This document shows, piece after piece, positions 1 through 64,000 of a stretch of DNA of 64,000 bases (within the stretch, counting starts at the first letter, position 1; the number at the start of each line of letters is the position of its first letter). The notes beneath the pieces were generated by a model, which was not told the DNA's origin, made no database searches, and saw only the letters and a list, made by a program, of their open reading frames with translations. The stretch is from Chloroflexota bacterium (GTDB taxonomy: Bacteria > Chloroflexota > Dormibacteria > Dormibacterales > Dormibacteraceae), in the NCBI GenBank assembly GCA_005882135.1, contig VBDR01000043.1, forward strand, positions 1 to 64,000, given 5' to 3'. The translations under genes and the position numbers were made by a program.

Positions 1-1
1 C

Positions 2-118
2 GCAGGCGATTTTGCTGGAGCGCTGAGGATCATCGAAAGCGGCGACGCCTACGTGAACGTGCACACGGTGAACTTTCCGGGCGGGGAGATTCGTGGTGAG
101 GTGAAGTCCGAGGACTGA
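2..118 (+). CDS. CHRD-domain protein, C-terminal fragment
   Basis: The window opens inside a gene. Reading from base 2 gives 38 codons ending at the TGA at 116-118. The translation contains YVNVHT followed by PGGEIRGE, which is the characteristic end of a CHRD domain (chordin-like, usually secreted bacterial proteins of unknown role). The N-terminus, including any signal peptide, lies outside the window. It converges on xseB, with 16 bp between the two stop codons. Family assignment rests on a short but typical motif. Confidence 0.7.
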   Translation, partial: AGDFAGALRIIESGDAYVNVHTVNFPGGEIRGEVKSED

Positions 119-134
119 AGGAAAGGGGACGAAA

Positions 135-335
135 CTACTCTGTAGGTTCGGTTTCCGCTCGGACCTCGATCCTCTTGCGTGCTTCCTCGAGCCGCTGCAC
201 GCAGATTCGGAAATACTTCTGCGCGTCTTCCGCCGCCTTGACCGCCTCGTCCAGGGACAGCTTGTCCGACTCCATCCGCTTCAGCGTTTCCTCCAGCTTG
301 TCCATGGCCTGCTCATACGTGAGCTGCTCGCTCAT
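135..335 (-). CDS. xseB: Exodeoxyribonuclease VII small subunit
   Basis: This 66-residue acidic/basic helical protein matches the small subunit of exonuclease VII, which with XseA degrades single-stranded DNA in both directions. It shows the family pattern LTYEQAMDKLEE, a central SLDEAVKA helix and a C-terminal coiled-coil segment rich in RLEEARKRIE. Length is normal for the family (60-80 aa). Its ATG overlaps the xseA stop by four bases (ATGA at 332-335), so translation is probably coupled. The order xseA-xseB is the usual one. Confidence 0.93.
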   Translation of the reverse strand: MSEQLTYEQAMDKLEETLKRMESDKLSLDEAVKAAEDAQKYFRICVQRLEEARKRIEVRAETEPTE

Positions 336-1681
336 GCCTTAACCTCCTCGACGCGGCCGCCGAGCGTGCCGGAGCCAAGCTGGATCGTGACTTTTTGCTC
401 GACAGAGGCCTGGGCCGCGGAGCGCAAGATGACGCCCGTCGCGGCATCGCGCGTGATGCTGTAACCGCGAGTCAACACCGATTCCGGGCTCAACGCCACC
501 AGGCGCCGGCGCTGGCCCTCCAGCCTCCGCGCCTCTTCGGTGATCCGGTTGGCGAGCGCTCGCTCGATTCGCTCCTGGCCGCCGGTGGCGGCAAGCCTGC
601 CGCGGCTCACCTGCAGCCTCAAAGTCACCGCCGCACGCAAGCGTCTCTGCTGCTCGCGCAGCCCCAGCTCGCGCCGCTCGATCTGGTGGACCGGGCTGAG
701 CTTGGCGAGGTCGGCCTGGGCGCGGGCCACCCGGTCCGCCGGCCGCTGGATGAGCGTGGTCAGCAACCTCAGTAGCCGCATGCGCAAGGACTTCAGGCCG
801 TCCATCTCGCGGCTGAGCCGGCGGCCCACCTCGCGCTCGAGACGCCGCCGGCGCTCGCGCAGGGATGTCAGCAGGTCCGCTTTCTTCGGCACTACGCGCG
901 CGCCCGCTTCGGTTGGCGTCCGGCATTCGGCGTCGCCGACCATATCGGCCACCGTCCGGTCCGACGTGTGGCCGAGGGCTGTGACAACCGGCAGCCGCGA
1001 GTCGAGGATCGCGCGCGCGACCAGCTCAGTGTTGAACGCATACATCTCCTCGAAGCTGCCTCCGCCTCGCGCGAGCACGATCACGTCCGCGACCTTCTCC
1101 TGGTTGCAGCGCCGAAGGGCGCGGGTCACGCTCATGGGCGCTCCTGCGCCCTGGACCTGCACCGGGTAGAGGACGATGCCCATGTTCGGGTAGCGGTCCC
1201 AGATCGTCTCCTGGAGGTCGTTGATCACAGCGCCTGTCGGCGACGTGAGGAGGGCGACGTTGTGAGGAAGAAAAGGGAGGGATCGCTTTCGTTTGGGATC
1301 GAATGCGCCCTCCAGCTCCAGGCGTCGCTTGAGCTCCTCCAGGCGAGCGCGCAGCTTGCCGACGTCGTCGAACTCGACCTGGTCGACGATGAAAGAGAGC
1401 CGGCCCGTCTTGCCGAAGAAGTCGACGCGACCTCGAAAGATGAATACCTGGCCGTCCTCAGGCAGCGTGGTGACACGCCGGGAGTCGTCCGCAAAAAGCA
1501 CCGCATCGAGCCGGCTGAGGCCGTCCTGAATCGAGAAGTTGTAGTGCCCGGCGGTGCCACGCTTCATGCCGCTGACCTCGCCTTTCAAAAGGAGCGCGGT
1601 CAGGGGACGGAGCTCGCGGCGGATCTCGTTGGCGAGCTCGGTGACCGTGTACGGTCGCTGAGCTTCCTCGGGTTTCAGCAC
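332..1681 (-). CDS. xseA: Exodeoxyribonuclease VII large subunit
   Basis: The catalytic subunit of exonuclease VII, about 449 aa. It begins with an OB-fold (YTVTELANEIRRELRP, then LKGEVSG and HYNFSIQDG), followed by the nuclease domain (LTSPTGAVINDL, VIVLARGGGSFEE, TALGHTSDRTVADMV), a long basic coiled coil, and the closing ESVLTRGYSI motif. I chose the GTG at 1681 because the OB-fold begins just after it. The frame stays open further upstream, but that extension reads through a palindromic repeat and the end of moaA and looks non-coding. No strong Shine-Dalgarno is visible at this start. Confidence 0.92.
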   Translation of the reverse strand: MLKPEEAQRPYTVTELANEIRRELRPLTALLLKGEVSGMKRGTAGHYNFSIQDGLSRLDAVLFADDSRRVTTLPEDGQVFIFRGRVDFFGKTGRLSFIVDQVEFDDVGKLRARLEELKRRLELEGAFDPKRKRSLPFLPHNVALLTSPTGAVINDLQETIWDRYPNMGIVLYPVQVQGAGAPMSVTRALRRCNQEKVADVIVLARGGGSFEEMYAFNTELVARAILDSRLPVVTALGHTSDRTVADMVGDAECRTPTEAGARVVPKKADLLTSLRERRRRLEREVGRRLSREMDGLKSLRMRLLRLLTTLIQRPADRVARAQADLAKLSPVHQIERRELGLREQQRRLRAAVTLRLQVSRGRLAATGGQERIERALANRITEEARRLEGQRRRLVALSPESVLTRGYSITRDAATGVILRSAAQASVEQKVTIQLGSGTLGGRVEEVKA

Positions 1682-1699
1682 GGGGATTAGCTTACGGTC

Positions 1700-1749
1700 G
1701 CCCCCACCCGGCGGCTGCGCCGCCGACCTCCCCACAGGGTGGGGAGGTG
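1700..1749. repeat. Palindromic element copy (moaA-xseA junction)
   Basis: Two hairpins lie side by side. One is GGCGGC-TGC-GCCGCC at 1710-1724. The other has arms CCTCCCCA and TGGGGAGG at 1727-1747. This is the two-hairpin layout seen at many other places in the window. Here it fills the gap between the moaA stop and the xseA start. There is no T-run, so a simple intrinsic terminator is not indicated. Confidence 0.8.
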
Positions 1750-1761
1750 GAATCTGCCAGG

Positions 1762-2760
1762 TCAGCCTCCGATTTGGGACATGCTTTTCGCCGGTTTGAT
1801 GAAGCCTGGCTTGTTGATCAGGTGGCCTTCCTCTTTGCGCCAGATCGCCGACTCGATCACCTCTCCGAGGTGATCGTCTGAGACGCCTGACCGCATCAGG
1901 TCGCGCAGCGGCGTCTCCTGCAGCGAGAAGAGGCACGTGCGCAGCCCGCCTTCGGCGGTCAGACGGATCCGGTTGCACGTCGTGCAGAAGGCCTGGCTGA
2001 CCGAGGAGATGAACCCGATTCCGCCGTGGGCGCCATCGGCGAACCGGTAGCGCGTCGCGGGGCCGGGCCTCGTATCGACGACCGGCTCGAGGGGAAATAG
2101 GTCTTCGATCTGCTCCTGGATGCGGCGGCTCGGCACCACCTGCTCGTTGGTCCATATGTTGTCGCCGTCAAGCGGCATGAACTCGATGAAGCGGACCTCG
2201 TAGCCCTCGCTGTGAGCGAGGCGCGCGAAGTCGACGACCTCGTCGTCGTTGTGCCCCTTCATCACCACCATGTTCAGCTTGATCGGCCACAGGCCGGCCT
2301 CCCGCGCCGCCGTGATGCCGTCCATGACGCGGTCGAACGCGTCGCTGCGCGCCATGTCCTTGAAGGTGTCCATCCGCAGCGTGTCGAGCGAGATGTTGAT
2401 CCGCTTGAGCCCTGCTTCTTTGAGCGCCTGCGCCTTCTGCCGCAGCAGCACGCCGTTGGTCGTCATCGTGATGTCGAGTGTCGGGTCGATCGCGTTGATC
2501 ATGCCAATGAGCTCTTCAAGCTTTACGCGCACGAGTGGCTCGCCGCCGGTGATCCGGATCGTGCGCACTCCGTACCGCTCCACGAAGACGCGCGCCAGGC
2601 GGACGATCTCCTCAAACCTCAATATGTCCTCGCGCTTCAGCCACTTCAGGCCCTCCGCCGGCATGCAGTAGATGCAGCGGAAGTTGCAGCGGTCGGTGAC
2701 CGAGATCCTCAGGTCGTCGGCGACGCGGCCGTAGGAGTCGACCAGCTTTGAATTCGGCAT
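1762..2760 (-). CDS. moaA: GTP 3',8-cyclase (molybdenum cofactor biosynthesis)
   Basis: Radical-SAM enzyme of the first step of molybdenum cofactor synthesis (GTP to 3',8-cyclo-GTP, with MoaC). The 332-residue protein has the SAM [4Fe-4S] motif CNFRCIYC near residue 26, the RITGGEPLVR motif, and the C-terminal second cluster motif FCTTCNRIRLTAEGG with a further Cys in LRTCLF. It ends in the typical MSQIGG, where the conserved terminal Gly-Gly is essential in known MoaA. The start ATG gives a standard N-terminus (LVDSYGRVADDLRISVTDRC). It is divergent from the crotonase gene with almost no intergenic space. The cofactor would serve the two molybdoenzymes in this window. Confidence 0.96.
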   Translation of the reverse strand: MPNSKLVDSYGRVADDLRISVTDRCNFRCIYCMPAEGLKWLKREDILRFEEIVRLARVFVERYGVRTIRITGGEPLVRVKLEELIGMINAIDPTLDITMTTNGVLLRQKAQALKEAGLKRINISLDTLRMDTFKDMARSDAFDRVMDGITAAREAGLWPIKLNMVVMKGHNDDEVVDFARLAHSEGYEVRFIEFMPLDGDNIWTNEQVVPSRRIQEQIEDLFPLEPVVDTRPGPATRYRFADGAHGGIGFISSVSQAFCTTCNRIRLTAEGGLRTCLFSLQETPLRDLMRSGVSDDHLGEVIESAIWRKEEGHLINKPGFIKPAKSMSQIGG

Positions 2761-2767
2761 TTAGCCG

Positions 2768-3553
2768 ATGATAGCCGCGATGGGATACGAGCACATCCTG
2801 GTCGAGATCGAGCCCCCGATCGCGACCGTGACGCTCAACCGGCCCAAGGTTCTGAACGCCCTCAGCCCCGCCGTGATCGCCGAGGTGAGCGCCGCCCTGG
2901 CCGAGCTGGACGCCGACGACAGCGTGCGGGCGGTCGTGCTTACAGGCGGCGCCAAGGTTTTCGCCGCCGGGGCGGACATCCAGGACATGGCGGACCAGGG
3001 CCCCGTCGACCAGCTGCTGCGTGATCAGACCGGCCGCTGGGCGCCGCTTGCCGGCTTCAAAAAACCTCTGATCGCGGCCGTGAACGGCTACGCGCTGGGC
3101 GGCGGCTGCGAGGTGGCGCTGATGTGCGACCTGATCGTCGCCGGCGACACCGCGCGGTTCGGGCAGCCGGAGATAAACCTGGGCATCATCCCCGGCGCCG
3201 GCGGCACCCAGCGGTGGCCGCGCTCGGCCGGCAAGTACGTCGCGATGGAGGTCATGCTGACCGGAGCGACGCTTACGGCGCAGCGGGCCTATGAGCTCGG
3301 CATCGCCAACAAGGTCGTGCCGACCGAGATGACGATCGGGATCGCGAAGCGCATCGCGCGGGAGCTGGCCGCCAAGCCGCCCCTCGCGGTTCGCCTCGCG
3401 AAGGAGGCGGTCCTCAAGGCTTTCGAGGGACCGCTTTCGGAAGGTCTCGCGGTGGAACGCAAGAGCTTCTATTTCTTGTTTGCGACCGAGGACCAGAAGG
3501 AAGGCATGCACGCGTTCCTGGAGAAGCGAAAAGGCGTGTTCAAAGGACGGTGA
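2768..3553 (+). CDS. Enoyl-CoA hydratase/isomerase (crotonase)
   Basis: A 261-residue crotonase-fold enzyme, expected to hydrate trans-2-enoyl-CoA in beta-oxidation-like pathways. The oxyanion-hole region FAAGADIQDM is present, as are both catalytic glutamates of true hydratases (LGGGCEVAL and GQPEINLGIIPGAGGTQR). A second in-frame ATG at 2780 (MGYEHILVEIE) matches the usual N-terminus better and may be the true start. It is followed 3 bp later by a second crotonase and then a thiolase, forming a CoA-ester degradation operon. Exact substrate chain or ring is unknown. Confidence 0.9.
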   Translation: MIAAMGYEHILVEIEPPIATVTLNRPKVLNALSPAVIAEVSAALAELDADDSVRAVVLTGGAKVFAAGADIQDMADQGPVDQLLRDQTGRWAPLAGFKKPLIAAVNGYALGGGCEVALMCDLIVAGDTARFGQPEINLGIIPGAGGTQRWPRSAGKYVAMEVMLTGATLTAQRAYELGIANKVVPTEMTIGIAKRIARELAAKPPLAVRLAKEAVLKAFEGPLSEGLAVERKSFYFLFATEDQKEGMHAFLEKRKGVFKGR

Positions 3554-3556
3554 CTG

Positions 3557-4348
3557 GTGGCAACTGAAGTTGAGCAGCACGTAGATCTAAGGACTCATGA
3601 CGGCATCGCTGTGATTCGTTTCAACAGGCCGGAGAAGATGAACGCGATCGGCGCGGTCACGCGCACCCAACTGGCCGACGCGATCAAGCAGGCCGAGCGC
3701 GATGACGCGGTGCGCGTCGTCGTCCTCACGGGATCAGGTCGTGCGTTTTGCTCGGGCGCCGATGTGACCGAGATGGCTCCGGGTGCAGGGATGCGAACGC
3801 CCGAAGACGTGGGCAACGTGCTGCGCAACGAATACATGCCGATGCTCATGCGACTCCGCACAATGCCAAAGCCCGTCATCGCGGCGATGAACGGCCCCGC
3901 GGTCGGCATCGGCGCGAGCTACGCGCTTGCCTGCGACATCAGGATCGCCACGCCAGAGGCGTACATCCTCGAGGCGTTCATCAACATCGGGCTCGCTCCC
4001 GATGGCGGTGTCAGCTGGCTGCTGCCGCGGCTGGCCGGGACCGGGATCGCTTACGAGATGTTCTTCACGGGCAAGCCGCTGCAGGCGGCGGATGCCCACC
4101 GGCTTGGGGTGATCAACCGCATCGTTCCCGCCGAACGACTGGAGGATGAGGTGCGCGACCTTGCCAACCAGCTGGCCTCACAGCCACGCCAGGCCGTGGC
4201 AGCCGCAAAGCGGGCGGTCATCCACGCGCTCACCTCGACCTACGAGGAGGCGATGGAGTTCGAGTCGTACCTGCAGGAAGCGCAGGCAGCAAGTCCTGAG
4301 TTTGCTGAGGGTGTGCAGAACTTTCTCGCGCGTCGCGCCAAGAAATGA
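3557..4348 (+). CDS. Enoyl-CoA hydratase/isomerase, PaaG-like
   Basis: Second crotonase, 263 aa, starting with GTG 3 bp after the preceding gene. The CoA-binding FCSGADVTEM and the NGPAVGIGASYALACD segment are clear. In place of the second hydratase glutamate it has INIGLAPDGGVSWLLPR; the Asp in this GLxPD motif is the acid used by PaaG-type isomerases. The pair hydratase plus isomerase followed by a thiolase resembles the lower phenylacetate pathway or unsaturated acyl-CoA oxidation. No ring-cleaving PaaZ or oxygenase PaaABCDE is nearby, so the aromatic assignment is only a possibility. Confidence 0.85.
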   Translation: MATEVEQHVDLRTHDGIAVIRFNRPEKMNAIGAVTRTQLADAIKQAERDDAVRVVVLTGSGRAFCSGADVTEMAPGAGMRTPEDVGNVLRNEYMPMLMRLRTMPKPVIAAMNGPAVGIGASYALACDIRIATPEAYILEAFINIGLAPDGGVSWLLPRLAGTGIAYEMFFTGKPLQAADAHRLGVINRIVPAERLEDEVRDLANQLASQPRQAVAAAKRAVIHALTSTYEEAMEFESYLQEAQAASPEFAEGVQNFLARRAKK

Positions 4349-4349
4349 G

Positions 4350-4440
4350 TGCCCCTCCGGCGCAGCCCCTCCGGCGCCTTCGGCGCCACCTCCCCATAAA
4401 TGGGGAGGAGTCACCTCCAATAAACCCATAAATGGGGAGG
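4350..4440. repeat. Palindromic element, one full and one partial copy
   Basis: The region holds two AGCCCCTCCGGCGC-like units, a GGCGCC-TTC-GGCGCC hairpin ending at 4388, and a core hairpin CCTCCCCATAAATGGGGAGG at 4389-4408. A second copy with a partly lost left arm runs from 4414 to 4440. The right arm of this second copy contains the ATG from which the thiolase is read. It separates the crotonase pair from the thiolase. Confidence 0.85.
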
Positions 4441-5610
4441 ACTGAGGCGGTCATCGTCGCCACGGCGCGCACACCTATGGGTCGTTATGGCGGCCAGCTC
4501 AAAGACGTGCGGCCGGACGACCTCGCCGCGATCGTCCTCAAGGAGGCCTGCGAGCGCGCGCACGTCAAGCCCGCCGAGGTCGAGGACGTGATCCTCGGCT
4601 GCGCCAACCAGGCGGGCGAGGACAACCGCAATGTCGCGCGTATGGCGCTCCTGCTCGCGGGCTTTCCCGTCGAGGTGCCGGGCCAGACGGTCAACCGGCT
4701 GTGTGGATCCGGGATGCAGGCGACCATCGCCGCGGCCCGAGAGATCCAGTCGGGCGGCGCCGACATCATGGTCGCGGGCGGCGTGGAGAGCATGACCCGC
4801 TCGCCGTGGGTGATGCCCAAGCCCCCCGCAGCTTTTGCGCGCGGACCACAGACTGTTTACGACACCGCACTCGGTTGGCGCCTCGTCAATCCCAAGATGG
4901 CCGCGATGTACGGGACTCTGCAAATGGGGGAGACAGCCGAACGAGTCGCGCAGAAATACGAGGTTTCGCGTGAGGACCAGGACGCTTTCGCTCTGCGCAG
5001 CCATCAGCGCGCGGTCGTGGCGCAGAGGTCAGGACGTCTTGCCGAAGAAATCGTGCCGGTGCAGGCCATCACGGACGACGAAGGCCCGCGGCCCGATACA
5101 TCGTTGGAAGCGCTCGCCAAGCTGAAGCCCGCCTTCGCGGAAAACGGTTCAGTGACTGCAGGCAACGCGTCGCCGCTGAACGACGGAGCGACCGCGCTGG
5201 TTCTGATGTCGGACTCGAAGGCGAAGGAGCGGGGCTTGCAGCCGCTCGCGCGCCTGGTTTCGGCAGCGCCCGCGGGCGTGCATCCCGACTACATGGGGAT
5301 CGGGCCTGTGCCCTCGACTCTGAAGGCGCTCGAGAAGGCGGGCCTGCAGCCCGCTGACATGGGCGTGGTCGAGCTGAACGAGGCTTTCGCGTCCCAGTCG
5401 CTGGCGTGCATGCGACTGCTGGGCATTGACGAGGAGAAGGTGAACGTCAACGGCGGAGCGATCGCGCTCGGCCATCCGCTTGGGAGCAGCGGCGCGCGAC
5501 TGGTGAGCACGCTGGTCCGCGAGATGGGCCACCGCGACGCCGAGTACGGCCTGGCCACCATGTGCATCGGGGTGGGCCAGGGCATCGCATCGATCTGGCA
5601 GAAGATCTGA
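4432..5610 (+). CDS. Acetyl-CoA acetyltransferase / 3-ketoacyl-CoA thiolase
   Basis: Thiolase of 392 residues, cleaving 3-ketoacyl-CoA with CoA. The nucleophilic Cys is in [10 protein letters not shown] near residue 90. The His is in [11 protein letters not shown] and the second Cys in TMCIGVGQG. The sequence is close to the PcaF/PaaJ/FadA group. The only start in reasonable position is the ATG at 4432, which lies inside the right arm of a palindromic repeat, so the first four residues (MGRT) come from the repeat. No good Shine-Dalgarno is correctly spaced. It overlaps the downstream methyltransferase frame. Confidence 0.92.
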
Positions 5611-6287
5611 GCGAGCGCGACCCGCAGGCGGTGCGGTCGATGTTCGACCGGATCGCACGCCGCTACGACCTGGTCAACACCGTGCTCTCGGCGGGCACTG
5701 ACACAGGCTGGCGCCGGCGCGCGGCTCGTGAGACGGCCATCGTTGCGGGCGGATCGGCGCTCGACGTGGCCTGTGGCTCAGGCAAGCTGACGGCCGAGCT
5801 GGCCAGAATAGTCGGTCCTGATGGCCGCGTCGTCGGTCTGGACTTCAGTCCCAGGATGCTCGACGTCGCGCGGCACGATCATCCTGGCCTCGAATTCATC
5901 GAGGGCGACGCGCTGAAGCTTCCGTTTGAGGATGCAAGCTTCGACGCGGCAACGATCGCGTTCGGCCTGCGCAATCTGGCCGACCCAATCCTCGGCTTGC
6001 GCGAGATGGTGCGCGTCGCGCGGAGGAGAGCGGTGGTGCTCGAATTCGTGCGCCCGCCGCGAGGTGTCGTCGGTGCCACGTACCGGCTGTATCTGAAGGC
6101 TCTCCTCCCTGCGGTCGGCGGCCTGCTTTCGGGGGCGCCGGCCGCGTACCGCTATCTCAGCGACACGGTCGACTCCTACAGGACGCCGGAAGAGCTGACC
6201 GCGATGGCCGTGCACGCCGGATGGTCCGGCGTCAGTTTCCACAGCCTCGCGATGGGAACGGTCGGGATTCTTTCCGGCCGGCGCTAA
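5562..6287 (+). CDS. ubiE: UbiE/MenG methyltransferase (menaquinone/ubiquinone)
   Basis: SAM-dependent C-methyltransferase of quinone biosynthesis, acting on demethylmenaquinol in most Terrabacteria. It has the family N-terminal motif [20 protein letters not shown] motif [29 protein letters not shown], and the FGLRNL signature. The ATG at 5562 overlaps the thiolase end by 49 bp and leaves about 26 residues before MFDRIA. The GTG at 5631 or ATG at 5640 are alternatives, but they would trim the usual N-terminal helix. Its stop overlaps by 4 bp the stop of the convergent prenyl synthase fusion, whose product could make the quinone side chain. Confidence 0.88.
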
Positions 6288-7663
6288 GAGATCCTGTCGA
6301 CCGCCGAAAGCGCGAGACCGGCCAGCGCCGGCCGGAGCCCATCCAGCTCCACCGCATCGAGTTCGCGCACGGCCGCGTCGATGAGGCCCTTCGCTTCCTG
6401 CCGCACGCGCGGGAGCGCTCCACTCGCCGTCACGAGCTCCGCGACGCGGCCCACCTCTGCGTCGCCAAGCGCACCGGCGAGCAGCCGCCGCACCTCGGGA
6501 CCGACGACCCGATCCTCGGCGGCGTAGATCAGCGGAAGCGAGAGCACGCGCTGGCGGATGTCGAGCCCGACAGGTTTGCCCGAGCTGGGGCTGAAGTCGA
6601 CCATGTCGTCGGCCATCTGGAAGGCGGTTCCGAGGAGGACGCCGAAGCGGCCCAGCGCGTCGACCACGTCGGGTGCCGCGCCGGACAGCAGCGCGCCGGA
6701 TTCGCATGCGGCGGCGAACAGCGAAGCCGTCTTGCCGCGGATGACGCGCATGTAGGAATCTCGGTCGCCCGGGTACGAGCCGCGCATGGCCACGTCGTCG
6801 ATCTGCGAGGCGCAAACCGCCTCGAGCGCCTCTGCGAGCGCCGAGGTCACCCCGCCGTTGCCAATCTGCGCGATCAGCCGCGTGGCCTTTGCAAAGTAGT
6901 AGTCGCCGACCGCGATCGCTCGCTCCGGTCCTTCGGCCGCGGCGACAGTCGGCCGGCCCCTGCGATGAGTGCTCTCGTCGACGTAGTCGTCGTGGATGAG
7001 CGTGGCGTTGTGCAGCAGCTCCACGGCCGCCGCCAGCTCGGCGGCGCGCAGCGGGTCGCTGCGGGGTCCGATCCCGGCGGTGAGCTGGACGAGCTTCGGC
7101 CGCAGCCGCTTGCCACCGGCCCCGACCAGGCGCCGCATCGGCGAGGCGACGGGTTCGGGATCGACCATGAGCTGCCGCGCCAGCTCGAGCTCGACCAGCG
7201 CCTCGAGCGAGACTTGCTCATCGCTCCGGGCGAACTCGCCGTCCAGCTGCAGCGCGACCTGCCGCTGACGCGGACCGTCGAGCTCGACCGCGAACATCGA
7301 CTGCCAGCGACCCAGGACAAGGTCGCCTTCCTCGACCATCAGCGTTGCGAACGCGCTCAGCAGGAGCTGGCGGCAGTGAGCGTGCCCGTTCGCCGGTTCG
7401 TCGAGCGGGACCTCGAAGCGCCGCGCGAAGTCGTCATGCTCATAGCCCGCGCCGGCGGGCGCGAGCCGGTCCAGAAGGCTCTCGAAATCGTGCAGCAGGA
7501 GCGGTTCGTTCTCGTTGATGGCGAGACCGAGAGTCGTGTGCAGCGACTGCATGTGGACGCGCCCGTTCCGCAGGCCCGCGCGGCGCACCTCGTCACGGAT
7601 GCGGTCGGTGAGGTCGACGAACTCTGTGGCGTGCGTCGTCACGAAGTCGAGGCGGTGGCTCAA
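6284..7663 (-). CDS. YjbQ-domain / polyprenyl diphosphate synthase fusion
   Basis: A 459-residue two-domain protein. Residues about 1-140 form a YjbQ/UPF0047 domain (THATEFVDLT, MQSLHTTLGLAINENEP, HAHCRQLLLSAF, GRWQSMFAVELDGPR). The rest is a trans-isoprenyl diphosphate synthase with GGKRLRPKLVQL, the first aspartate-rich motif LIHDDYVDESTHRRG and the second, MADDMVDF, preceded by GTAFQ. This enzyme condenses IPP with allylic diphosphates, probably to make the menaquinone tail. The start is TTG at 7663, overlapping the upstream TGA (TTGA), just ahead of the YjbQ domain. Further upstream in-frame sequence is the shadow of the next gene. I do not know this fusion as a standard architecture. Confidence 0.85.
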   Translation of the reverse strand: MSHRLDFVTTHATEFVDLTDRIRDEVRRAGLRNGRVHMQSLHTTLGLAINENEPLLLHDFESLLDRLAPAGAGYEHDDFARRFEVPLDEPANGHAHCRQLLLSAFATLMVEEGDLVLGRWQSMFAVELDGPRQRQVALQLDGEFARSDEQVSLEALVELELARQLMVDPEPVASPMRRLVGAGGKRLRPKLVQLTAGIGPRSDPLRAAELAAAVELLHNATLIHDDYVDESTHRRGRPTVAAAEGPERAIAVGDYYFAKATRLIAQIGNGGVTSALAEALEAVCASQIDDVAMRGSYPGDRDSYMRVIRGKTASLFAAACESGALLSGAAPDVVDALGRFGVLLGTAFQMADDMVDFSPSSGKPVGLDIRQRVLSLPLIYAAEDRVVGPEVRRLLAGALGDAEVGRVAELVTASGALPRVRQEAKGLIDAAVRELDAVELDGLRPALAGLALSAVDRIS

Positions 7664-8043
7664 CGCGTCGCGCCCAGTGACTGACGCAGCAGCTGACGGA
7701 GGGCCGGCGCGGGTTGTCCGGCCGCGGCCGCGGACGATGCCGTCTCGATGGCCCGGGCGAACGCGACCTGGACGGCCAGGGGCGCGTTGTCGGCGAGAAG
7801 CCGCGAGCCGCGGGCGAGGCAAAGGTCGCCGATCAGGAGAGTGGTCGGGGGCGCGGCTCGGCCGCCGAGGCCCTGGAGCCGGACGCCGGCCTCGATCAGG
7901 GCGGCTGCGAGGGCGAGCTTCGGCTGCATCTCGGGGTCGAAGTGCCCGACCGCGTCGAGGTAGGACCCGTAGGTCTCGGAAAGGCCGTCCGACCACAAGC
8001 CTTCCAGACGGTCGAGCTCGCGGTCTAACAGCTGCACGCTCAT
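7660..8043 (-). CDS. Small prenyl-synthase-like protein lacking catalytic motifs
   Basis: A 127-residue protein whose ATG overlaps the TetR stop (ATGA at 8040-8043) and whose TGA overlaps the start of the fusion gene. The stretch TLLIGDLCLARGSRLLAD followed by an FARAIETASSAAAAG helix resembles the part of polyprenyl synthases just after the first aspartate-rich motif, where GDYLLARA is typical. No DDxxD motif is present. I infer a non-catalytic partner subunit of the adjacent fused synthase, by analogy with small subunits of heteromeric prenyl transferases. That similarity is by eye only; the alternative is an unrelated alpha-helical protein. Confidence 0.6.
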   Translation of the reverse strand: MSVQLLDRELDRLEGLWSDGLSETYGSYLDAVGHFDPEMQPKLALAAALIEAGVRLQGLGGRAAPPTTLLIGDLCLARGSRLLADNAPLAVQVAFARAIETASSAAAAGQPAPALRQLLRQSLGATR

Positions 8044-8642
8044 TCGACGGTCTCGATCACGCTGCCCGCCAGCTGGCGGAAGGCCGAGAGGGCCAGCAGG
8101 CACGATTCGTCGTCGCGTGTGACGACGTAGTAGAGCCCGAAGCCGAGCACGGTGTTGAGGACCAGCGGGACCAGGACGTCGCGAGGGACTGTGAGGCGAA
8201 TCCGCCCGTCGTCCTCCAGCCTGTCGAGCTGCTCCTGGATCACCTCGCGGTAGCGCGTGAACAGCTCGGGGAGGTAAGCCCGCAGCCGCTCTGTTCGCGG
8301 CGCCTGGACCAGGAGGTCGAAGGCGGCAAGCTGGACGTCACCGAGCCGGCGGAGCGAGTCCCACAGCGATTCCACGCCGACCTCCAGGACCTCCAGGGGG
8401 TCGGTGAGCTGGTTCAGCGTCCGGCGCAGCTCCTCGACCGAGGTCGCGGTCAGGTAGCGCCATGCCTCAACCAGGAGCTCGGACTTGGTGGGGAACCAGT
8501 ACTGGAGGTTGCCGATCGCCACGCCCGCCTTGGACGCGATGGACCTTACGCTCGTGCCCGAGTAGCCGTTTTCGAGGAGGGAGTCGGCCGCTGCGTGGAT
8601 GATCTGGTCTCGCGTGCTCTCGGTGGCGGTGGCCCCGGTCAT
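8040..8642 (-). CDS. TetR-family transcriptional regulator
   Basis: A 200-residue regulator with an N-terminal helix-turn-helix (TRDQIIHAAADSLLE, then TSVRSIASKAGVAIGNLQYW with FPTKSELLVEAW) and a ligand-binding C-terminal half without recognisable specificity. It leads a three-gene operon with the small prenyl-synthase-like protein and the fused synthase, so it probably controls isoprenoid tail synthesis in response to a lipid-like ligand. A palindrome covers its own start codon, which suggests autoregulation. Confidence 0.9.
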   Translation of the reverse strand: MTGATATESTRDQIIHAAADSLLENGYSGTSVRSIASKAGVAIGNLQYWFPTKSELLVEAWRYLTATSVEELRRTLNQLTDPLEVLEVGVESLWDSLRRLGDVQLAAFDLLVQAPRTERLRAYLPELFTRYREVIQEQLDRLEDDGRIRLTVPRDVLVPLVLNTVLGFGLYYVVTRDDESCLLALSAFRQLAGSVIETVE

Positions 8643-8659
8643 ACGTATGTACCAGCATA
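8640..8659 (-). promoter_or_regulatory. Putative TetR autoregulatory site and -10
   Basis: The perfect palindrome CATACGTATG (8640-8649) includes the TetR start codon. On the minus strand a TATGCT hexamer (8659-8654) lies 11 nt before the ATG, fitting a leaderless promoter. A repressor bound at the palindrome would block the transcription start. This is inferred from position and symmetry only. Confidence 0.35.
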
Positions 8660-8666
8660 GAGAGGC

Positions 8667-8804
8667 TCAGGATCGGGGTGGGGTGGGGGCAAACCTCGCC
8701 AGCCAGGCGTTCAGCGTCTCGACCATGTAGGCGCGCGACCGACCGAACAGGGGCAGATGCGCCAGCGCCAACCAGTGCGGCCGCAGCTCGAGGCTCTCGT
8801 CCAT
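8667..8804 (-). CDS. Possible 45-residue protein of unknown function
   Basis: Between the TetR promoter and KDPG aldolase, the minus strand carries an ATG at 8804 followed by 45 codons. The translation contains the helical segment LALAHLPLFGRSRAYMVETL and a proline-rich tail. No family is recognised. Its stop lies only 25 bp upstream of the TetR start, so it could be the first gene of that operon. The alternative is chance coding in GC-rich DNA. Confidence 0.25.
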   Translation of the reverse strand: MDESLELRPHWLALAHLPLFGRSRAYMVETLNAWLARFAPTPPRS

Positions 8805-8842
8805 CGCGGTGGGCGGTAGTTGGTAGGGCACCCTCCTTCGAC

Positions 8843-8848
8843 TAATCT
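8843..8848 (+). promoter_or_regulatory. -10 hexamer of KDPG aldolase (leaderless)
   Basis: TAATCT lies 11 nt before the ATG, with no Shine-Dalgarno between, so transcription would start at or next to the start codon. Confidence 0.35.
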
Positions 8849-8859
8849 CAAACCTGCCC

Positions 8860-9501
8860 ATGAGGTCCATCGCCGAAGTCTTTCCCAACCGACTATGCGG
8901 CGTTCTGCGCACCGAAAACGCCGACGCGGGCTTCCAGGCCTGCCTGACCGCGATGGAGGCGGGCGTACACACGATCGAAATCACGAAGACTGTCCCTTCC
9001 TGCTTCGACATGATCAAGGGCCTGATCGCGACGACCATGGGTCGGTATCCGGTCGGGGTGGGCACGGTCTGGGACCCAGGCGCGGTGAGGGAGGCCAAGG
9101 ACGCGGGCGCTGCGTTCGTCGTCACGCCGGTTCTGCTGCCAGAGGTCGCCGAGGCCTGCCGTGAGGAGGAGATCCTGTGCGTGCTGGGCGCGCTGACCCC
9201 GACCGAGATCTATCAAGCCCGGCTAGCGGGCGCAGCCCTCGTCAAGGTCTTCCCGATCACCCCCGTCGGAGGCCCGCGCTACATCCAGTCGCTGAACGGG
9301 CCGCTGGGAGGGGTGCCTTTCTGGGTGTCGGGCGGAGTGCCGATCGAAGACGTCGGTGCTTATTTACGCCTGGGGGTCAAAGCGGTCGGGCTGACGAACG
9401 CGCTGTTCCCGCCCGAAGCGCTGGCCAAGCGGGACATGGATCAGATCGGGCAGAACGCGGAGCGCGCGGCGAGGGCAGCGGCAGAGGCTATAGGGGACTA
9501 G
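8860..9501 (+). CDS. eda: KDPG/KHG aldolase
   Basis: Class I aldolase splitting 2-keto-3-deoxy-6-phosphogluconate (or the 4-hydroxy-2-oxoglutarate analogue) into pyruvate and glyceraldehyde-3-phosphate. The 213-residue protein has the Glu of TIEITKT, GVGTVWDP, the FVVTPVLLPEV strand, and the Schiff-base Lys in LVKVFPITPVGG, then GGVPIEDVGAYL. A single monocistronic gene, not next to an edd gene, so Entner-Doudoroff use is not proven. Confidence 0.92.
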   Translation: MRSIAEVFPNRLCGVLRTENADAGFQACLTAMEAGVHTIEITKTVPSCFDMIKGLIATTMGRYPVGVGTVWDPGAVREAKDAGAAFVVTPVLLPEVAEACREEEILCVLGALTPTEIYQARLAGAALVKVFPITPVGGPRYIQSLNGPLGGVPFWVSGGVPIEDVGAYLRLGVKAVGLTNALFPPEALAKRDMDQIGQNAERAARAAAEAIGD

Positions 9502-9528
9502 GTTCCTAGGACCGCCGCCCCCGACTCT

Positions 9529-9699
9529 TCAGCACCCTACGTGGTAGTTGCACATCGTCGCCGTGATGTTCGAGTACAGGTTCAGGAGCTGACCGCCCGT
9601 CGCGATCAACGCGATGAGCACGATCAGCGCGACCAGCGCAAGGATGAGCGCGTACTCAACCATTCCCTGGGCGGCTTGCACGTTGAAGGTTCGTATCAC
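9529..9699 (-). CDS. Flp/Fap-type pilin
   Basis: A 56-residue protein read from GTG at 9699 on the minus strand. It has a short leader (VIRTFNVQAAQG), then MVEYALILALVALIVLIA: the Gly before the cleavage site, the Glu at position +3 of the mature region and the hydrophobic helix that define Flp class IVb pilins. The mature tail is short and ends in NYHVGC. It would be processed by a TadV/prepilin peptidase and assembled by Tad machinery, neither of which is in this window. It sits 21 bp downstream of the hcrB-like gene on the opposite side of its stop, apparently as an orphan. The Flp signature is strong despite the length. Confidence 0.82.
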   Translation of the reverse strand: MIRTFNVQAAQGMVEYALILALVALIVLIALIATGGQLLNLYSNITATMCNYHVGC

Positions 9700-9720
9700 T
9701 GCAGTTTGTGACCTGAAAGC

Positions 9721-10713
9721 TTAACCATCGACCCCGCCCCGCTGGTCGTTCAAACGCTCAAAAGCCTGCTCCACGACCACGCGAACCATCCTCTTCCGCC
9801 AGAAGTGGCTCAGGTCGGCGTTGTCGAGCGGCTTGGCCGGCTTGGAGGCAAGCTGGGCCGCTTCTCGAACAGTGTCTCCATCCAGCCGCTTTCCTTTCAG
9901 GAATTCTTCAGCCGCTTTGGCTTCCAGCGGATAGGAGGCGACAGCCGAGAGCACGATCCGGCAGCTCACGATCACATCGCCGTCGAAGTGGGCGGCGACG
10001 GCGGCGCCGGCGATTGGAAAGTCGATCGAGCCGCGTCGCCGCAGCTTCACGTACGCGCTGCGACTGCCGGCTGTGCTGCGGAGGCGCAGGCCGGTCACGA
10101 CCTCGGCCGGCTGCTTGGCCATGTACTCGATGCCGTCGTCGCGGTAGAGCGCCGCGACTGGAAGCTCGCGCTCGCCGTCCGGCCCGACGAGGATTACCGC
10201 TCCCTCCAGGGCCATGGCCATCGGGGCCGTGTCGGTGGACGACACCGCCCAGCACCGGGGGCTGCTCGGCGCGACAAGGCAGATGTCTCCATCCTTCTTC
10301 AGGCAGAAACCCGCCGCCTTCCGCCATTCATATGTCATGTCGTAGTAGTTGCAACGCGTGTCGACGCAAAGATTTCCGCCGATCGTTCCCGCGTTTCGCA
10401 GCGGTGGCGAAGAGACAACGCCCGCCGCCTCGGCGTAGCCGGTGAATCGTGCGATGAGGTGCTCATCGCGTGCGGCGACGGCGAGGGTGACGCCCGCATC
10501 GACCGCGCACTCGTCGGACCCGTTGCGAATCGCGCGGGGCAGAAAGTCGAGACCGATCAGCGTGTCGATCTCGAACTGCCGTCGCTTCAGCTTCGGGAAG
10601 AGGTCCGTGCCGCCGGCCACGAACATCGCTCGCGGTCCGAGCTCGGCGGCCATCCGGGCGGCCTCGCGCGCCGTCTTCGGCCGGAGGTACTTAAATCGCG
10701 GCAGTCGAAGCAT
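9721..10713 (-). CDS. hcrB: Molybdenum hydroxylase FAD subunit, 4-hydroxybenzoyl-CoA reductase beta type
   Basis: FAD-binding medium subunit, 330 aa. The FAD motifs are FVAGGTDLFP and NAGTIGGNLCVDTRC. After the latter comes a loop of about 40 residues with Cys in CVDTRC, GFCLKK, DICLVA and PRCWAV. This cysteine-bearing insertion is the feature that in HcrB carries an extra [4Fe-4S] cluster and distinguishes it from ordinary CO or xanthine dehydrogenase medium subunits. Its start overlaps the end of the large subunit gene by 23 bp. The order is small, large, medium. The symbol is by resemblance; the substrate is not proven. Confidence 0.78.
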   Translation of the reverse strand: MLRLPRFKYLRPKTAREAARMAAELGPRAMFVAGGTDLFPKLKRRQFEIDTLIGLDFLPRAIRNGSDECAVDAGVTLAVAARDEHLIARFTGYAEAAGVVSSPPLRNAGTIGGNLCVDTRCNYYDMTYEWRKAAGFCLKKDGDICLVAPSSPRCWAVSSTDTAPMAMALEGAVILVGPDGERELPVAALYRDDGIEYMAKQPAEVVTGLRLRSTAGSRSAYVKLRRRGSIDFPIAGAAVAAHFDGDVIVSCRIVLSAVASYPLEAKAAEEFLKGKRLDGDTVREAAQLASKPAKPLDNADLSHFWRKRMVRVVVEQAFERLNDQRGGVDG

Positions 10714-13096
10714 CTTTCTCTGGTGGCTCGACTTTGATGGTTGGCGGATACGGTATCGATGGAAAGTGCGGCGGCCCGTAGCGGGGCGGCTCGCCTTTTT
10801 CTCTTCGGCGCAGCGCCTCGATCACCTTCTCGGGCGTGACCGGGATCTCATCGATCCAGACGCCGATCGCGTCGTGCACGGCAGAGCAGACCGCGGGCGG
10901 GACCGGCAGCAGGGGGCCCTGTCCGGCCTCCTTCGCGCCGTACGGCCCCTCGGCATCGATGGTCTCGACGATGAACGTCTCCACCTCGGGCATGTCGAGA
11001 AATGTCGGCGACTTGTACTCCAGCATCGACGGCCACTTGTGGAGGCCCTTGCGAAACGTCTGCTCTTCCATGAGCGCCTCGCCAAGACCCATGTAGACGC
11101 TGCCCTCGACCTGCCCTTCGACCAGCAGCGGATTGATCGCGCGGCCGACGTCATGGGCGATCCAGACCCGGTTCACGTGGATGAGTCCCGTGCGGGTGTC
11201 GACGTCGAGGTCGACCACGCACGCCGAGTAGCTGTAGGCCGGGCTCGGCCCGACCCCCGAGCCCTTGTAAGGACCGGCGATCCTCGGCGGCGTGTAGCTG
11301 CCCGCGCTGGTGAGCGTGCCGTAGCGCGACTCGGCCAGCACGCAGGCCTCCTCGAAGCTGAAGCCGCCTATCCGGCCGTCGCGAAACTCGACCTCCGATG
11401 CGTCGCCGCCTGCTTTTGCCGCCACGGCCCCGGCGAGCATCGCCCGCATCTTGCGTGCGGCCTCGAGCGCTGCGTTGCCTGCCATGAACGTGACCCGCGA
11501 TGAGTACGAGCCGAGGTCGATCGGAGTCGTGTCCGTGTCGGCGGTGACAAGCCTCACATCCGCCGGCTGCAGGCCGAGCTCCTCGGCGACGATCGTGGCA
11601 AGCACCGAATCGGAGCCCTGCCCGATGTCCATCGCGCCGCAGTAGGCGGTGACACCGCCGCGGTCGACTTTGATCTGCACCTCCGAGTGCGGCATATCGT
11701 TCCAGTAGATCGCTGTGCCCGCGCCCGACAGGTAGCTCGAGATGGCAAAGCCCATGCCGTGGCCTGGCCGCTTGCCGCGGTCATGGAACCGAGAGGCATT
11801 GATGACCGCGTCGGTGCACTGCACGAGGCCGCATGACGTAACGCGGAGCCAGTTGACGGTCCGCGTGTTGGGCTTGACGAAGTTTCGACGCTTCAGCTCG
11901 ACTGGATCGAGGCCGAGGTCGTCAGCGATCTTCTCGAGATGCAGCTCGAGAGCGAAGCGCGGCTGCGGGGTGCCGTGGCCGCGCTTGGGACCGCATGGCG
12001 GTTTGTTCGTGAAGACGCGGCAGCCTTCGAACCGGTAGGCGGGGATATCGTACGTCACGGTCTGGAGCGCGCCGGTGTAGAAGGTGGAGGCGACGCCGTA
12101 AGAGCCGTACGCTCCGCCGTCGAGTGCACTCCGAAAATGCATCGCGGTGATGCGGCCGTCGGAGGTGACACCCGTGCGGACCCACATCAGGACCGGATGG
12201 CGGCCGCGATGCGCGTAGAAGACCTCCTCGCGGCTCAGCGTGCATTTGACCGGACGGCCGGTGAGCATCGCGAGCTTGCTGACGATGATCTCGTGCGCGA
12301 ACGGGTCGGTCTTGCCGCCGAACCCGCCGCCATGAGCGGCGCCGATCACGCGGATTCGATTCATCGGCAGCTCGAGCACCTTGGCCAGCGCGCGGTGCAC
12401 GTAATGCACAACCTGGGTCGACGACCAGAGCGTGACCTTCCCGTCGACATAGGTAGCGATCGCGCTGTGCTGCTCCATGGGTAGGTGCGTGTTGCCCTGG
12501 AAGAAGAAGACGTCCTCCCGAATGTGGTCCGCGCGCGCCAGTCCACCATCGACGTCGCCAAACTCGAGCGCGACGAGCTTGTGGATGTTGTTGGGGCCGC
12601 CGTAATCCTGGATGCGCTCGTCCTTCGGCGCCGACAGCGCGGCTTCGATAGACATGACCGGCTCGAGGCCCTCGTATGCGACCACGATCGCGTCACACGC
12701 GGCGGCCGCGATCTCCTCCTCGGTCGCGGCGACCGCCGCGATCGGGTCGCCGACGTAGCGCACTTTCTCGTGCTCGAGGGCGCGCTCGTCCTGCGTCACC
12801 GGCAGGATGCCGAACTTGACCGGCAGGTCCGCGCCGGTGATCACGGCCTGGACGCCGGGGATCCGGCGCGCGGCGGAGGTATCGATCGAGAGGATGCGCG
12901 CGTGGGGATGCGGGCTGCGAAGGATCTTGCAGTGGAGCGTACGGGGCAGCAGCATGTCGTCGGCGTAGACGGCGCGACCGGTCACCTTGGCCGCAGCGTC
13001 AACCTTGGGCAGCGGCTTCCCAACGACGCGCAAGCTCACCTCCCCACCATGTGGGGAGGTCGGCGGCGAAGCCGCCGGGTGGGGAGGGTCATTCAC
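10691..13096 (-). CDS. hcrA: Molybdenum hydroxylase large subunit (Hcr/xanthine dehydrogenase family)
   Basis: Molybdopterin-binding subunit, up to 801 aa. It contains GKPLPKVDAAAKVTGRAVYADD, the moco motif GAAHGGGFGGKTDPF, NKPPCGPKRGHGTPQPRFA, GAMDIGQGSDSV and VNRVWIAHDVGRAINPLLVEG. At the position where the family has its catalytic Glu near the C-terminus (GxKxxGEx) this protein reads GAKEAGQGP, a Gln. The GTG at 13096 overlaps the small-subunit stop, but the first 20 or so codons read through a palindromic repeat. A TTG at 13033, 5 nt after the repeat's GGGGAGG arm, is an attractive alternative start. Needs moco from moaA/moeA and a maturation chaperone not seen here. Confidence 0.85.
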   Translation of the reverse strand: MNDPPHPAASPPTSPHGGEVSLRVVGKPLPKVDAAAKVTGRAVYADDMLLPRTLHCKILRSPHPHARILSIDTSAARRIPGVQAVITGADLPVKFGILPVTQDERALEHEKVRYVGDPIAAVAATEEEIAAAACDAIVVAYEGLEPVMSIEAALSAPKDERIQDYGGPNNIHKLVALEFGDVDGGLARADHIREDVFFFQGNTHLPMEQHSAIATYVDGKVTLWSSTQVVHYVHRALAKVLELPMNRIRVIGAAHGGGFGGKTDPFAHEIIVSKLAMLTGRPVKCTLSREEVFYAHRGRHPVLMWVRTGVTSDGRITAMHFRSALDGGAYGSYGVASTFYTGALQTVTYDIPAYRFEGCRVFTNKPPCGPKRGHGTPQPRFALELHLEKIADDLGLDPVELKRRNFVKPNTRTVNWLRVTSCGLVQCTDAVINASRFHDRGKRPGHGMGFAISSYLSGAGTAIYWNDMPHSEVQIKVDRGGVTAYCGAMDIGQGSDSVLATIVAEELGLQPADVRLVTADTDTTPIDLGSYSSRVTFMAGNAALEAARKMRAMLAGAVAAKAGGDASEVEFRDGRIGGFSFEEACVLAESRYGTLTSAGSYTPPRIAGPYKGSGVGPSPAYSYSACVVDLDVDTRTGLIHVNRVWIAHDVGRAINPLLVEGQVEGSVYMGLGEALMEEQTFRKGLHKWPSMLEYKSPTFLDMPEVETFIVETIDAEGPYGAKEAGQGPLLPVPPAVCSAVHDAIGVWIDEIPVTPEKVIEALRRREKGEPPRYGPPHFPSIPYPPTIKVEPPEKDASTAAI
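13039..13088. repeat. Palindromic element at the hcrA 5' end
   Basis: Core arms CCTCCCCA and TGGGGAGG (13039-13059), followed by GGCGGC-GAA-GCCGCC (13062-13076) and a GGGTGGGGAGGG end. On the minus strand the GGGGAGG arm lies 5 nt before TTG 13033 of hcrA. If the GTG at 13096 is used instead, the whole element is translated. Confidence 0.85.
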
Positions 13097-13587
13097 CGCA
13101 TCCTCCCGGCAGCAAGTTCAATGGCCTGCAAGATCTTGGTGTAGCCGGTGCACCGGCAGAGATTGCCCGCGAGCGCATCGCGAATCTCGTCGCGGGTGGG
13201 TCGTGGATTCGCCTCGAGCAGTGATTTCGCCGAGAGCAGGATGCCCGGCGTGCAGTAACCGCACTGCGCCGCCCCGAGCTCGCCGAACGCGACCTGCAGC
13301 GGATGTAGCTCGGGCCCGTGAGACATGCCCTCGACGGTGGTGATCGCGCGGCCCTCGAGCTGGACCGGCAGCAGCAGGCAGCTCAGTTCCGGCTTGCCGT
13401 CGATCAGCACCGTGCACGTGCCGCACTCACCGAGCTCGCATCCATGCTTGGTGCCCGTGAGCTGCATGTCCTCGCGCAGCACCTCGAGCAGGGTTTTGTG
13501 GACAGGTACGAGGACATCTCTCGTTTCGCCATTGACGTCGAGGGCGAGCACGACCCGCTCCACATCACGCTCCACCTCGTGTCTCAT
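13093..13587 (-). CDS. hcrC: Molybdenum hydroxylase [2Fe-2S] small subunit
   Basis: Iron-sulfur subunit, 164 aa. The plant-ferredoxin-type [2Fe-2S] cluster is bound by CELGECGTC plus a Cys in ELSCLL. The second cluster is bound by QCGYCTPG and NLCRCTGY, all in the family positions. The ATG at 13587 overlaps the HAD stop (ATGA); the open frame upstream of it is the shadow of that gene. Together with hcrA and hcrB it makes the full electron path moco, two [2Fe-2S], FAD, plus the extra [4Fe-4S] in hcrB. In characterised Hcr, that path carries electrons from ferredoxin to the aromatic thioester. Confidence 0.9.
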   Translation of the reverse strand: MRHEVERDVERVVLALDVNGETRDVLVPVHKTLLEVLREDMQLTGTKHGCELGECGTCTVLIDGKPELSCLLLPVQLEGRAITTVEGMSHGPELHPLQVAFGELGAAQCGYCTPGILLSAKSLLEANPRPTRDEIRDALAGNLCRCTGYTKILQAIELAAGRMR

Positions 13588-14321
13588 GCGTGGTCGAGCA
13601 TATCCCTGAGTGCTTTTGCGCATGCCCACAGGTCCGGCGCGACCGCGTGCGCCCGGCTCGCGGCCGGCTTGGGGTCGTCGGGGTAAACAAGGATCGTCCA
13701 CATGCCGAGGGCGAGCGCCGGATCGATGTCGTTCTCCTCGCGGTTGCCGATGACGACGCAGCTGTCCGCCGGCGCCTCCGCCCAACGCATAGCCATCTCG
13801 AAGACCGCGGGATGGGGCTTGAGGTGGCCGGCGTCCACCGACGTGATGATCTCGTCGATGTGAGCGGCCATGCCGAGCAGGCGAAAGTCTTCCCAGTAGC
13901 TGTCCGCATCGCGCCAGTACGTGTTGCTGGCGACCACGTTTCGCATGCCGAGGGCGTGGACCTCGGCGAGCAGCTCGACCGCCCCGGGCAGCGGCTTCAT
14001 CCGGTCGTGCACCGGCAGCGCCATGGCGCGCCGGATGCGCCGCACAGTGCCGGCCCCTGCGGGCAGCCCCTGGCGCGTCAGGCACGCCGTGATCAGCTCG
14101 TCGGCCGGCGTGGTGATGGAGACCTGGTTCTCCGTCGACACGCTTCGCGCCTCGTCCCCGGGGCGGCTGCTCGCGATCAGGTCCTCGCCGAGCGACCGGA
14201 TGGCCGCCGCATCCAGCTCGGGCAGCGCCGCGGCCAGTCTCTGCATCCGGCCTGCTCGGTCGGTCTCGCGGAACGGCCACGAGTTCGGCCACAGGGTTCC
14301 ACCAACGTCGATCAGCGCCAC
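13584..14321 (-). CDS. HAD-superfamily hydrolase, atypical motifs
   Basis: Haloacid dehalogenase-like protein of 245 aa. Motif I reads LIDVGGTLW: the nucleophile Asp is present but the second Asp of DxDxT is Gly. Motif II is in VVASNTYW. Motif III Lys is in HLKPHPAVFEMA. Motif IV is VIGNREENDID, with Asn replacing the first acidic residue of GDxxxND. Catalysis may be altered. I chose GTG 14321 because a GGGGAGG from a palindromic repeat lies exactly 6 nt upstream; the frame remains open to 14366 through the repeat. It is the first gene of the hcrCAB operon, overlapping hcrC by 4 bp, so it might serve that complex. Confidence 0.75.
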   Translation of the reverse strand: MALIDVGGTLWPNSWPFRETDRAGRMQRLAAALPELDAAAIRSLGEDLIASSRPGDEARSVSTENQVSITTPADELITACLTRQGLPAGAGTVRRIRRAMALPVHDRMKPLPGAVELLAEVHALGMRNVVASNTYWRDADSYWEDFRLLGMAAHIDEIITSVDAGHLKPHPAVFEMAMRWAEAPADSCVVIGNREENDIDPALALGMWTILVYPDDPKPAASRAHAVAPDLWACAKALRDMLDHA

Positions 14322-14327
14322 TTCAAG

Positions 14328-14348
14328 CCTCCCCACTCGCTGGGGAGG
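14328..14348. repeat. Palindromic element core supplying a Shine-Dalgarno
   Basis: Core arms CCTCCCCA and TGGGGAGG around a short loop. On the minus strand the GGGGAGG arm is spaced 6 nt from the GTG of the HAD gene, an ideal ribosome-binding distance. The second GC-rich hairpin seen at other copies is not obvious here. Confidence 0.8.
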
Positions 14349-14415
14349 CTGGCCTGGGCCGTTCACGGCCCCGGCCTGGTGCGGACGCTGGTTTGGGCAG
14401 CCACTGCTGTCACTC

Positions 14416-14421
14416 TATGAT
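14416..14421 (+). promoter_or_regulatory. -10 hexamer of aroC (leaderless)
   Basis: TATGAT, 7 nt before the GTG start, with no Shine-Dalgarno. Spacing puts the transcription start at or beside the start codon. Confidence 0.4.
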
Positions 14422-14428
14422 CGCCTGA

Positions 14429-15583
14429 GTGCTCAGGTGGCTCACGTCAGGCGAGTCGCACGGACCTCAGCTCACAGTCGTGATCGAGGGCCTGCCCGCG
14501 GGCCTGGAGATCTCCGCAGAAGATCTTCGCCGCGATCTCGCCCGCAGGCAAGGCGGCCACGGCCGCGGCGGGCGGCAGCAGATCGAGACCGACGTCGCGC
14601 GCATCGTCAGCGGCGTGCGGGGCGGGTTCACGATCGGCAGCCCGGTCACGCTCGTGCTCGAAAACAAGGACCACGTCAACTGGACGGCCCAGATGACGGC
14701 GGCCAAGGAAGGCTTCGAGCCCAAGCCGGTGACGCGCTTGCGCCCCGGTCACGCCGACCTTGCCGGCGCTTTGAAATATGGCCACACCGACATCCGCAAC
14801 GTGCTCGAGCGGTCGTCGGCGAGAGAGACGGCGACGCGAGTGGCAGCGGGTGGCGTCGCCCGCAAGCTGCTCGGACACTTCGGCATCGCCGTTCTGAGCT
14901 TCACGCAATCTATCGGCACGATCGACATCGGCTTCGAGGGAATCGATCCTGACATCCTCGACGTCGAAGACATCGAGGCGTCACCTGTCCGCTGCCCGGA
15001 CCCGGACGCTTCAAAGCGCATGGTTGCCGCAATCGACGAGGTGGCGGAGCAAGGCGACACTCTCGGCGGGACCTTTCGAATCGTCGCGCGCGGTGTCCCG
15101 CCAGGACTCGGCAGCTACGTGCACTGGGACCGCAAACTCGATGGCAAGCTGGCCCAGGCGGTGATGTCCATCAATGCAATCAAAGGTGTGGAGTTCGGTG
15201 CTGGCTTTCAGGGCGCGGCGCGACGGGGCTCTGACTTTCACGACCAGATCGATTACGAGGAGGGTCGATTTCGTCACCTGACCAACCGCGCCGGTGGCAT
15301 CACGGGGGGCGTGACCAACGGCGAGCCGATCGACCTGCGGGTCGCCATCAAGCCCATCTCGACGATGAAGAAGCCGATGCAATCAATCGACCTCAAGACC
15401 AAAGAGAAGACCGAGGCCCATTACGAGCGAAGCGACGTGTGCGTCGTGCCGGCGGCGGGTGTCATCGGCGAAGCCGTCGTCGCACTGACGCTCGCGGAGG
15501 CGTTCATGGAGAAGTTCGGCGGCGATTCGATGACCGAGCTGGAACGCAACTACCGCTCTTACATGGAATCGATCGCCCAGTAA
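14429..15583 (+). CDS. aroC: Chorismate synthase
   Basis: Last enzyme of the shikimate pathway, converting EPSP to chorismate with reduced FMN. The 384-residue protein carries the family signatures TSGESHGPQLTVVIEGLPAG, RRQGGHGRGGR, RPGHADLAGALKYG and the C-terminal DVCVVPAAGVIGEAVVAL. GTG start, divergently placed from the HAD/hcr operon with about 100 bp between. Chorismate also feeds menaquinone synthesis, in keeping with ubiE nearby. The next gene begins 3 bp downstream although it is functionally unrelated. Confidence 0.97.
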   Translation: MLRWLTSGESHGPQLTVVIEGLPAGLEISAEDLRRDLARRQGGHGRGGRQQIETDVARIVSGVRGGFTIGSPVTLVLENKDHVNWTAQMTAAKEGFEPKPVTRLRPGHADLAGALKYGHTDIRNVLERSSARETATRVAAGGVARKLLGHFGIAVLSFTQSIGTIDIGFEGIDPDILDVEDIEASPVRCPDPDASKRMVAAIDEVAEQGDTLGGTFRIVARGVPPGLGSYVHWDRKLDGKLAQAVMSINAIKGVEFGAGFQGAARRGSDFHDQIDYEEGRFRHLTNRAGGITGGVTNGEPIDLRVAIKPISTMKKPMQSIDLKTKEKTEAHYERSDVCVVPAAGVIGEAVVALTLAEAFMEKFGGDSMTELERNYRSYMESIAQ

Positions 15584-15586
15584 CTG

Positions 15587-16477
15587 GTGACGAAAGTCAT
15601 TTCGATGGCACAGGCCATCGAGCGCTTCGTCCCCGACGGCGCCACGATCGCGATGGGCGTCGCGCTGGAGGCGGTGATCCCTTTCGCCGCGGGACACGAG
15701 ATGATCAGGCAGCGGCGCCGGAACCTCGAGCTGGTCGGCCCGATCTCCGACGCGCTGTTCGATCAGCTGATCGGCGCGGGATGTGTGCGACGTGTGACCG
15801 CGGCCTGGATCGGCAATGTCTCCGAGGGGCTGGCCCATTGCTACCGGCGCGCTTGCGAGCACCGCGTTCCCGGACCGCTCGAGGTGCGCGACCACTCCAA
15901 CTTTTCGATCTCGCTTGCGCTGTGGGCGGCGGCGTGGAACGTGCCCAGCCTGCCCACGCGCACTCTCCTCGGCAGCGACATCCTGCGCACGAATCCCGAC
16001 CTGTCCCTCGGCGCGGGTCTGGTCCACGTGAAGGCCGTGCGGCCGGACGTCGCCATCGTCCACGCGCAGCGGGCGGACGAGCAAGGTCGAGCGCACGCAT
16101 GGGGTCCGCTTGGGATCACCGAGGAAGCGGGCCTGGCCGCGGAACGCGTGATCGTCAGCTGCGAGGAGCTCGTCGACCCGAGCGTGATCCTGAGCGACCC
16201 CAACCGGATCCTTTTTCCCGAGACCAGGGTGGCCGCGGTCGTGCACGAGCCCGGCGGGGCTCATCCATCGCCGGTTCAGGGGTTCTTCAAGCGCGACCAT
16301 GCCTTCTACCGGGAGTACGGGGAACGGTCGCGTACCGAGGAGGGATTCGAGCCCTGGCTGCGAGAGTGGGTTGTCGACGTGCCTGACCGCGCGGCGTACA
16401 TGCGCCGCATCGATGCCGGCGCTCTGCGGATCAAGCACCACCGATTGTCGGCCCCGGCTGATTTCGGCGATGACTGA
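15587..16477 (+). CDS. CoA-transferase family I, alpha subunit (GctA/IpdA-like)
   Basis: The 296-residue alpha subunit of a family I CoA-transferase-fold pair. Recognisable parts are VPDGATIAMGV, the helix AGHEMIRQRRRNLELVGP, TLLGSDILRTNPDL, HVKAVRPDVAIVHAQRADEQG and VSCEELVDPSVI. This arrangement is shared by glutaconate CoA-transferase GctA and by IpdA, the ring-opening hydrolase of steroid degradation. The downstream beta subunit overlaps by 8 bp. The neighbouring crotonase and aldehyde dehydrogenase support a catabolic CoA-ester pathway. Substrate cannot be settled by eye. Confidence 0.82.
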   Translation: MTKVISMAQAIERFVPDGATIAMGVALEAVIPFAAGHEMIRQRRRNLELVGPISDALFDQLIGAGCVRRVTAAWIGNVSEGLAHCYRRACEHRVPGPLEVRDHSNFSISLALWAAAWNVPSLPTRTLLGSDILRTNPDLSLGAGLVHVKAVRPDVAIVHAQRADEQGRAHAWGPLGITEEAGLAAERVIVSCEELVDPSVILSDPNRILFPETRVAAVVHEPGGAHPSPVQGFFKRDHAFYREYGERSRTEEGFEPWLREWVVDVPDRAAYMRRIDAGALRIKHHRLSAPADFGDD

Positions 16478-17267
16478 CAGCTACACGCCGCAGGAGCTGA
16501 TGGTCGCGGTGGCGTCGCGCGAGATCCGCGACGGAGACCTCGTCTTCGTCGGCATGCGGCTGCCGGTTCTCGCCTACGCGGTGGCGCGGAATGCCCACGC
16601 GCCGACCGCCCGCGGTCTGTTCGAGGTCGGCTTGATGCGCGACCAGCCTGCGGCGGCGTTTCTGGGCACGATGGGAGACCCTCCCAATGTCGTGGGCGCC
16701 CTGTGGGCGACGCGGATGTCGAACGTGATGGCGTTGATGGCGCAGGGACACGTCGACCTGGGATTCATCGGCGGCGCGGAGGTCGATCGATTCGGCAACC
16801 TCAACACCTCCTACGTGGGCGAGCCTCGCAGCCCGAAGGTCAAGCTGCCGGGGAGTGGGGGAGGCGCGGACATCGCGATTCTCAGCCGGCGGTGGGTGAC
16901 GTTGATGAGCCACGAGCGCCGCCGCCTCGTCGACCGCGTCTCTTTCATCACGTCGCCGGGCCATGGCGACGGGACGCCGGGTTGGCGGAAGCGCAATGGT
17001 CTGCTCGGAGGAGGACCGGCGGCGATCATCACGACACTCGGGGTCCTTCGGTTTCCCGAAGGTGGCGGCGAGGCATACCTCGCGTCGGTGCATCCGGGGT
17101 GCACCGTGGAGGACGTCCGTCGAGGGACCGGATGGGAGCTGAAGGTCGCGGACGATGTAAGCGAAACCTCAGCGCCGACGGAATCGGAGCTTGCCGCGAT
17201 TCGCAGGTTTGACCCAGATGGATTCTGGACAAGCCCCTCCGCCCGCTCCGCGGGCGCCTCCCCATGA
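16470..17267 (+). CDS. CoA-transferase family I, beta subunit (GctB/IpdB-like)
   Basis: Beta subunit, 265 aa, starting at the ATG that overlaps the alpha stop by 8 bp. Key segments are FIGGAEVDRFGNLNTSYVG, KLPGSGGGADIA, FITSPGHGDG and PAAIITTLGVLRF, all typical of GctB/IpdB. The final codons (SPSARSAGASP) and the TGA at 17265-17267 lie inside a palindromic element. The natural C-terminus has therefore been replaced or extended by repeat-derived residues; DPDGFW just before is near where homologues usually end. Confidence 0.83.
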   Translation: MTDSYTPQELMVAVASREIRDGDLVFVGMRLPVLAYAVARNAHAPTARGLFEVGLMRDQPAAAFLGTMGDPPNVVGALWATRMSNVMALMAQGHVDLGFIGGAEVDRFGNLNTSYVGEPRSPKVKLPGSGGGADIAILSRRWVTLMSHERRRLVDRVSFITSPGHGDGTPGWRKRNGLLGGGPAAIITTLGVLRFPEGGGEAYLASVHPGCTVEDVRRGTGWELKVADDVSETSAPTESELAAIRRFDPDGFWTSPSARSAGASP

Positions 17268-17276
17268 ATGGGGAGG
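17234..17276. repeat. Palindromic element supplying the stop codon of the CoA-transferase beta gene
   Basis: A GCCCGC-TCC-GCGGGC hairpin (17241-17255) is followed by the core CCTCCCCATGAATGGGGAGG (17257-17276). The TGA in the loop of the core terminates the upstream reading frame. Confidence 0.85.
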
Positions 17277-17295
17277 CTGATTCACCGCAGGCGAA

Positions 17296-18072
17296 CTACT
17301 CGCCTTTGAATTCCGGTTTGCGTTTCTCGCCGAAGGCCTTGATGCCTTCGTTGGCATCCTGGGACACGAAAACGCGGCTGATCGCCTCGCGCTCGATGGC
17401 CAGGCCCAGGTCCAGCGGAGCGTTGTAGCCCTGCGTGACCGCGAGCTTGGCGTGGCCGAGCGCGACGCTTGGCCCGGCCGCAAGCTTGGTCGCGTACTCG
17501 AGGGCTCCGTCGCGACATGCCGCTGCGTCTGGAAACAGGCGGTCGACCAAACCGGCTTCCTTCGCATGCGTCGGGGCCAGCGTCGTCGCATTGACGATCA
17601 TGTCGAGCCCCCTCGCAAGGCCAACCAATCGTGGAAGCCGCTGCGTGCCACCGCTACCCGGGAAGAGGCCGAGATTCAGCTCGGGAAGGCCGATCTGGTA
17701 CGAACCTTCGGAGGCGAAGCGCAGGTCGCATGCAAGGGCGAGCTCGAAACCGCCCCCGAGGCAGTGCCCAGAGATGGCGGCGATGAAGATGATCGGCGTG
17801 TTCTCCATCTTGCGAAACGATTCGTGCGCGAGCAGCGCGGTCATGACGCGCGAACGTGTCGTGCCGGACGCAAAGGCGCTCACGTCGGCGCCGGCGGAGA
17901 AGAACTTCTCGGAGGCGCTGGTGACAACCACGGCGTGGATGTCCTCATCGGCGCGCACGTCGTCGACCGCGCTCGCGAACGAGCGCAAAAAGGCGTAGTC
18001 GTAGCTGTTCGCGGGCGGCCGGTCGAGGACCATGATCCCAACACCGCCCTGCTTCTCCAATCTGACCGGCAT
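17296..18072 (-). CDS. Enoyl-CoA hydratase/isomerase
   Basis: Third crotonase in the window, 258 aa from the ATG at 18072. This start has a GGGAGGG Shine-Dalgarno at good spacing; the frame is open for seven more codons upstream. Hydratase signatures are present: FFSAGADVSAF, HCLGGGFELALACD with one catalytic Glu and IGLPELNLGLFPGSGGTQR with the other. It converges on the CoA-transferase pair, separated from it by a palindromic element, and is divergent from the aldehyde dehydrogenase. Confidence 0.9.
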   Translation of the reverse strand: MPVRLEKQGGVGIMVLDRPPANSYDYAFLRSFASAVDDVRADEDIHAVVVTSASEKFFSAGADVSAFASGTTRSRVMTALLAHESFRKMENTPIIFIAAISGHCLGGGFELALACDLRFASEGSYQIGLPELNLGLFPGSGGTQRLPRLVGLARGLDMIVNATTLAPTHAKEAGLVDRLFPDAAACRDGALEYATKLAAGPSVALGHAKLAVTQGYNAPLDLGLAIEREAISRVFVSQDANEGIKAFGEKRKPEFKGE

Positions 18073-18157
18073 ATCACGCCCTCCCGAGTCCAATTGCCGC
18101 GGCCCCGATAATTAATTATCGAAGCAGCGATAGAAACGAACTGACGGGGGGTGCCAA

Positions 18158-19588
18158 ATGGCAACCATGATCATCGAGGGTGACCGGACCAAGGCCGCGT
18201 CCGGCAAGTCGTACGAGGTTCGCAACCCGGCCACCGGCGAGGTCGTCGACGAGGTTCCGGCCGGCGGGCCCGCCGACGTCGACAAGGCCGCCCAGGCCGC
18301 AGCGAAAGCGTTCGGGTCCTGGTCGAAATTGCCCGCCAACCAGCGTCGCGAGATCCTGCACAAGGCCGCGCAGCACATGCTGTCGAAGGTCGAGGAGATC
18401 GCACCCATCCTCACCAAGGAGCAGGGCAAGACACTGCTCGAGTCGCGACTGGAAGCGCGACGTTTCGGTGAGAACATCGGCTGGTTCGCGGACCTGGCCG
18501 ACAAGATTCACGGCCAATACGTCCGCCTCCCCGACCTCACGACGTACGGCCTCGTCGTGCGCAAGCCGATCGGCGTGTGCGGTGCGATCGTGCCGTGGAA
18601 CTTTCCTCTGACGCTGGCGGCGAACAAGGTCGCGCCGGCGATCGCGGCGGGCAACACCGTGGTCCTCAAGCCCGCGAGCACCACACCCCTGGCGACCCTG
18701 GCGTGCATCGAGGCGCTCATCGATGGCGGTCTGCCCGAGGGAGTCGTCAACGTCGTCCTCGGCCAGGCGACCGGTGAGGCGATCGTCGGGCACCCCCTGA
18801 TCCGGAAGATCGCGCTCACCGGGTCGACGCCGACCGGCAAGCGCGTGATGGCGAAAGCATCCGAAACCTTGAAGAAGGTCACGCTCGAGCTCGGCGGCAG
18901 CGACCCTTGCATCGTGCTCGACGACGCCGACCTGGAGGGCGCCGCCCGGGCGATCTCGGTCGGGCGGTTCTTCAACTGCGGCCAGCAGTGCCTTTCGACC
19001 AAGCGCCTGTATGTGCAGGAAGGCGCGTACGACGCGCTGATGGAGAAGCTGGTCGCGCGTGCCGCCAAGCTCAAGCCGGGCAATGGGCTGGACAAGGACA
19101 GCCGCATGGGGCCGATGCACACGGAGACTCAGCGCGCGGAGGTCGAGGCCCAGGTCAAGGAGGCCGTCGACCGCGGTGCGAAGGTGGTTTATGGAGGCGG
19201 CCGGCCCAAGGGCTCCGAGTACGAGCACGGTTGGTTCATCGAGCCGACGATCATCGAAAACGTGCCCGACGGCGCCCGCATGTGGACCGAAGAGGTTTTC
19301 GGGCCGGCGCTGCCGGTGCGCAGGATCAAAGACCTCGACGAAGGCCTGCGCCTGGCCAACGACACGCAGTACGGCCTCGGCTCCTCGATCTGGACCGCGA
19401 ACATGGCGGCCGCGCACCGCGCCGTGCAGGAACTGGAGGCGGGCTACACGTGGGTGAACTCGATCGTCATCGCCCACGACGAGCTTCCGTTCGGAGGCAC
19501 CAAGCAGTCCGGCTTCGGGAAGGAGCATGGGGTGGAGGCCTTCATGCAGTACACCGAGGAGAAGTCGGTCGTTTACGGCGGGGTCTGA
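18158..19588 (+). CDS. NAD(P)-dependent aldehyde dehydrogenase, succinate-semialdehyde type
   Basis: A 476-residue aldehyde dehydrogenase. The oxyanion/cofactor region reads GAIVPWNFPL, followed by LKPASTTPL and ALTGSTPTGKRVM. The general base is in LELGGSDPCIVLDDAD and the catalytic Cys in FNCGQQCLSTKRLYV. The C-terminal motif is LPFGGTKQSGFGKE. It is most like the GabD group, but substrate range in this superfamily is hard to read from sequence. GGGGGGTG upstream of the ATG is the ribosome-binding site. Could supply acids from semialdehydes produced by the adjacent CoA-ester pathway. Confidence 0.9.
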   Translation: MATMIIEGDRTKAASGKSYEVRNPATGEVVDEVPAGGPADVDKAAQAAAKAFGSWSKLPANQRREILHKAAQHMLSKVEEIAPILTKEQGKTLLESRLEARRFGENIGWFADLADKIHGQYVRLPDLTTYGLVVRKPIGVCGAIVPWNFPLTLAANKVAPAIAAGNTVVLKPASTTPLATLACIEALIDGGLPEGVVNVVLGQATGEAIVGHPLIRKIALTGSTPTGKRVMAKASETLKKVTLELGGSDPCIVLDDADLEGAARAISVGRFFNCGQQCLSTKRLYVQEGAYDALMEKLVARAAKLKPGNGLDKDSRMGPMHTETQRAEVEAQVKEAVDRGAKVVYGGGRPKGSEYEHGWFIEPTIIENVPDGARMWTEEVFGPALPVRRIKDLDEGLRLANDTQYGLGSSIWTANMAAAHRAVQELEAGYTWVNSIVIAHDELPFGGTKQSGFGKEHGVEAFMQYTEEKSVVYGGV

Positions 19589-19614
19589 GTTACCGCGGGT
19601 AGTACTGAGTCGGG

Positions 19615-19812
19615 ATGAGGGTCGGGCTGGTCGTGGTTGGCGGCCTTGTCCTGCTCGTGGGCGCGGTTTTCGCCGGTCAGGGGCTCGGCTACATCCCGGG
19701 CAGCTTCATGACTGGGGACACGCGCTGGTTCTGGATCGGGTCGGGGATGGTCGTGGGCGGGCTTGTGCTGGGTGGGATCGCGCTCCTGCTGCGACCCGCG
19801 CGGCAGGGTTGA
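19615..19812 (+). CDS. Small two-helix membrane protein
   Basis: A 65-residue protein with a first transmembrane helix (LVVVGGLVLLVGAVFAG), a short loop with GYIPGSFMTGDTRWFW, and a second helix (GMVVGGLVLGGIALLL). The pattern GxGYIPGSxM before the second helix recurs in small uncharacterised membrane proteins of Actinobacteria and Chloroflexota. No functional data can be inferred. It follows the aldehyde dehydrogenase by 26 bp. Confidence 0.7.
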   Translation: MRVGLVVVGGLVLLVGAVFAGQGLGYIPGSFMTGDTRWFWIGSGMVVGGLVLGGIALLLRPARQG

Positions 19813-19904
19813 TCATCCCCACCCGGCGGCTGCCCCATCCCCCGCCTCCGGCGGGTACTTCCCCATAAATGGGGAAGAGCCGACCTCCCCACTGGGTGGG
19901 GAGG
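19813..19904. repeat. Two palindromic element copies in a convergent intergenic region
   Basis: Two core hairpins follow one another. The first is CTTCCCCATAAATGGGGAAG, with a compensatory change in both arms relative to other copies. The second has arms CCTCCCCA/TGGGGAGG, ending at 19904. A CCGCC-TCC-GGCGG hairpin precedes them. The matched changes in both arms of the first copy suggest selection or gene conversion keeping the hairpin. Confidence 0.85.
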
Positions 19905-19925
19905 TGAAGTTCCTAGCTACAAGAC

Positions 19926-20321
19926 TTAGGCGGTGCGGCCGTTGAGTCTGTCCCAGTGGGCTTGGCATTCGACGCAGCGCGTGGCGGCCGGCTGGTACTT
20001 CAGCCGGGCTTCAGGGATGCGGCGGCCGCAGCCCTCGCAGATCCCGTAGGCGCCCTCGCGCAGGCGCTCGAGCGCGCGCTCGACCTGCTCGCGGTTCTGG
20101 TCCAGGAGGTGGACGAGGAGGTCTGTCGTCTCCCGGTCCGACAAGGCCTGGGCCAGGTCGGTGTCCTCAGGGATCCCCGTGATCACGCCGCCCGTGACAT
20201 CGTTCAGCGGCCGGTGGAGGCCGGCTTCCTCACCGCACTGCGCGGCCAGGAGCTCCAGCCGCTTCCTGTCAGCCTCGAGTCTCTCCGCCGGAGCGTTTCC
20301 TGTCTTCTTCCGAATCGCCAT
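19926..20321 (-). CDS. DksA/TraR-type C4 zinc-finger protein
   Basis: A 131-residue protein with an N-terminal helical hairpin and a C-terminal zinc finger CEGCGRRIPEARLKYQPA...CVEC, the DksA/TraR arrangement (C-x2-C, about 17 residues, C-x2-C). DksA-family proteins bind the RNA polymerase secondary channel; the mid-hairpin here, DTDLAQALSDRETTD, provides acidic residues at the expected tip region. Actinobacterial relatives of this length (such as RbpA-unrelated DksA-like proteins) are poorly characterised. Not next to other transcription genes. Confidence 0.85.
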   Translation of the reverse strand: MAIRKKTGNAPAERLEADRKRLELLAAQCGEEAGLHRPLNDVTGGVITGIPEDTDLAQALSDRETTDLLVHLLDQNREQVERALERLREGAYGICEGCGRRIPEARLKYQPAATRCVECQAHWDRLNGRTA

Positions 20322-20430
20322 TGCAACAACCCCCCTCCAAACTCATTACCGCATCCGGCGTCGTTTGGATTCCGAGAGTCAGAACGCCTGCACCGACATG
20401 CGTACCCGCTCCCGCACAATTAGTCGCCGA

Positions 20431-21042
20431 ATGCCAACCCCGCTGCCAATCCCCCGGAGGATTCCCGCCGTGATCGTCCTGGTGCTCGCCCTGGCCGGTT
20501 GCCAGGTCGGCTCGGGCTCACACGCGGTGCCGAGCGTACCTCAGATGGGCGGCGATCTCAAGTGCCCAAAGAGTGACCACCCTTATGAGGATCCCCAGGC
20601 GGGATGGGGTTTCTGCTACCCGGGAAGCTGGAAGTACACCGAGCGTGCGCAGGCGAGCCAGAACCCACCAGGCCTTGACCTGACCTTCGACATCACCTAC
20701 GCGCCGGCGATCAGGACTGCGTGCAGCCCGGCCGCCCCGAGCACCGCTTCGCCGCGCGTGGCTGCCAGCCCGTGCCCGGGCGACTTCGCTTTCATGATCC
20801 TTTCCACCTATGAACGCGGTAGCTCAGCCGACCTCGCGAGCTGGGTGGGGGCCAACTTCAAGCCGGGGACCAATCTGGAAAGGATCTCCTGGGGGAACTC
20901 GGTCGAGGCGTCTCGCCTGCCAGACGGCCGCCGAATTGCGCTCACGCCGCATCACGTCGTGATCATGGACCTGCATTCGGGCCTGCTCGACCTCGAGTCC
21001 GAGATGTCGACCAGGCTCGGTACGTGGAAGTTCAGCTTCTAG
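20431..21042 (+). CDS. Putative secreted lipoprotein of unknown function
   Basis: From the ATG at 20431 the protein has a basic start (MPTPLPIPRR), a hydrophobic stretch and the lipobox LALAGCQ, so it is probably exported and lipid-anchored. The mature part has four Cys (KCPK, GFCY, TACS, SPCP) that could form disulfides and contains WGFCYPGSWKYTE. No family recognised. Alternative starts are ATG 20398 and GTG 20470; the last has the best Shine-Dalgarno (GGAGG, 9 nt) but would remove the positive n-region. Confidence 0.7.
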   Translation: MPTPLPIPRRIPAVIVLVLALAGCQVGSGSHAVPSVPQMGGDLKCPKSDHPYEDPQAGWGFCYPGSWKYTERAQASQNPPGLDLTFDITYAPAIRTACSPAAPSTASPRVAASPCPGDFAFMILSTYERGSSADLASWVGANFKPGTNLERISWGNSVEASRLPDGRRIALTPHHVVIMDLHSGLLDLESEMSTRLGTWKFSF

Positions 21043-21047
21043 GCGCT

Positions 21048-21389
21048 TTAGCTCGGCCTCCGGAACATCGACTGCATCTTGATCGCCAGCCCCATGTCGC
21101 CTTTGATCTTCAGCTTGCCCTGCATGAAGGCGGCGGTGGCGTCCATCTGACCGGTCATGATCTTGACCCAGTCGTGGGCGTCCGCCAGCAGGGTCAGGTT
21201 GGCGGGCTCGCCCGGGTCACCCTTGCCAGACTCGGCCTTGCCGTCGTGGATGCGGACCCACCACTTGCCGCCCCCGTCACCGCTGAGGTCGAACTGGATG
21301 GTGGCTTTGGTCGTCGCGGACTTCTCTGGGATCAGGTATTCGGGCATGGCCTCGACGATCTGGTCGGGGGTCATCTGGACTTCAGACAT
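21048..21389 (-). CDS. SCP2 sterol-carrier domain protein
   Basis: A 113-residue single-domain SCP2 protein: KATIQFDLSGDGGGKWWVRI, then a strand ADLTLLADAHDWVKIMTG-like segment and MQGKLKIKGDMGLAIKMQ, all characteristic of the fold that binds lipids or acyl-CoA. The ATG at 21389 has GGAGGAG about 4 nt upstream; the frame upstream of it is not coding. It ends 5 bp from the convergent lipoprotein gene and is divergent from an MBL-fold gene, with an inverted repeat between. Confidence 0.87.
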   Translation of the reverse strand: MSEVQMTPDQIVEAMPEYLIPEKSATTKATIQFDLSGDGGGKWWVRIHDGKAESGKGDPGEPANLTLLADAHDWVKIMTGQMDATAAFMQGKLKIKGDMGLAIKMQSMFRRPS

Positions 21390-21424
21390 CGGCTCCTCCA
21401 ATGAAGCAAGGGGTTTCATTTTTA

Positions 21425-21438
21425 GTACGTTCGAGTAC
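21425..21438. promoter_or_regulatory. Inverted repeat in a divergent promoter region
   Basis: GTACGTTCGAGTAC has matching GTAC ends around an imperfectly symmetric centre. It lies between the divergent SCP2 and MBL-fold genes, 36 bp and 42 bp from their starts, where an operator for both would be expected. No regulator gene is adjacent. Confidence 0.3.
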
Positions 21439-21479
21439 AGTCCGCTACCCATCTTAGCCCGCTCAAGGACAATGCCGGG

Positions 21480-22457
21480 GTGGCCATCGAGCTCTCTCTG
21501 AGCGAGGTTGCGGCGGGCGTCTTCGAGCTCCGTCTGCCGATTCCATTCGAAGACGGGCTCGTCAACGTTTTTCTCTTCACGGACGGGGCTGAAGCCGACC
21601 TGCTCGACTGCGGCATGAATTCCGAGGAGTCGCTCGACGCCATCCACCGCGCGCTCGAGCAGCTAGGCTCGCGAAAGCTGCGCCGCCTCATGGTCACGCA
21701 CATCCACCCCGACCACTACGGCGCGGCCGGCATGCTCGCAGGCGATGGTCTCGCGGACCTGTACATCCATCGCCTCGAGGTCCCCCTGGTGCATCCGCGA
21801 TACGTCGAGCTCGAGCACCTGGTCGCGGAGGTCCGGCATTACCTGTTGGTCAACGGAGTGCCTCCGGACGAGGCAGAGGTGTTGAGCAACTCGCAGCGCT
21901 CGCTCAGCCAGGTCGTGAAGACAGCGGAGCCGTCGGTGCAGCTCGACGGCGCCGAATCCGTCCAGATGGGGAGCCGCCAGCTCCGCGTTGAATGGACGCC
22001 GGGCCATTCGCCAGGACACATCTGCCTGTACGAGCCGGCCGAGGGGCTGCTGTTTGCCGGCGACCACATCCTGCCGGAGCTGTCTCCGAACATCGGCCTG
22101 CATCCGCAGAGCACGCCAGACCCGTTGCATGAATACCTTCTTGGACTCGCGCGCATGAGCGCGTACACGCCCAAGCTCGTCCTGCCCGCGCACGGCCGTC
22201 CCTTCACTGAGGTGACTGCCCGCGTCGACGCGCTCGTCTCACATCATCGGCGGCGCCTGGATCAGATCCTCGAGATTCTCGGCCGGGAAGAAAAATCCGG
22301 CTGGCAGGTGGCGCTGGACCTGTGGGGCCCGCGTGACAATCTTTACGAGAAGCGGCTGGCCCTGCAGGAGGGACTCGCGCATCTGCAGGCGCTGGCCGTG
22401 GAAGCCCGCGTCGGCAAGTCGGTTACGCCCGGCTCCGTGCGCTGGCGGCGGGCCTGA
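21480..22457 (+). CDS. MBL-fold metallohydrolase
   Basis: A 325-residue metallo-beta-lactamase-fold hydrolase. The metal motif is THIHPDHYGAAGML; further ligands are in WTPGHSPGHI, FAGDHILPEL and LPAHGRP. A C-terminal helical/winged-helix-like extension (residues about 240-325) contains HHRRRLDQILEIL, as in the LACTB2/glyoxalase-II-like group that acts on thioesters or RNA. GTG start. Its 3' end overlaps the convergent DegV gene by 35 bp. Confidence 0.85.
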   Translation: MAIELSLSEVAAGVFELRLPIPFEDGLVNVFLFTDGAEADLLDCGMNSEESLDAIHRALEQLGSRKLRRLMVTHIHPDHYGAAGMLAGDGLADLYIHRLEVPLVHPRYVELEHLVAEVRHYLLVNGVPPDEAEVLSNSQRSLSQVVKTAEPSVQLDGAESVQMGSRQLRVEWTPGHSPGHICLYEPAEGLLFAGDHILPELSPNIGLHPQSTPDPLHEYLLGLARMSAYTPKLVLPAHGRPFTEVTARVDALVSHHRRRLDQILEILGREEKSGWQVALDLWGPRDNLYEKRLALQEGLAHLQALAVEARVGKSVTPGSVRWRRA

Positions 22458-23316
22458 TTCCAAGGGGCAGCAGGCCGGCCGGATAGCAACCGACCCCGAC
22501 CACTCCCGGCCCGGCGTGCGCGCCCACGACCGGCCCAAGCGGCTGGATCATCAGCGTCTCCGCAATCGGTTCCAGCTCGCGCGCGACGCGCTCGGCGTCA
22601 CCTTCGGCGTCGGCGTGTCCGACGATCACGCACAGGCCCTGGCCCTGGTCCACCTCGCGCGTCAGCTCGACGATGCGGTTCAGCGCGCGCTCGAAAGTGC
22701 GGACGCGTTCCAGCGGGGTGACGAGGCCATCGCGGATGCACAGCACCGGTTTCACCTGCAGCACTGAACCGAGCATCGCGCTCGCGCGACCGATGCGCCC
22801 GCCTCGTCTCAAGAACTCGAGCGTGGCGACCGAGAAGTACGTCTGCACCTGGTCGCGCATCGCGCTCATCTTCTTCACCACCGCCTCGGCATCAGCGCCT
22901 TTGGCCACCATCTCGGTGGCGGCGAGGGTCAGCAACCCCAATGACATCGACACCAGCTGTGAGTCGACGACGTGCACTCTGGTCGGGTCTGTCATCTCAG
23001 CGCCCTGCATGGCCGATGCATACGTGCCGCTCAACTTTTGCGAGATGTGAATCGAGACCACCTGCGAGTGGCTGCTCAGGAGCTGCGTATAGGCCTCGGC
23101 GAATCTGCCTGGCGAAGGCTGTGACGTGGTGGGATGCGTGGTCGCGTTGGGGAGCTTGCGATAGAACTCGGTTGGCTTGATGTCGACGCCGTCGAGAAGC
23201 TCGCGGCCTTCGAAGTTCAGCGTCAGGGGAACGATCGTGATGCCTCGGGCTTTGACGAGCTGCGCTGGAAGGTCGGCCGTCGAGTCGGTCACGATTGCGA
23301 CCTTGTTTTCGGTCAC
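22423..23316 (-). CDS. DegV-family fatty-acid-binding protein
   Basis: A 297-residue DegV (FakB-like) protein. The N-terminal VAIVTDSTADLP, the fatty-acid-carboxylate site around HISQKLSGTY, the RGGRIGR motif and GAHAGPGVVGVG near the end are all present. In Firmicutes these proteins present exogenous fatty acids to the kinase FakA; no fakA is nearby. The C-terminus extends about 20 residues beyond the last motif and overlaps the MBL gene on the other strand. Confidence 0.92.
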   Translation of the reverse strand: MTENKVAIVTDSTADLPAQLVKARGITIVPLTLNFEGRELLDGVDIKPTEFYRKLPNATTHPTTSQPSPGRFAEAYTQLLSSHSQVVSIHISQKLSGTYASAMQGAEMTDPTRVHVVDSQLVSMSLGLLTLAATEMVAKGADAEAVVKKMSAMRDQVQTYFSVATLEFLRRGGRIGRASAMLGSVLQVKPVLCIRDGLVTPLERVRTFERALNRIVELTREVDQGQGLCVIVGHADAEGDAERVARELEPIAETLMIQPLGPVVGAHAGPGVVGVGCYPAGLLPLGIRPAASARSRA

Positions 23317-23849
23317 TCTGCCGGCCTGTCTGCTTTCGGGTCATCACGTCGCCGGTTCCTCCGCAACGGAAAAACACGGTCCTCCATCGGTTTGAGGGCG
23401 ACCAGGACGATGACCACAACAAGCGTCGTGAAAATCGCCACGCCGTAGTACGCGAATCCAACGGCCATCCCGATCGAGGCGGCGACCCAGATCGACGCGG
23501 CCGTGGTGAGGCCTTTTACCTCTTCGCCCTGGCGGAGGATGCTGCCGGCACCCAGAAACCCGACGCCGGTCACGATCTGTGCAGCGATTCGAGTGGGGTC
23601 TACCGGCGCACCGAACTGAGGTATCAAACCCAGGCCGGTGAACATGCACGAACCCGCGCTGATCAGCGCGATCGTGCGCAGGCCGGCGGGATGGCCGCGG
23701 AATTCGCGCTCGGCGCCGAGGATGAGTCCGAGAGCGAGGGCGATCATCACGCGTATGGCGAGGTCGACCTCGCCGGTAAGGTGCGTGTTGTCAGCCCCGG
23801 CCGGGGCGACCTCCGGGCCTGTCCTGTGCGCCGGGCTCGTCCTTGGCAC
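23313..23849 (-). CDS. MgtC/SapB-family membrane protein
   Basis: About 178 aa. The MgtC domain begins at LAIRVMIALALGLILGAERE, followed by GHPAGLRTIALISAGSC, VGFLGAGSILRQG and LTTAASIWVAASIGMAVG, giving four predicted helices and a basic cytoplasmic tail. The start is uncertain: GTG 23849 overlaps the upstream nuclease gene by 59 bp, and no closer start preserves the first helix. MgtC proteins are linked to growth at low Mg2+ and to virulence; here a housekeeping role is more likely. The stop overlaps the DegV start by 4 bp. Confidence 0.87.
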   Translation of the reverse strand: MPRTSPAHRTGPEVAPAGADNTHLTGEVDLAIRVMIALALGLILGAEREFRGHPAGLRTIALISAGSCMFTGLGLIPQFGAPVDPTRIAAQIVTGVGFLGAGSILRQGEEVKGLTTAASIWVAASIGMAVGFAYYGVAIFTTLVVVIVLVALKPMEDRVFPLRRNRRRDDPKADRPAE

Positions 23850-24387
23850 CCGGCTCGTCAGGAAGCTCGGGGAGGTCCAGGCTGTTCACGAAGTCGCGAA
23901 AGACGGCAAGCCGCTCTTCGTCGACCACCGTCTCCATCTTGTCCTTGTCGCCCTCGGCCTCGTCGGCCTCCGGGATGATGCCGGCCGAGTCCATCACCTC
24001 CGAGGCGACGAAGATCGGGCACTCGACGCGGACGGCGAGCGCGATGGCGTCCGACGGCCGGGCGTCGAAGTCGAGGTCGCGGCCGTTCTGCTTGACGTAC
24101 AGGCGCGCGTAGAACACCTGGTCGGCCAGCCGCGTGACGACGATGCGCTTGATGCTGATGCCCAGATCCCCGAAGGCGGTCGCCATCAGGTCATGGGTGA
24201 GCGGCCGGCCAAGCGTGTTGCCTGAGATCTTGGTCGCGATCGCCTGGGCCTCGAACGAGCCGATCCAGATCGGGAGGTAGCGATCGGCTTCCTTCTCTTT
24301 GAGGATGACCAGGTGCTGGGCGGTCGGCATGTGGATGCGGATGCTGTCCACGGACACCTCGATGAGGTTTTTCATCCTCGGACCCAT
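23791..24387 (-). CDS. Bifunctional nuclease family protein (DUF151)
   Basis: A 198-residue DUF151/BFN protein: YLPIWIGSFEAQAIA, RPLTHDLMATAF, DFDARPSDAIALAVR and FVASEVMD are all diagnostic. Some plant and Mycobacterium relatives are reported to have nuclease activity. The C-terminus is an acidic then Pro/Gly-rich tail that extends past the domain and overlaps the MgtC start. The likelier start may be the second Met (MKNLIEVSVD, 24375). Confidence 0.9.
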   Translation of the reverse strand: MGPRMKNLIEVSVDSIRIHMPTAQHLVILKEKEADRYLPIWIGSFEAQAIATKISGNTLGRPLTHDLMATAFGDLGISIKRIVVTRLADQVFYARLYVKQNGRDLDFDARPSDAIALAVRVECPIFVASEVMDSAGIIPEADEAEGDKDKMETVVDEERLAVFRDFVNSLDLPELPDEPGAKDEPGAQDRPGGRPGRG

Positions 24388-24460
24388 TCTACCCTTCGGT
24401 CCTTCACGTCCCTCCTATTTGAACGCGCGCGCCCCCTCAAGGTGACGTTCGGCGCCTACG

Positions 24461-24466
24461 TAGAAT
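24461..24466 (+). promoter_or_regulatory. -10 hexamer of polA (leaderless)
   Basis: TAGAAT ends only 6 nt before the polA GTG and there is no Shine-Dalgarno. The same hexamer precedes uvrB and uvrC at similar distance. Confidence 0.45.
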
Positions 24467-24472
24467 CCGAAC

Positions 24473-27160
24473 GTGGCGAAGGGACGACGCGGGCGCCTCA
24501 TCCTGATCGACGCCCACAGCCTGATCTATCGGGCATTTTTTGCCCTGCCGCCGATGAGCACCTCGGACGGCCGGGTCACCAATGCCGTCTACGGCTTCAC
24601 CTCGATGCTGGCGATCGTGCTGGCGTCGCGACCCGAGTACGCCATCGCCGCCTTCGATCTTGGCAAACCCACATTTCGCTCCCAGGAATATGAGCAGTAC
24701 AAAGCCGGAAGGCGCGCCATGCCCGACGACCTGCGACCGCAGATGGACATGGTGCGCGAGGTGCTCGAGGCGTTCTCGATCCCCATCCATGGCGTCGAAG
24801 GCTTCGAAGCCGACGACGTCATCGGCACGCTTGCCCGCATCGGCGAAGAGCGAGGCCACTCGGTCACGATCGTCTCCGGCGACCTCGACTGCTTGCAGCT
24901 CGTCACCGAGTCGGTGGAGGCTCTTGTGCCTCGCCGAGGCATCACCGACACCTTCGTCTACGGCCCCGACCAGGTGCGGCAGCGTTACGGCTTCGAGCCG
25001 CCGCAGCTCGTCGATTTCAAAGCGCTGCGCGGCGACACCTCGGACAACATCCCGGGCGTGCCGGGCGTCGGCGACAAGACGGCCGCCAAGCTGATCCAGG
25101 ACTACGTCAGCGTCGAAGCCCTGCTCGAGCGTGTCGACGAGCTGCCCGAGGGCCGGCTGAAAACCGCACTCAAGGCGAACGTCGACAAGGTCCGGCTGGG
25201 CAAGCGGATGGTGACCATCGTCCGCGACGTGCCGATCGAGCTCGACCTCGAGAAGGCGCGCTGGACGCGCTACGACTATGAGCGGGCCCGGCGGGTCTTT
25301 GACCAGCTCGAGTTCCGGCAGCTGCTCACCCGATTCCCACCCCCTGACCAGGTCCCGGTTCAGCCCAGCCTTACCTTCGAACCGGCGCCGCAGGCGGCGG
25401 GATTGAAAATCGTCGACGATCCGGCGGAGGCGGCCAGCTTGCTCGACGGCTCGCAGGATGTCGGAGTATTCACGTTCACCGAAGGCAGCGGTCGGGGCTG
25501 CCGGATTCTCGGCCTTGGCGTCTCGATGGCCGGCCGTACCTTTTATGTCGCCAAGCCGGAGGCGATGGACGCGGTGGCGAGCACGCTCTCGGGCCGGCCA
25601 ATCTCCGGCCACGACGCCAAGGAGACCGAGCTGGCGCTGCGCTCGCTCGGCGGAGGCAGGCGCGAGTGGGCCTTCAGCACGTTCCTCGCCGCCTACCTGC
25701 TGGGCGCCGGCTCGCGCGATCCGCGGCTCGAAGACCTTGCCCGGGAGTTCCTCGGCATGGAGCTGGTCAGCCCCGAGCAGCTGCTCGGCACCGGGCGGGC
25801 CGCGCGCAAGCCATCAGCCGTCGCCGATCCGGAGGCGGCCGAGTTTGCAGCCCGGCGAGCCGAAGCCATCCTCAATCTCAGACCGCGGCTCGAGGCCGAG
25901 ATGCGCAATCTCGGGGTTGACTACCTCTTCCATGAGATCGAGCTGCCGCTGGCCGGGGTGCTCGCCGATATGGAGTCGGAGGGCGTCGCCATCGACGTGC
26001 CTTACCTCAAAGCGATGCAGGATGAGCTTGGCGCCCAGCTCGCCGCCATCGAGTCCGAAGTGGAGCAGGTCGCCGGCCAGAAGTTCAACCTGAACGCGCC
26101 GCAGCAGCTGGCGAAAGTCCTCTTTGAAGACCTTCGCCTCAAGGTGGGCAAGCGGACCAAGACGGGGTACTCGACCGATGCCGACACGCTGGAGGCGCTG
26201 CGCGACGAGCACCCGATCATCGGCCTGATCCTCGAATATCGGCAGCTCTCGAAGCTGAAGTCGACCTATGTCGACGCGCTGCCGCAGCTGGTCGACCCGC
26301 TGAGCGGTCGCGTGCACACATCGTTCGGCCAGGCCAGCACCGCGACCGGGCGCCTCGCCTCGTCAAACCCGAACCTGATGAACATCCCGATCCGGACCGA
26401 GCTCGGGCAGCGGATACGGCGAGCGTTCAAGGCTGGACGGCCGGACCACGTCATGGTGTCTGCCGACTACTCGCAGATCGAGCTCCGGATCGCCGCCCAT
26501 CTGAGCGGCGATCCGAAATTGCTGGAGGCGTTTGCCGCCGGCCAGGACATCCACACCGCGACCGCGGCCGCCGTGTTCAAGATCCCGATCGAGTCGGTCA
26601 GCGCGGACCAGCGACGGCTCGCCAAGGTGGCGAACTTCGGCTCGATCTACGGCCAGGGCGAGTACGGCCTCTCCCAGCAGCTCGGCATCACCGGCGATGT
26701 CGCGCGGGAGTTTCTCGGTCAGTACTGGTCGACTTACGCGCGGCTGAGGGAGTACCTCGACGACGTGCGCCGCAAGGCGCGTGAGGAAGGTCTCGTGGTC
26801 AGCGCGACCGGTCGCCGGAGAGCGATCCCAGACCTGCGCTCGCCGAACTTCCAGCTGCGCGGCGCGGCCGAGCGCATGGCGATCAACTTTCCGATGCAGT
26901 CGCTGGCGGCGGACATCATCAAGATCGCGATGGTGCGGCTGCATCGGGAAATAGAGGCCGATCAGATCGAAGGCCGCATGCTGCTGCAGGTCCACGACGA
27001 GCTGTTGTTCGAGGTGCCGCGCTCGGAGCTCGACCAGTTTGCGGAGAAGGTGCCCCGGATCATGACGGGCGCCTACGAGCTCGAGACCGGGATCGAGGTC
27101 GAGACCAGAGTCGGCCCGAACTGGGCCGATATGAAAAAGCTCGCGGTCGTGCGTGCCTGA
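24473..27160 (+). CDS. polA: DNA polymerase I
   Basis: An 895-residue DNA polymerase I. Residues 1-290 form the 5'-3' exonuclease (LILIDAHSLIYRAFFALPP, EADDVIGTLA, SGDLDCLQLV, SDNIPGVPGVGDKTA). The middle exonuclease domain lacks recognisable DxE, Exo II and Exo III acidic residues, so proofreading is probably absent. The polymerase domain has motif A DYSQIELRIAAHLS, motif B RRLAKVANFGSIYG and motif C LLQVHDELLFEVP. GTG start close behind a -10 box suggests leaderless transcription. The stop overlaps mutM by 8 bp, linking gap filling to base excision repair. Confidence 0.97.
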   Translation: MAKGRRGRLILIDAHSLIYRAFFALPPMSTSDGRVTNAVYGFTSMLAIVLASRPEYAIAAFDLGKPTFRSQEYEQYKAGRRAMPDDLRPQMDMVREVLEAFSIPIHGVEGFEADDVIGTLARIGEERGHSVTIVSGDLDCLQLVTESVEALVPRRGITDTFVYGPDQVRQRYGFEPPQLVDFKALRGDTSDNIPGVPGVGDKTAAKLIQDYVSVEALLERVDELPEGRLKTALKANVDKVRLGKRMVTIVRDVPIELDLEKARWTRYDYERARRVFDQLEFRQLLTRFPPPDQVPVQPSLTFEPAPQAAGLKIVDDPAEAASLLDGSQDVGVFTFTEGSGRGCRILGLGVSMAGRTFYVAKPEAMDAVASTLSGRPISGHDAKETELALRSLGGGRREWAFSTFLAAYLLGAGSRDPRLEDLAREFLGMELVSPEQLLGTGRAARKPSAVADPEAAEFAARRAEAILNLRPRLEAEMRNLGVDYLFHEIELPLAGVLADMESEGVAIDVPYLKAMQDELGAQLAAIESEVEQVAGQKFNLNAPQQLAKVLFEDLRLKVGKRTKTGYSTDADTLEALRDEHPIIGLILEYRQLSKLKSTYVDALPQLVDPLSGRVHTSFGQASTATGRLASSNPNLMNIPIRTELGQRIRRAFKAGRPDHVMVSADYSQIELRIAAHLSGDPKLLEAFAAGQDIHTATAAAVFKIPIESVSADQRRLAKVANFGSIYGQGEYGLSQQLGITGDVAREFLGQYWSTYARLREYLDDVRRKAREEGLVVSATGRRRAIPDLRSPNFQLRGAAERMAINFPMQSLAADIIKIAMVRLHREIEADQIEGRMLLQVHDELLFEVPRSELDQFAEKVPRIMTGAYELETGIEVETRVGPNWADMKKLAVVRA

Positions 27161-28049
27161 ACTACCCGAGGTCGAGACCATCGTCGCCGACCTGCGACCG
27201 CACCTCCTTGGCCGCACCATCGTCCGCTGCGAGCTGAGCTTTCCGACCATCGTCCGGCACCCCGAGCCGGAAGAGTTCGTCGATGAGGTGGTGGGGATGC
27301 GCATCAAGGCCGTGGGGCGGCGAGGCAAATACATCCTCATCGCGCTTGGAACGTCGAATACTGGCCCCTCCGGCGGAGCCCCTCCGGCGGCTTCGCCGCC
27401 ACCTCCCCATGAATGGGGAGGAGCTGACCTGATGCTGGTGGTGCATCTTGGGATGACTGGGCAGCTGCGGCTGGTTGACGCTGTCGCGCCGCTCGCCAAT
27501 CACACGCACGCGGTCTTCTTCCTCGACGACGGCCGCCAGCTTCGCTACCGCGACCCACGCCGTTTCGGTCGCCTGCTGCTGGGCGCGGAAGAGGCGTTGC
27601 TCTCATCGAAGAAGATGCCAGTGCTTGGGCCGGAGCCGATCGACCCCGGGTTTGCGGCCGAAGAGCTTTACCGCCGGCTCCGCAAGAGGCGGGCGCCGCT
27701 CAAGGCGGTGCTGCTCGACCAGGGCGCCGTTGCGGGCGTCGGCAACATCTACGCCGACGAGTCGCTGCACCGTGCGCGCCTGCGACCAGATCGCATCGCC
27801 GGCACGGTGAGCAGGAAATCGGCGCGGCGCCTCCACGAGTCGCTGCGCGAGTCTCTTCAGATCGCGATCGCAAACCGCGGCAGCTCCGTCGACACCTACC
27901 GAGACGCCTGGGGCGAGGTCGGCGGCCAGCAGGAAAAGCTGCTCGTCTACGGACGCGCGGGCGAGCCCTGCTTCACGTGCGGCCGACCGCTGAGCGCGAT
28001 CCGCATCGCCGGCCGCACGACCGTCTTCTGCCGCCGTTGCCAGCACTAG
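27153..28049 (+). CDS. mutM: Formamidopyrimidine-DNA glycosylase with repeat-derived insertion
   Basis: Fpg/MutM, 298 aa, removing oxidised purines and nicking by beta/delta elimination. Catalytic Pro and Glu follow the initiator (xPELPEVE), the HLGMTGQL motif, DPRRFGR, GVGNIYADESLHRARL and the C-terminal zinc finger CFTCGRPL...FCRRC are intact. Residues about 69-91, rich in Pro and Gly, have no counterpart in the family and coincide exactly with a palindromic repeat at 27362-27421. The insertion lies just before the strand holding LVVHLGMTG, probably in a surface turn, and keeps the frame. GTG start overlapping polA by 8 bp. Confidence 0.95.
   Translation: MPELPEVETIVADLRPHLLGRTIVRCELSFPTIVRHPEPEEFVDEVVGMRIKAVGRRGKYILIALGTSNTGPSGGAPPAASPPPPHEWGGADLMLVVHLGMTGQLRLVDAVAPLANHTHAVFFLDDGRQLRYRDPRRFGRLLLGAEEALLSSKKMPVLGPEPIDPGFAAEELYRRLRKRRAPLKAVLLDQGAVAGVGNIYADESLHRARLRPDRIAGTVSRKSARRLHESLRESLQIAIANRGSSVDTYRDAWGEVGGQQEKLLVYGRAGEPCFTCGRPLSAIRIAGRTTVFCRRCQH
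27362..27421. repeat. Palindromic element inserted in frame within mutM
   Basis: Two CCCCTCCGGCGG-type units, then GGCGGC-TTC-GCCGCC (27386-27400), then CCTCCCCATGAATGGGGAGG (27402-27421). Sequence and order match intergenic copies at 4350 and 32724. It is translated as about 23 low-complexity residues. Confidence 0.9.
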
Positions 28050-28074
28050 AGGCCCGGGCGGAGCCCCTCGACCC

Positions 28075-28731
28075 GTGCCTCTAGTCCCCCGCCTCGTTGC
28101 GATCGGCGTGCTGAGCGTTGGTTTCGTCACCCTGACAATCGCCATTACAGCCGGCGCATTCACCGGCCTGGACCTGCAGGTCGCGCAGGCCATGCACGAC
28201 GCATGGGCGCCGCCGCTGCATCCGCTCTTCCAGCTGGTCGCCGAGCTCGGCAGCATCGAGCTGACGACGATCCTGATGCTCGCCCTCACGGTGTATCTGT
28301 GGCGCGCCGGTTTCGGATCGGACGCGCTGGTGTTCATCGTGTTCATCGCGGGCTTGGCGTTCGAGCTCTTCTACAGGCTCAACCTGCACCATCCGGGTCC
28401 ACCGCGATCTCTTTCCGAAGCCGACGGCCCCAGCATCAGCCAGCTGTTCCCGGCAGCCAGCACGGGGAACAGCTTTCCCAGCGGCCACATGCTGCGCACC
28501 GTGATCGTGTACGGGCTGCTCGCTTTTGTGATTCGACGGCTGTCGACATCGCCGCGCATCCGCACGCTCGCCGCCGCCGGCGCGATCATCGTCATCGTCC
28601 TGATGGCGGTCGATCGGCTTTATCTCGATGTCCATTGGGAATCGGATGTGATCGGCGGGCTGATCCTCGGCTCGATTGCGCTTCTCGCCGGGACCGTCTG
28701 GCTCGACCGCCCGCGAAAAGCTGACAATTAG
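28075..28731 (+). CDS. PAP2-family membrane phosphatase
   Basis: A 218-residue integral membrane protein with five or six predicted helices and the phosphatidic-acid-phosphatase type 2 motifs SFPSGHM and DRLYLDVHWESDVIGG. The first motif (KxxxxxxRP) is only weakly represented, near YRLNLHHPGPP, so catalytic competence is likely but not certain. Relatives dephosphorylate phosphatidic acid, undecaprenyl diphosphate or phosphatidylglycerol phosphate on the outer face of the membrane. GTG start, 25 bp after mutM. Confidence 0.87.
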   Translation: MPLVPRLVAIGVLSVGFVTLTIAITAGAFTGLDLQVAQAMHDAWAPPLHPLFQLVAELGSIELTTILMLALTVYLWRAGFGSDALVFIVFIAGLAFELFYRLNLHHPGPPRSLSEADGPSISQLFPAASTGNSFPSGHMLRTVIVYGLLAFVIRRLSTSPRIRTLAAAGAIIVIVLMAVDRLYLDVHWESDVIGGLILGSIALLAGTVWLDRPRKADN

Positions 28732-28737
28732 TCAGGC

Positions 28738-29070
28738 ATGGGGGAAAAGGCGGTCTTGATCATGGTCACCACCGGCGGGCGGGACGATGCGGAGCGACTC
28801 GGCGAAGCGTTGGTGGTCGAGCACCTGGCCGCGTGCTGTTCCGTGGTGCCGACCGTCCATTCCTTTTATTACTGGGACGATCAGCTCCAGCGTGAGCACG
28901 AGGCGCTGCTCCTGGTCAAGACGCTGGAATCTCGCGCTTCCGCCGTGCTCGAGTACGTGCGCAGCCACCACAGCTACGAGCTGCCGGAGATCCTTCAGGT
29001 GCCGATCGAAGGCGGCTCGTCCGCGTATCTGAACTGGCTCGAAAAGCAAGTCGCCCAACCCAGCGGGTAA
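28738..29070 (+). CDS. cutA: Divalent-cation tolerance protein CutA
   Basis: A 110-residue CutA1 protein, a trimeric ferredoxin-like-fold family. The motifs are LVVEHLAACCSVVP, SFYYWDDQLQREHEALLLVKT and HSYELPEILQVPIEGGS, and length is standard. In E. coli CutA is implicated in copper tolerance; the general role is unsettled. Start ATG lies 6 bp after the PAP2 stop. Confidence 0.93.
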   Translation: MGEKAVLIMVTTGGRDDAERLGEALVVEHLAACCSVVPTVHSFYYWDDQLQREHEALLLVKTLESRASAVLEYVRSHHSYELPEILQVPIEGGSSAYLNWLEKQVAQPSG

Positions 29071-29111
29071 CCCTCAAGCAACCACTTAGACTGCGGGAAA
29101 AAGGAGGGCGG

Positions 29112-31334
29112 GTGGCGACTGCTGTCACAGATCCAAGCGATCCCAGCGGCTCCAAGCGCCGCCGCCGCCGTGGGCGCCGCGATGCCCGCACCCCCGTGAC
29201 CTCGAACGGAGAGAACGGCGCGCCGAAGGCAGCAGACGAGACGGCCGTAGCCGTGATCGAAGTCACGGCGCCCGTGGCCGCGCCGGCGCCGGCGCCACCC
29301 GAGGTCGATGAGTTCCGGGACCTGCTCGGTCAGGCTGTGGGCCTTCGTCTCGACGCGGTGTCACGCGAGTTCGGGGGCAGGGACGAGATGCACGTGACGG
29401 CCCTGCGCAACGTCACGCTGGACGTCGGCCCCTGTGAGTACGTGGCCATCATCGGGCCTTCGGGCTGCGGCAAGAGCACGCTGCTCTCGCTCATGGGCGG
29501 GCTCGACCGGCCGACCTCGGGTCACGTCTACGGAGCGGGTCTGCCGCTGGGCGAGCTGCCGGACCGCCACCTCTCGGACTACCGCCTCCAGCGCGTCAGC
29601 ACCATCTTTCAGACGTTCAACCTCATCCCGTCGATGACTGTCGAGGACAACGTCGCGCTGCCTCTGACGCTCGCGGGCGTGGAGGTGGAGGAGAGGCGTA
29701 AGCGCGCGCGGCATCTGCTCGACCTCGTCGGCCTCGAAAACCGAGCGACGACTCGCGCCGGCCGCCTCTCCGGAGGCGAGCAGCAGAAGGTCGCGGTGGC
29801 ACGGGCGCTGGCCAACCGGCCGGGCCTGATCCTGGCCGACGAACCGACCGGCAGCCTGGACTCGACCGCCGGCGAGGGTGTGCTCAGCCTGCTCGACGAC
29901 TTGAACCGCCGCGGGGCGACGGTGGTGCTCGTCACGCACGACCCGGAGGTTGCGCGCCACGCGCGGCGCGTGATCCGGATGATCGATGGCCGCGCGGTCG
30001 AGCTGGATGCCGGCAAGCCGACGGTGCGAACCCAGGAGCCGGTCGACCCGCCGGCACGGATGCACTGGCGGGACACGGTGAAGGTGGGTCTTGGCAGCGC
30101 CGGGAGGCGCCCGCTGCGCGCGACGCTGACCACGACCGGCGTCGCGATCGGCATCGCCGCGCTGAGCCTGATCGTCGCCCTTGCCGGTGGCCTGCAGCAG
30201 GCGCTCGACGCGCCGGCGCTGGCGACGAGCCAGGTCCACCAGGTCGCGGTCTTTCCGTTCGCCGACGCGCCGGTGCCGGCCTTCGACAGTCCAACTCTGG
30301 CCACGCTGGCGCAGCTGCCGCATGTGCGGGCGGCCTGGGGCCAGATCGGGATGACCGGCACGTTCAGCGCCGGCCCGTCGCTTGGCGCCGGCAACGCCTC
30401 CGGGGCAACACCCGCGGGAGCGTTGGTCTCGCTGCCGCCGCTCCGGTCATCGAGCGCGCTGCCCTCGCTCGCGGCGGGCCGCCTGCCGAGCTCGGACGCG
30501 GCGTCTGAGGTCCTGCTGACCGATAGCGAGGCGGTGGCCCTCGGCTACAGGTCGCCGCCCGGGGCGGTCGGCACCCACGTGAAGTTCAGCGCCACGTACG
30601 GCGATCTCGTGCCGTCGCTTGCGCGCAACAAAGTGTCGCAGCCCGTGCCACTGAATGTCCTGGTGGTCGGGATCGTGTCCAACAACTACATCCCCGCCGG
30701 CGCGCCAGGCGCGCTGGCGCCGTATGGATTGATGCGCGGCTACTGGTCCGCCCTGGCCCAGTCGAGCTCCTGGAAGGGTGGGGAGTACACGGGCATCACA
30801 CTGCTCGCGGACTCGGGCCTCTCCGTGGAAACTCTTCGCCGGCGCGTCGAAGCCCTGGGCTTCCAGTCGCAGACCTTCGGCGACCAGTTCCGAAACTTCG
30901 AGGACCTCCTGGGCAAGCTCCGCGTGGCGTTGCTCGGGCTGGCGCTGGTCGCCCTGCTGCTTTCCTGTCTGGGGATCGCCAACACGATGTACACCGCGGT
31001 GCTCGAGCGGACGAAGGAGATCGGCGTTCTCAAAGCGCTGGGCGCGCGATCGCGCGACGTGCTGCTGCTCTTCATCGCCGAGGCGGCGGGCATCGGCTTC
31101 GCGGGCGGTCTCGTGGGTGTGCTGATCGCGGTCGGCCTCGGCCGGCTCGGGAACGCCGCGGTCGACCGCCTGACGCAATCGGTCAGCGCCACCGCCTTTG
31201 ACGTCTTCCGCACCGACGTGCCTGTCCTGCTGGTGGCCGTGATGCTCGCTGTCGTGCTGAGCACCATCAGCGGCCTGCTGCCTGCCTTGCGGGCCGCGCG
31301 TCAGGACCCATCCCGTGCTCTGCGTTACGAATGA
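29112..31334 (+). CDS. MacB-like ABC transporter, ATPase fused to FtsX permease
   Basis: A 740-residue single-chain transporter. Residues 1-75 are a disordered Arg/Ala/Pro-rich extension including RRRRRGRRD. Residues about 80-300 form a LolD/MacB-type ATPase: Walker [12 protein letters not shown], signature [15 protein letters not shown], Walker [13 protein letters not shown], and VLVTHDP. From about 320 there is one transmembrane helix, a periplasmic MacB-PCD domain, then three helices with [27 protein letters not shown] typical of FtsX. The protein would work as a homodimer in mechanotransmission or lipoprotein/peptide export. AAGGAGGGCGG precedes the GTG start. No membrane-fusion partner is adjacent. 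Confidence 0.9.
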
Positions 31335-31344
31335 GTCAGGCCTT

Positions 31345-31463
31345 CGCCCCCACCCGCCCGGCTTCGCCGGGCGACCTCCTCGCATGGTGGGGAGGTGAAG
31401 TGAGCGCCACCCGCCCCCACCCGCCCGGCTTCGCCGGGCGACCTCCCCGCAGGGTGGGGAGGT
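31345..31463. repeat. Tandem duplicate of the palindromic element upstream of moeA
   Basis: Two copies of about 60 bp in direct order, each made of CGCCCCCACCC, GCCCGGC-TTC-GCCGGGC, a core hairpin (31375-31395 and 31442-31462) and the tail GGGGAGGTGAAGTGAG. In the second, that tail is the ribosome-binding site and GTG start of moeA. The first carries the same tail without a following gene. They differ by few bases, so the duplication is recent. Confidence 0.88.
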
Positions 31464-31466
31464 GAA

Positions 31467-32723
31467 GTGAGAGCTTCGACCTATCCCCTGATCGACGCTG
31501 GTGAGGCGGCGGCGTTCGTCCTCGAGCACACGCCCGTCCTCAGCGTCGAGCGTCTCGCCCTGGCCGAGTGCGCGGGGCGCGCGCTGGCCGAGGACCTGGT
31601 CGCAGACGCCCCCCTGCCGGCGTTTCCTTCCAGCGCGGTCGACGGCTTCGCCGTGCGTGCCGCGGACGCGGGCAGGACACTCCGCGTGGTCGGCGAGTCC
31701 GCCGCCGGCCGCCCCTTTGACGGCGCGATCCCGCCCGGCGCGGCGGCCCGCATCCTGACCGGCGGAGCCTTGCCGGACGGCGCGGACTGCGTGGTCATGG
31801 TCGAGGATGTGCAGCTCGCCGAGGACCAGGTCACGGTGCCGCCGTCACTTCGGCCGGGCGCCAACTATCACAAGGTCGGCGACGACGTCCGCGCGGGCGA
31901 TCGGATCCTGACCGCCGGCACGCAGCTGGGCGCGGCCGAAATCGGCATCGCGGCCGCAACAGGTCTGGCCCAGCTGCCGGTGCGCCGCAGGCCGCGCGTG
32001 GCGCTGATGTCGACCGGGGACGAGCTGGTGGAGGTGGGGAAGAGGCTGGGCCGCGGGCAGATCCCCGACTCCAATCGCTGGGCGCTGCTCGCTGCCCTTC
32101 GCGAGGCCGGCGCCGAAGTGCACGTGCTGGGCATCGCGCCCGACGAGCCCGAGCCGCTGCGCCGATTGGTCGTCGACGCGCTCGAGGACGCGGACGCGCT
32201 GGTGACGTCAGGCGGCGTGTCGGTGGGTACGCATGACCTGGTCAAGCCGCTGCTCGAATCGCTGGGCACGGTGCATATCGGCCGGGTCAAGCTCAAGCCG
32301 GGGAAGCCCTTCACATTCGCCACCATCGGCATCCACGCCCCTCTCCCTGACCCTCTCCCCTGGGGGGAGAGGGAAAGAAAAGTTGCTTTCGGGTTGCCCG
32401 GCTTTCCCGTTTCGTCTCTCGTCACCTTTGAGGTCTTCGTGCGGCCCGCGCTGCGCAAGATGCAGGGCTTTGCCCAGGTGCAGAGGCCGACACTGCCGGT
32501 TCGCCTCGCGTACGAAGCGAAACCGACCGCCGACCGGACGGAGTATCAGCGAGTCACGCTGCGGCGCGAGGGACGCGAGCTGGTCGCGGAAACGACCGGC
32601 TCGCAGTCCTCCTCACGGTTGATGTCGCTGGCGGGCGCGCATGCCCTGGTCCGAGTCCCCGCGGGGGAGCAGGGCCTCAAGGCGGGTTCGATCGTGGAGG
32701 CGATGATCCTGGGTCTTCCCTAG
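31467..32723 (+). CDS. moeA: Molybdopterin molybdenumtransferase with repeat-derived insertion
   Basis: MoeA inserts molybdate into molybdopterin. The 418-residue protein shows PAFPSSAVDGFAVRA, RILTGGALPDGADCVVMVE, ALMSTGDELVEVG, QIPDSNRWAL, VTSGGVSVGTHDLVKP, KLKPGKPFTFA and GLPGFPVSSLVTF. Between KPFTFA and GLPGFPVSS, where homologues have a short turn, there are about 16 extra residues (HAPLPDPLPWGERERK) encoded by a palindrome at 32341-32373. The GTG start and its GGGGAGG ribosome-binding site (4 nt spacing) come from another repeat. Works downstream of moaA for the molybdoenzymes in this window. Confidence 0.95.
   Translation: MRASTYPLIDAGEAAAFVLEHTPVLSVERLALAECAGRALAEDLVADAPLPAFPSSAVDGFAVRAADAGRTLRVVGESAAGRPFDGAIPPGAAARILTGGALPDGADCVVMVEDVQLAEDQVTVPPSLRPGANYHKVGDDVRAGDRILTAGTQLGAAEIGIAAATGLAQLPVRRRPRVALMSTGDELVEVGKRLGRGQIPDSNRWALLAALREAGAEVHVLGIAPDEPEPLRRLVVDALEDADALVTSGGVSVGTHDLVKPLLESLGTVHIGRVKLKPGKPFTFATIGIHAPLPDPLPWGERERKVAFGLPGFPVSSLVTFEVFVRPALRKMQGFAQVQRPTLPVRLAYEAKPTADRTEYQRVTLRREGRELVAETTGSQSSSRLMSLAGAHALVRVPAGEQGLKAGSIVEAMILGLP
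32341..32373. repeat. In-frame palindrome of a second type within moeA
   Basis: A CTCTCCCTGA unit is followed by a hairpin with arms CCCTCTCCCC (32351-32360) and GGGGAGAGGG (32364-32373). The arms differ from the main CCTCCCC family, so this is a related but separate repeat type. It is translated within moeA. Confidence 0.8.
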
Positions 32724-32773
32724 CCCCTCCGGCCCGGCCGGCGCTGCGCGCCACCTCCCCATGAATGGGGAGG
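32724..32773. repeat. Palindromic element between moeA and csbD-like gene
   Basis: An AGCCCCTCCGGC unit, a GCGCTGCGCGC hairpin and the core CCTCCCCATGAATGGGGAGG (32754-32773), lying between two convergent genes and ending 4 bp from the stop of the csbD-like gene. Confidence 0.88.
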
Positions 32774-32777
32774 ACAG

Positions 32778-32996
32778 CTACCAGGGTTTGGGTTCCCGGA
32801 CGGATTCCGCCTCGCGCTCGCGGGCTTCCTTGTCCCGCTCTTCGTCGGTCTTCTCGCGGACGTCCTCCCGGATGTCCCGGCCGGCCCGCCGCACCTTGTC
32901 GGCGGCCTGCTCGGCCTTCCCCTTCATCTCTTCCGATCTGTCTCCTGTCAGCTTGCCCTTCAGCTCGTCGGCTTTGCCTTTGATCTCGTCCTTCAT
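32778..32996 (-). CDS. CsbD-family stress-response protein
   Basis: A 72-residue, highly charged protein beginning MKDEIKGKADELKGKLTGD, the CsbD pattern, followed by KGKAEQAADKVRRAGRDIRE. Beyond the domain the tail is almost entirely charged (EKTDEERDKEARERE). CsbD proteins are general-stress proteins of unknown mechanism, often intrinsically disordered. GAGGTTCGG-like sequence precedes the ATG on the minus strand. Confidence 0.88.
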   Translation of the reverse strand: MKDEIKGKADELKGKLTGDRSEEMKGKAEQAADKVRRAGRDIREDVREKTDEERDKEAREREAESVREPKPW

Positions 32997-33054
32997 CCGA
33001 ACCTCCTGGCGTGAGATGTTCCTAACTCGGTAACGCCTTCACGCGCAGACCGAC

Positions 33055-33066
33055 CGTTCCCGAACG
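33055..33066. promoter_or_regulatory. Inverted repeat upstream of uvrB, possible damage-response operator
   Basis: CGTTC-CC-GAACG is a perfect inverted repeat 12 bp upstream of the uvrB -10 hexamer, over the expected -35 position. LexA boxes of Gram-positive bacteria use GAAC/GTTC half-sites in the opposite order with a 4-bp spacer, so this could be a variant operator, but LexA specificity in this lineage is unknown to me. Confidence 0.3.
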
Positions 33067-33077
33067 TTTGTGCGCCT

Positions 33078-33083
33078 TAGAAT
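33078..33083 (+). promoter_or_regulatory. -10 hexamer of uvrB
   Basis: TAGAAT, 12 nt before the ATG, with no Shine-Dalgarno between, so a leaderless or nearly leaderless transcript is expected. Confidence 0.45.
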
Positions 33084-33095
33084 TAGGCTTCACCG

Positions 33096-35177
33096 ATGCC
33101 CAGCCGCTTTCGCGTCGACGCACCTTTCAAACCGGCCGGGGACCAGCCGCAGGCGATCAGCCAATTGGTCGAAGGCGTCCGCTCAGGCCTGAGCCAGCAG
33201 GTCCTGCTCGGCGTGACCGGCAGCGGCAAGACCAACGTCATGTCCTGGGTCGTCGAGGAGCTGCAGCGCCCCGTGCTGGTGCTGAGCCCGAACAAGACGC
33301 TCGCGGCACAGCTGTGCGCGGAGTTTCGGCGGCTGCTGCCCAACAATGCCGTCGAGTATTTCGTGAGCTACTACGACTACTACCAGCCCGAGGCCTACAT
33401 CGCGCGCACCGACACCTATATCGAGAAGGACTCGAGCCGCAACGACGACATCGACCGCATGCGGCACTCGACAACCCAGAACCTGCTGACCAGGCGCGAC
33501 GTGCTGGTGGTGGCGAGCGTCAGCTGCATCTACGGCATCGGCTCGGTCGAGGACTACATGGGCGAGTCGCTGCACATCGAGAAAGGCGAGTCGATCCGGC
33601 GCGAGGTGTTTCTCCGCAAGCTGACCGAGATGCTGTACGAGCGCAACGACTACGACCTCGCCCGCCTGCGTTTTCGCGTGCGCGGCGATGTCGTGGACCT
33701 GGTCCCCGCCAATGAAGAGAAGGTGTACCGCGTCGAATTTTTTGGCGACGAGGTGGAGCGGATCCAGGAGCTCGACGCCGTCACGGGCGAGATCCTCGGC
33801 GTCAAGGACGAGTTCACCGTCTTCCCCGCCTCGCACTACGTAACCCCCGCAGACAAGCTGCGGCTGGCGATGGCCGACATCGAGGCCGAGCTCGAGGAGC
33901 GGTGCAGGTGGTTCGACGAGCACGGCCGCCTGCTCGAGGCCCAGCGCCTCCGCCAGCGCACGAACTTCGACCTAGAGATGCTGCGCGAGACCGGTACGTG
34001 CGCCGGGATCGAGAACTATTCGTTGCACCTGACCCGGCGCAAGCCCGGCGAGGCGCCGTACACGCTGATGGATTTCCTGCCCGACGACACGGTCATCTTC
34101 GTCGACGAGTCCCACGTCGCCGTGCCGCAGATCGGCGGCATGCTCGGCGGCGACCGCTCGCGCAAGGCCGCCCTGGTCGAGTACGGCTTCCGCCTGCCCA
34201 GCGCGTTCGACAACCGGCCGCTGAGCTTTGAGGAGTGGGAGGAGCGCGCGCGCAACGTGATCTATGTCTCCGCCACCCCCGGGCCGTATGAGATGCGGCG
34301 CACGCAGCGCACGGCGGAGATGCTCGTGCGGCCGACCGGGCTGGTCGATCCGACGGTGGAGGTGCGTCCCACCGAAGGACAGATCGACGACCTGCTGGCC
34401 GAGGTCAAGAAGCGCACGGAGCTGGGCCAGCGCTCCCTCGTCACCACGCTGACCAAGCGCTTCGCGGAGGACCTCGCCGACTACCTCCGGGAATACGGAG
34501 TCAAGGTTCGGTACCTGCACTCCGAGCTCGACGCGATGCAGCGCATCGAAGTCCTGACCGCGTTGCGCACCGGCGAGGTTGACGTCGTGGTCGGCATCAA
34601 CCTGCTGCGGGAGGGTCTCGACCTGCCTGAGGTCGCGTTCATCGGCATCCTGGATGCGGACAAAGAGGGCTACCTGCGCGCCTACCGGTCGTTCATCCAG
34701 ATCATCGGCCGGGCAGCGCGCAACATCGAGGGCCACGTCGTCATGTATGCCGACTCGATCACCGAGTCGATGCGACAGGCGCTGGACGAGACGGAGCGCC
34801 GGCGCAACAAGCAGATTGCCTACAACGCTGAGCACGGCATCACGCCCGAGAGCGTGAAGAAGGCGATCTACGCGCTCGAGATCAACGAGAACGACCTTCA
34901 GGCCGACGCGATCGAGATCATGGCGGGAGCGGGTGTGCCGCGCGAGGACCTGCTCGCGATCGTGCGCGACCTGGAGAAGGAGATGCGACGGCTGTCCAAG
35001 GAGCTGCAGTTCGAGGACGCGGCCCGGGTCCGCGATCGGATCATCCTGCTGCGCAGGCGGCTGTCTGGCGAAGACGTGACCAAGGAGGATGACGGCGAGG
35101 TCGCTTTGGCGATCGCGGCCGCGCCCAAGCAGAAAACGACCATCCGCAACTGGAGAAAGTCGCGACGCGGGCCTTAG
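33096..35177 (+). CDS. uvrB: Excinuclease ABC subunit B
   Basis: UvrB, 693 aa, the damage-verifying helicase-like subunit of nucleotide excision repair. Walker A is VTGSGKTNVMSWV. The beta-hairpin that probes DNA is in YFVSYYDYYQPEAYIARTDT. Later motifs include FVDESHVAVPQIGGM, YVSATPGPYE, VVVGINLLREGLDLPEVAFI and QIIGRAARN, and the UVR motif near the C-terminus reads LEKEMRRLSKELQFEDAARVRD. Walker A is followed by NVMSWV rather than the usual FTMANV. The stop overlaps by 4 bp the stop of a convergent TetR gene. Confidence 0.98.
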   Translation: MPSRFRVDAPFKPAGDQPQAISQLVEGVRSGLSQQVLLGVTGSGKTNVMSWVVEELQRPVLVLSPNKTLAAQLCAEFRRLLPNNAVEYFVSYYDYYQPEAYIARTDTYIEKDSSRNDDIDRMRHSTTQNLLTRRDVLVVASVSCIYGIGSVEDYMGESLHIEKGESIRREVFLRKLTEMLYERNDYDLARLRFRVRGDVVDLVPANEEKVYRVEFFGDEVERIQELDAVTGEILGVKDEFTVFPASHYVTPADKLRLAMADIEAELEERCRWFDEHGRLLEAQRLRQRTNFDLEMLRETGTCAGIENYSLHLTRRKPGEAPYTLMDFLPDDTVIFVDESHVAVPQIGGMLGGDRSRKAALVEYGFRLPSAFDNRPLSFEEWEERARNVIYVSATPGPYEMRRTQRTAEMLVRPTGLVDPTVEVRPTEGQIDDLLAEVKKRTELGQRSLVTTLTKRFAEDLADYLREYGVKVRYLHSELDAMQRIEVLTALRTGEVDVVVGINLLREGLDLPEVAFIGILDADKEGYLRAYRSFIQIIGRAARNIEGHVVMYADSITESMRQALDETERRRNKQIAYNAEHGITPESVKKAIYALEINENDLQADAIEIMAGAGVPREDLLAIVRDLEKEMRRLSKELQFEDAARVRDRIILLRRRLSGEDVTKEDDGEVALAIAAAPKQKTTIRNWRKSRRGP

Positions 35178-35851
35178 CTCTCGACGATGTCTTTGATGAG
35201 ACCGAGGATTCGCTTGCGCGAGCCGCGCAGCACTGGCAGGTTCGCCAGGCTGATCAGCCGCACGATGAGGTCCGTCGTCTCGTCGATCACCTCCAATGTG
35301 CGCAGCCGTCCTGGGGAACTGTCGAAGATCCAGAAGTAGAGGATTCCCATCTGATAAAGCCAGAGCACGAGCGGAAGGAACTCCGCGATGTCCCGCGGAA
35401 TCCGCGCGTCAGAGCCCGAGACGACGTCCGCGTAAAGCTGAAGGACCTCATCGCGCAGAGGCCTCGCCGTGCCGCCGAAAGGGTTCAGGGGGCTCGACGG
35501 ATTCGCGACCGTGCTGAAGATGGAGCCGGCGACGGCGTGGAACGGCTCGCAGGTGATGACGACGGCACGGACTGTTCCCCGCAGCCGAGTCGCGAGGTCT
35601 CTTTCCCGGCTGAGCAGGGGGGCGATGGCCACCGCGTGCAGCTCATGCGTGTGACGGTAGAACTCGAGCACGAGGTGCTCCTTGGAGGGGAAGTAGTGGT
35701 AGGAGCTCCCCAACGAGACGCCTGCGCGGTCCGCGATCGCGCGCATGGTCGTCGCCTCGTACCCGTGCTCCTGGAAGAGGTCGAGGGCGGCCTTCAGGAT
35801 GACCGCCCTCGAGGCTTCACCGCGCCTGGTCTTCGGGACTTCGATCGCCAA
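35174..35851 (-). CDS. TetR-family transcriptional regulator
   Basis: A 225-residue TetR regulator: the N-terminal helix-turn-helix includes ILKAALDLFQEHGYEATTMR and IADRAGVSLGSSYHYF with PSKEHLVLEFYRHTH. The C-terminal domain is of the fatty-acid/lipid-responsive type by general look (long hydrophobic helices), without a diagnostic motif. It lies downstream of a membrane-protein gene on the same strand, 9 bp away. Two matching palindromes in the divergent promoter of that gene are the probable binding sites. Confidence 0.9.
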   Translation of the reverse strand: MAIEVPKTRRGEASRAVILKAALDLFQEHGYEATTMRAIADRAGVSLGSSYHYFPSKEHLVLEFYRHTHELHAVAIAPLLSRERDLATRLRGTVRAVVITCEPFHAVAGSIFSTVANPSSPLNPFGGTARPLRDEVLQLYADVVSGSDARIPRDIAEFLPLVLWLYQMGILYFWIFDSSPGRLRTLEVIDETTDLIVRLISLANLPVLRGSRKRILGLIKDIVES

Positions 35852-35860
35852 TCGAGCCCG

Positions 35861-36259
35861 CTACGCTCCAGGGACCGGCTGGTAGGGGTTGTAGTTGATA
35901 GGTGGCATGGGCCGATCGCGGCGGCGAATCGTGCGCAGGATCAGAAGGTTGTTGAAGTGCATGAAGCCCAAAACCAGGAGCACGACGCCGATTCGCGTCA
36001 CGGTCTGCTTGAGCATGTCGGCGATGGTCGAAGGCGAGCCGCCGGTGTTGATCAGGATTGCGGCAGCGCCGAAGTTGACGAGGTAGAAGCCGACCACCAG
36101 GAGCCGGTTCACGGAGTCGGCCAGGCCGTCCTCCTTGAAAACGGACACCAGGAACGGCCGGCCGTTACGAAAGAGAGTGTTGCCGACCCAGACGGTAAGG
36201 AAGATGCTGACGGCGATGTAGACGGGGTAGTCGATCAGTCGCAGGTCCATGTTTATCAC
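35861..36259 (-). CDS. Membrane protein of unknown function
   Basis: A 132-residue protein with three predicted helices: IDYPVYIAVSIFLTVWVG, VVGFYLVNFGAAAILI and IGVVLLVLGFMHFNNLLIL, ending in a Pro/Tyr-rich tail. No family recognised; distant resemblance to integral-membrane components with a conserved VGN-T-LFRNGR segment. The start may be the second Met (MDLRLIDYP, 36250). Transcribed divergently from a thioesterase pair and probably co-regulated with it by the TetR protein encoded just downstream. Confidence 0.75.
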   Translation of the reverse strand: MINMDLRLIDYPVYIAVSIFLTVWVGNTLFRNGRPFLVSVFKEDGLADSVNRLLVVGFYLVNFGAAAILINTGGSPSTIADMLKQTVTRIGVVLLVLGFMHFNNLLILRTIRRRDRPMPPINYNPYQPVPGA

Positions 36260-36277
36260 CCCAGTTCAGATGTGAAT

Positions 36278-36291
36278 TTGAACACGTTCAA
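36278..36291. promoter_or_regulatory. Palindromic operator 1 (TTGAACACGTTCAA)
   Basis: A 14-bp palindrome, TTGAAC-AC-GTTCAA, 18 bp upstream of the membrane-protein ATG and 12 bp upstream of the thioesterase ATG. Its symmetry and position suit a TetR dimer, and the TetR gene is two genes away. Confidence 0.55.
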
Positions 36292-36303
36292 CTCTCAGCC
36301 TAG

Positions 36304-36765
36304 ATGAATCTTGCGAATAGGTCAAGAGAAAACGAACGTGTTCAAAACTTTGACCGCGCCAAAGCTCTCCTCGCCGCCGAGCCCGCGGGGTGGATGGAGA
36401 CCCTTGGAGCCCGGATCGTCGAGGCGGAGCCTGGACGGGTCGTGCTGGAGCTGATCGCGGGCCCGCAGCACCGGCACGGGGGTGGGGTCGTCCAGGGAGG
36501 CGTGATCACGCAGATCGCCGACGCCGCGATGGGCATGTCCCTGGCCACGCTGCAGGAAAACGGCATGTGGAACACCACCATCGAGCTGAAGATCAACTTC
36601 CTGCGGCCTGCGATCGAGGGCCGCCTCCGGGCGGCCGGCCGGGTGATCGAGATGCGCCAGAGCCTGCTCTTCAGCGAGGCGGACGTGGTGGACGAGCAGG
36701 GGCGGCTCGTAGCGCGCGCTTCGTCCACCTGCATGCCGGTGCCGGAGGGCCAGGGCCGTGAGTAA
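36304..36765 (+). CDS. PaaI-type hotdog-fold thioesterase
   Basis: A 153-residue hotdog thioesterase: LELIAGPQHRHGGGVVQGGVITQIADAAMGMSL carries the HGGxxxxxxD-like active-site helix (HRHGGGVVQGG, then Asp), followed by TIELKINFLRPAIEGRLRAAGRV. Acyl-CoA hydrolysis is expected; relatives act on phenylacetyl- or hydroxybenzoyl-CoA. It is followed by a second thioesterase overlapping by 8 bp. The promoter region has two palindromes for a TetR repressor, implying induction by an acyl-CoA or related ligand. Confidence 0.85.
   Translation: MNLANRSRENERVQNFDRAKALLAAEPAGWMETLGARIVEAEPGRVVLELIAGPQHRHGGGVVQGGVITQIADAAMGMSLATLQENGMWNTTIELKINFLRPAIEGRLRAAGRVIEMRQSLLFSEADVVDEQGRLVARASSTCMPVPEGQGRE
36332..36345. 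promoter_or_regulatory. Palindromic operator 2 inside the thioesterase 5' end
   Basis: GAACGTGTTCAA within this stretch equals 12 of 14 bases of the reverse complement of operator 1. It lies 28 bp into the thioesterase gene, 54 bp centre to centre from operator 1, so two repressor dimers could bind close to five helical turns apart. Confidence 0.5.
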
Positions 36766-37198
36766 TCCCTCCCGGCTCGCCGGGGAGGGTGGCCCGAAGG
36801 GCCGGCTGGTGGGATCTGAACCCTCTCCCGCGTGGCGATGGCTCGGGATCAGCCAGGTCGAGCTCGGAGACGACAGCGCGACCGTCGAGATGACGCCTTT
36901 CGAAGACATGGCCAACCACGCCGGATTCGTCCACGGTGGCATCATCAGTACCCTGGCGGACTCGGCCATGGGCCGGAGCCTGCGCACCCTCAAGCCGGGT
37001 GTCGCGCGCGCGATGAGCTTCGACCTGAAGCTGAGCTTCATCTCGGCCGCCAAGGTCGGCGAGAAGCTGCAGGCGGCGGGCCGCGTGGTTCACGCCGGGC
37101 GGCGGACGGCTGTCACCGAGTGCAGGGTCGAAGGACCGGGCGGGCGCCTGGTCGCGACCGCCAGCGCAACGTTTGCGATCACGAGAGAAAAGGAATAA
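36758..37198 (+). CDS. PaaI-type hotdog-fold thioesterase, repeat-derived N-terminus
   Basis: Second thioesterase, 146 aa, from a GTG that overlaps the preceding stop. The hotdog domain begins around [20 protein letters not shown], with [21 protein letters not shown] as active-site helix and [21 protein letters not shown] as the core strands. About 24 residues before it ([14 protein letters not shown]...) look like a translated palindromic repeat. Probably forms a hetero-oligomer with the upstream paralogue or has a related substrate. Confidence 0.85.
36768..36806. repeat. GC-rich palindrome inside the second thioesterase gene
   Basis: CCCTCCCGGC-TCG-CCGGGGAGGG followed by GGCCC-GAA-GGGCC: the same two-hairpin layout as the main element family but with a diverged core. 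It is translated as part of the non-conserved N-terminus. Confidence 0.6.
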
Positions 37199-37210
37199 CC
37201 GAAGGTCCGG

Positions 37211-40168
<2,958 letters not shown>

Positions 40169-40223
40169 GACGACTGCCGAGCTAGAGACCCGGCGGCCAA
40201 CCGGGTACCGGGCGCTGCTGCGG

Positions 40224-41408
40224 GTGCCCGGATTCGGCTACCTGCTGGCAAGCATGCTGTTCGGGCGGGTCAGCGGCCAGATGGTCGCCATCACGCTGGT
40301 GTTGTTCGTCCTGGCCCGATATCACTCTCCCCAGCTGGCCGGCCTGACGGTGCTCCTCGCCGTCACGCCCGGACTCGTGCTCTCGCCGATCGCGGGGGCG
40401 CTGCTCGACCGCTACGGCCGCGCTCGCCTCGTCATGCTCGACTACCTGATTGCAGCGGCGACCGGCCTTTTGGTTGCGGGTCTGTCGTGGCGACATGAGC
40501 TTCCGGCGCCGTTGCTGCTCGCGATCGTCTTCGTCTCCTCGCTGACGGCGCCGTTGAGCAACAGCGGCGCGCGATCGCTGTTTCCAGTCCTTGCGCCGCG
40601 CCATCTCTGGGAGCGTGCAAACGCCCTCGACAGCGGCGGCCACGTCATCGCGACATTGCTCGGCGCGCCGCTTGCAGGGGTGGTGGTCGGTGTGGCAGGG
40701 CCGGAGTGGGCGCTCGTGACAACGGCGGCTGGGTACACGCTGGCCGCAGGGCTGATGAGCCGCGTCCACGACCCGATCGTCACCGAGGCCGGCCGGCCGT
40801 CGGTCTTCGTGGACGCCTGGCACGGTCTCCAGTACGTGGTTCACAACCCGTCGCTGCGCGGCCTTGCCTTGACGCTGAGCACGTTCAACCTGAGCTGGGG
40901 CGTGCTGAACATTGCTGTGCCGGTGCTGGTGCTTGGGAGGCTCCACCAGGGGCCGGCAACGGTCGGTTTGATCTGGGGCGCGATGGGCGCGGCAGGGCTG
41001 GTCTCCGCGCTGCTGACGGGACGGATCAGCACCCACGGACGCGAGAGGCAGCTCATGGTCGCCGCGATAGTGGTCAGCGCTGCAGCGATGGCGCTGCTGC
41101 CTTTCGCGGGCGCTGTATCGATAGTGATTGCGGCGCTGGTGATCGTGGGCATGGCCAACGGGCCCTTTGACGTGGTGCTGTTCACGCTCCGCCAGCGCCG
41201 AACCGAGCCGGCGTGGTTTGGACGCGCATTCGCGATCTCGATGTCAGTCAACTGGATCGGCTCGCCGATCGGGTCGGCCCTGGCCGGTCCGGTGATTGCG
41301 TGGTCTCTAGACGCCGCGCTGTGGGCGGCGGTGGCCATCGCCCTTTTTTCCGCGCTGTTCCCGATCGTCGCCGTGCCGGCGCGGGATGAGACCGCCGCCC
41401 AGCCCTAA
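40224..41408 (+). CDS. MFS transporter, EntS-like
   Basis: A 394-residue major facilitator with about 12 predicted helices. The cytoplasmic loop 2-3 motif is LLDRYGRARLVMLDY. The start MPGFGYLLASMLFGRVSGQM and the SLFPVLAPRHLWERANALDS loop are like the EntS/TetV-type exporters of siderophores or drugs. The frame is open upstream (RALLRVPGFGYLL), but no better start codon than GTG 40224 is available before the uvrA overlap. Direction export is an inference from the subfamily. Confidence 0.87.
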   Translation: MPGFGYLLASMLFGRVSGQMVAITLVLFVLARYHSPQLAGLTVLLAVTPGLVLSPIAGALLDRYGRARLVMLDYLIAAATGLLVAGLSWRHELPAPLLLAIVFVSSLTAPLSNSGARSLFPVLAPRHLWERANALDSGGHVIATLLGAPLAGVVVGVAGPEWALVTTAAGYTLAAGLMSRVHDPIVTEAGRPSVFVDAWHGLQYVVHNPSLRGLALTLSTFNLSWGVLNIAVPVLVLGRLHQGPATVGLIWGAMGAAGLVSALLTGRISTHGRERQLMVAAIVVSAAAMALLPFAGAVSIVIAALVIVGMANGPFDVVLFTLRQRRTEPAWFGRAFAISMSVNWIGSPIGSALAGPVIAWSLDAALWAAVAIALFSALFPIVAVPARDETAAQP

Positions 41409-41794
41409 CCGAACAGGCCGATGAGGGTGATGATCCCGCCGATGACGCTCAGGACGATGCCGATGATGCCCCCGATCATCTGGCCGCGGCGGATCGCGCG
41501 GACACCGAGGATCAAACCGATGATGGGAAGGAAGAAGAACACGCGGTTGAACACGAACGGCACCACCACCGTGACGGCGCCGACGAGGATCGCCCACCCT
41601 GCCGTGCCCAGGAACTGCGACATGATGCCCGCGGTCGCGCCCGCACCCGTGCTCGTCCCCGCCATCGGCGGCGGCTGGTACGCACCCGGAGGCGGCGGCG
41701 GAGGCGGCGGGTAGGCGCCAGGAGGCGGCGAGGCGTAGCCCGGCTGCTCCGGGGCTGGAGGTGGCGGCATCGGACCCGAGGGTTGATCTGACAT
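41405..41794 (-). CDS. Proline-rich small membrane protein (DUF4190-like)
   Basis: A 129-residue protein with a Pro/Gly/Tyr-rich N-terminal half (YPPPPPPPPGAYQPPP), followed by predicted helices (WAILVGAVTVVVPFVFN, FFFLPIIGLILGVRAI and GGIIGIVLSVIGGIITLIGLF). This is the common layout of actinobacterial/Chloroflexota DUF4190-type proteins of unknown function. The ATG at 41794 starts the Pro-rich part; upstream frame is non-coding. Converges with the MFS gene, overlapping by 4 bp. Confidence 0.7.
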   Translation of the reverse strand: MSDQPSGPMPPPPAPEQPGYASPPPGAYPPPPPPPPGAYQPPPMAGTSTGAGATAGIMSQFLGTAGWAILVGAVTVVVPFVFNRVFFFLPIIGLILGVRAIRRGQMIGGIIGIVLSVIGGIITLIGLFG

Positions 41795-41840
41795 GGGCGC
41801 AAATCCTAAGGGCTGGTTCACCAAAACGATCCGCTGCAGA

Positions 41841-41846
41841 TAAGGT
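41841..41846 (+). promoter_or_regulatory. -10 hexamer of the SDR fusion gene
   Basis: TAAGGT lies 9 nt before the ATG with no Shine-Dalgarno between, fitting the leaderless pattern of this genome. Confidence 0.3.
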
Positions 41847-41855
41847 TCGGATTCG

Positions 41856-43835
41856 ATGGTCCGGCTGGTCACGGGCGGAACAGGATTCATAGGCCGTCAT
41901 CTCCTTCGCCAGCTGGCGCGTCGCGAGGGTGCCACCTACGTCCTCGTGCGGCCGGCCTCCCACGAGCGGCTCGAGACGTACATCGAGTCGATCGGCGCGG
42001 GGGACCGGCTCCACCCGGTGCGTGGCGATATCACCGCGCCCGCACTGGGACTCAGCGCCGGCGACCAGGAGAAGTTGGGGGGCGCCGACATCTACCACCT
42101 GGCGGCGGTCTACGACCTCGAGGCGTCAGAGGAAGACAACCAGCATGCGAACGTCGACGGAACGCGCCACCTTGTCGAGCTGGCGGAACGAATCGGAGCG
42201 CGCATCCACCACATGAGCTCGATCGCGGTGGCCGGCAGTCGCTGGAAGGGCAAGTTCAGCGAGCAAATGTTCGCCGAGGGGCAGGTCCTGGACCATGCCT
42301 ACTACCGAACCAAGTACGACGCCGAAAAGATTGTCCGCGAGTCGCCGGCGCGCTTTCGGATCTACCGCCCCGGCCTGGTGATCGGCTCTTCGGAGACCGG
42401 GGAGGCCGACCGCATAGATGGTCCCTATTACGCCTTCAAATTCATCCAGCGATTGCGCAACGCGATCCCGCCTTGGGTGCCGCTGGTCGGCCTCGAAGGC
42501 GGCGAGGTCAACGTCGTGCCGGTCGACTTCGTGGCGCGAGCCCTGGATGCGATCGGCCATCGCGAGGGTCTCGACGGTATGACCTTCCACCTGACCGACC
42601 CGGCCGTGCGCCGCCTGGGTGAGGTCACCAACGAGTTCTGCCGGGCGGCCCACGCGCCGCAGTTCACACTTCGCATCGACAGCCGGGCCGGGGCGATGCT
42701 GCCCCAAGAGGCGACCTCGATGCTGGAGCACTGGAAGGTCGCGCAGACCTTGAAGCGCCGCCTGCTCGACGGCGTCCGCGTGCCGGAGGAAGCGCTTCGT
42801 TTTGCCGCGAGCAGGGCGCGCTTCACGTGCGAAAAAGCACAGTCCGCGCTTGAAGGGACAGGCGTTTCATGTCCGCCATTGCATACATATGCATGGAAGG
42901 TCTGGGATTACTGGGAGCGCCACATGGATCCCGAGGCGCTCACCGAAACAAACCTGCGCATGGCGCTGCAGGATCGGGTTGTCGTGGTCACCGGCGCGTC
43001 GAGCGGAATCGGACGCGCGACCGCGCAGCTGCTGGCGGGTCATGGCGCACGGGTCATGCTCGTCTCACGCACGACCGAAAAGCTCGAGGCGCTGAAGCAG
43101 CAGATCGAAAGCCAGGGCGGCAGCGCTTTTGTATACCCCGCCGACCTGTCCGACCTTGACGCTTGCGAAGCGATGATCAACCGGGTCCTCCAGGACCATG
43201 GTCACGTCGACATCCTGATCAACAACGCCGGCCGCTCGATCAGGCGGTCGATCGAAGCGTCGTACGACCGCTTCCACGACTTCCAGCGCACGATGCAGCT
43301 GAACTATTTCGGCGCGGTCAAGCTCCTCCTCGCCGTGCTGCCCGGAATGCGCAGCAGGCGGCGCGGGCACATCATCAACATCTCGAGCATCGGGGTCCAG
43401 GCCTTTCCGCCCCGTTTCGGCGCCTACGTGGCGTCGAAATCGGCGCTCGCCGCGCTCAGCCGGTGCATCGCGCCCGAGGTCGTCGACGACGGCGTCGCGA
43501 TCACCAACATTCACATGCCCCTGGTGCGGACACCGATGATCGCGCCCACGGGGATGTACAAGAACTTCCCGACAAGCTCGCCGGAGGAGGCCGCGGAGAT
43601 GGTCGCTTCGGCGATCCTGACCAGGCAGCCCGAGGTTTCGACTCGACTGGGTAAGGTCGGAGAGAGCGTCAACACCGTCGCCCCGGGCCTGCTTCAGTTC
43701 GTCATGACCGGCGCTTACCACCTGTTCCCCGACACCGCACCGAAAGATGGAGAGCGTGGAGCGCGGCCGGCGGAGGAGGAGATCTCAGTCGAGGCGGCCA
43801 CCATGGCCTACCTGATGAGAGGCATCCACTTCTAG
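41856..43835 (+). CDS. Two-domain SDR protein, possible fatty acyl-CoA reductase
   Basis: A 659-residue fusion of two Rossmann reductases. Residues 1-360 form an extended SDR: VTGGTGFIGRHLL, HLAAVYDL, MSSIAVAG and the YYRTKYDAEK active site. Residues 370-640 form a classical SDR: VVVTGASSGIGRATAQLL, LINNAGRS, ISSIGVQ and YVASKSALAAL. This order and length match bacterial two-domain fatty acyl-CoA reductases (Marinobacter FAR, mycobacterial AcrA1-like), which make fatty aldehydes and alcohols. I consider that the best guess. The ATG overlaps the promoter region of the divergent Pro-rich protein. Confidence 0.8.
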   Translation: MVRLVTGGTGFIGRHLLRQLARREGATYVLVRPASHERLETYIESIGAGDRLHPVRGDITAPALGLSAGDQEKLGGADIYHLAAVYDLEASEEDNQHANVDGTRHLVELAERIGARIHHMSSIAVAGSRWKGKFSEQMFAEGQVLDHAYYRTKYDAEKIVRESPARFRIYRPGLVIGSSETGEADRIDGPYYAFKFIQRLRNAIPPWVPLVGLEGGEVNVVPVDFVARALDAIGHREGLDGMTFHLTDPAVRRLGEVTNEFCRAAHAPQFTLRIDSRAGAMLPQEATSMLEHWKVAQTLKRRLLDGVRVPEEALRFAASRARFTCEKAQSALEGTGVSCPPLHTYAWKVWDYWERHMDPEALTETNLRMALQDRVVVVTGASSGIGRATAQLLAGHGARVMLVSRTTEKLEALKQQIESQGGSAFVYPADLSDLDACEAMINRVLQDHGHVDILINNAGRSIRRSIEASYDRFHDFQRTMQLNYFGAVKLLLAVLPGMRSRRRGHIINISSIGVQAFPPRFGAYVASKSALAALSRCIAPEVVDDGVAITNIHMPLVRTPMIAPTGMYKNFPTSSPEEAAEMVASAILTRQPEVSTRLGKVGESVNTVAPGLLQFVMTGAYHLFPDTAPKDGERGARPAEEEISVEAATMAYLMRGIHF

Positions 43836-43843
43836 GCGGCGCT

Positions 43844-44245
43844 TCAGCCCGTCGGTTGAGGGGACGGTGTCGCACCGCCGTGCGCCGCGATGCCGAAAAG
43901 CGCGACGCCCAGCACGAAAACAAAGATCAGCAGGATCACGATCCCCACGAACACCAGCGCGAGGTGGACGAAGCCGATGACGATGCCGAGGTTGGCCATC
44001 CACATGCCCTGCTCACCGGACTGCTTGATCTGACCCCGCGCCATGAAACCCGTGACGATCGCGATCAACGCGACGGTGACGCCGCCGATGACCGGTATCA
44101 CATGGGCGACAAATGAGCCGACGCTCGCGACCAGGCTGACTACGGCAAGGGTGTTTGTCGGCGCGGCGGGCGCCGAGTAGCCGCCGAGCTGGGCGGGCGA
44201 TGCGCCCGGAGGCGGTGGAGGCACCTGTCCAGGTGTGGAGCTCAT
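43844..44245 (-). CDS. DUF4190-domain membrane protein
   Basis: A 133-residue protein with a short Pro-rich N-terminus (QVPPPPPGASPAQ) and two or three helices: LAVVSLVASVGSFVAHVIPV with VGGVTVALIAIVTGFMARGQ, the DUF4190 pattern ending in GxIA/GQIK, and VHLALVFVGIVILLIFVFVLG. Function unknown; possibly related to the similar protein encoded at 41405-41794. Divergent from uvrC. Confidence 0.75.
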   Translation of the reverse strand: MSSTPGQVPPPPPGASPAQLGGYSAPAAPTNTLAVVSLVASVGSFVAHVIPVIGGVTVALIAIVTGFMARGQIKQSGEQGMWMANLGIVIGFVHLALVFVGIVILLIFVFVLGVALFGIAAHGGATPSPQPTG

Positions 44246-44267
44246 AGGCGAGGAGTTTAAGGGTTCC

Positions 44268-44273
44268 TAGAAT
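44268..44273 (+). promoter_or_regulatory. -10 hexamer of uvrC (leaderless)
   Basis: TAGAAT, 10 nt before the GTG, identical to the hexamers before polA and uvrB; no Shine-Dalgarno is present. Confidence 0.45.
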
Positions 44274-44283
44274 CGCTACAGAC

Positions 44284-46134
44284 GTGGCGGTATCCCTCGA
44301 AGACACGATCAAGCGACGGCTGCGAGCCGTTCCCGACAGCCCTGGCATCTACATGTTCCGGGACAATCGGAGCCAGGTCATCTATGTCGGCAAGGCGCTG
44401 CGCCTCCGTGACCGCCTGCGCTCGTACTTCACGCCTGGCTACGCGGAGACCGCGCGCGTCTCGGAGCTGATCCGGCGGGCGACCGACTTCGAGTTCGTCA
44501 CCACCGCGAACGAGGTCGAGGCGCTCGTCCTCGAGAACAACCTCATCAAGAATTACCGGCCGCGCTTCAACATCCGGCTCAAGGACGACAAGAACTACCT
44601 CTACCTGAAGCTGCCGGTCACCGAGGAGTTTCCGCGCGTCCACTACTCGCGCCGGGTGCAGAACGACGGCGCGCTTTATTTCGGGCCGTACACGTCGGCG
44701 CAGTCGCTCCGCTCGACGGTGAAATCAATTAGGCAGCTGCTCCCGTTCCGGACATGCTCGGACGAGATCTTCAAGCAGGGCAAGGTGTGCCTTGACTTTC
44801 ACATCAAGCGATGTCCCGGGCCGTGCGAGCGACGCATCAGCTCGGACGACTACAAGGCCCGCATCAACGAGGTGGCGCTGTTCATGGAGGGGCGCTCGGA
44901 CATCCTCGTCCGCGAGCTGCACGATCGAATGGAGTCGGCTGCGGGCCGTCTCGATTTCGAGAACGCGGCGCGCTACCGCGACCAGCTGCATTCCATCGAG
45001 CGGATCGCGGACCGGCAGAAGGTGCTGACCCGCGGGAGAGACGACCAGGACATCATCGCCTACGCGCGCAGCGGCAACGATGTGTACGTCGAGGTCGCCT
45101 ATGTGCGTCAGAGCAAGATGGTCGGCCACGATGGCCACGCCCTTGACGGCGCCGCCGACGCCACGGAGGCGGAGCTGCTGCGCGGGTTCATGCTGCAGTA
45201 CTACTCGAGCGCCACCCACGTGCCGCGCTCGGTGATCCTGCCGGGCGAGGTCGAAGAACCCGAATTGATCACCGGCTGGCTGAGCGAGAAGCGAGGCCGT
45301 CCGGTGACGATCGAGGTGCCCCGTCGCGGCCGTAAGCGCGCCCTGGTGACCCAGCTGGCCGAGACCGCCACCCAGGAGCTCGAGCAGCTCAAGATCCAGG
45401 CCGACTACGACCGCAGCCGCACCGAGCCGATGCTCGCGGCCCTGGCCGAGGTTCTGGACCTCGAGAGCCTGCCCAGGCGCATCGAGTGCTACGACATCTC
45501 CAACATCCAGGGCGATTCGGCGGTCGGCTCGATGGTCGTGTTCGAGGACGGGCGGCCGCGCAACGACCACTATCGCCACTTCCGGATCCGGTACGTGCCC
45601 GGGCCGAACGACTTCGCGATGCTGCAGGAGGTGCTGAGCCGGCGGCTCGAGCGGCTCGAGTCGGCGCAGCGGCGTGAGGAGGCCGATATCGTCGGCGACC
45701 GCTCGTTCACGAGCAGGCCGGACCTGATCCTGATCGACGGCGGGAAAGGCCAGCTGAGCGCGGCGCTCGAGGTGATGGAGACCGCGGGCTACGCCGACAT
45801 ACCGACCTTCGCCCTCGCCAAGGAGCGCGAAGAGATCTTTGCGCCCGGGCGCGCTGAACCGATCGTGCAGGAGAGGAATTCACCAGGGATGTTCCTGGTC
45901 CAGCGCATCCGGGACGAAGCGCACCGCTTCGCGATCACGCATCACCGCAAGGTGCGCGCGCGCAAGGCGCTGACATCGCCGCTCGACTCGGTGGAAGGCA
46001 TCGGTCCCGCGCGCAAGCGGGCGCTGCTGCGACACTTCGGTTCGGTGCAGGCGATCCGAGACGCACCGGTCGGCGAGATCGTGAAGCTCGGCATCCCCGA
46101 ACGCCTGGCCGCCCGCCTGAAAGAAACGCTCTGA
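44284..46134 (+). CDS. uvrC: Excinuclease ABC subunit C
   Basis: UvrC, 616 aa, making both incisions in nucleotide excision repair. The GIY-YIG domain is SPGIYMFRDNRSQVIYVGKA. The UVR motif is around ESAAGRLDFENAARYRDQ. The RNase H-like endonuclease domain contains IECYDISNIQGDSAVGSMVVFEDG and LILIDGGKGQLSAALEVM. Helix-hairpin-helix motifs close the protein (SVEGIGPARKRALLRHFGS). GTG start. Its TGA overlaps the rapZ-like ATG by one base, the gene order common in Gram-positive genomes. Confidence 0.98.
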   Translation: MAVSLEDTIKRRLRAVPDSPGIYMFRDNRSQVIYVGKALRLRDRLRSYFTPGYAETARVSELIRRATDFEFVTTANEVEALVLENNLIKNYRPRFNIRLKDDKNYLYLKLPVTEEFPRVHYSRRVQNDGALYFGPYTSAQSLRSTVKSIRQLLPFRTCSDEIFKQGKVCLDFHIKRCPGPCERRISSDDYKARINEVALFMEGRSDILVRELHDRMESAAGRLDFENAARYRDQLHSIERIADRQKVLTRGRDDQDIIAYARSGNDVYVEVAYVRQSKMVGHDGHALDGAADATEAELLRGFMLQYYSSATHVPRSVILPGEVEEPELITGWLSEKRGRPVTIEVPRRGRKRALVTQLAETATQELEQLKIQADYDRSRTEPMLAALAEVLDLESLPRRIECYDISNIQGDSAVGSMVVFEDGRPRNDHYRHFRIRYVPGPNDFAMLQEVLSRRLERLESAQRREEADIVGDRSFTSRPDLILIDGGKGQLSAALEVMETAGYADIPTFALAKEREEIFAPGRAEPIVQERNSPGMFLVQRIRDEAHRFAITHHRKVRARKALTSPLDSVEGIGPARKRALLRHFGSVQAIRDAPVGEIVKLGIPERLAARLKETL

Positions 46135-46808
46135 TGACGCTGGTTATCGTTGGCGCCTCGAATCGTGAGCGGATGGGAGAGGCGGTGGGCTCTTTCGAAA
46201 GGGCGGGATTCACGCGCATCGAAGAGCTCGACGGCGCAGGCGAGGGCGACTTCGTGCTCGGTGTCAGCGACGGCGGTGCGGAGCTGCTGCGGGAAGCCGA
46301 CCGGCGCGCGATCAAGTACGTACTGGTGCACGACGGCGAGGACGATCACCGCCCGGGCGGGACTTTCGAACGCGCTCATCACCGGATCGAGGCAGGCCAG
46401 CGTGACGAGCTGGCCCAGCACCTGCGGAGCCGGGAGCGGCCCCTGATCACGTGCCTGGCGTTCGGCTACAAGAACGGGGCGCCCGCCGACGCGGCCCTGC
46501 TGATCGACGCCAGGTTCCTGGACAACCCGTACTGGGTGCCGGAGCTGCGCGACCTGTCCGGCCGCGATCCGGCGGTCGCCGAGTTCGTGATGAAGCAGCC
46601 CGCGGCGGGTCACCTGCTCGAGGACGTGCAGAGAATCGTGCGCGACCTGCTGCCTCTCTATCAGGAGAAAGGACGGATGCACATCGTGGTCGCGTTCGGA
46701 TGCACGGGCGGCCGGCACCGCTCCGTGGTCCTGGCCGGCGAGCTCGCGGAGCGGCTGCGCGAGATCGAGGGCGTCGACGTCGACTTCGTCACCCGCGACA
46801 TCGATTGA
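46134..46808 (+). CDS. rapZ: RapZ-like protein with degenerate P-loop domain
   Basis: The C-terminal domain (residues about 100-224) is clearly RapZ/YvcJ: LLIDARFLDNPYWVPELRDLSGRD, then VAFGCTGGRHRSVVLAGELAERL. The N-terminal part is short. Where the family has a P-loop (G-x-SGxGKS) and a VDNLP motif, this protein reads VGASNRERMGEAV and RIEELD. ATP/GTP binding through the canonical site is therefore unlikely. Total length 224 aa against about 285 in the family. Located after uvrC as usual, but yvcK, which normally follows, is missing and whiA is 6 kb away. Confidence 0.85.
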   Translation: MTLVIVGASNRERMGEAVGSFERAGFTRIEELDGAGEGDFVLGVSDGGAELLREADRRAIKYVLVHDGEDDHRPGGTFERAHHRIEAGQRDELAQHLRSRERPLITCLAFGYKNGAPADAALLIDARFLDNPYWVPELRDLSGRDPAVAEFVMKQPAAGHLLEDVQRIVRDLLPLYQEKGRMHIVVAFGCTGGRHRSVVLAGELAERLREIEGVDVDFVTRDID

Positions 46809-47746
46809 CTCGAGCGTTGGTCCTCGGAGGTGCAGGGTTCATCGGCGTGGCCGCCTGCAAGGAGCTGATGCGCCGCGGAGTCGAGACCATCGCCGCGGGT
46901 CGAAAGGAGCGGCCCTACGGCACCTTCACGAGCTACGTCGCCTTCGACCGCGGCGACGAGGATCAGCTGGCGCGGGCGCTGGCCCAGACCGAGCCCGATG
47001 TTGTCCTCGACCTCGCGTGCTTTCAGCCTCGCGATGTGGATGCGGTCGCTCGCTGCTTCAAAGGTCAGAGGTACGTGTTCGTCTCCACCGGCGTGTATCC
47101 GGACCTGCACGGAAAGCCGGCGCGCGAGGACGATTTCGTGCCGTTGGAGGGCGATCCGCCCGAGGCGCTCGACTATCTCGAAGGCAAGCGCTGGTGCGAG
47201 ACGCTGCTCGCCCGGAATCGCGACCTGCCGTGGACGGTGGTGCGGCCTCCAGCGGTGTTTGGTCCGGGCGACCACACGCTCCGCATCGCCGCCTACATCC
47301 AACGCGTCGCCGACGGTGGCCCGCTTCTGGTTCCGAGTGAGACGTACGAGCGTCGCGCCAACGTCGCATGGGTGAAGGACATCGGCTTCGCGTGCGCGCT
47401 CGCCTGCGACCCCCGTAAGGAGACAGTGCATCGTGCGTACAACGCCGCGCTTGAAGACGTGACGCTCCACGAGCTGATCGAAGGCATCGCGCGCGCGCTC
47501 GGGGTGCCGGCGCGGATGCACCCGATTCCTTTCGCCGAGCTGCCCGAAGGCGCGAGCCCGTATGGACCCGATCCGCGGCGCCACGCCGGCTACGTGATCG
47601 ACCGCGCGCGTCACGACCTCGGCTTTGAGCCCTCGGCTCTGGAAGACGCGCTGGCCGAGACGCTGGCCTGGTACCGCGTCGCGCATCCTTCCCACCCCGG
47701 CTACGCCAACCGTGAGAAGGAGCTCGCCATTGCCGGAGCCGATTGA
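46805..47746 (+). CDS. NAD-dependent epimerase/reductase (extended SDR)
   Basis: A 313-residue extended SDR starting from TTG at 46805, which overlaps the rapZ stop (TTGA). The nucleotide-binding motif LVLGGAGFIGVAACKEL follows directly; any longer start reads through rapZ in another frame. YVFVSTGVYP and YLEGKRWCETLL hold the Ser/Tyr/Lys-like catalytic region (Tyr of YxxxK is Leu-Glu-Gly-Lys here, so the Tyr is displaced). VVRPPAVFGPGDHT is the typical NAD/substrate loop. Similar to plant-type CSP41/mRNA-binding epimerases in outline. Substrate unknown. Confidence 0.8.
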   Translation: MTRALVLGGAGFIGVAACKELMRRGVETIAAGRKERPYGTFTSYVAFDRGDEDQLARALAQTEPDVVLDLACFQPRDVDAVARCFKGQRYVFVSTGVYPDLHGKPAREDDFVPLEGDPPEALDYLEGKRWCETLLARNRDLPWTVVRPPAVFGPGDHTLRIAAYIQRVADGGPLLVPSETYERRANVAWVKDIGFACALACDPRKETVHRAYNAALEDVTLHELIEGIARALGVPARMHPIPFAELPEGASPYGPDPRRHAGYVIDRARHDLGFEPSALEDALAETLAWYRVAHPSHPGYANREKELAIAGAD

Positions 47747-48764
47747 AACTCTGGCCAGGCGCCTTAGGCGCCAGGCCGCATGGTGCGCCGAGCTCGGCTC
47801 CCCGCTCTACTCCTCGCTTCTGGAATCGGCCGCCGACGACCTGCAGCTCGAGGGACCTGTCTGGGGCGTGCTTGCGGGCTTTGAGGAGGAGCAGGGTGGC
47901 GCCGCGCTGGCGCTGCGCCTCATGGGCGCCGTGCACCGGCTCGTGCTCGACGACACCCTGCCCGAGCTGGCCAGGCACTACCCCTCGACAGGCGGCGGGG
48001 GCGACGCGGGCGCCGCATGGGCGGTGTTCAGGCAGGCGCTGGTCGATCACAGAACGAGGATCCGCGAGCTGCTCGCAAGCAGCTGCCAGACCAACGAGGT
48101 GGGGCGCAGCGCGGCGCTGCTGGGCGGATTCCTCGAGGTGGCGCATCGCACCGGCCTTCCCCTCCGCATCCTCGAGATCGGCGCGAGCGCCGGGCTGAAC
48201 CTGCGCTGGGATCGCTACCGATACGAGTCGTCGGAAGGCGCCTGGGGGGATGCGACCTCTCCGGTCCGCTTTACGCACTCGTTCGACGTGCCACCACCTA
48301 TGAATCGGTCGGCCGACGTGGTCGCGCGAATGGGATGCGACCTGGAGCCGATCGATCCGACCTCGACCGAAGGGGCGCTCATCCTGCGCTCGTTCATCTG
48401 GGCCGATCAGCTGGCGCGGATGGCTTTGCTCGACGGTGCGATCGAGATCGCGGCCGGGATGCCCTTCGAAATCGAGCGGGTCGACGCCGGGGCGTTCCTA
48501 GAGCGGGAGCTGGCGCGCCCTGTCCGCGGCACGGCGACCGTCGTCTACCACTCGGTGTTCATTCAGTACGTCCCTGCGATAGGCAGGCAGCGGATCCAGG
48601 CGGCAATCGAAGGCGCGCAGAGAACGGCGCCGCACGGGGCGCCGGTGCATTACCTGCGCATGGAGCCCGGTCAGAGCGCCGAGGCCCGCTTCGAGATCCG
48701 GCTCGACGACGAGCTGGTCGGCACCAGCCTCGCCCACGGGACCAGCGTGCGCTGGCTGCCATGA
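47730..48764 (+). CDS. DUF2332-family protein
   Basis: A 344-residue protein from TTG 47730, which has AAGGAG about 8 nt upstream and overlaps the preceding gene end by 17 bp. Family features: QAAWCAELGSPLYSSLLESAADD at the N-terminus, LEIGASAGLNLRWDRYRYE in the middle (reminiscent of a SAM-binding glycine-rich loop), FIWADQLARMALLDGAIEIA, and VVYHSVFIQYV. DUF2332 has no established function; the LEIGASAGLNL loop suggests methyltransferase ancestry. Confidence 0.88.
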   Translation: MPEPIETLARRLRRQAAWCAELGSPLYSSLLESAADDLQLEGPVWGVLAGFEEEQGGAALALRLMGAVHRLVLDDTLPELARHYPSTGGGGDAGAAWAVFRQALVDHRTRIRELLASSCQTNEVGRSAALLGGFLEVAHRTGLPLRILEIGASAGLNLRWDRYRYESSEGAWGDATSPVRFTHSFDVPPPMNRSADVVARMGCDLEPIDPTSTEGALILRSFIWADQLARMALLDGAIEIAAGMPFEIERVDAGAFLERELARPVRGTATVVYHSVFIQYVPAIGRQRIQAAIEGAQRTAPHGAPVHYLRMEPGQSAEARFEIRLDDELVGTSLAHGTSVRWLP

Positions 48765-48777
48765 GCGACGGCGCCTG

Positions 48778-50634
48778 CTACTCCTCTGAATGGCTCCGGT
48801 TCAACACGTACGCGGCCAGGAACGCGACGATCACCAGTCCCGGTGACCAGCCGAGGCCCGGCCCGAAAGGGTCAAATGCCGAAAGGTCGATGAAAACCGC
48901 AAATCCGCTGACCGCCGCAAAGACGAGCACGATCAAGACGCCGCGGATCGCGCCGTGGCGCGCAAAGAACAGCTCGAGCTCCAGCTGCCAGGCGGGCCGG
49001 TGCCGCTCGTGAACATGACGCGCCCTAGCCGCGTGAGCGGTTATCCGCTCGCGCCGTCCCATTCGGTAGCGGGCGCTCCTCGGCTGGCTCTCGAAGGGGA
49101 CGCGGTCGACCTCGCGCTCGCGAGCGGGCGGGACCTCGAGCGGCTCCCAGAGCGGCTGGTGACGATATCGCCTGTAGAGCAAGTAGGTGAGAACGCCCAG
49201 AGCAAGCCAGCCCATGAATATGAAGGTTGAGCTCGAGATGTTCTGGAAGATCAGCTGGGTGAAGACGGTGCCGATGAAAAGTGCCCCCACAAGAGAAAGA
49301 ATCGGGATGCTGTCCCGCCCGAACTTGATGTTCCACGGCATGCGGTAGGGGCGATGCAGCGCCGGTTCGATGAAGCGCAGTCGCATGACCGACAGGTGCG
49401 CCGAGCAGAACGCGAAGGTCGCCGCCAGCGAGTAGACGGCGCTCATGAACTCGATTTCTTTGCCGCCCGGAATGATTCCCGGCAGCACGAGCAGCGCGGC
49501 CACCAGGCCGAACACGATGATCGACACGTAAGGCGTCTTGAACTTCGGGTGCAGTCGAGCCAGTCGGTGGGGTAGGAGATCGGCGCCCGCCATCGAGTAG
49601 CTCAGGCGGGAGATGCCGATCAATCCGGCGTTCGTCGCTATGACGAGGATGGTGAATGCGAGGATGCCGACCCAGATCTGGGCCCAGTACCGCAGCGCCT
49701 CCTGGGGGAAGCCCGTGACGATGCCGGCCACCGGATCGGCCTTCCATGTGGTCGCGAGCTGGGTCGTGTAGGCGTGCGTGTGCGGGTCGTAGGAGACAGG
49801 GAACACGCTGACGCCGATCGTGGGAAGGAAAGCGGACACGAACAGGACCGCGACGATGACCCACCACGTTGCCAGGGGCACGTTCCGGCCTGGATCCTTG
49901 GCTTCTTCAGACAGGTTGGAAATGGTTTCGATTCCGGTGTAGGTCACCATCGCAATCGAGATTCCCGCAAGGAAGTTGCCCCACGTCGGCGCGATTCCCC
50001 AGTGGATGCTCTGGATCACCCTCTGGATGTCGAGCAGGATGATGATGCCCAGGATCACCAGCACGAGCTGCGTGATGAGGTCTGTGAACGCGAGCACCAG
50101 GTTGAGGATGCTGGACTCTTGGATCCCGATGACGTTCACGACGATGAGGAACGTTATGAGAGCCATGGTGGCGACCACGTGCGTGGTCGCGTCGCTCTTG
50201 AGAGGGTCCAACAAGCCGACGTACTTGCCCAGGAAACCCAAGTAGCTGATGGCGAAGTAGGCCGATATCGAAACCGTCGCGGTGTAGTTGAGCAGCTGAA
50301 CCCAACCCACTATGTAGCCGATGGGCGCGTTGAACGCGCGACGCGCAAAGCTCGAGCTTCCACCCGCATGAGGCAACGCGGCCGTTCCCTCCGCATAGTT
50401 CAGCGCCGTGGTGACGAAGATGAAGCCGGCCAGTATCAAGGCCAGCGGTGTCAGTCCGAGCGCAAACGCCGCCGTGACGCCGAGCGCGTAATAGATGCTG
50501 GAGCCGACGTTGCCGTAGCACGCTGCGAATAGAGAGGGGGCCCCAAGCGTGCGAGGGAGCTTGGCCGGACGGCGGACCACGACCCGCAGGTCGCCAAGCC
50601 GGCGGCCCCGCCTGGCGAATGCGTCAGAGCCCAT
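48778..50634 (-). CDS. APC-superfamily amino acid permease with C-terminal extension
   Basis: A 618-residue permease. The first helix carries ACYGNVGSSIYYALGV, the unwound substrate-binding segment of the family, followed by about 12 predicted helices (ISIAMVTYTGIETISNLSEEAKDPGRNVP is the conserved helix 6 region). Residues about 490-618 are extra: a basic cytosolic linker, then two more helices (GVLIVLVFAAVSGFAVF and LGWSPGLVIVAFLAAYVL). The order suggests uptake of an amino acid or amine; substrate unknown. The adjacent creatinase-like gene could act on the same compound. Confidence 0.85.
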   Translation of the reverse strand: MGSDAFARRGRRLGDLRVVVRRPAKLPRTLGAPSLFAACYGNVGSSIYYALGVTAAFALGLTPLALILAGFIFVTTALNYAEGTAALPHAGGSSSFARRAFNAPIGYIVGWVQLLNYTATVSISAYFAISYLGFLGKYVGLLDPLKSDATTHVVATMALITFLIVVNVIGIQESSILNLVLAFTDLITQLVLVILGIIILLDIQRVIQSIHWGIAPTWGNFLAGISIAMVTYTGIETISNLSEEAKDPGRNVPLATWWVIVAVLFVSAFLPTIGVSVFPVSYDPHTHAYTTQLATTWKADPVAGIVTGFPQEALRYWAQIWVGILAFTILVIATNAGLIGISRLSYSMAGADLLPHRLARLHPKFKTPYVSIIVFGLVAALLVLPGIIPGGKEIEFMSAVYSLAATFAFCSAHLSVMRLRFIEPALHRPYRMPWNIKFGRDSIPILSLVGALFIGTVFTQLIFQNISSSTFIFMGWLALGVLTYLLYRRYRHQPLWEPLEVPPAREREVDRVPFESQPRSARYRMGRRERITAHAARARHVHERHRPAWQLELELFFARHGAIRGVLIVLVFAAVSGFAVFIDLSAFDPFGPGLGWSPGLVIVAFLAAYVLNRSHSEE

Positions 50635-50667
50635 CGAAGGCGAGGTTAATCGATCACGAGCAGCGGC

Positions 50668-51831
50668 CTAACGCGACACGATCAGGTCTTTCAGCTCGCG
50701 CGGATAGTCGGTCATCACCCGCCGGCCGTCCTCGGTGATGACGACCGTGTCCGAGTGGCGGAAGCCGCCCAGCTCTTGGAGGTAGACACCCGGCTCGACG
50801 GTGAAGACCATGCCCGGCTCGAGCACCGCCTCATCGCCGCGATCCAGGAACGGCGCCTCGTGTCCCTCAAGTCCGATCGAGTGCCCGGCGTGATGGCGCA
50901 GGTTGGCCTCGACCCCGAGCTCCTGGGCCAGCCTGACCGTGGCCAGCTCGACCTCGCCGGCTGGAACTCCGGGCGCCATGACCTCGATCGCGCGCGTCTG
51001 CAGGGCAAGCATGGCCTCGAAGGCACGGACCTGTTCCGGCGTCGGCTCGCCGACGATCATCGTCCGCTCCAGCTCACTGCGGTAGCCGTCGATGTTGGCG
51101 CCTGCGCCGCTGACCAGCACGTCGCCGGGCTGGATGCCGTGGCCCTTCACGAAACCATGAGGCATCGCCGTCGACCGGCCGGCCACGAACATCGCGATGA
51201 TCCCGCTGTCGTCGGCGCCGCGCGGCCGCCAGCCTGGCATCTCGTGCACCATCTCGAACAGAGTCTCTTCGGCTGCGGGCGTGTAGCACTCCATCTCGGT
51301 CTTGCCGGTCGTGATCGCCGCCTGCATGCGGCGGTGCGCGCGCACCGCCCAGTCGCAGCTGAGCTGGATGCACTCGAGCTCGGCTGTTGATTTCACGCGC
51401 CGCAGCGACTCGATGATCAGCTCCGAGTCGAAAGGCTCGACACCCGTGAGGTCGCTGAGGCGCGGGCCGCGATAGCCCCAGTAGGGGATGTAGCCGTCGT
51501 GGTCGGCGCCGGTGCGATGCGGCCGCGCGTTCATCTCCGTCAGGACCTCGACCACCGACTCCATCGGGTGCTCGGCGCCCGGGTACTCGAAGTAGATCCG
51601 GACCTGGTCGACCGAGGTCGCTGACTCCGCGTGCTCCTTCTCGACCGCCGGCACGACGAGCGAGGATTGGCCGCTGGACCCGATGATGAGCGCGATCGGG
51701 CGCTCGGTCGGAACGTGGTGGAAGCCGGTCAGGTAGGCGACTCGCGCTGGATAGAAGACACACATCGCGTCGAGACCGGACGCTTGCATCCCGGCCGAGA
51801 CACACTCCCGCCGGAATGCGTACTCCTCCAT
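50668..51831 (-). CDS. M24-fold protein with altered metal site (creatinase/ectoine-hydrolase-like)
   Basis: A 387-residue pita-bread protein. The N-terminal creatinase-type domain contains MCVFYPARVAYLTGFHHVPT. In the C-terminal domain, the first metal Asp of DxGA is Ser (VLVSGAGANIDGY), the second is Glu (YRSELERTM), the His is kept (HHAGHSIGLEGHE), one Glu is kept (MVFTVEPGVYL) and the last is Ser (GGFRHSDTV). Three of five ligands are changed, so a normal aminopeptidase P is unlikely; creatinase- or ectoine-hydrolase-like chemistry fits better. ATG 51831 is preferred; ATG 51864 lies in a repeat arm. Confidence 0.8.
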   Translation of the reverse strand: MEEYAFRRECVSAGMQASGLDAMCVFYPARVAYLTGFHHVPTERPIALIIGSSGQSSLVVPAVEKEHAESATSVDQVRIYFEYPGAEHPMESVVEVLTEMNARPHRTGADHDGYIPYWGYRGPRLSDLTGVEPFDSELIIESLRRVKSTAELECIQLSCDWAVRAHRRMQAAITTGKTEMECYTPAAEETLFEMVHEMPGWRPRGADDSGIIAMFVAGRSTAMPHGFVKGHGIQPGDVLVSGAGANIDGYRSELERTMIVGEPTPEQVRAFEAMLALQTRAIEVMAPGVPAGEVELATVRLAQELGVEANLRHHAGHSIGLEGHEAPFLDRGDEAVLEPGMVFTVEPGVYLQELGGFRHSDTVVITEDGRRVMTDYPRELKDLIVSR

Positions 51832-51852
51832 GGAGATGGTCGGAATGTGTCG

Positions 51853-51899
51853 CCTCCCCACCATGTGGGGAGGGCCGGCCGCCGGGCGGCCGGGGAGGG
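51853..51899. repeat. Palindromic element upstream of the M24 gene
   Basis: Core arms CCTCCCCA/TGGGGAGG (51853-51873), then a GGCCGCC-G-GGCGGCC hairpin and a GGGGAGGGG tail. On the minus strand the GGGGAGG arm is 21 nt before the ATG at 51831, too far for a normal ribosome site. Confidence 0.85.
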
Positions 51900-51934
51900 G
51901 AGATGGGACTGGCTTTGTGGCTGGAGAGGGCTTC

Positions 51935-52909
51935 CTAGTACGCGGCAAGCTTCCGCATGGCCTCCGCAATCTTTTTCGGGCTCGGCATGAAGAGCTCCTC
52001 CCCGGCATTGTTGAAGGGCATCGCCGGGATGTCCGGTGCGGCCACCCGCACCACCGGACCGTCCAGGCTGTCGAAGGCGTGCTCGGAGATGATCGCCGCC
52101 ACCTCGGCGCCGAATCCGCCCGTGAGGTTGTCCTCGTGCACGACCATCGCTTTTCCGGTCTTCCGCACCGAGGCGAGGATCGTCTCACGGTCGAGCGGCG
52201 CGAGCGTGCGCAGGTCGACCACCTCCACGCTCACGCCTTCGGACAGCAGCTGCTGGGCCGCCTCGAGGCAGTAATGCGTCATCAACCCCCAGGCAAAACA
52301 GCTGATGTTCGTGCCGTCCACCCTCACCGCCGCCGGCCCGATCGGCACGAGGTGATCGCCGTCGGGCACCTCTTCGGTGACGAGGCGGTACACCCGCTTG
52401 TGCTCGAGAAACAGCACCGGGTCGGGGTCGCGGACGGCCGACTTCAGCAATCCGTGCGCGTCGGCGGGCATGCTCGGCACCACGACCTTGACGCCGGGGA
52501 CATGCGCGTAGAAGGCCTCGATCGATTGCGAGTGGTACAGCCCCCCGTGCACCCCTCCGCCAAAGGGTGCGCGGATGACGATCGGCACCGACCAATCCCC
52601 GTTGGTGCGGTAGCGCGTACGCGCCGCCTCGCTCACGATCTGGTCGAAGGCGGGATGGATGAAGTCGGCGAACTGGATCTCGGCGATCGGGATCAGCCCG
52701 TTCAGAGCCGCTCCGATCGCGACCCCGACGATCGCCGACTCGGCCAGCGGTGTGTCGAGCACCCGCGCCTCGCCAAAGCGTTCGTACAGGCCATCGGTCG
52801 CTCCAAAGACGCCGCCCTTGCGCCCGACGTCTTCGCCGAGCACGAGGACTCGCTCGTCGCGCTCCATCTCCTCGGTGATGGCCGCACGCACCGCCTCGAT
52901 CATCCGCAT
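51935..52909 (-). CDS. 2-oxoacid dehydrogenase E1 component, beta subunit
   Basis: A 324-residue transketolase-like subunit of branched-chain 2-oxoacid, pyruvate or acetoin dehydrogenase. Motifs are VLVLGEDVGRKGGVFGATDGL, DTPLAESAIVGVAIGAA, EIQFADFIHPAFDQIVSEAA, LYHSQSIEAFYAHVPG and VVDLRTLAPLDRETI. The ATG at 52909 gives the usual N-terminus MRMIEAVRAAITEEM. There is no E1-alpha, E2 or E3 gene next to it, so partners must be encoded elsewhere. Divergent from whiA. Confidence 0.9.
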   Translation of the reverse strand: MRMIEAVRAAITEEMERDERVLVLGEDVGRKGGVFGATDGLYERFGEARVLDTPLAESAIVGVAIGAALNGLIPIAEIQFADFIHPAFDQIVSEAARTRYRTNGDWSVPIVIRAPFGGGVHGGLYHSQSIEAFYAHVPGVKVVVPSMPADAHGLLKSAVRDPDPVLFLEHKRVYRLVTEEVPDGDHLVPIGPAAVRVDGTNISCFAWGLMTHYCLEAAQQLLSEGVSVEVVDLRTLAPLDRETILASVRKTGKAMVVHEDNLTGGFGAEVAAIISEHAFDSLDGPVVRVAAPDIPAMPFNNAGEELFMPSPKKIAEAMRKLAAY

Positions 52910-53029
52910 ACCGGGCACCACAACAGATTGTCGCGCGGTCTGGAGATATGTGGTTCGATGGCGACCGGCGCGTTGCACATCGCGCGTTAGACTGCAGGGA
53001 GAAGAGGGGAAGGTCAAAATCACCTTCCT

Positions 53030-53034
53030 GGAGG
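53030..53034 (+). promoter_or_regulatory. Ribosome-binding site that places the whiA start at AUU
   Basis: GGAGG followed by TACGCG (6 nt) and then ATT. This optimal spacing, together with protein alignment, singles out the ATT at 53041 as the start. Confidence 0.65.
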
Positions 53035-53040
53035 TACGCG

Positions 53041-53958
53041 ATTTCGTTCTCGGCGGAGGTCAAGAACGAGATGGCGGGGCTTCTGCCAGCAAGGCCCTGC
53101 TGTCAGCTGAGCGAGCTGCTCGGCGTCTACTTCGGGTCACGCGGCCGCCTGCTTGGCAGCGCGCGTGGTCGTTCGGCGTATTTCTCTTTGCTCCGAAACG
53201 TGGTGGCGCGCAAGGTGGTGCGGCTCGGCAGGGCGGTCGGACCCATGGAAGCCAAATACCAGGCCGTGAAAACGCGCAAGCGGATGTCCTTTTTCATCGA
53301 GCTCGCGCTGCCCAACGATCTGGTCGGTGCTTTCACGCAGCCGCCGGTGCAGGTAGTGCCCGACGCCGCGTGCGATCGCAAGGCGCTGCTGCGCGGATTG
53401 TTCCTCGGTTGCGGGTCGGTCAACGCGCCCAACACGCGCTACCACCTCGAATTCGTCGCGCCCACGAAGTCCTGGGCCTCGGCGATCTCGGGCCTGATCG
53501 AGAGCTCCGGCGCGAAGGCCGGCATCGTCGAGCGCGGCGGCCAGTCGGTGGTCTATGTCAAAGACGGCGATGGCATCGTCCGCCTGCTCTCGACGATGGG
53601 GGCCAGCCGCGCGGTGATGGAGTTCGAGAACGTCCGCGTTGTCAGGGAGGTCAGCGGAGAGGTGAACCGGCGCTTGAACTTCGAGACCGCGAACATCGGC
53701 AAGACCATCGGTTCGGGCCTGCGCCAGGCGGCGGCGATCGAGCGGCTCGAAGCCGACGGCAAGCTGGAGCGCCTTCCGCCGGCGCTGCGCGAGATGGCGA
53801 GGTGGCGGAGCGAGAACCCGGAGCTGAACCTCGGCGAGCTGGCGGGGCGCATGAAGCTGTCCAAGTCAGCAGTGAATCACCGCCTCCGCCGGCTCCAGCA
53901 GGTGGCGGGCTCGAACGGCGGCTCGCGAAGCACGAACGCCGCTCCGCCTAACATTTAG
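53041..53958 (+). CDS. whiA: Sporulation/cell-division regulator WhiA, AUU start
   Basis: WhiA, 305 aa from the proposed ATT codon: a LAGLIDADG-homing-endonuclease-like fold (residues 80-190, with RGLFLGCGSVNAPNTRYHLEF) followed by a helix-turn-helix (LNLGELAGRMKLSKSAVNHRLRRL). Homologues begin MSFSxxVKEEL; here the matching residues SFSAEVKNEM follow directly after ATT. An ATG at 52948 would add 31 unrelated residues, and the ATG at 53071 would delete the conserved start. A GGAGG 6 nt upstream of ATT supports it. whiA heads the glycolytic genes gap-pgk-tpiA. Confidence 0.9.
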   Translation: MSFSAEVKNEMAGLLPARPCCQLSELLGVYFGSRGRLLGSARGRSAYFSLLRNVVARKVVRLGRAVGPMEAKYQAVKTRKRMSFFIELALPNDLVGAFTQPPVQVVPDAACDRKALLRGLFLGCGSVNAPNTRYHLEFVAPTKSWASAISGLIESSGAKAGIVERGGQSVVYVKDGDGIVRLLSTMGASRAVMEFENVRVVREVSGEVNRRLNFETANIGKTIGSGLRQAAAIERLEADGKLERLPPALREMARWRSENPELNLGELAGRMKLSKSAVNHRLRRLQQVAGSNGGSRSTNAAPPNI

Positions 53959-54008
53959 CTCGACCTCTCTCTTCTCAGCCCCTAATCACTCACCAGGAGC
54001 TCGCCCCT

Positions 54009-55019
54009 ATGGGACTCAAAGTTGGCATCAACGGTTTCGGACGCATCGGCCGCAACATCTACCGCGCGGCCTCGGACCTGAAGCCTGACTTCGAGATCGT
54101 TGCCGTCAACGATATCGGCGACGCCAAGACCTTCGCCCACCTGCTCAAGCACGACACGGCGCTCGGCACTTTCGGTCCCGCGGTCAAGGCGGAAGGCGAT
54201 TCGATCCACGTCGATGGGCACACGGTCAAGTTCCTCAGCCAGAAAGATCCAGGCGAGCTCCCGTGGAAGGACCTGGGCGTCGACCTGGTCGTCGAGTCGA
54301 CGGGCCTTTTCACCGATGCGAACAAGGCCCGCGTCCACATCGACAAGGGCGGCGCCACGAAGGTGATCATCTCCGCGCCGGCGACCAACCAGGACTACAC
54401 GGTCGTGATGGGCGTCAACCACAAGGGCTACGACGCGGGTAAGCACAACGTGATTTCCAACGCGAGCTGCACGACGAACTGCTTCGTGCCTCTGGCCAAG
54501 GTCCTGCATGACTCGTTCGGGATCGAGCGCGGGATGATGACCACGATCCACGCCTACACCGCCGACCAGAAGCTGCAGGACCTGCCCCACAAGGATCTGC
54601 GCCGGGCACGAGCCGCGGCGGACAACATCATTCCTACGTCGACGGGCGCAAACCGGGCAGTCGCCGAGGTCCTGCCCGAGCTGGCCGGCAAGTTCGCCGG
54701 GATGGCCTTTCGCGTGCCGATCCTCGACGTGTCCGTGGTCGACCTCACCGTGCAGCTCGGCAGGACGACCACCGCGGAGGACATCAACGCCGCGTTCGAC
54801 GAGGCGGCAAGCGGCGAGCTGCGCGGAATCCTCGCGGTGAGCCATGAGGAACTGGTGTCGTCGGACTTCAAGAGCGACCCGCACTCCTCGATCGTCGATG
54901 CGCCGCTGACGTTGATGCTTGCGAGCGATTGGGCGAAGGTCGTGAGCTGGTACGACAACGAGTGGGGCTTCAGCTGCCGGATGGTGGACCTGATCTCGTA
55001 CATGGCAGAGCGGCTCTGA
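54009..55019 (+). CDS. gap: Glyceraldehyde-3-phosphate dehydrogenase
   Basis: GAPDH, 336 aa. NAD-binding GINGFGRIGRNIYRA, the catalytic Cys in SNASCTTNCFVPLAKVL, the His in TTIHAYTADQKLQD, and WYDNEWGFSCRMVDL at the end are all intact. Length is standard. GGAG precedes the ATG. The stop overlaps the proposed pgk start, and the order gap-pgk-tpiA is the classical glycolytic operon. Confidence 0.98.
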   Translation: MGLKVGINGFGRIGRNIYRAASDLKPDFEIVAVNDIGDAKTFAHLLKHDTALGTFGPAVKAEGDSIHVDGHTVKFLSQKDPGELPWKDLGVDLVVESTGLFTDANKARVHIDKGGATKVIISAPATNQDYTVVMGVNHKGYDAGKHNVISNASCTTNCFVPLAKVLHDSFGIERGMMTTIHAYTADQKLQDLPHKDLRRARAAADNIIPTSTGANRAVAEVLPELAGKFAGMAFRVPILDVSVVDLTVQLGRTTTAEDINAAFDEAASGELRGILAVSHEELVSSDFKSDPHSSIVDAPLTLMLASDWAKVVSWYDNEWGFSCRMVDLISYMAERL

Positions 55020-56182
55020 AGGCTTCGATCACATCCGTCGCCGTGGCGGGCAAGCGAGTCCTCGTCCGCGAAGACCTCAACGTCCCGATGTCGAAGGGTG
55101 CCGTCGCCGACGACGCGCGCGTGCGGGCGGCGGCGCCAACCCTGCAGCACCTGGCGCAGCGTGGCGCCAGGGTGATCGTGATGTCGCACCTCGGCCGTCC
55201 CCAAGACCGCGAGCCGGACCTCTCCTTGAAGCCCATCGCCGCCGACCTCGCACGGCGCGTCGGTCGCGAGGTCCAGTTCGCAGACGACTGCGTCGGCGAG
55301 CCGGCCACGTCGGCCGCCGACAGGCTGCAGTCCGGACAGGTGCTCCTGCTCGAAAACGTGCGCTATCACAAAGAGGACGAGGCGAACGATGCCGGGTTCG
55401 CCCGCCGGCTCGCCTCGCTCGGCGACGTCTACGTCAATGACGCGTTCGCCGCCTCGCACCGCGCGCATGCTTCGGTCGTGGGCGTGGCCGCATATCTGCC
55501 GGCTTACGCGGGCGAGCTGATGGAGACGGAGCTGAAGGCGCTCCGCCAGGCGCTCGACAATCCGAGGCGACCGATGGTGGCCGTGGTCGGCGGCGCCAAG
55601 GTGTCGACCAAGGTGGGCGTGCTGCGGAACCTGCTGCGGAAGGTCGACTCGCTGCTCATCGGCGGCGCGATGGCCAACACGTTCTTCAAAGCTCGAGGGT
55701 GGCCGACCGGGAGCGGCCTGGTCGAGGACATCGCGCTCGAGGAAGCCAACGAGGTCACCGCCGAGGCGGGGGAGAAGCTCGTGCTTCCCGTCGACCTGGT
55801 GTGTGCGCGAAAGATGGAGTCGGGCGAGGCCCTGCGCCTGCTCGATGCGGACAAGGTCGAGCCTGGGTGGATGGCTCTCGACATCGGGCCGAGGTCGGTG
55901 ACGCTCTTCACGGAGAAGCTTCGCGGCGCGGGGACCGTGATCTGGAACGGCCCGGTCGGCGTGGCCGAGATCAAGGATTTCAGCGATGGGACCAGGGAGG
56001 TCGGCGAGGCGATCGCCAGGTCCGGCGCGTACACGCTGGTCGGCGGTGGCGACACCGTCGCGGCCATCGAATCCCTCGGGCTGAACGGGCGCTTCTCCCA
56101 TGTGTCGACCGGCGGAGGGGCGACCCTCGAGTACCTCGAAGGCAAAGAGCTGCCTGGCATCGCGATCCTGAAGGAAGCCTGA
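55016..56182 (+). CDS. pgk: Phosphoglycerate kinase
   Basis: PGK, 388 aa if started at CTG 55016. Signatures: GKRVLVREDLNVPMSKG, MSHLGRPQDREPDLSLKP, LLLENVRYHKEDEAND, YVNDAFAASHRAHASV, AVVGGAKVSTKVGVL and VGGGDTVAAIESLG. The start is uncertain. CTG at 55016 overlaps the gap stop (CTGA) and keeps the whole family N-terminus (LKASITSVAVAGKRV); GTG 55043 is the nearest ordinary start; TTG 54929 would overlap gap by 90 bp. The usual RVDFNVP is here REDLNVP. Confidence 0.95.
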   Translation: MKASITSVAVAGKRVLVREDLNVPMSKGAVADDARVRAAAPTLQHLAQRGARVIVMSHLGRPQDREPDLSLKPIAADLARRVGREVQFADDCVGEPATSAADRLQSGQVLLLENVRYHKEDEANDAGFARRLASLGDVYVNDAFAASHRAHASVVGVAAYLPAYAGELMETELKALRQALDNPRRPMVAVVGGAKVSTKVGVLRNLLRKVDSLLIGGAMANTFFKARGWPTGSGLVEDIALEEANEVTAEAGEKLVLPVDLVCARKMESGEALRLLDADKVEPGWMALDIGPRSVTLFTEKLRGAGTVIWNGPVGVAEIKDFSDGTREVGEAIARSGAYTLVGGGDTVAAIESLGLNGRFSHVSTGGGATLEYLEGKELPGIAILKEA

Positions 56183-56986
56183 GTGTCGAGCCGATCGTCG
56201 AGTCGCCCTCCGGGCATGCCTTTGGTCGCGGCCAACTGGAAGATGAACCCGAGCAACATCGACGACGCGCTCGACCTGGTGCGAGGCGTCCTCTCGGTGG
56301 CGAGGGGCCACGCCGATCGGGTGGAGGTCTCGATCTTTCCTCCTTTTCCCTGGTTGCTCGCGGTGTCCGAGGTGCTCGTCGAGTCGGGGGTCAAGCTCGG
56401 CGCCCAGGACTGCTTCTGGGAGATGTCGGGCGCATTTACGGGCGAGGTGTCACCGGCGATGTTGAGGGCGCTGTGCCAGTGGGTGATAGTCGGTCACTCT
56501 GAGCGGCGCGTGTACCTCGGGGAGACCGACGAGATGGTCGCCAAGAAGGCGGCGGCCGCGCTGTCGTGCGAGCTCAGCGTGATCATGTGCGTGGGCGAGC
56601 TGGCCGATCACTACGACGCCGGCACGTCGGATCAGGTCGTCTCGGCGCAGGTCCGGGCCGGATTGGCCAACTGCACCGCGGACGACTCAGCTCGGCTCGT
56701 CATCGCCTACGAGCCCGTCTGGGCCATCGGCACCGGCAAGAACGCCGACCCTGAGCACGCCTACAAGACGATGCGGTTGATCCGCAAGATCGTGGGCGAG
56801 ATGATCGGCGCCGGCGCCGCACGCAAGGTCCGCATCCTTTATGGAGGGAGTGTCAACTCCGGCAACGTCCAGGCGTACGTGGAGCTGCCGTACTGTGACG
56901 GCTGCCTCGTCGGCGGGGCGAGTCTCGATGCTTCGGAGTTCGCTCACATCGTGAGGGTCACGGCTGAGGTCTATGGCCATCGCTAG
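56183..56986 (+). CDS. tpiA: Triosephosphate isomerase
   Basis: TIM, 267 aa from a GTG directly after the pgk stop. Lys in VAANWKMNPS, catalytic His in VIVGHSERRVYLGE, Glu in AYEPVWAIGTGKNAD, and the phosphate loop ILYGGSVNSGNV and VGGASLDA are all present. The first 10 residues (SSRSSSRPPG) are an extra Ser/Arg-rich leader; an in-frame ATG at 56216 (MPLVAANWKMN) would give a more normal N-terminus. Confidence 0.97.
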   Translation: MSSRSSSRPPGMPLVAANWKMNPSNIDDALDLVRGVLSVARGHADRVEVSIFPPFPWLLAVSEVLVESGVKLGAQDCFWEMSGAFTGEVSPAMLRALCQWVIVGHSERRVYLGETDEMVAKKAAAALSCELSVIMCVGELADHYDAGTSDQVVSAQVRAGLANCTADDSARLVIAYEPVWAIGTGKNADPEHAYKTMRLIRKIVGEMIGAGAARKVRILYGGSVNSGNVQAYVELPYCDGCLVGGASLDASEFAHIVRVTAEVYGHR

Positions 56987-57001
56987 TCGGGCCCTGGGGC
57001 C

Positions 57002-57087
57002 CAGCCCCTCCGGCGCAGCCCCTCCGGCGCAGCCCCTCCGGCGCAGCCCCTCCGGGGCTACGCGCCACCTCCCCACAAGTGGGGAGG
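57002..57087. repeat. Palindromic element with tandem 14-mers before gpmA
   Basis: Four near-identical AGCCCCTCCGGCGC units in tandem (57003-57053), then a CGCGCC segment and the core CCTCCCCACAAGTGGGGAGG (57068-57087). The right arm provides GGGGAGG just before the gpmA GTG. Confidence 0.9.
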
Positions 57088-57089
57088 AG

Positions 57090-57875
57090 GTGAAAGCCAT
57101 CGCTAAACCAAATCCCGGGATCCTGGTTTTGCTGCGGCACGGCGAGAGCACGTGGAATCTCGAGAATCTCTTCACGGGCTGGACGGACGTGCCGCTGAGC
57201 GACCGCGGCGTCCAGGAAGCGGTCGATGCCGGACGACTGATGAAGGAGGCCCGGCTGCGGCCGGGTGTCGTCCATGAGTCGCTGCTGCTGCGCGCGATCC
57301 AGACCACGCAGCTCGCGCTCGCGAAGATGGAGATGTCGTGGGTTCCGGTCAAGCGCAGCTGGCGGTTGAACGAGCGGCACTATGGCGCGCTCCAGGGCTT
57401 GAACAAGAAGCAGACCGCCGACCAGTACGGCGAGGACAAAGTCAAGCTCTGGCGTCGCAGCTACGACGTCCGGCCCCCTGGCCTCGAGCCGTCCGATGAG
57501 CGGCATCCCTTACACGACCCTCGCTACTCGACGCTGCCGCCGGAGCTGCTTCCGAGCACCGAGTGTCTGAAGGACGTCGTCGAGCGAATGCTTCCTTACT
57601 GGTACGACGCGATCGTCCCCGACCTTCACCTCAACGCCTGCGTGCTGGTCTCGGCGCACGGAAACAGCCTTCGCGCGCTGGTCAAGCACCTCGACGGCCT
57701 GGACGACCAGGAGGTGGTGGAGCTGAACATCCCGACCGGCGTGCCGAGGATGTACGAGCTGGACGGCGACCTGCGGCCGCGGTCATGGCGCTACCTGGGC
57801 GATCCGGACGAGGTCGCCAGGCGTGCGGCGGCGGTCAAGGCCCAGGCCTCGGGCTCGAAATCTTCTTCGACTTAG
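57090..57875 (+). CDS. gpmA: 2,3-bisphosphoglycerate-dependent phosphoglycerate mutase
   Basis: GpmA, 261 aa from GTG 57090. The phospho-His is in VLLRHGESTWNLENLFTGW. Further motifs are RAIQTTQLAL, WRLNERHYGALQGLNK, and the second His in VLVSAHGNSLRALVKHL. The frame stays open upstream through the whole repeat to an ATG at 56973, which would add 39 low-complexity residues. I prefer GTG, 2 nt after the repeat's GGGGAGG arm. It adds the next glycolytic step to the gap-pgk-tpiA operon. Basic Ser/Lys-rich tail. Confidence 0.95.
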   Translation: MKAIAKPNPGILVLLRHGESTWNLENLFTGWTDVPLSDRGVQEAVDAGRLMKEARLRPGVVHESLLLRAIQTTQLALAKMEMSWVPVKRSWRLNERHYGALQGLNKKQTADQYGEDKVKLWRRSYDVRPPGLEPSDERHPLHDPRYSTLPPELLPSTECLKDVVERMLPYWYDAIVPDLHLNACVLVSAHGNSLRALVKHLDGLDDQEVVELNIPTGVPRMYELDGDLRPRSWRYLGDPDEVARRAAAVKAQASGSKSSST

Positions 57876-57924
57876 ACTGGTTCCCGTATCCAGAGCGAAT
57901 TCAAGAAAGGGGGGTCCCTGAAAA

Positions 57925-58539
57925 ATGCCCTTTGAGCTGCCCAAGCTGCCCTACGCGTTCGATGCCCTCGAGCCGCACATCGACGCCAAGACGATGGAGA
58001 TCCATCACGACAAGCACCACGCGACGTACGTGACCAACGCCAACGCCGCGCTCGAAAAGCATCCCGAGCTGGGCAAGAAGACGGTGGAAGACCTTCTCTG
58101 GGGGATCAGCACCGTGCCCGAGGACATCCGCACCGCGATCCGCAACAACGCCGGCGGTCACGCCAACCACTCGATCTTCTGGACGATCATGGGCCCGGGT
58201 GGTGGCGGTAACCCGAACGGCCGCATCGCCGACGCTTTGAAGAACACATTCGGCGGCTACGACCAGTTCAAGGAGCAGCTGCAGAAGACGGCGGTGGGGC
58301 AGTTCGGAAGCGGATGGGCCTGGCTCGTCGCGGACCGCCAGGGCAAGCTGTCGGTCAAGGGCTATCCGAACCAGGACAGCCCATTCATGGACGAGCTGAC
58401 CCCGATCCTCGGCGTCGACGTGTGGGAGCACGCCTACTACCTCAAATATCAGAACCGCCGAGCCGACTACGTGACAGCCTGGTTCAACACCCTGAACTGG
58501 GACGCGGTCAACTCCCGGTTCGGATCCGTCTGGGCCTAG
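57925..58539 (+). CDS. sodA: Superoxide dismutase, Mn/Fe type
   Basis: SOD, 204 aa, cytoplasmic (no signal peptide). Metal ligands: [13 protein letters not shown] (His), [10 protein letters not shown] (His), and Asp and His in [24 protein letters not shown] carries the Gln typical of Mn-preferring enzymes. AAAGGGGGG lies about 12 nt before the ATG. Located between gpmA and secG, unrelated functionally but on the same strand. Confidence 0.96.
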
Positions 58540-58550
58540 GTCCGCCTGGG

Positions 58551-58556
58551 TAAAAT
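58551..58556 (+). promoter_or_regulatory. -10 hexamer of secG
   Basis: TAAAAT, 11 nt before the ATG with no convincing Shine-Dalgarno in between. Confidence 0.35.
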
Positions 58557-58567
58557 CTCCGGGATCG

Positions 58568-58825
58568 ATGGCTAAGTTCCAGAACGCTCTCGTCATCGCC
58601 GAGGCTGTGCTCGCCGTGCTGCTGATGGCCGGCGTGCTCATCCAGACGCCGAAGGCATCGGGCCTCGGCGGCACCATCGGCGGCGGCGGCGACGGCCTCG
58701 GCGGTGGCTACCGCACGCGGCGCGGCCTGGAGCGCCAGATCTACTGGACCAGCTGGGTCCTGGTGGCTGCGTTTCTTGTCTGCTCGATCGCCAACGTCTG
58801 GGTGGTAACGCATTTTCCGCAGTAG
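58568..58825 (+). CDS. secG: Preprotein translocase subunit SecG
   Basis: SecG, 85 aa with two transmembrane helices: ALVIAEAVLAVLLMAGVLIQ, the loop SGLGGTIGGGGDGLGGG characteristic of SecG, and TSWVLVAAFLVCSIANVWVV. It is the small stimulatory subunit of SecYEG. Position downstream of tpiA is common in Gram-positive bacteria. Confidence 0.92.
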   Translation: MAKFQNALVIAEAVLAVLLMAGVLIQTPKASGLGGTIGGGGDGLGGGYRTRRGLERQIYWTSWVLVAAFLVCSIANVWVVTHFPQ

Positions 58826-58829
58826 GCTC

Positions 58830-60422
58830 TTGCCCGCCGCGTTTGCGGCGGTGCTGGCAGTCTGTGGATGCCAGCCGGTCGCGACCGTGCCGAAGCCGGC
58901 CCGGGGCGGCACCGCGGTGGAGGCGCTGGTCGGGCAGCCGACCGTGCTCAACCCGCTTTTCGAGGCCAACGACAGCACCCGTGACGTCGACAGCCTGATC
59001 TACCAGGGACTGACGTCAGTCGATTCGCAGCAACAGGTGATCGGCGTCCTGGCCTCCGATTGGAGCGTGTCCGCCGATCACCTCACCTACACCTTCAACA
59101 TCCGCGACGGAGTCAAGTGGGCCGACGGCCAGGCCTTCGGGGTCGATGACGTGCTGTTCACGTTCCACATCCTCCAGGACCTCGAGTACCAGCAACCGGG
59201 CGCCGACGTCTGGCGCCAGGTCGGCGTGGCCGCCGGTGGGCCGGGCCAGGTGGTCTTCGCTCTGCGCGCGCCCGAGGCCTCGTTCCCGCTGACGCTTCGG
59301 GTCGGCATCATCCCCAAGCACATCTTCGCGGGCATGGCGCCGGCCCAGATCGCATCGAGCCCGTACAGCGGCCTACGTGCATTCGGCACCGGCCCGTTCA
59401 AAGTGGGCTCGATCAACCAGCTCGCCATCACCCTCGACCGCAATCCATACGCGGCTCCGCAGCCGTACCTCGACCACTTCGTCCTGCGAACGTATCCAGC
59501 CACCGATCCCCAGCTGGCGATCCGCGCTGTTCTGTCCGGCGCCGCCGACCTCGTGGGTGGGATCCAGCCGCAGGAGGTCGACACACTGCAAGGTCGGACC
59601 GACCTGACGGTCCAGGAGACGCGGCTGTTCACCAACTCGTTCGTCAGCTTCAACCCGGACGGCGATGGCAAGGCCTTCTTCAGCGACCCGCATGTGCGTC
59701 AGGCGCTCGTGCAGGCGGTCGATCGCCAGCGCCTGGTCAGCGAGGTGCTCGCCGGCCGCGCCGACGCCGACCCCAACCCGATCCCCACCGCCAACTGGGC
59801 CTATTCCGCGGCGGCCGGCACCCTCCATCCATATGACGCCATCGCCGCGGCCAGAGCCCTCGACGCCGCGGGCTGGGTAGCCGATCCGTCGTCGAAGATC
59901 CGGGCCAAGAAAGGCGCGCCGTTCAAGGTCTCGATGGTCGCTGCCGATTCCTACCCCAACCAACAGGTGGCCGACGGGATCGCACGCCAGCTCAGGGACA
60001 TCGGCGTCCAGGTCGACGTCAAAGCGCTGCCCGCCTCCAAGCTGTTGCAGGAGAACCTGCTCACGCACAAGTACCAGATGGCGCTGATCTCGGTTGACGT
60101 CGGTCCTGACCCCGACCAGTACTGGCTCTGGCACTCCGGCATGGACGCGGGTTCGCTGAACTTTGCCTACGGGCGAGGCTGGGGGCTGATCGACAAGGAC
60201 CTCGAAGACGGCCGGGCCGCCGTCGACCCGCCGGCGCGGCTGGCGGTCTACATCGATTTCCAGATGATCATGGCCGACACCGCGCCGGCGATCTTCCTCT
60301 ACGCCGGCCGCTACGAGTACGCCGTCTCGCAGCGCGTGCACGGTGTCCACATGAACAAGGCGATCGAGCCCGCCGAGCGTTTTCAGTACGTCACCGACTG
60401 GTACGTCAACACGACTGGGTGA
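58830..60422 (+). CDS. Peptide/nickel-type ABC substrate-binding lipoprotein
   Basis: Family 5 extracellular solute-binding protein, about 530 aa. After the lipobox LAVCGCQP comes GGTAVEALVGQPTVLNPLF, SLIYQGLTSVD, YTFNIRDGVKWADGQAFGVDDVLFTF and GTGPFKVGS, all typical of DppA/OppA-type receptors. The listed TTG start leaves no basic n-region. An ATT at 58812, preceded by GGTGG and read as xFRSRLLPAAFAAV, would restore a proper signal peptide and may be the true start. No permease or ATPase genes are adjacent. Confidence 0.88.
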   Translation: MPAAFAAVLAVCGCQPVATVPKPARGGTAVEALVGQPTVLNPLFEANDSTRDVDSLIYQGLTSVDSQQQVIGVLASDWSVSADHLTYTFNIRDGVKWADGQAFGVDDVLFTFHILQDLEYQQPGADVWRQVGVAAGGPGQVVFALRAPEASFPLTLRVGIIPKHIFAGMAPAQIASSPYSGLRAFGTGPFKVGSINQLAITLDRNPYAAPQPYLDHFVLRTYPATDPQLAIRAVLSGAADLVGGIQPQEVDTLQGRTDLTVQETRLFTNSFVSFNPDGDGKAFFSDPHVRQALVQAVDRQRLVSEVLAGRADADPNPIPTANWAYSAAAGTLHPYDAIAAARALDAAGWVADPSSKIRAKKGAPFKVSMVAADSYPNQQVADGIARQLRDIGVQVDVKALPASKLLQENLLTHKYQMALISVDVGPDPDQYWLWHSGMDAGSLNFAYGRGWGLIDKDLEDGRAAVDPPARLAVYIDFQMIMADTAPAIFLYAGRYEYAVSQRVHGVHMNKAIEPAERFQYVTDWYVNTTG

Positions 60423-60445
60423 TCTGCGCGTCGGCGCCGAGCCAC

Positions 60446-60451
60446 TACGAT
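60446..60451 (+). promoter_or_regulatory. -10 hexamer of the aminotransferase gene (leaderless)
   Basis: TACGAT, 8 nt before the ATG, no Shine-Dalgarno. Confidence 0.35.
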
Positions 60452-60459
60452 TCAAGTCG

Positions 60460-61647
60460 ATGAGCACCGCCGTCCGCTTTGCTGAGCGCATGTCGCGGCT
60501 GGGCACCGAGGGAGCCTTTGAGGTTCTCGCCAAAGCACGCAAGCTCGAGGCCGAAGGCAAGCACATCGTGCACCTGGAAATCGGCGAGCCCGATTTCGCG
60601 ACGCCAGACAACATCGTCGAGGCTGCGATCGGGGCGATGCAGAACGGCTACACGCACTACACACCAGCGAGCGGGATCTTCGAGGCGCGCGAGGCGGTGG
60701 CCGGCTTCGTCAGCCGGATGCTGGGCGCCCAGGTCGATCCCGCGGAGGTGGTGCTCGTCCCGGGGTCGAAGAACGTGCTCCTGTTCACGCTGCTCGCGTG
60801 CATCGAACCGGGCGACGAGGTGATCCTCCCCGACCCCGGCTACCCGGCCTACGCGTCGCAGGTCAACTTCATCGGCGCGGTGCCGAAGCCGGTGACCTTG
60901 CGCGAGGAGAGCGGATTCCGCATGGACCTCGACGAGCTCGCGTCATTGATCACGCCGAAGACTCGCATGCTCATCATCAACACTCCGCAGAACCCCACCG
61001 GCGGCGTGCTCACGGAAGAGGACGTCGATTTCGTCTGTGACCTGGCGCACAAGCACGACCTGCTCGTGGTTTCGGACGAGATCTACAGCCAGCTGGTTTA
61101 CGGCTTTCACCACGTCTCGCCGCTTTCGCGGCCCGGCATGCGGGAGCGCACCGTTTTGATGGATGGCCTCTCCAAGTCCTATGCGATGACCGGATGGAGG
61201 CTTGGTTATGCGGTCGCGCCGCGCGAGCTCGCGGCCAAGCTGGACACCCTGATGATCAACTCGTCTTCGTGCGCCGCCGCCTTCACGCAGATCGCCGCGA
61301 TCGAGGCCCTCGGCTCGCCGGAATCCGAGCACGCCGTGCGCCGGATGGTGAAGGTCTTCGAGCATCGTCGCGACCTGGTCGTCGACGGCATCAACGAGAT
61401 CCCGGGCATGCGCTGCGCGCGGCCGCAGGGGGCCTTCTACGCGTTTCCAAATATCGCGGCGACGGGTTTCGACGAGCATGACCTCGCGGCGCGACTGCTG
61501 ACCGAGGCCGGCGTCGCGGTCTTGCCGGGCACGGCATTCGGCGACGCAGGCAAGGGTTTCATCCGCCTCGCCTATACACAGTCGGAGGATGAGCTGAAGC
61601 TGGGCCTGCGCCGGATCAAGGAGTTCGTCGCCGCCCACCGGCACTAG
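60460..61647 (+). CDS. Class I/II PLP-dependent aminotransferase
   Basis: A 395-residue fold-type I aminotransferase of the aspartate/alanine group. Motifs: HLEIGEPDFATPDNI, YTPASGIFEARE, INTPQNPTGGVLTEED, SDEIYSQLVY, and the PLP-binding Lys in GLSKSYAMTGWRLGYAV; a conserved Arg near the end is in KGFIRLAYTQSEDEL. Likely substrate an amino acid such as aspartate or alanine; specificity cannot be read with confidence. Confidence 0.92.
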   Translation: MSTAVRFAERMSRLGTEGAFEVLAKARKLEAEGKHIVHLEIGEPDFATPDNIVEAAIGAMQNGYTHYTPASGIFEAREAVAGFVSRMLGAQVDPAEVVLVPGSKNVLLFTLLACIEPGDEVILPDPGYPAYASQVNFIGAVPKPVTLREESGFRMDLDELASLITPKTRMLIINTPQNPTGGVLTEEDVDFVCDLAHKHDLLVVSDEIYSQLVYGFHHVSPLSRPGMRERTVLMDGLSKSYAMTGWRLGYAVAPRELAAKLDTLMINSSSCAAAFTQIAAIEALGSPESEHAVRRMVKVFEHRRDLVVDGINEIPGMRCARPQGAFYAFPNIAATGFDEHDLAARLLTEAGVAVLPGTAFGDAGKGFIRLAYTQSEDELKLGLRRIKEFVAAHRH

Positions 61648-61654
61648 GCGCGCC

Positions 61655-61660
61655 TATAGT
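61655..61660 (+). promoter_or_regulatory. -10 hexamer of the formate dehydrogenase operon (leaderless)
   Basis: TATAGT, 9 nt before ATG 61670, no Shine-Dalgarno. Supports ATG rather than the TTG two codons earlier as start, and marks the gene as having its own promoter. Confidence 0.4.
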
Positions 61661-61669
61661 CTTTTGCTC

Positions 61670-63577
61670 ATGCAAGACGGGCTTGTCCGTCTGACCGAAC
61701 CGCTGGTCAGGGAGGGCGGAAGTCTCCGTCCCGCCTCCTGGGAAGAGGCGCTGACAATGGCGGCCGCCGGTTTCGAGGCGGCGCGGCGGAACGGGCCGCA
61801 AGCGTTCGGCATGTTCAGCTGCTCGAAGACCACCAACGAGATGAACTTCATGGCCCAGAAGTTCACGCGCGCGGTGATGCACAGCAACAACGTCGACAGC
61901 TGCAACCGAACTTGACACGCCCCGAGCGTCGCCGGTCTGGCGACAGTGTTCGGAGCCGGAGGCGGGACCTCCTCCTACCGCGAGGCTGAGGAGACAAACC
62001 TGATCATCCTGTGGGGCTCGAACGCGCGCGAGACCCATCCGATCTTCTTCCATCACGTCCTACGCGGCGTCCGCAATGGCGCCCGCCTGGTCGCGGTCGA
62101 CCCGCGCCGCACCAGCTCCGCGGAATGGGCCGATGTGTGGCTCGGCATCGACGTGGGCAGCGACATCGCCCTGGCCAACGCCATGGCACGCGAGATCATC
62201 CACGCCGGTCTCGCCGACAAGGAGTTCATCGCGCGCGCCACCACCGGTTACGAGGAATTCGAGCGCTGCGTCGAGGCCTACACGCTCGAGCGCGCAGAGG
62301 CTGAGACCGGGGTGCCGGCGGCGGCGATCAGCGAGGTGGCCCTCGACTACGCGCGAGCGGAGCGAGGCATGATCTGCTGGACCCTGGGCATCACGGAGCA
62401 TCACAACGCCGTCGACAACGTGCTTGCGCTCATCAACCTGGCTCTGCTCACGGGCAAGGTGGGCCGGTACGGCTGCGGCCTGAACCCGCTGCGCGGCCAG
62501 AACAACGTCCAGGGTGGTGGCGACATGGGCGCCATCCCGGCCCGGCTGCCTGGTTTCCAGGACCTCGAGGATCCGGCGATCCACGAAAAGTTCGCGCGCG
62601 CGTGGAGCGGCGCCGACTTCCCGAGCAAGAAAGGCTGGCACCTGAGCGAGATGTTCGAGGCGATGGACCGTGGTGACCTGCGCTCGGTCTACATCGTCGG
62701 CGAGAATCCGGCACGCAGCGAGGCTGACCAGACGCGCGCGGTGCGCTTGCTCAGCGGCCTCGACCACCTCGTCGTCCAGGACATCTTTCTCACCCAGACC
62801 GCGGAGCTGGCGCACGTCGTCCTGCCCGCGGCCGCAGGTTGGGCTGAATCCGAGGGCACGGTGACCAACAGCGAACGCCGCGTGCAGAGGGTTCGCCGCG
62901 CCCTTGAACCGCCGCCTGGCGCGCGGGATGACATCGACATCATCGGCGAACTGGCACAGCGGCTGGGCTGCGGTTGGGGCCGGCCGACCGCGGAGCAGGT
63001 CTGGGATGAATGCCGGAGGCTCTCGCCGATGCACGCGGGCATGGCGTACCGGCGGCTCGATGAGCTCGGCGGGCTCCAGTGGCCTTGCCCCGACGAGTCC
63101 CATCCGGGCACGCAGTTCCTCCACGCGAGATTGTGGAAGGAGCCGGCCGAGGGCGCACCAGCGCCTTTCCACGCGGTCGAGCACGACCCTCCTGTGGATC
63201 GCCTCACAGAAGAGTTTCCGATCCGCCTGACGACCGGGCGCAGGCTCGACTCCTTCAACACCGGCGTGCAGTCCGGCGGGTACACCTCTCCGCTGCGCAA
63301 GGGCGAGGCCCTGCTCATCTCGCCCGAGGACGGCAAGAGGATCGACGTCGAGGACGGCGAGGCCGTGCGCGCCAGCTCGCGACGGGGCTCGGTCGAGGTG
63401 AGGGTGCGGTACGAGCGGTCCCTGCGACCGGGGCTCGCCTTCATGACATTGCACTTTCCAGACCAGGTCTCGACCAACGTGCTGACCATCGACGCGACCG
63501 ATCCCAAGTCCGGGACGGCCGAGTTCAAGGCGAGCGCGATCCGCATCGACAAGCTCACCAGGGTGCCCGCGACCTAG
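61670..63577 (+). CDS. fdhA: Selenocysteine-containing formate dehydrogenase alpha subunit
   Basis: One reading frame interrupted only by TGA at 61913. Before it comes NNVDSCNRT, after it HAPSVAGLATVFGAGGG, which is precisely the formate dehydrogenase active-site sequence in which Cys or selenocysteine precedes HAP. Read through, the protein is 635 aa with Sec at 82 and contains GSNARETHPIFFHHVLRG, VDPRRTSSAEWADVWLGI, GLNPLRGQNNVQGGGDMG, YIVGENPARSEAD, VLPAAAGWAESEGTVTNSERRVQ and a C-terminal molydopterin dinucleotide domain (LTTGRRLDSFNTG). The usual N-terminal [4Fe-4S] domain is absent: the protein begins at the residues that normally follow it. An NuoE-like gene follows directly. Confidence 0.9.
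61913..61944 (+). promoter_or_regulatory. UGA selenocysteine codon and SECIS hairpin
   Basis: The TGA codon is followed by 12 nt, then GTCGCC-GGTCT-GGCGAC: a perfect 6-bp stem (61928-61933 with 61939-61944) and a GGTCT loop (61934-61938). From memory, E. coli fdhF has the same loop (GGUCU) at the same distance from its UGA, where SelB binds the bulge/loop G and U. Wobble positions of the codons here fit the stem. Confidence 0.85.
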
Positions 63578-64000
63578 TTGGACATCAGAACCACCGGAGA
63601 TCCAGCCACCGAGGAGGAGATCGCCGCGATCGATGGCCTTCTCGGTGAGCCCGAGTCGCTGTGGCAGGGAGGCGAGCGGCATCCGGCCGACGATCACGTC
63701 GCCCACGGCGGCCGCGCCGTCCGGTCGCGCCGCCACCTCCTGCTGCCGGTGCTGCACGCGATCCAGGACCGCACCGGATGGGTGAGCCGCGGCGGGCTCG
63801 AGTACGCGTGCAGGCGGCTGTCGATCCCCCCGGCCGAGGCCTACGGCGTGGTCAGCTTCTACGCGCGATTCGCTCTGCAGCCGAGGGGCGCGCTCGCGCT
63901 TCATGTCTGCGACGACATCGCGTGCAAGTGCGCGGGCGCGGACGAGCTTTGCGCGGCGCTGGAAAAGGATTTCGGAGCGCCGGGCGGGGCGTGGCATCGC
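63578..64000 (+). CDS. NuoE/FdhC-like [2Fe-2S] subunit, truncated by the window end
   Basis: Starts at TTG immediately after the fdhA stop and runs off the window after 141 codons. LLLPVLHAIQDRTGWVSRGGLEYACRRLSIPPAEAYGVVSFYARF matches the helical N-terminal domain of NuoE/FdsG/HydA-gamma subunits (quoted motif in part: PAEAYGVVSFYARF). HVCDDIACKCAG gives the first two Cys of the [2Fe-2S] site; the second pair lies beyond the end. It suggests an NAD-linked formate dehydrogenase, with a NuoF-like subunit expected next. Confidence 0.85.
   Translation, partial: MDIRTTGDPATEEEIAAIDGLLGEPESLWQGGERHPADDHVAHGGRAVRSRRHLLLPVLHAIQDRTGWVSRGGLEYACRRLSIPPAEAYGVVSFYARFALQPRGALALHVCDDIACKCAGADELCAALEKDFGAPGGAWHR

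Follow-up and report, generated by a model that had tools for sequence, protein, structure and literature searches.

A selenocysteine formate dehydrogenase with its alpha subunit encoded in two genes and a cofactor-proximal cluster probably supplied in trans

How could a formate dehydrogenase (FDH) gene that is interrupted by a stop codon, and whose product carries no recognised iron-sulfur domain, give rise to a working enzyme? This question is raised by fdhA-C (61670..63577, + strand), located near the end of the window, which is the whole 64,000-nucleotide stretch of DNA analysed here. The gene forms a single reading frame whose sole internal stop is the TGA at 61913-61915, exactly as an earlier sequence-only reading had described it. 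Its predicted product is the catalytic, bis-MGD-binding part of an FDH alpha subunit, 635 aa in length, in which the UGA (61913..61915, + strand; codon 82, inside NRT-U-HAPSVAG) would be read as selenocysteine (Sec82). Specifically, the Pfam domains PF00384 and PF01568 are found and PF04879 is absent, and the TIGR01591 (Fdh-alpha) model is matched at 637.4 bits over model positions 53-672 only. This score falls just under the curated whole-protein cut-off of 666.25 bits because the Molybdop_Fe4S4 domain is missing from the ORF. The gene thus corresponds to the rear two thirds of a catalytic subunit and, along with the [4Fe-4S] domain, is short of the essential lysine next to the metal site. 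In the AlphaFold model of FdhA-C (pLDDT 77.9), the fold matches that of E. coli FDH-H with a TM-score of 0.87 by query. An aminotransferase-like gene on the same strand (window 60460-61647) ends 22 bases before fdhA-C.

The interrupting codon is conserved in relatives. A search of 101 genomes yielded stretches around 38 loci, one per genome, which together with the own locus make 39; short partial matches in G024 and G012 and second fragments in G002, G007 and G035 were left out. Two of the 39 end before the codon, and all 37 loci that hold it (the own locus and 36 relatives) have TGA at codon 82, as do 80 of the 80 named loci, the best 80 of 585 relatives. The Sec/Cys column, which the sequence-only reading had singled out for alignment with homologues, is invariant in 37 aligned FdhA-C sequences: position 82 (Sec, given as C) is followed directly by His83, and both residues are conserved throughout together with Arg275 in PLRGQNN. 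We take the roles of these three positions to be those of formate dehydrogenases, with Sec82 as the presumed metal ligand.

The perfect stem GTCGCC-GGTCT-GGCGAC noticed 12 nt behind the TGA is indeed present, starting at 61928 (61928..61944, + strand), and we annotate it as a bacterial SECIS apical hairpin from its pairing over 74 distinct sequences and from codon constraint. Its loop starts 21 nt after the first base of the UGA, as in fdhF of E. coli K-12, so the proposed likeness in loop and spacing holds. The 64 kb window contains 48 perfect hairpins with a 6-bp stem and a 5-nt loop (+ strand reading), and no other among them has the loop GGTCT; the pattern TGA-N18-GGTCT is present a single time when both strands of the window are searched. 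Folding of the 46-nt stretch alone, a check suggested beforehand, gave -19.0 kcal/mol, a modest gain over shuffled sequences (z -1.67), 10 of 200 of which fold equally well. Among the Rfam models none matches over its gathering score, SECIS_3 remaining sub-threshold at 18.6 bits (E 0.83; gathering score 63). The Rfam SECIS models and the folding of a single sequence were weak as support, and neither was relied on. Because the fold only moderately beats shuffles and the Rfam match is sub-threshold, the case for a SECIS element directly behind the UGA rests on conservation and not on energy.

In the best 80 of 585 relatives the loop reads GGTCT in 78 and GGGCT in 2, the latter being the Rokubacteria loci L106 and L125, and two stem pairs are broken in one locus of the 80 (L152). 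Over the 74 distinct sequences 99.5% of apical-stem cells are paired, and two pairs are changed on both sides (C-G to G-C in one, C-G to U-A in four). Additionally, at the six SECIS core codons 99% of 36 sequences use the most frequent codon, compared with 68% for 370 other conserved codons, and none of 20000 amino-acid-matched draws reaches the mean codon conservation of the 13-codon SECIS stretch. It is only by this resampling and by the six core codons that the stretch is singled out, as 15-codon windows that begin at codons 43-53 and 63-64 have a higher mean codon conservation, 0.87-0.88 vs 0.81. The pair-count controls are modest because the hairpin hardly varies. Out of 500 shuffles, the observed value is reached by 62 for per cent paired, 2 for pairs changed on both sides, 128 for doubly changed cells, 323 for further pair types and 12 for the covariation score. 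Alignments slid out of register pair far fewer cells (27-53% vs 87%), whereas a slide of +2 gives a higher covariation score than the true register (0.108 vs 0.096) and a slide of +3 gives more doubly changed cells (27 vs 7) and pair types (9 vs 8). In the lower helix only 75% of cells are paired.

The own genome, a fragmented, MAG-like assembly of 2.71 Mb in 91 contigs that is 85% complete, encodes most of the selenocysteine machinery. Profile searches find selA (506 bits) adjoining selB (350 bits) on contig C6, fdhD at 175 bits, and one tRNA-Sec over the gathering score (72.5 bits) with the anticodon TCA. Both selB and tRNA-Sec, the absence of which had been named in advance as speaking against selenocysteine, are thus in the genome. 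The expectation that the organism has selA, selB, selC and selD stands for the first three, and selD has no match over the cut-off in this 85%-complete assembly. Because 23 of 31 genomes searched have selD over the cut-off, its absence here is taken as assembly incompleteness. An in-frame TGA occurs in 18 of the 23 over-cut-off SelD matches of relatives (L202-L205, L207 and others), in which SelD is probably a selenoprotein itself.

If UGA 82 were instead a true stop, the two halves of the frame would be separate small proteins. The fold energy, unremarkable when taken alone, and the lack of a selD match over the cut-off in the own assembly fit such a reading; it is nevertheless hardly credible, given a UGA that is unchanged and a SECIS hairpin that is nearly so in relatives, the synonymous constraint, the presence of selA, selB and tRNA-Sec, and a second Sec FDH (FdnG type) in the same genome with UGA at the same site. 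Taken together, the TIGR01591 match, the conservation of UGA and hairpin, and the occurrence of selA, selB, tRNA-Sec and fdhD support the original assignment as a selenocysteine formate dehydrogenase. Judging from sequence, this soil-type bacterium apparently decodes one stop codon as selenocysteine in an enzyme that oxidises formate.

The missing iron-sulfur domain is accounted for by the neighbouring genes. The alpha subunit is encoded in two genes, and the gene order is fdhA-C(Sec), a nuoE-nuoF fusion and fdhA-N. The fusion gene (63578..64000, + strand, extending across the window end to contig position 65380) encodes 600 aa from a TTG that is taken as the start and lies immediately after the fdhA-C stop. 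Its product contains the 2Fe-2S_thioredx, Complex1_51K (FMN), SLBB and NADH_4Fe-4S domains (Pfam, over gathering), and scores under the NCBIfam cut-offs for NuoE and NuoF. As in FdsABG-type enzymes, a NuoE/NuoF-like diaphorase with FMN and 4Fe-4S domains is therefore encoded alongside the catalytic part. fdhA-N lies outside the window, two genes downstream of fdhA-C (contig 65373-66242; L019 5374-6243), and overlaps the end of nuoE-nuoF by 8 bases. FdhA-N (289 residues) comprises a 2Fe-2S domain, a 4Fe-4S dicluster and, at residues 233-285, Molybdop_Fe4S4 (Pfam), the very domain (PF04879) that the domain search did not find as an N-terminal [4Fe-4S] domain on the FdhA-C chain. Of the 672 positions of TIGR01591, FdhA-N covers 1-50 (53.9 bits) and FdhA-C 53-672; on R. 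capsulatus FdsA (6tg9_A, 958 aa), the two match 25-303 and 308-931, respectively. Because the pieces tile FdsA, we infer that the whole alpha subunit is present, with the cut falling in the linker that follows the proximal cluster domain, the gap between the pieces on a normal alpha subunit amounting to a few residues. The front piece of the alpha subunit comes last in the operon, and, being encoded downstream, it cannot be joined to the rear piece by frameshifting.

Sixteen cysteines of FdhA-N (C46/57/60/74, C154/157/160/164, C198/201/204/208 and C239/242/246/274) do not vary in either of two alignments, one of 18 and one of 39 sequences, and neither does K276. Assigned from ferredoxin and FDH patterns, these cysteines would presumably provide one [2Fe-2S] site, two [4Fe-4S] sites and a C-terminal, cofactor-proximal [4Fe-4S] domain that also carries the conserved Lys. 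In particular, LCVKG of FdhA-N aligns with LCLKG of E. coli FdhF, which makes K276 the likely counterpart of FdhF Lys44. In E. coli FDH-H, only Arg is reported to be tolerated in place of Lys44, with 7.1% activity left, and two other variants lose more than 90% of the cluster (PMC12176258). For FdhA-N the structural model, built from the sequence of the relative L095, is weak, with a mean pLDDT of 68.6, and reveals no more than kinship to the front parts of NuoG-like proteins and of FDHs.

The order C-EF-N is complete in 30 of the 39 loci, including L090 and L092, where C is cut at the contig start; the other nine run out of contig (N cut in 5, EF only in 2, contig ending before either in 2), and none is contrary. 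Of the 80 named loci (best 80 of 585 relatives), 60 have a complete, separate N and none has a fused alpha subunit. The complete N begins at most 3.5 kb from the end of C in 58 of the 60, and L128 and L150 have a break inside N; in the remaining named loci N is cut (3), the sequence ends at or in EF (11), or neither EF nor N lies in the examined stretch (6). A whole-genome search found FdhA-N in 8 of 8 genomes, namely L104, L117, L121 and L153 as well as L124, L129, L131 and L160, the last four being drawn from the six loci with neither EF nor N and L123 and L144 lying outside this search. Each FdhA-N of these eight adjoins a NuoEF and ends soon after the conserved block, with one tail of about 70 residues. 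The best 80 relatives bear eleven phylum labels (Chloroflexi, Dormibacterota, Actinobacteria, Acidobacteria, Planctomycetota, Rokubacteria, Eremiobacterota, Gemmatimonadetes, Bacillota, Myxococcales and a Spirochaetaceae), although all are metagenome bins, whose labels can be wrong, except for the isolate Aquisphaera insulae JC669 (L121). Single relatives show breaks: a frame change inside FdhA-N in L058 and inside NuoEF in L059, both counted among the 30 complete loci, and an in-frame TAA in FdhA-C of L068, which may be either assembly errors or decay.

It could be argued from such breaks, and from the fragmented, MAG-like state of the 91-contig assembly, that an ordinary one-piece alpha subunit has merely been broken here through assembly error or decay. 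Dozens of separate genomes, the isolate A. insulae JC669 among them, share the boundary and the gene order and have unbroken frames, which makes this exceedingly improbable, and the pieces are permuted, with C before N, which is not the product of a simple break.

A different objection concerns partnership rather than integrity. FdhA-N also resembles HoxU, the front parts of NuoG and the N-terminal part of [FeFe] hydrogenases, and in some Chloroflexi loci nuoEF and fdhA-N lie away from fdhA-C, or not within 5.5 kb of it (L100, L104, L107, L114, L115, L117, L153; L124, L129, L131), which shows that adjacency of C and EF-N is not obligatory. FdhA-C might then pair with some other iron-sulfur protein, for instance a ferredoxin or the NuoG subunit of complex I, while FdhA-N might belong to a different enzyme. 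We regard this as quite unlikely, since FdhA-N ends with the FDH domain that FdhA-C is without, the next match to the FdhA-N profile in the own genome reaches 75 bits against 535 bits for FdhA-N, and both genes are kept in all eight genomes searched whole. The genes that stand between C and EF in some Chloroflexi look, by eye, unrelated to the complex.

The split family is set apart from fused homologues. Among the matches listed from 400 genomes of the phylum there are two score groups: the upper one holds 53 matches (52 genomes) above 990 bits, 51 of them with one TGA and two beginning just behind the Sec codon, and the remainder consists of cut copies in G007 and G396 at 775-795 bits and of whole-length matches at or below 642.5. 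All 18 homologues picked from the lower group are fused, with the CxxCxxxC domain in the same frame, and both members of the upper group examined likewise (L227, L228) are split. An unrooted tree built from both kinds, 31 split and 18 fused sequences, places all split ones beyond a single branch that has 100/100 support and a length of 0.83; the split arrangement forms one clade. Because the tree is unrooted, it does not tell fission from ancestral separateness. Phyla are mixed inside the split clade, which suggests horizontal transfer; no member of the clade was found in plasmid records, where all 1498 matching records are below 60% identity. A bolder and rather unlikely view sees in the split a long-standing, stable alternative design of the complex I-like electron-input module, in which a NuoG-like iron-sulfur subunit would end in the cofactor-proximal cluster and a cluster-free molybdo-seleno subunit would be plugged on. 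The family would then have preserved or re-created the modular state from which one-chain FdsA and NuoG were fused.

We propose, with a probability of roughly 0.86, that the locus encodes a cytoplasmic, NAD-linked, molybdenum (or tungsten) FDH with a two-piece alpha subunit whose active site is completed in trans. In this enzyme SelA, SelB and tRNA-Sec would insert Sec82 at the UGA under the SECIS hairpin, FdhA-C would bind bis-MGD with Sec82 as metal ligand, and FdhA-N would dock on FdhA-C, contributing the cluster and Lys in trans. Electrons would pass from formate via Mo-Se to the proximal cluster, then along the remaining clusters of FdhA-N to FMN in the NuoE-NuoF fusion, and finally to NAD+. 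The direction, formate oxidation, may be questioned. Many FDHs are reversible. The best sequence match of FdhA-C among solved structures is FdhF of the hydrogen-dependent CO2 reductase (7qv7_S), so the enzyme might mainly reduce CO2, or might act on another small substrate. This seems unlikely, as the NuoEF partner points to NAD(H), and the Sec position, like His83 and the Arg275 of PLRGQNN, does not vary among the 37 sequences, as in formate dehydrogenases.

In FdsA of R. capsulatus FdsABG, the iron-sulfur part, the proximal cluster and the catalytic part share one chain with what we take to be a Cys metal ligand, whereas here the alpha subunit is in two genes, the order is permuted, NuoE and NuoF are fused, and Sec stands in place of Cys. 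A further difference is that the NuoG-type His-Cys cluster motif is not visible by eye in FdhA-N. Both systems combine NuoE-, NuoF- and NuoG-like parts with a catalytic domain (PDB 6tg9). E. coli FDH-H (FdhF) shares UGA-encoded Sec, the SECIS loop and spacing, and the catalytic fold, but has its own [4Fe-4S] domain and Lys44 in the same chain and is not known to have a NuoEF partner. In the FDHs compared, FdhF and the 18 fused relatives, the metal-adjacent [4Fe-4S] domain is built into the catalytic chain, whereas in the split family the cluster domain and Lys seem to be supplied by a second polypeptide. If so, the family would show a natural way of uncoupling cofactor chemistry and electron wiring, which bears on engineered CO2 reduction, and would let one test ideas on the assembly history of complex I subunits. 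Searches that demand a whole alpha subunit free of in-frame UGA would probably miss or mis-call it.

Sec FDHs have been reported in Sulfobacillus, next to nuoEFG-like genes (PMC4378227), and in a planctomycete and Plesiocystis, next to nuoEF (PMC4807772); the passages compared mention neither a missing N-terminal domain nor a split. These published clusters probably belong to the same family. A Sec FDH beside nuoEF or nuoEFG is thus already published, and the novelty lies in the split and the proposed supply of the proximal cluster in trans; in literature outside subscription papers and preprints we found no description of a split or truncated FDH or of FDH gene fission. HylCBA-FdhA, described in PMC5736913 as the four-subunit FDH of Clostridium acidurici and Desulfotomaculum, likewise has a separate NuoG-like iron-sulfur subunit beside a Sec catalytic subunit, but there, by the same account, the catalytic subunit retains its own 4Fe-4S domain, on the other side of which the cut lies here. 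By match positions, L218, L220 and L222 resemble this HylA/FdhA-type separation. The second Sec FDH of the own genome (L022 7388-10471, contig C75; TIGR01553 at 1291 bits), which is of the FdnG type, is unsplit, with an in-frame TGA at the same site, its own [4Fe-4S] domain and, by eye, a twin-arginine-like N-terminus.
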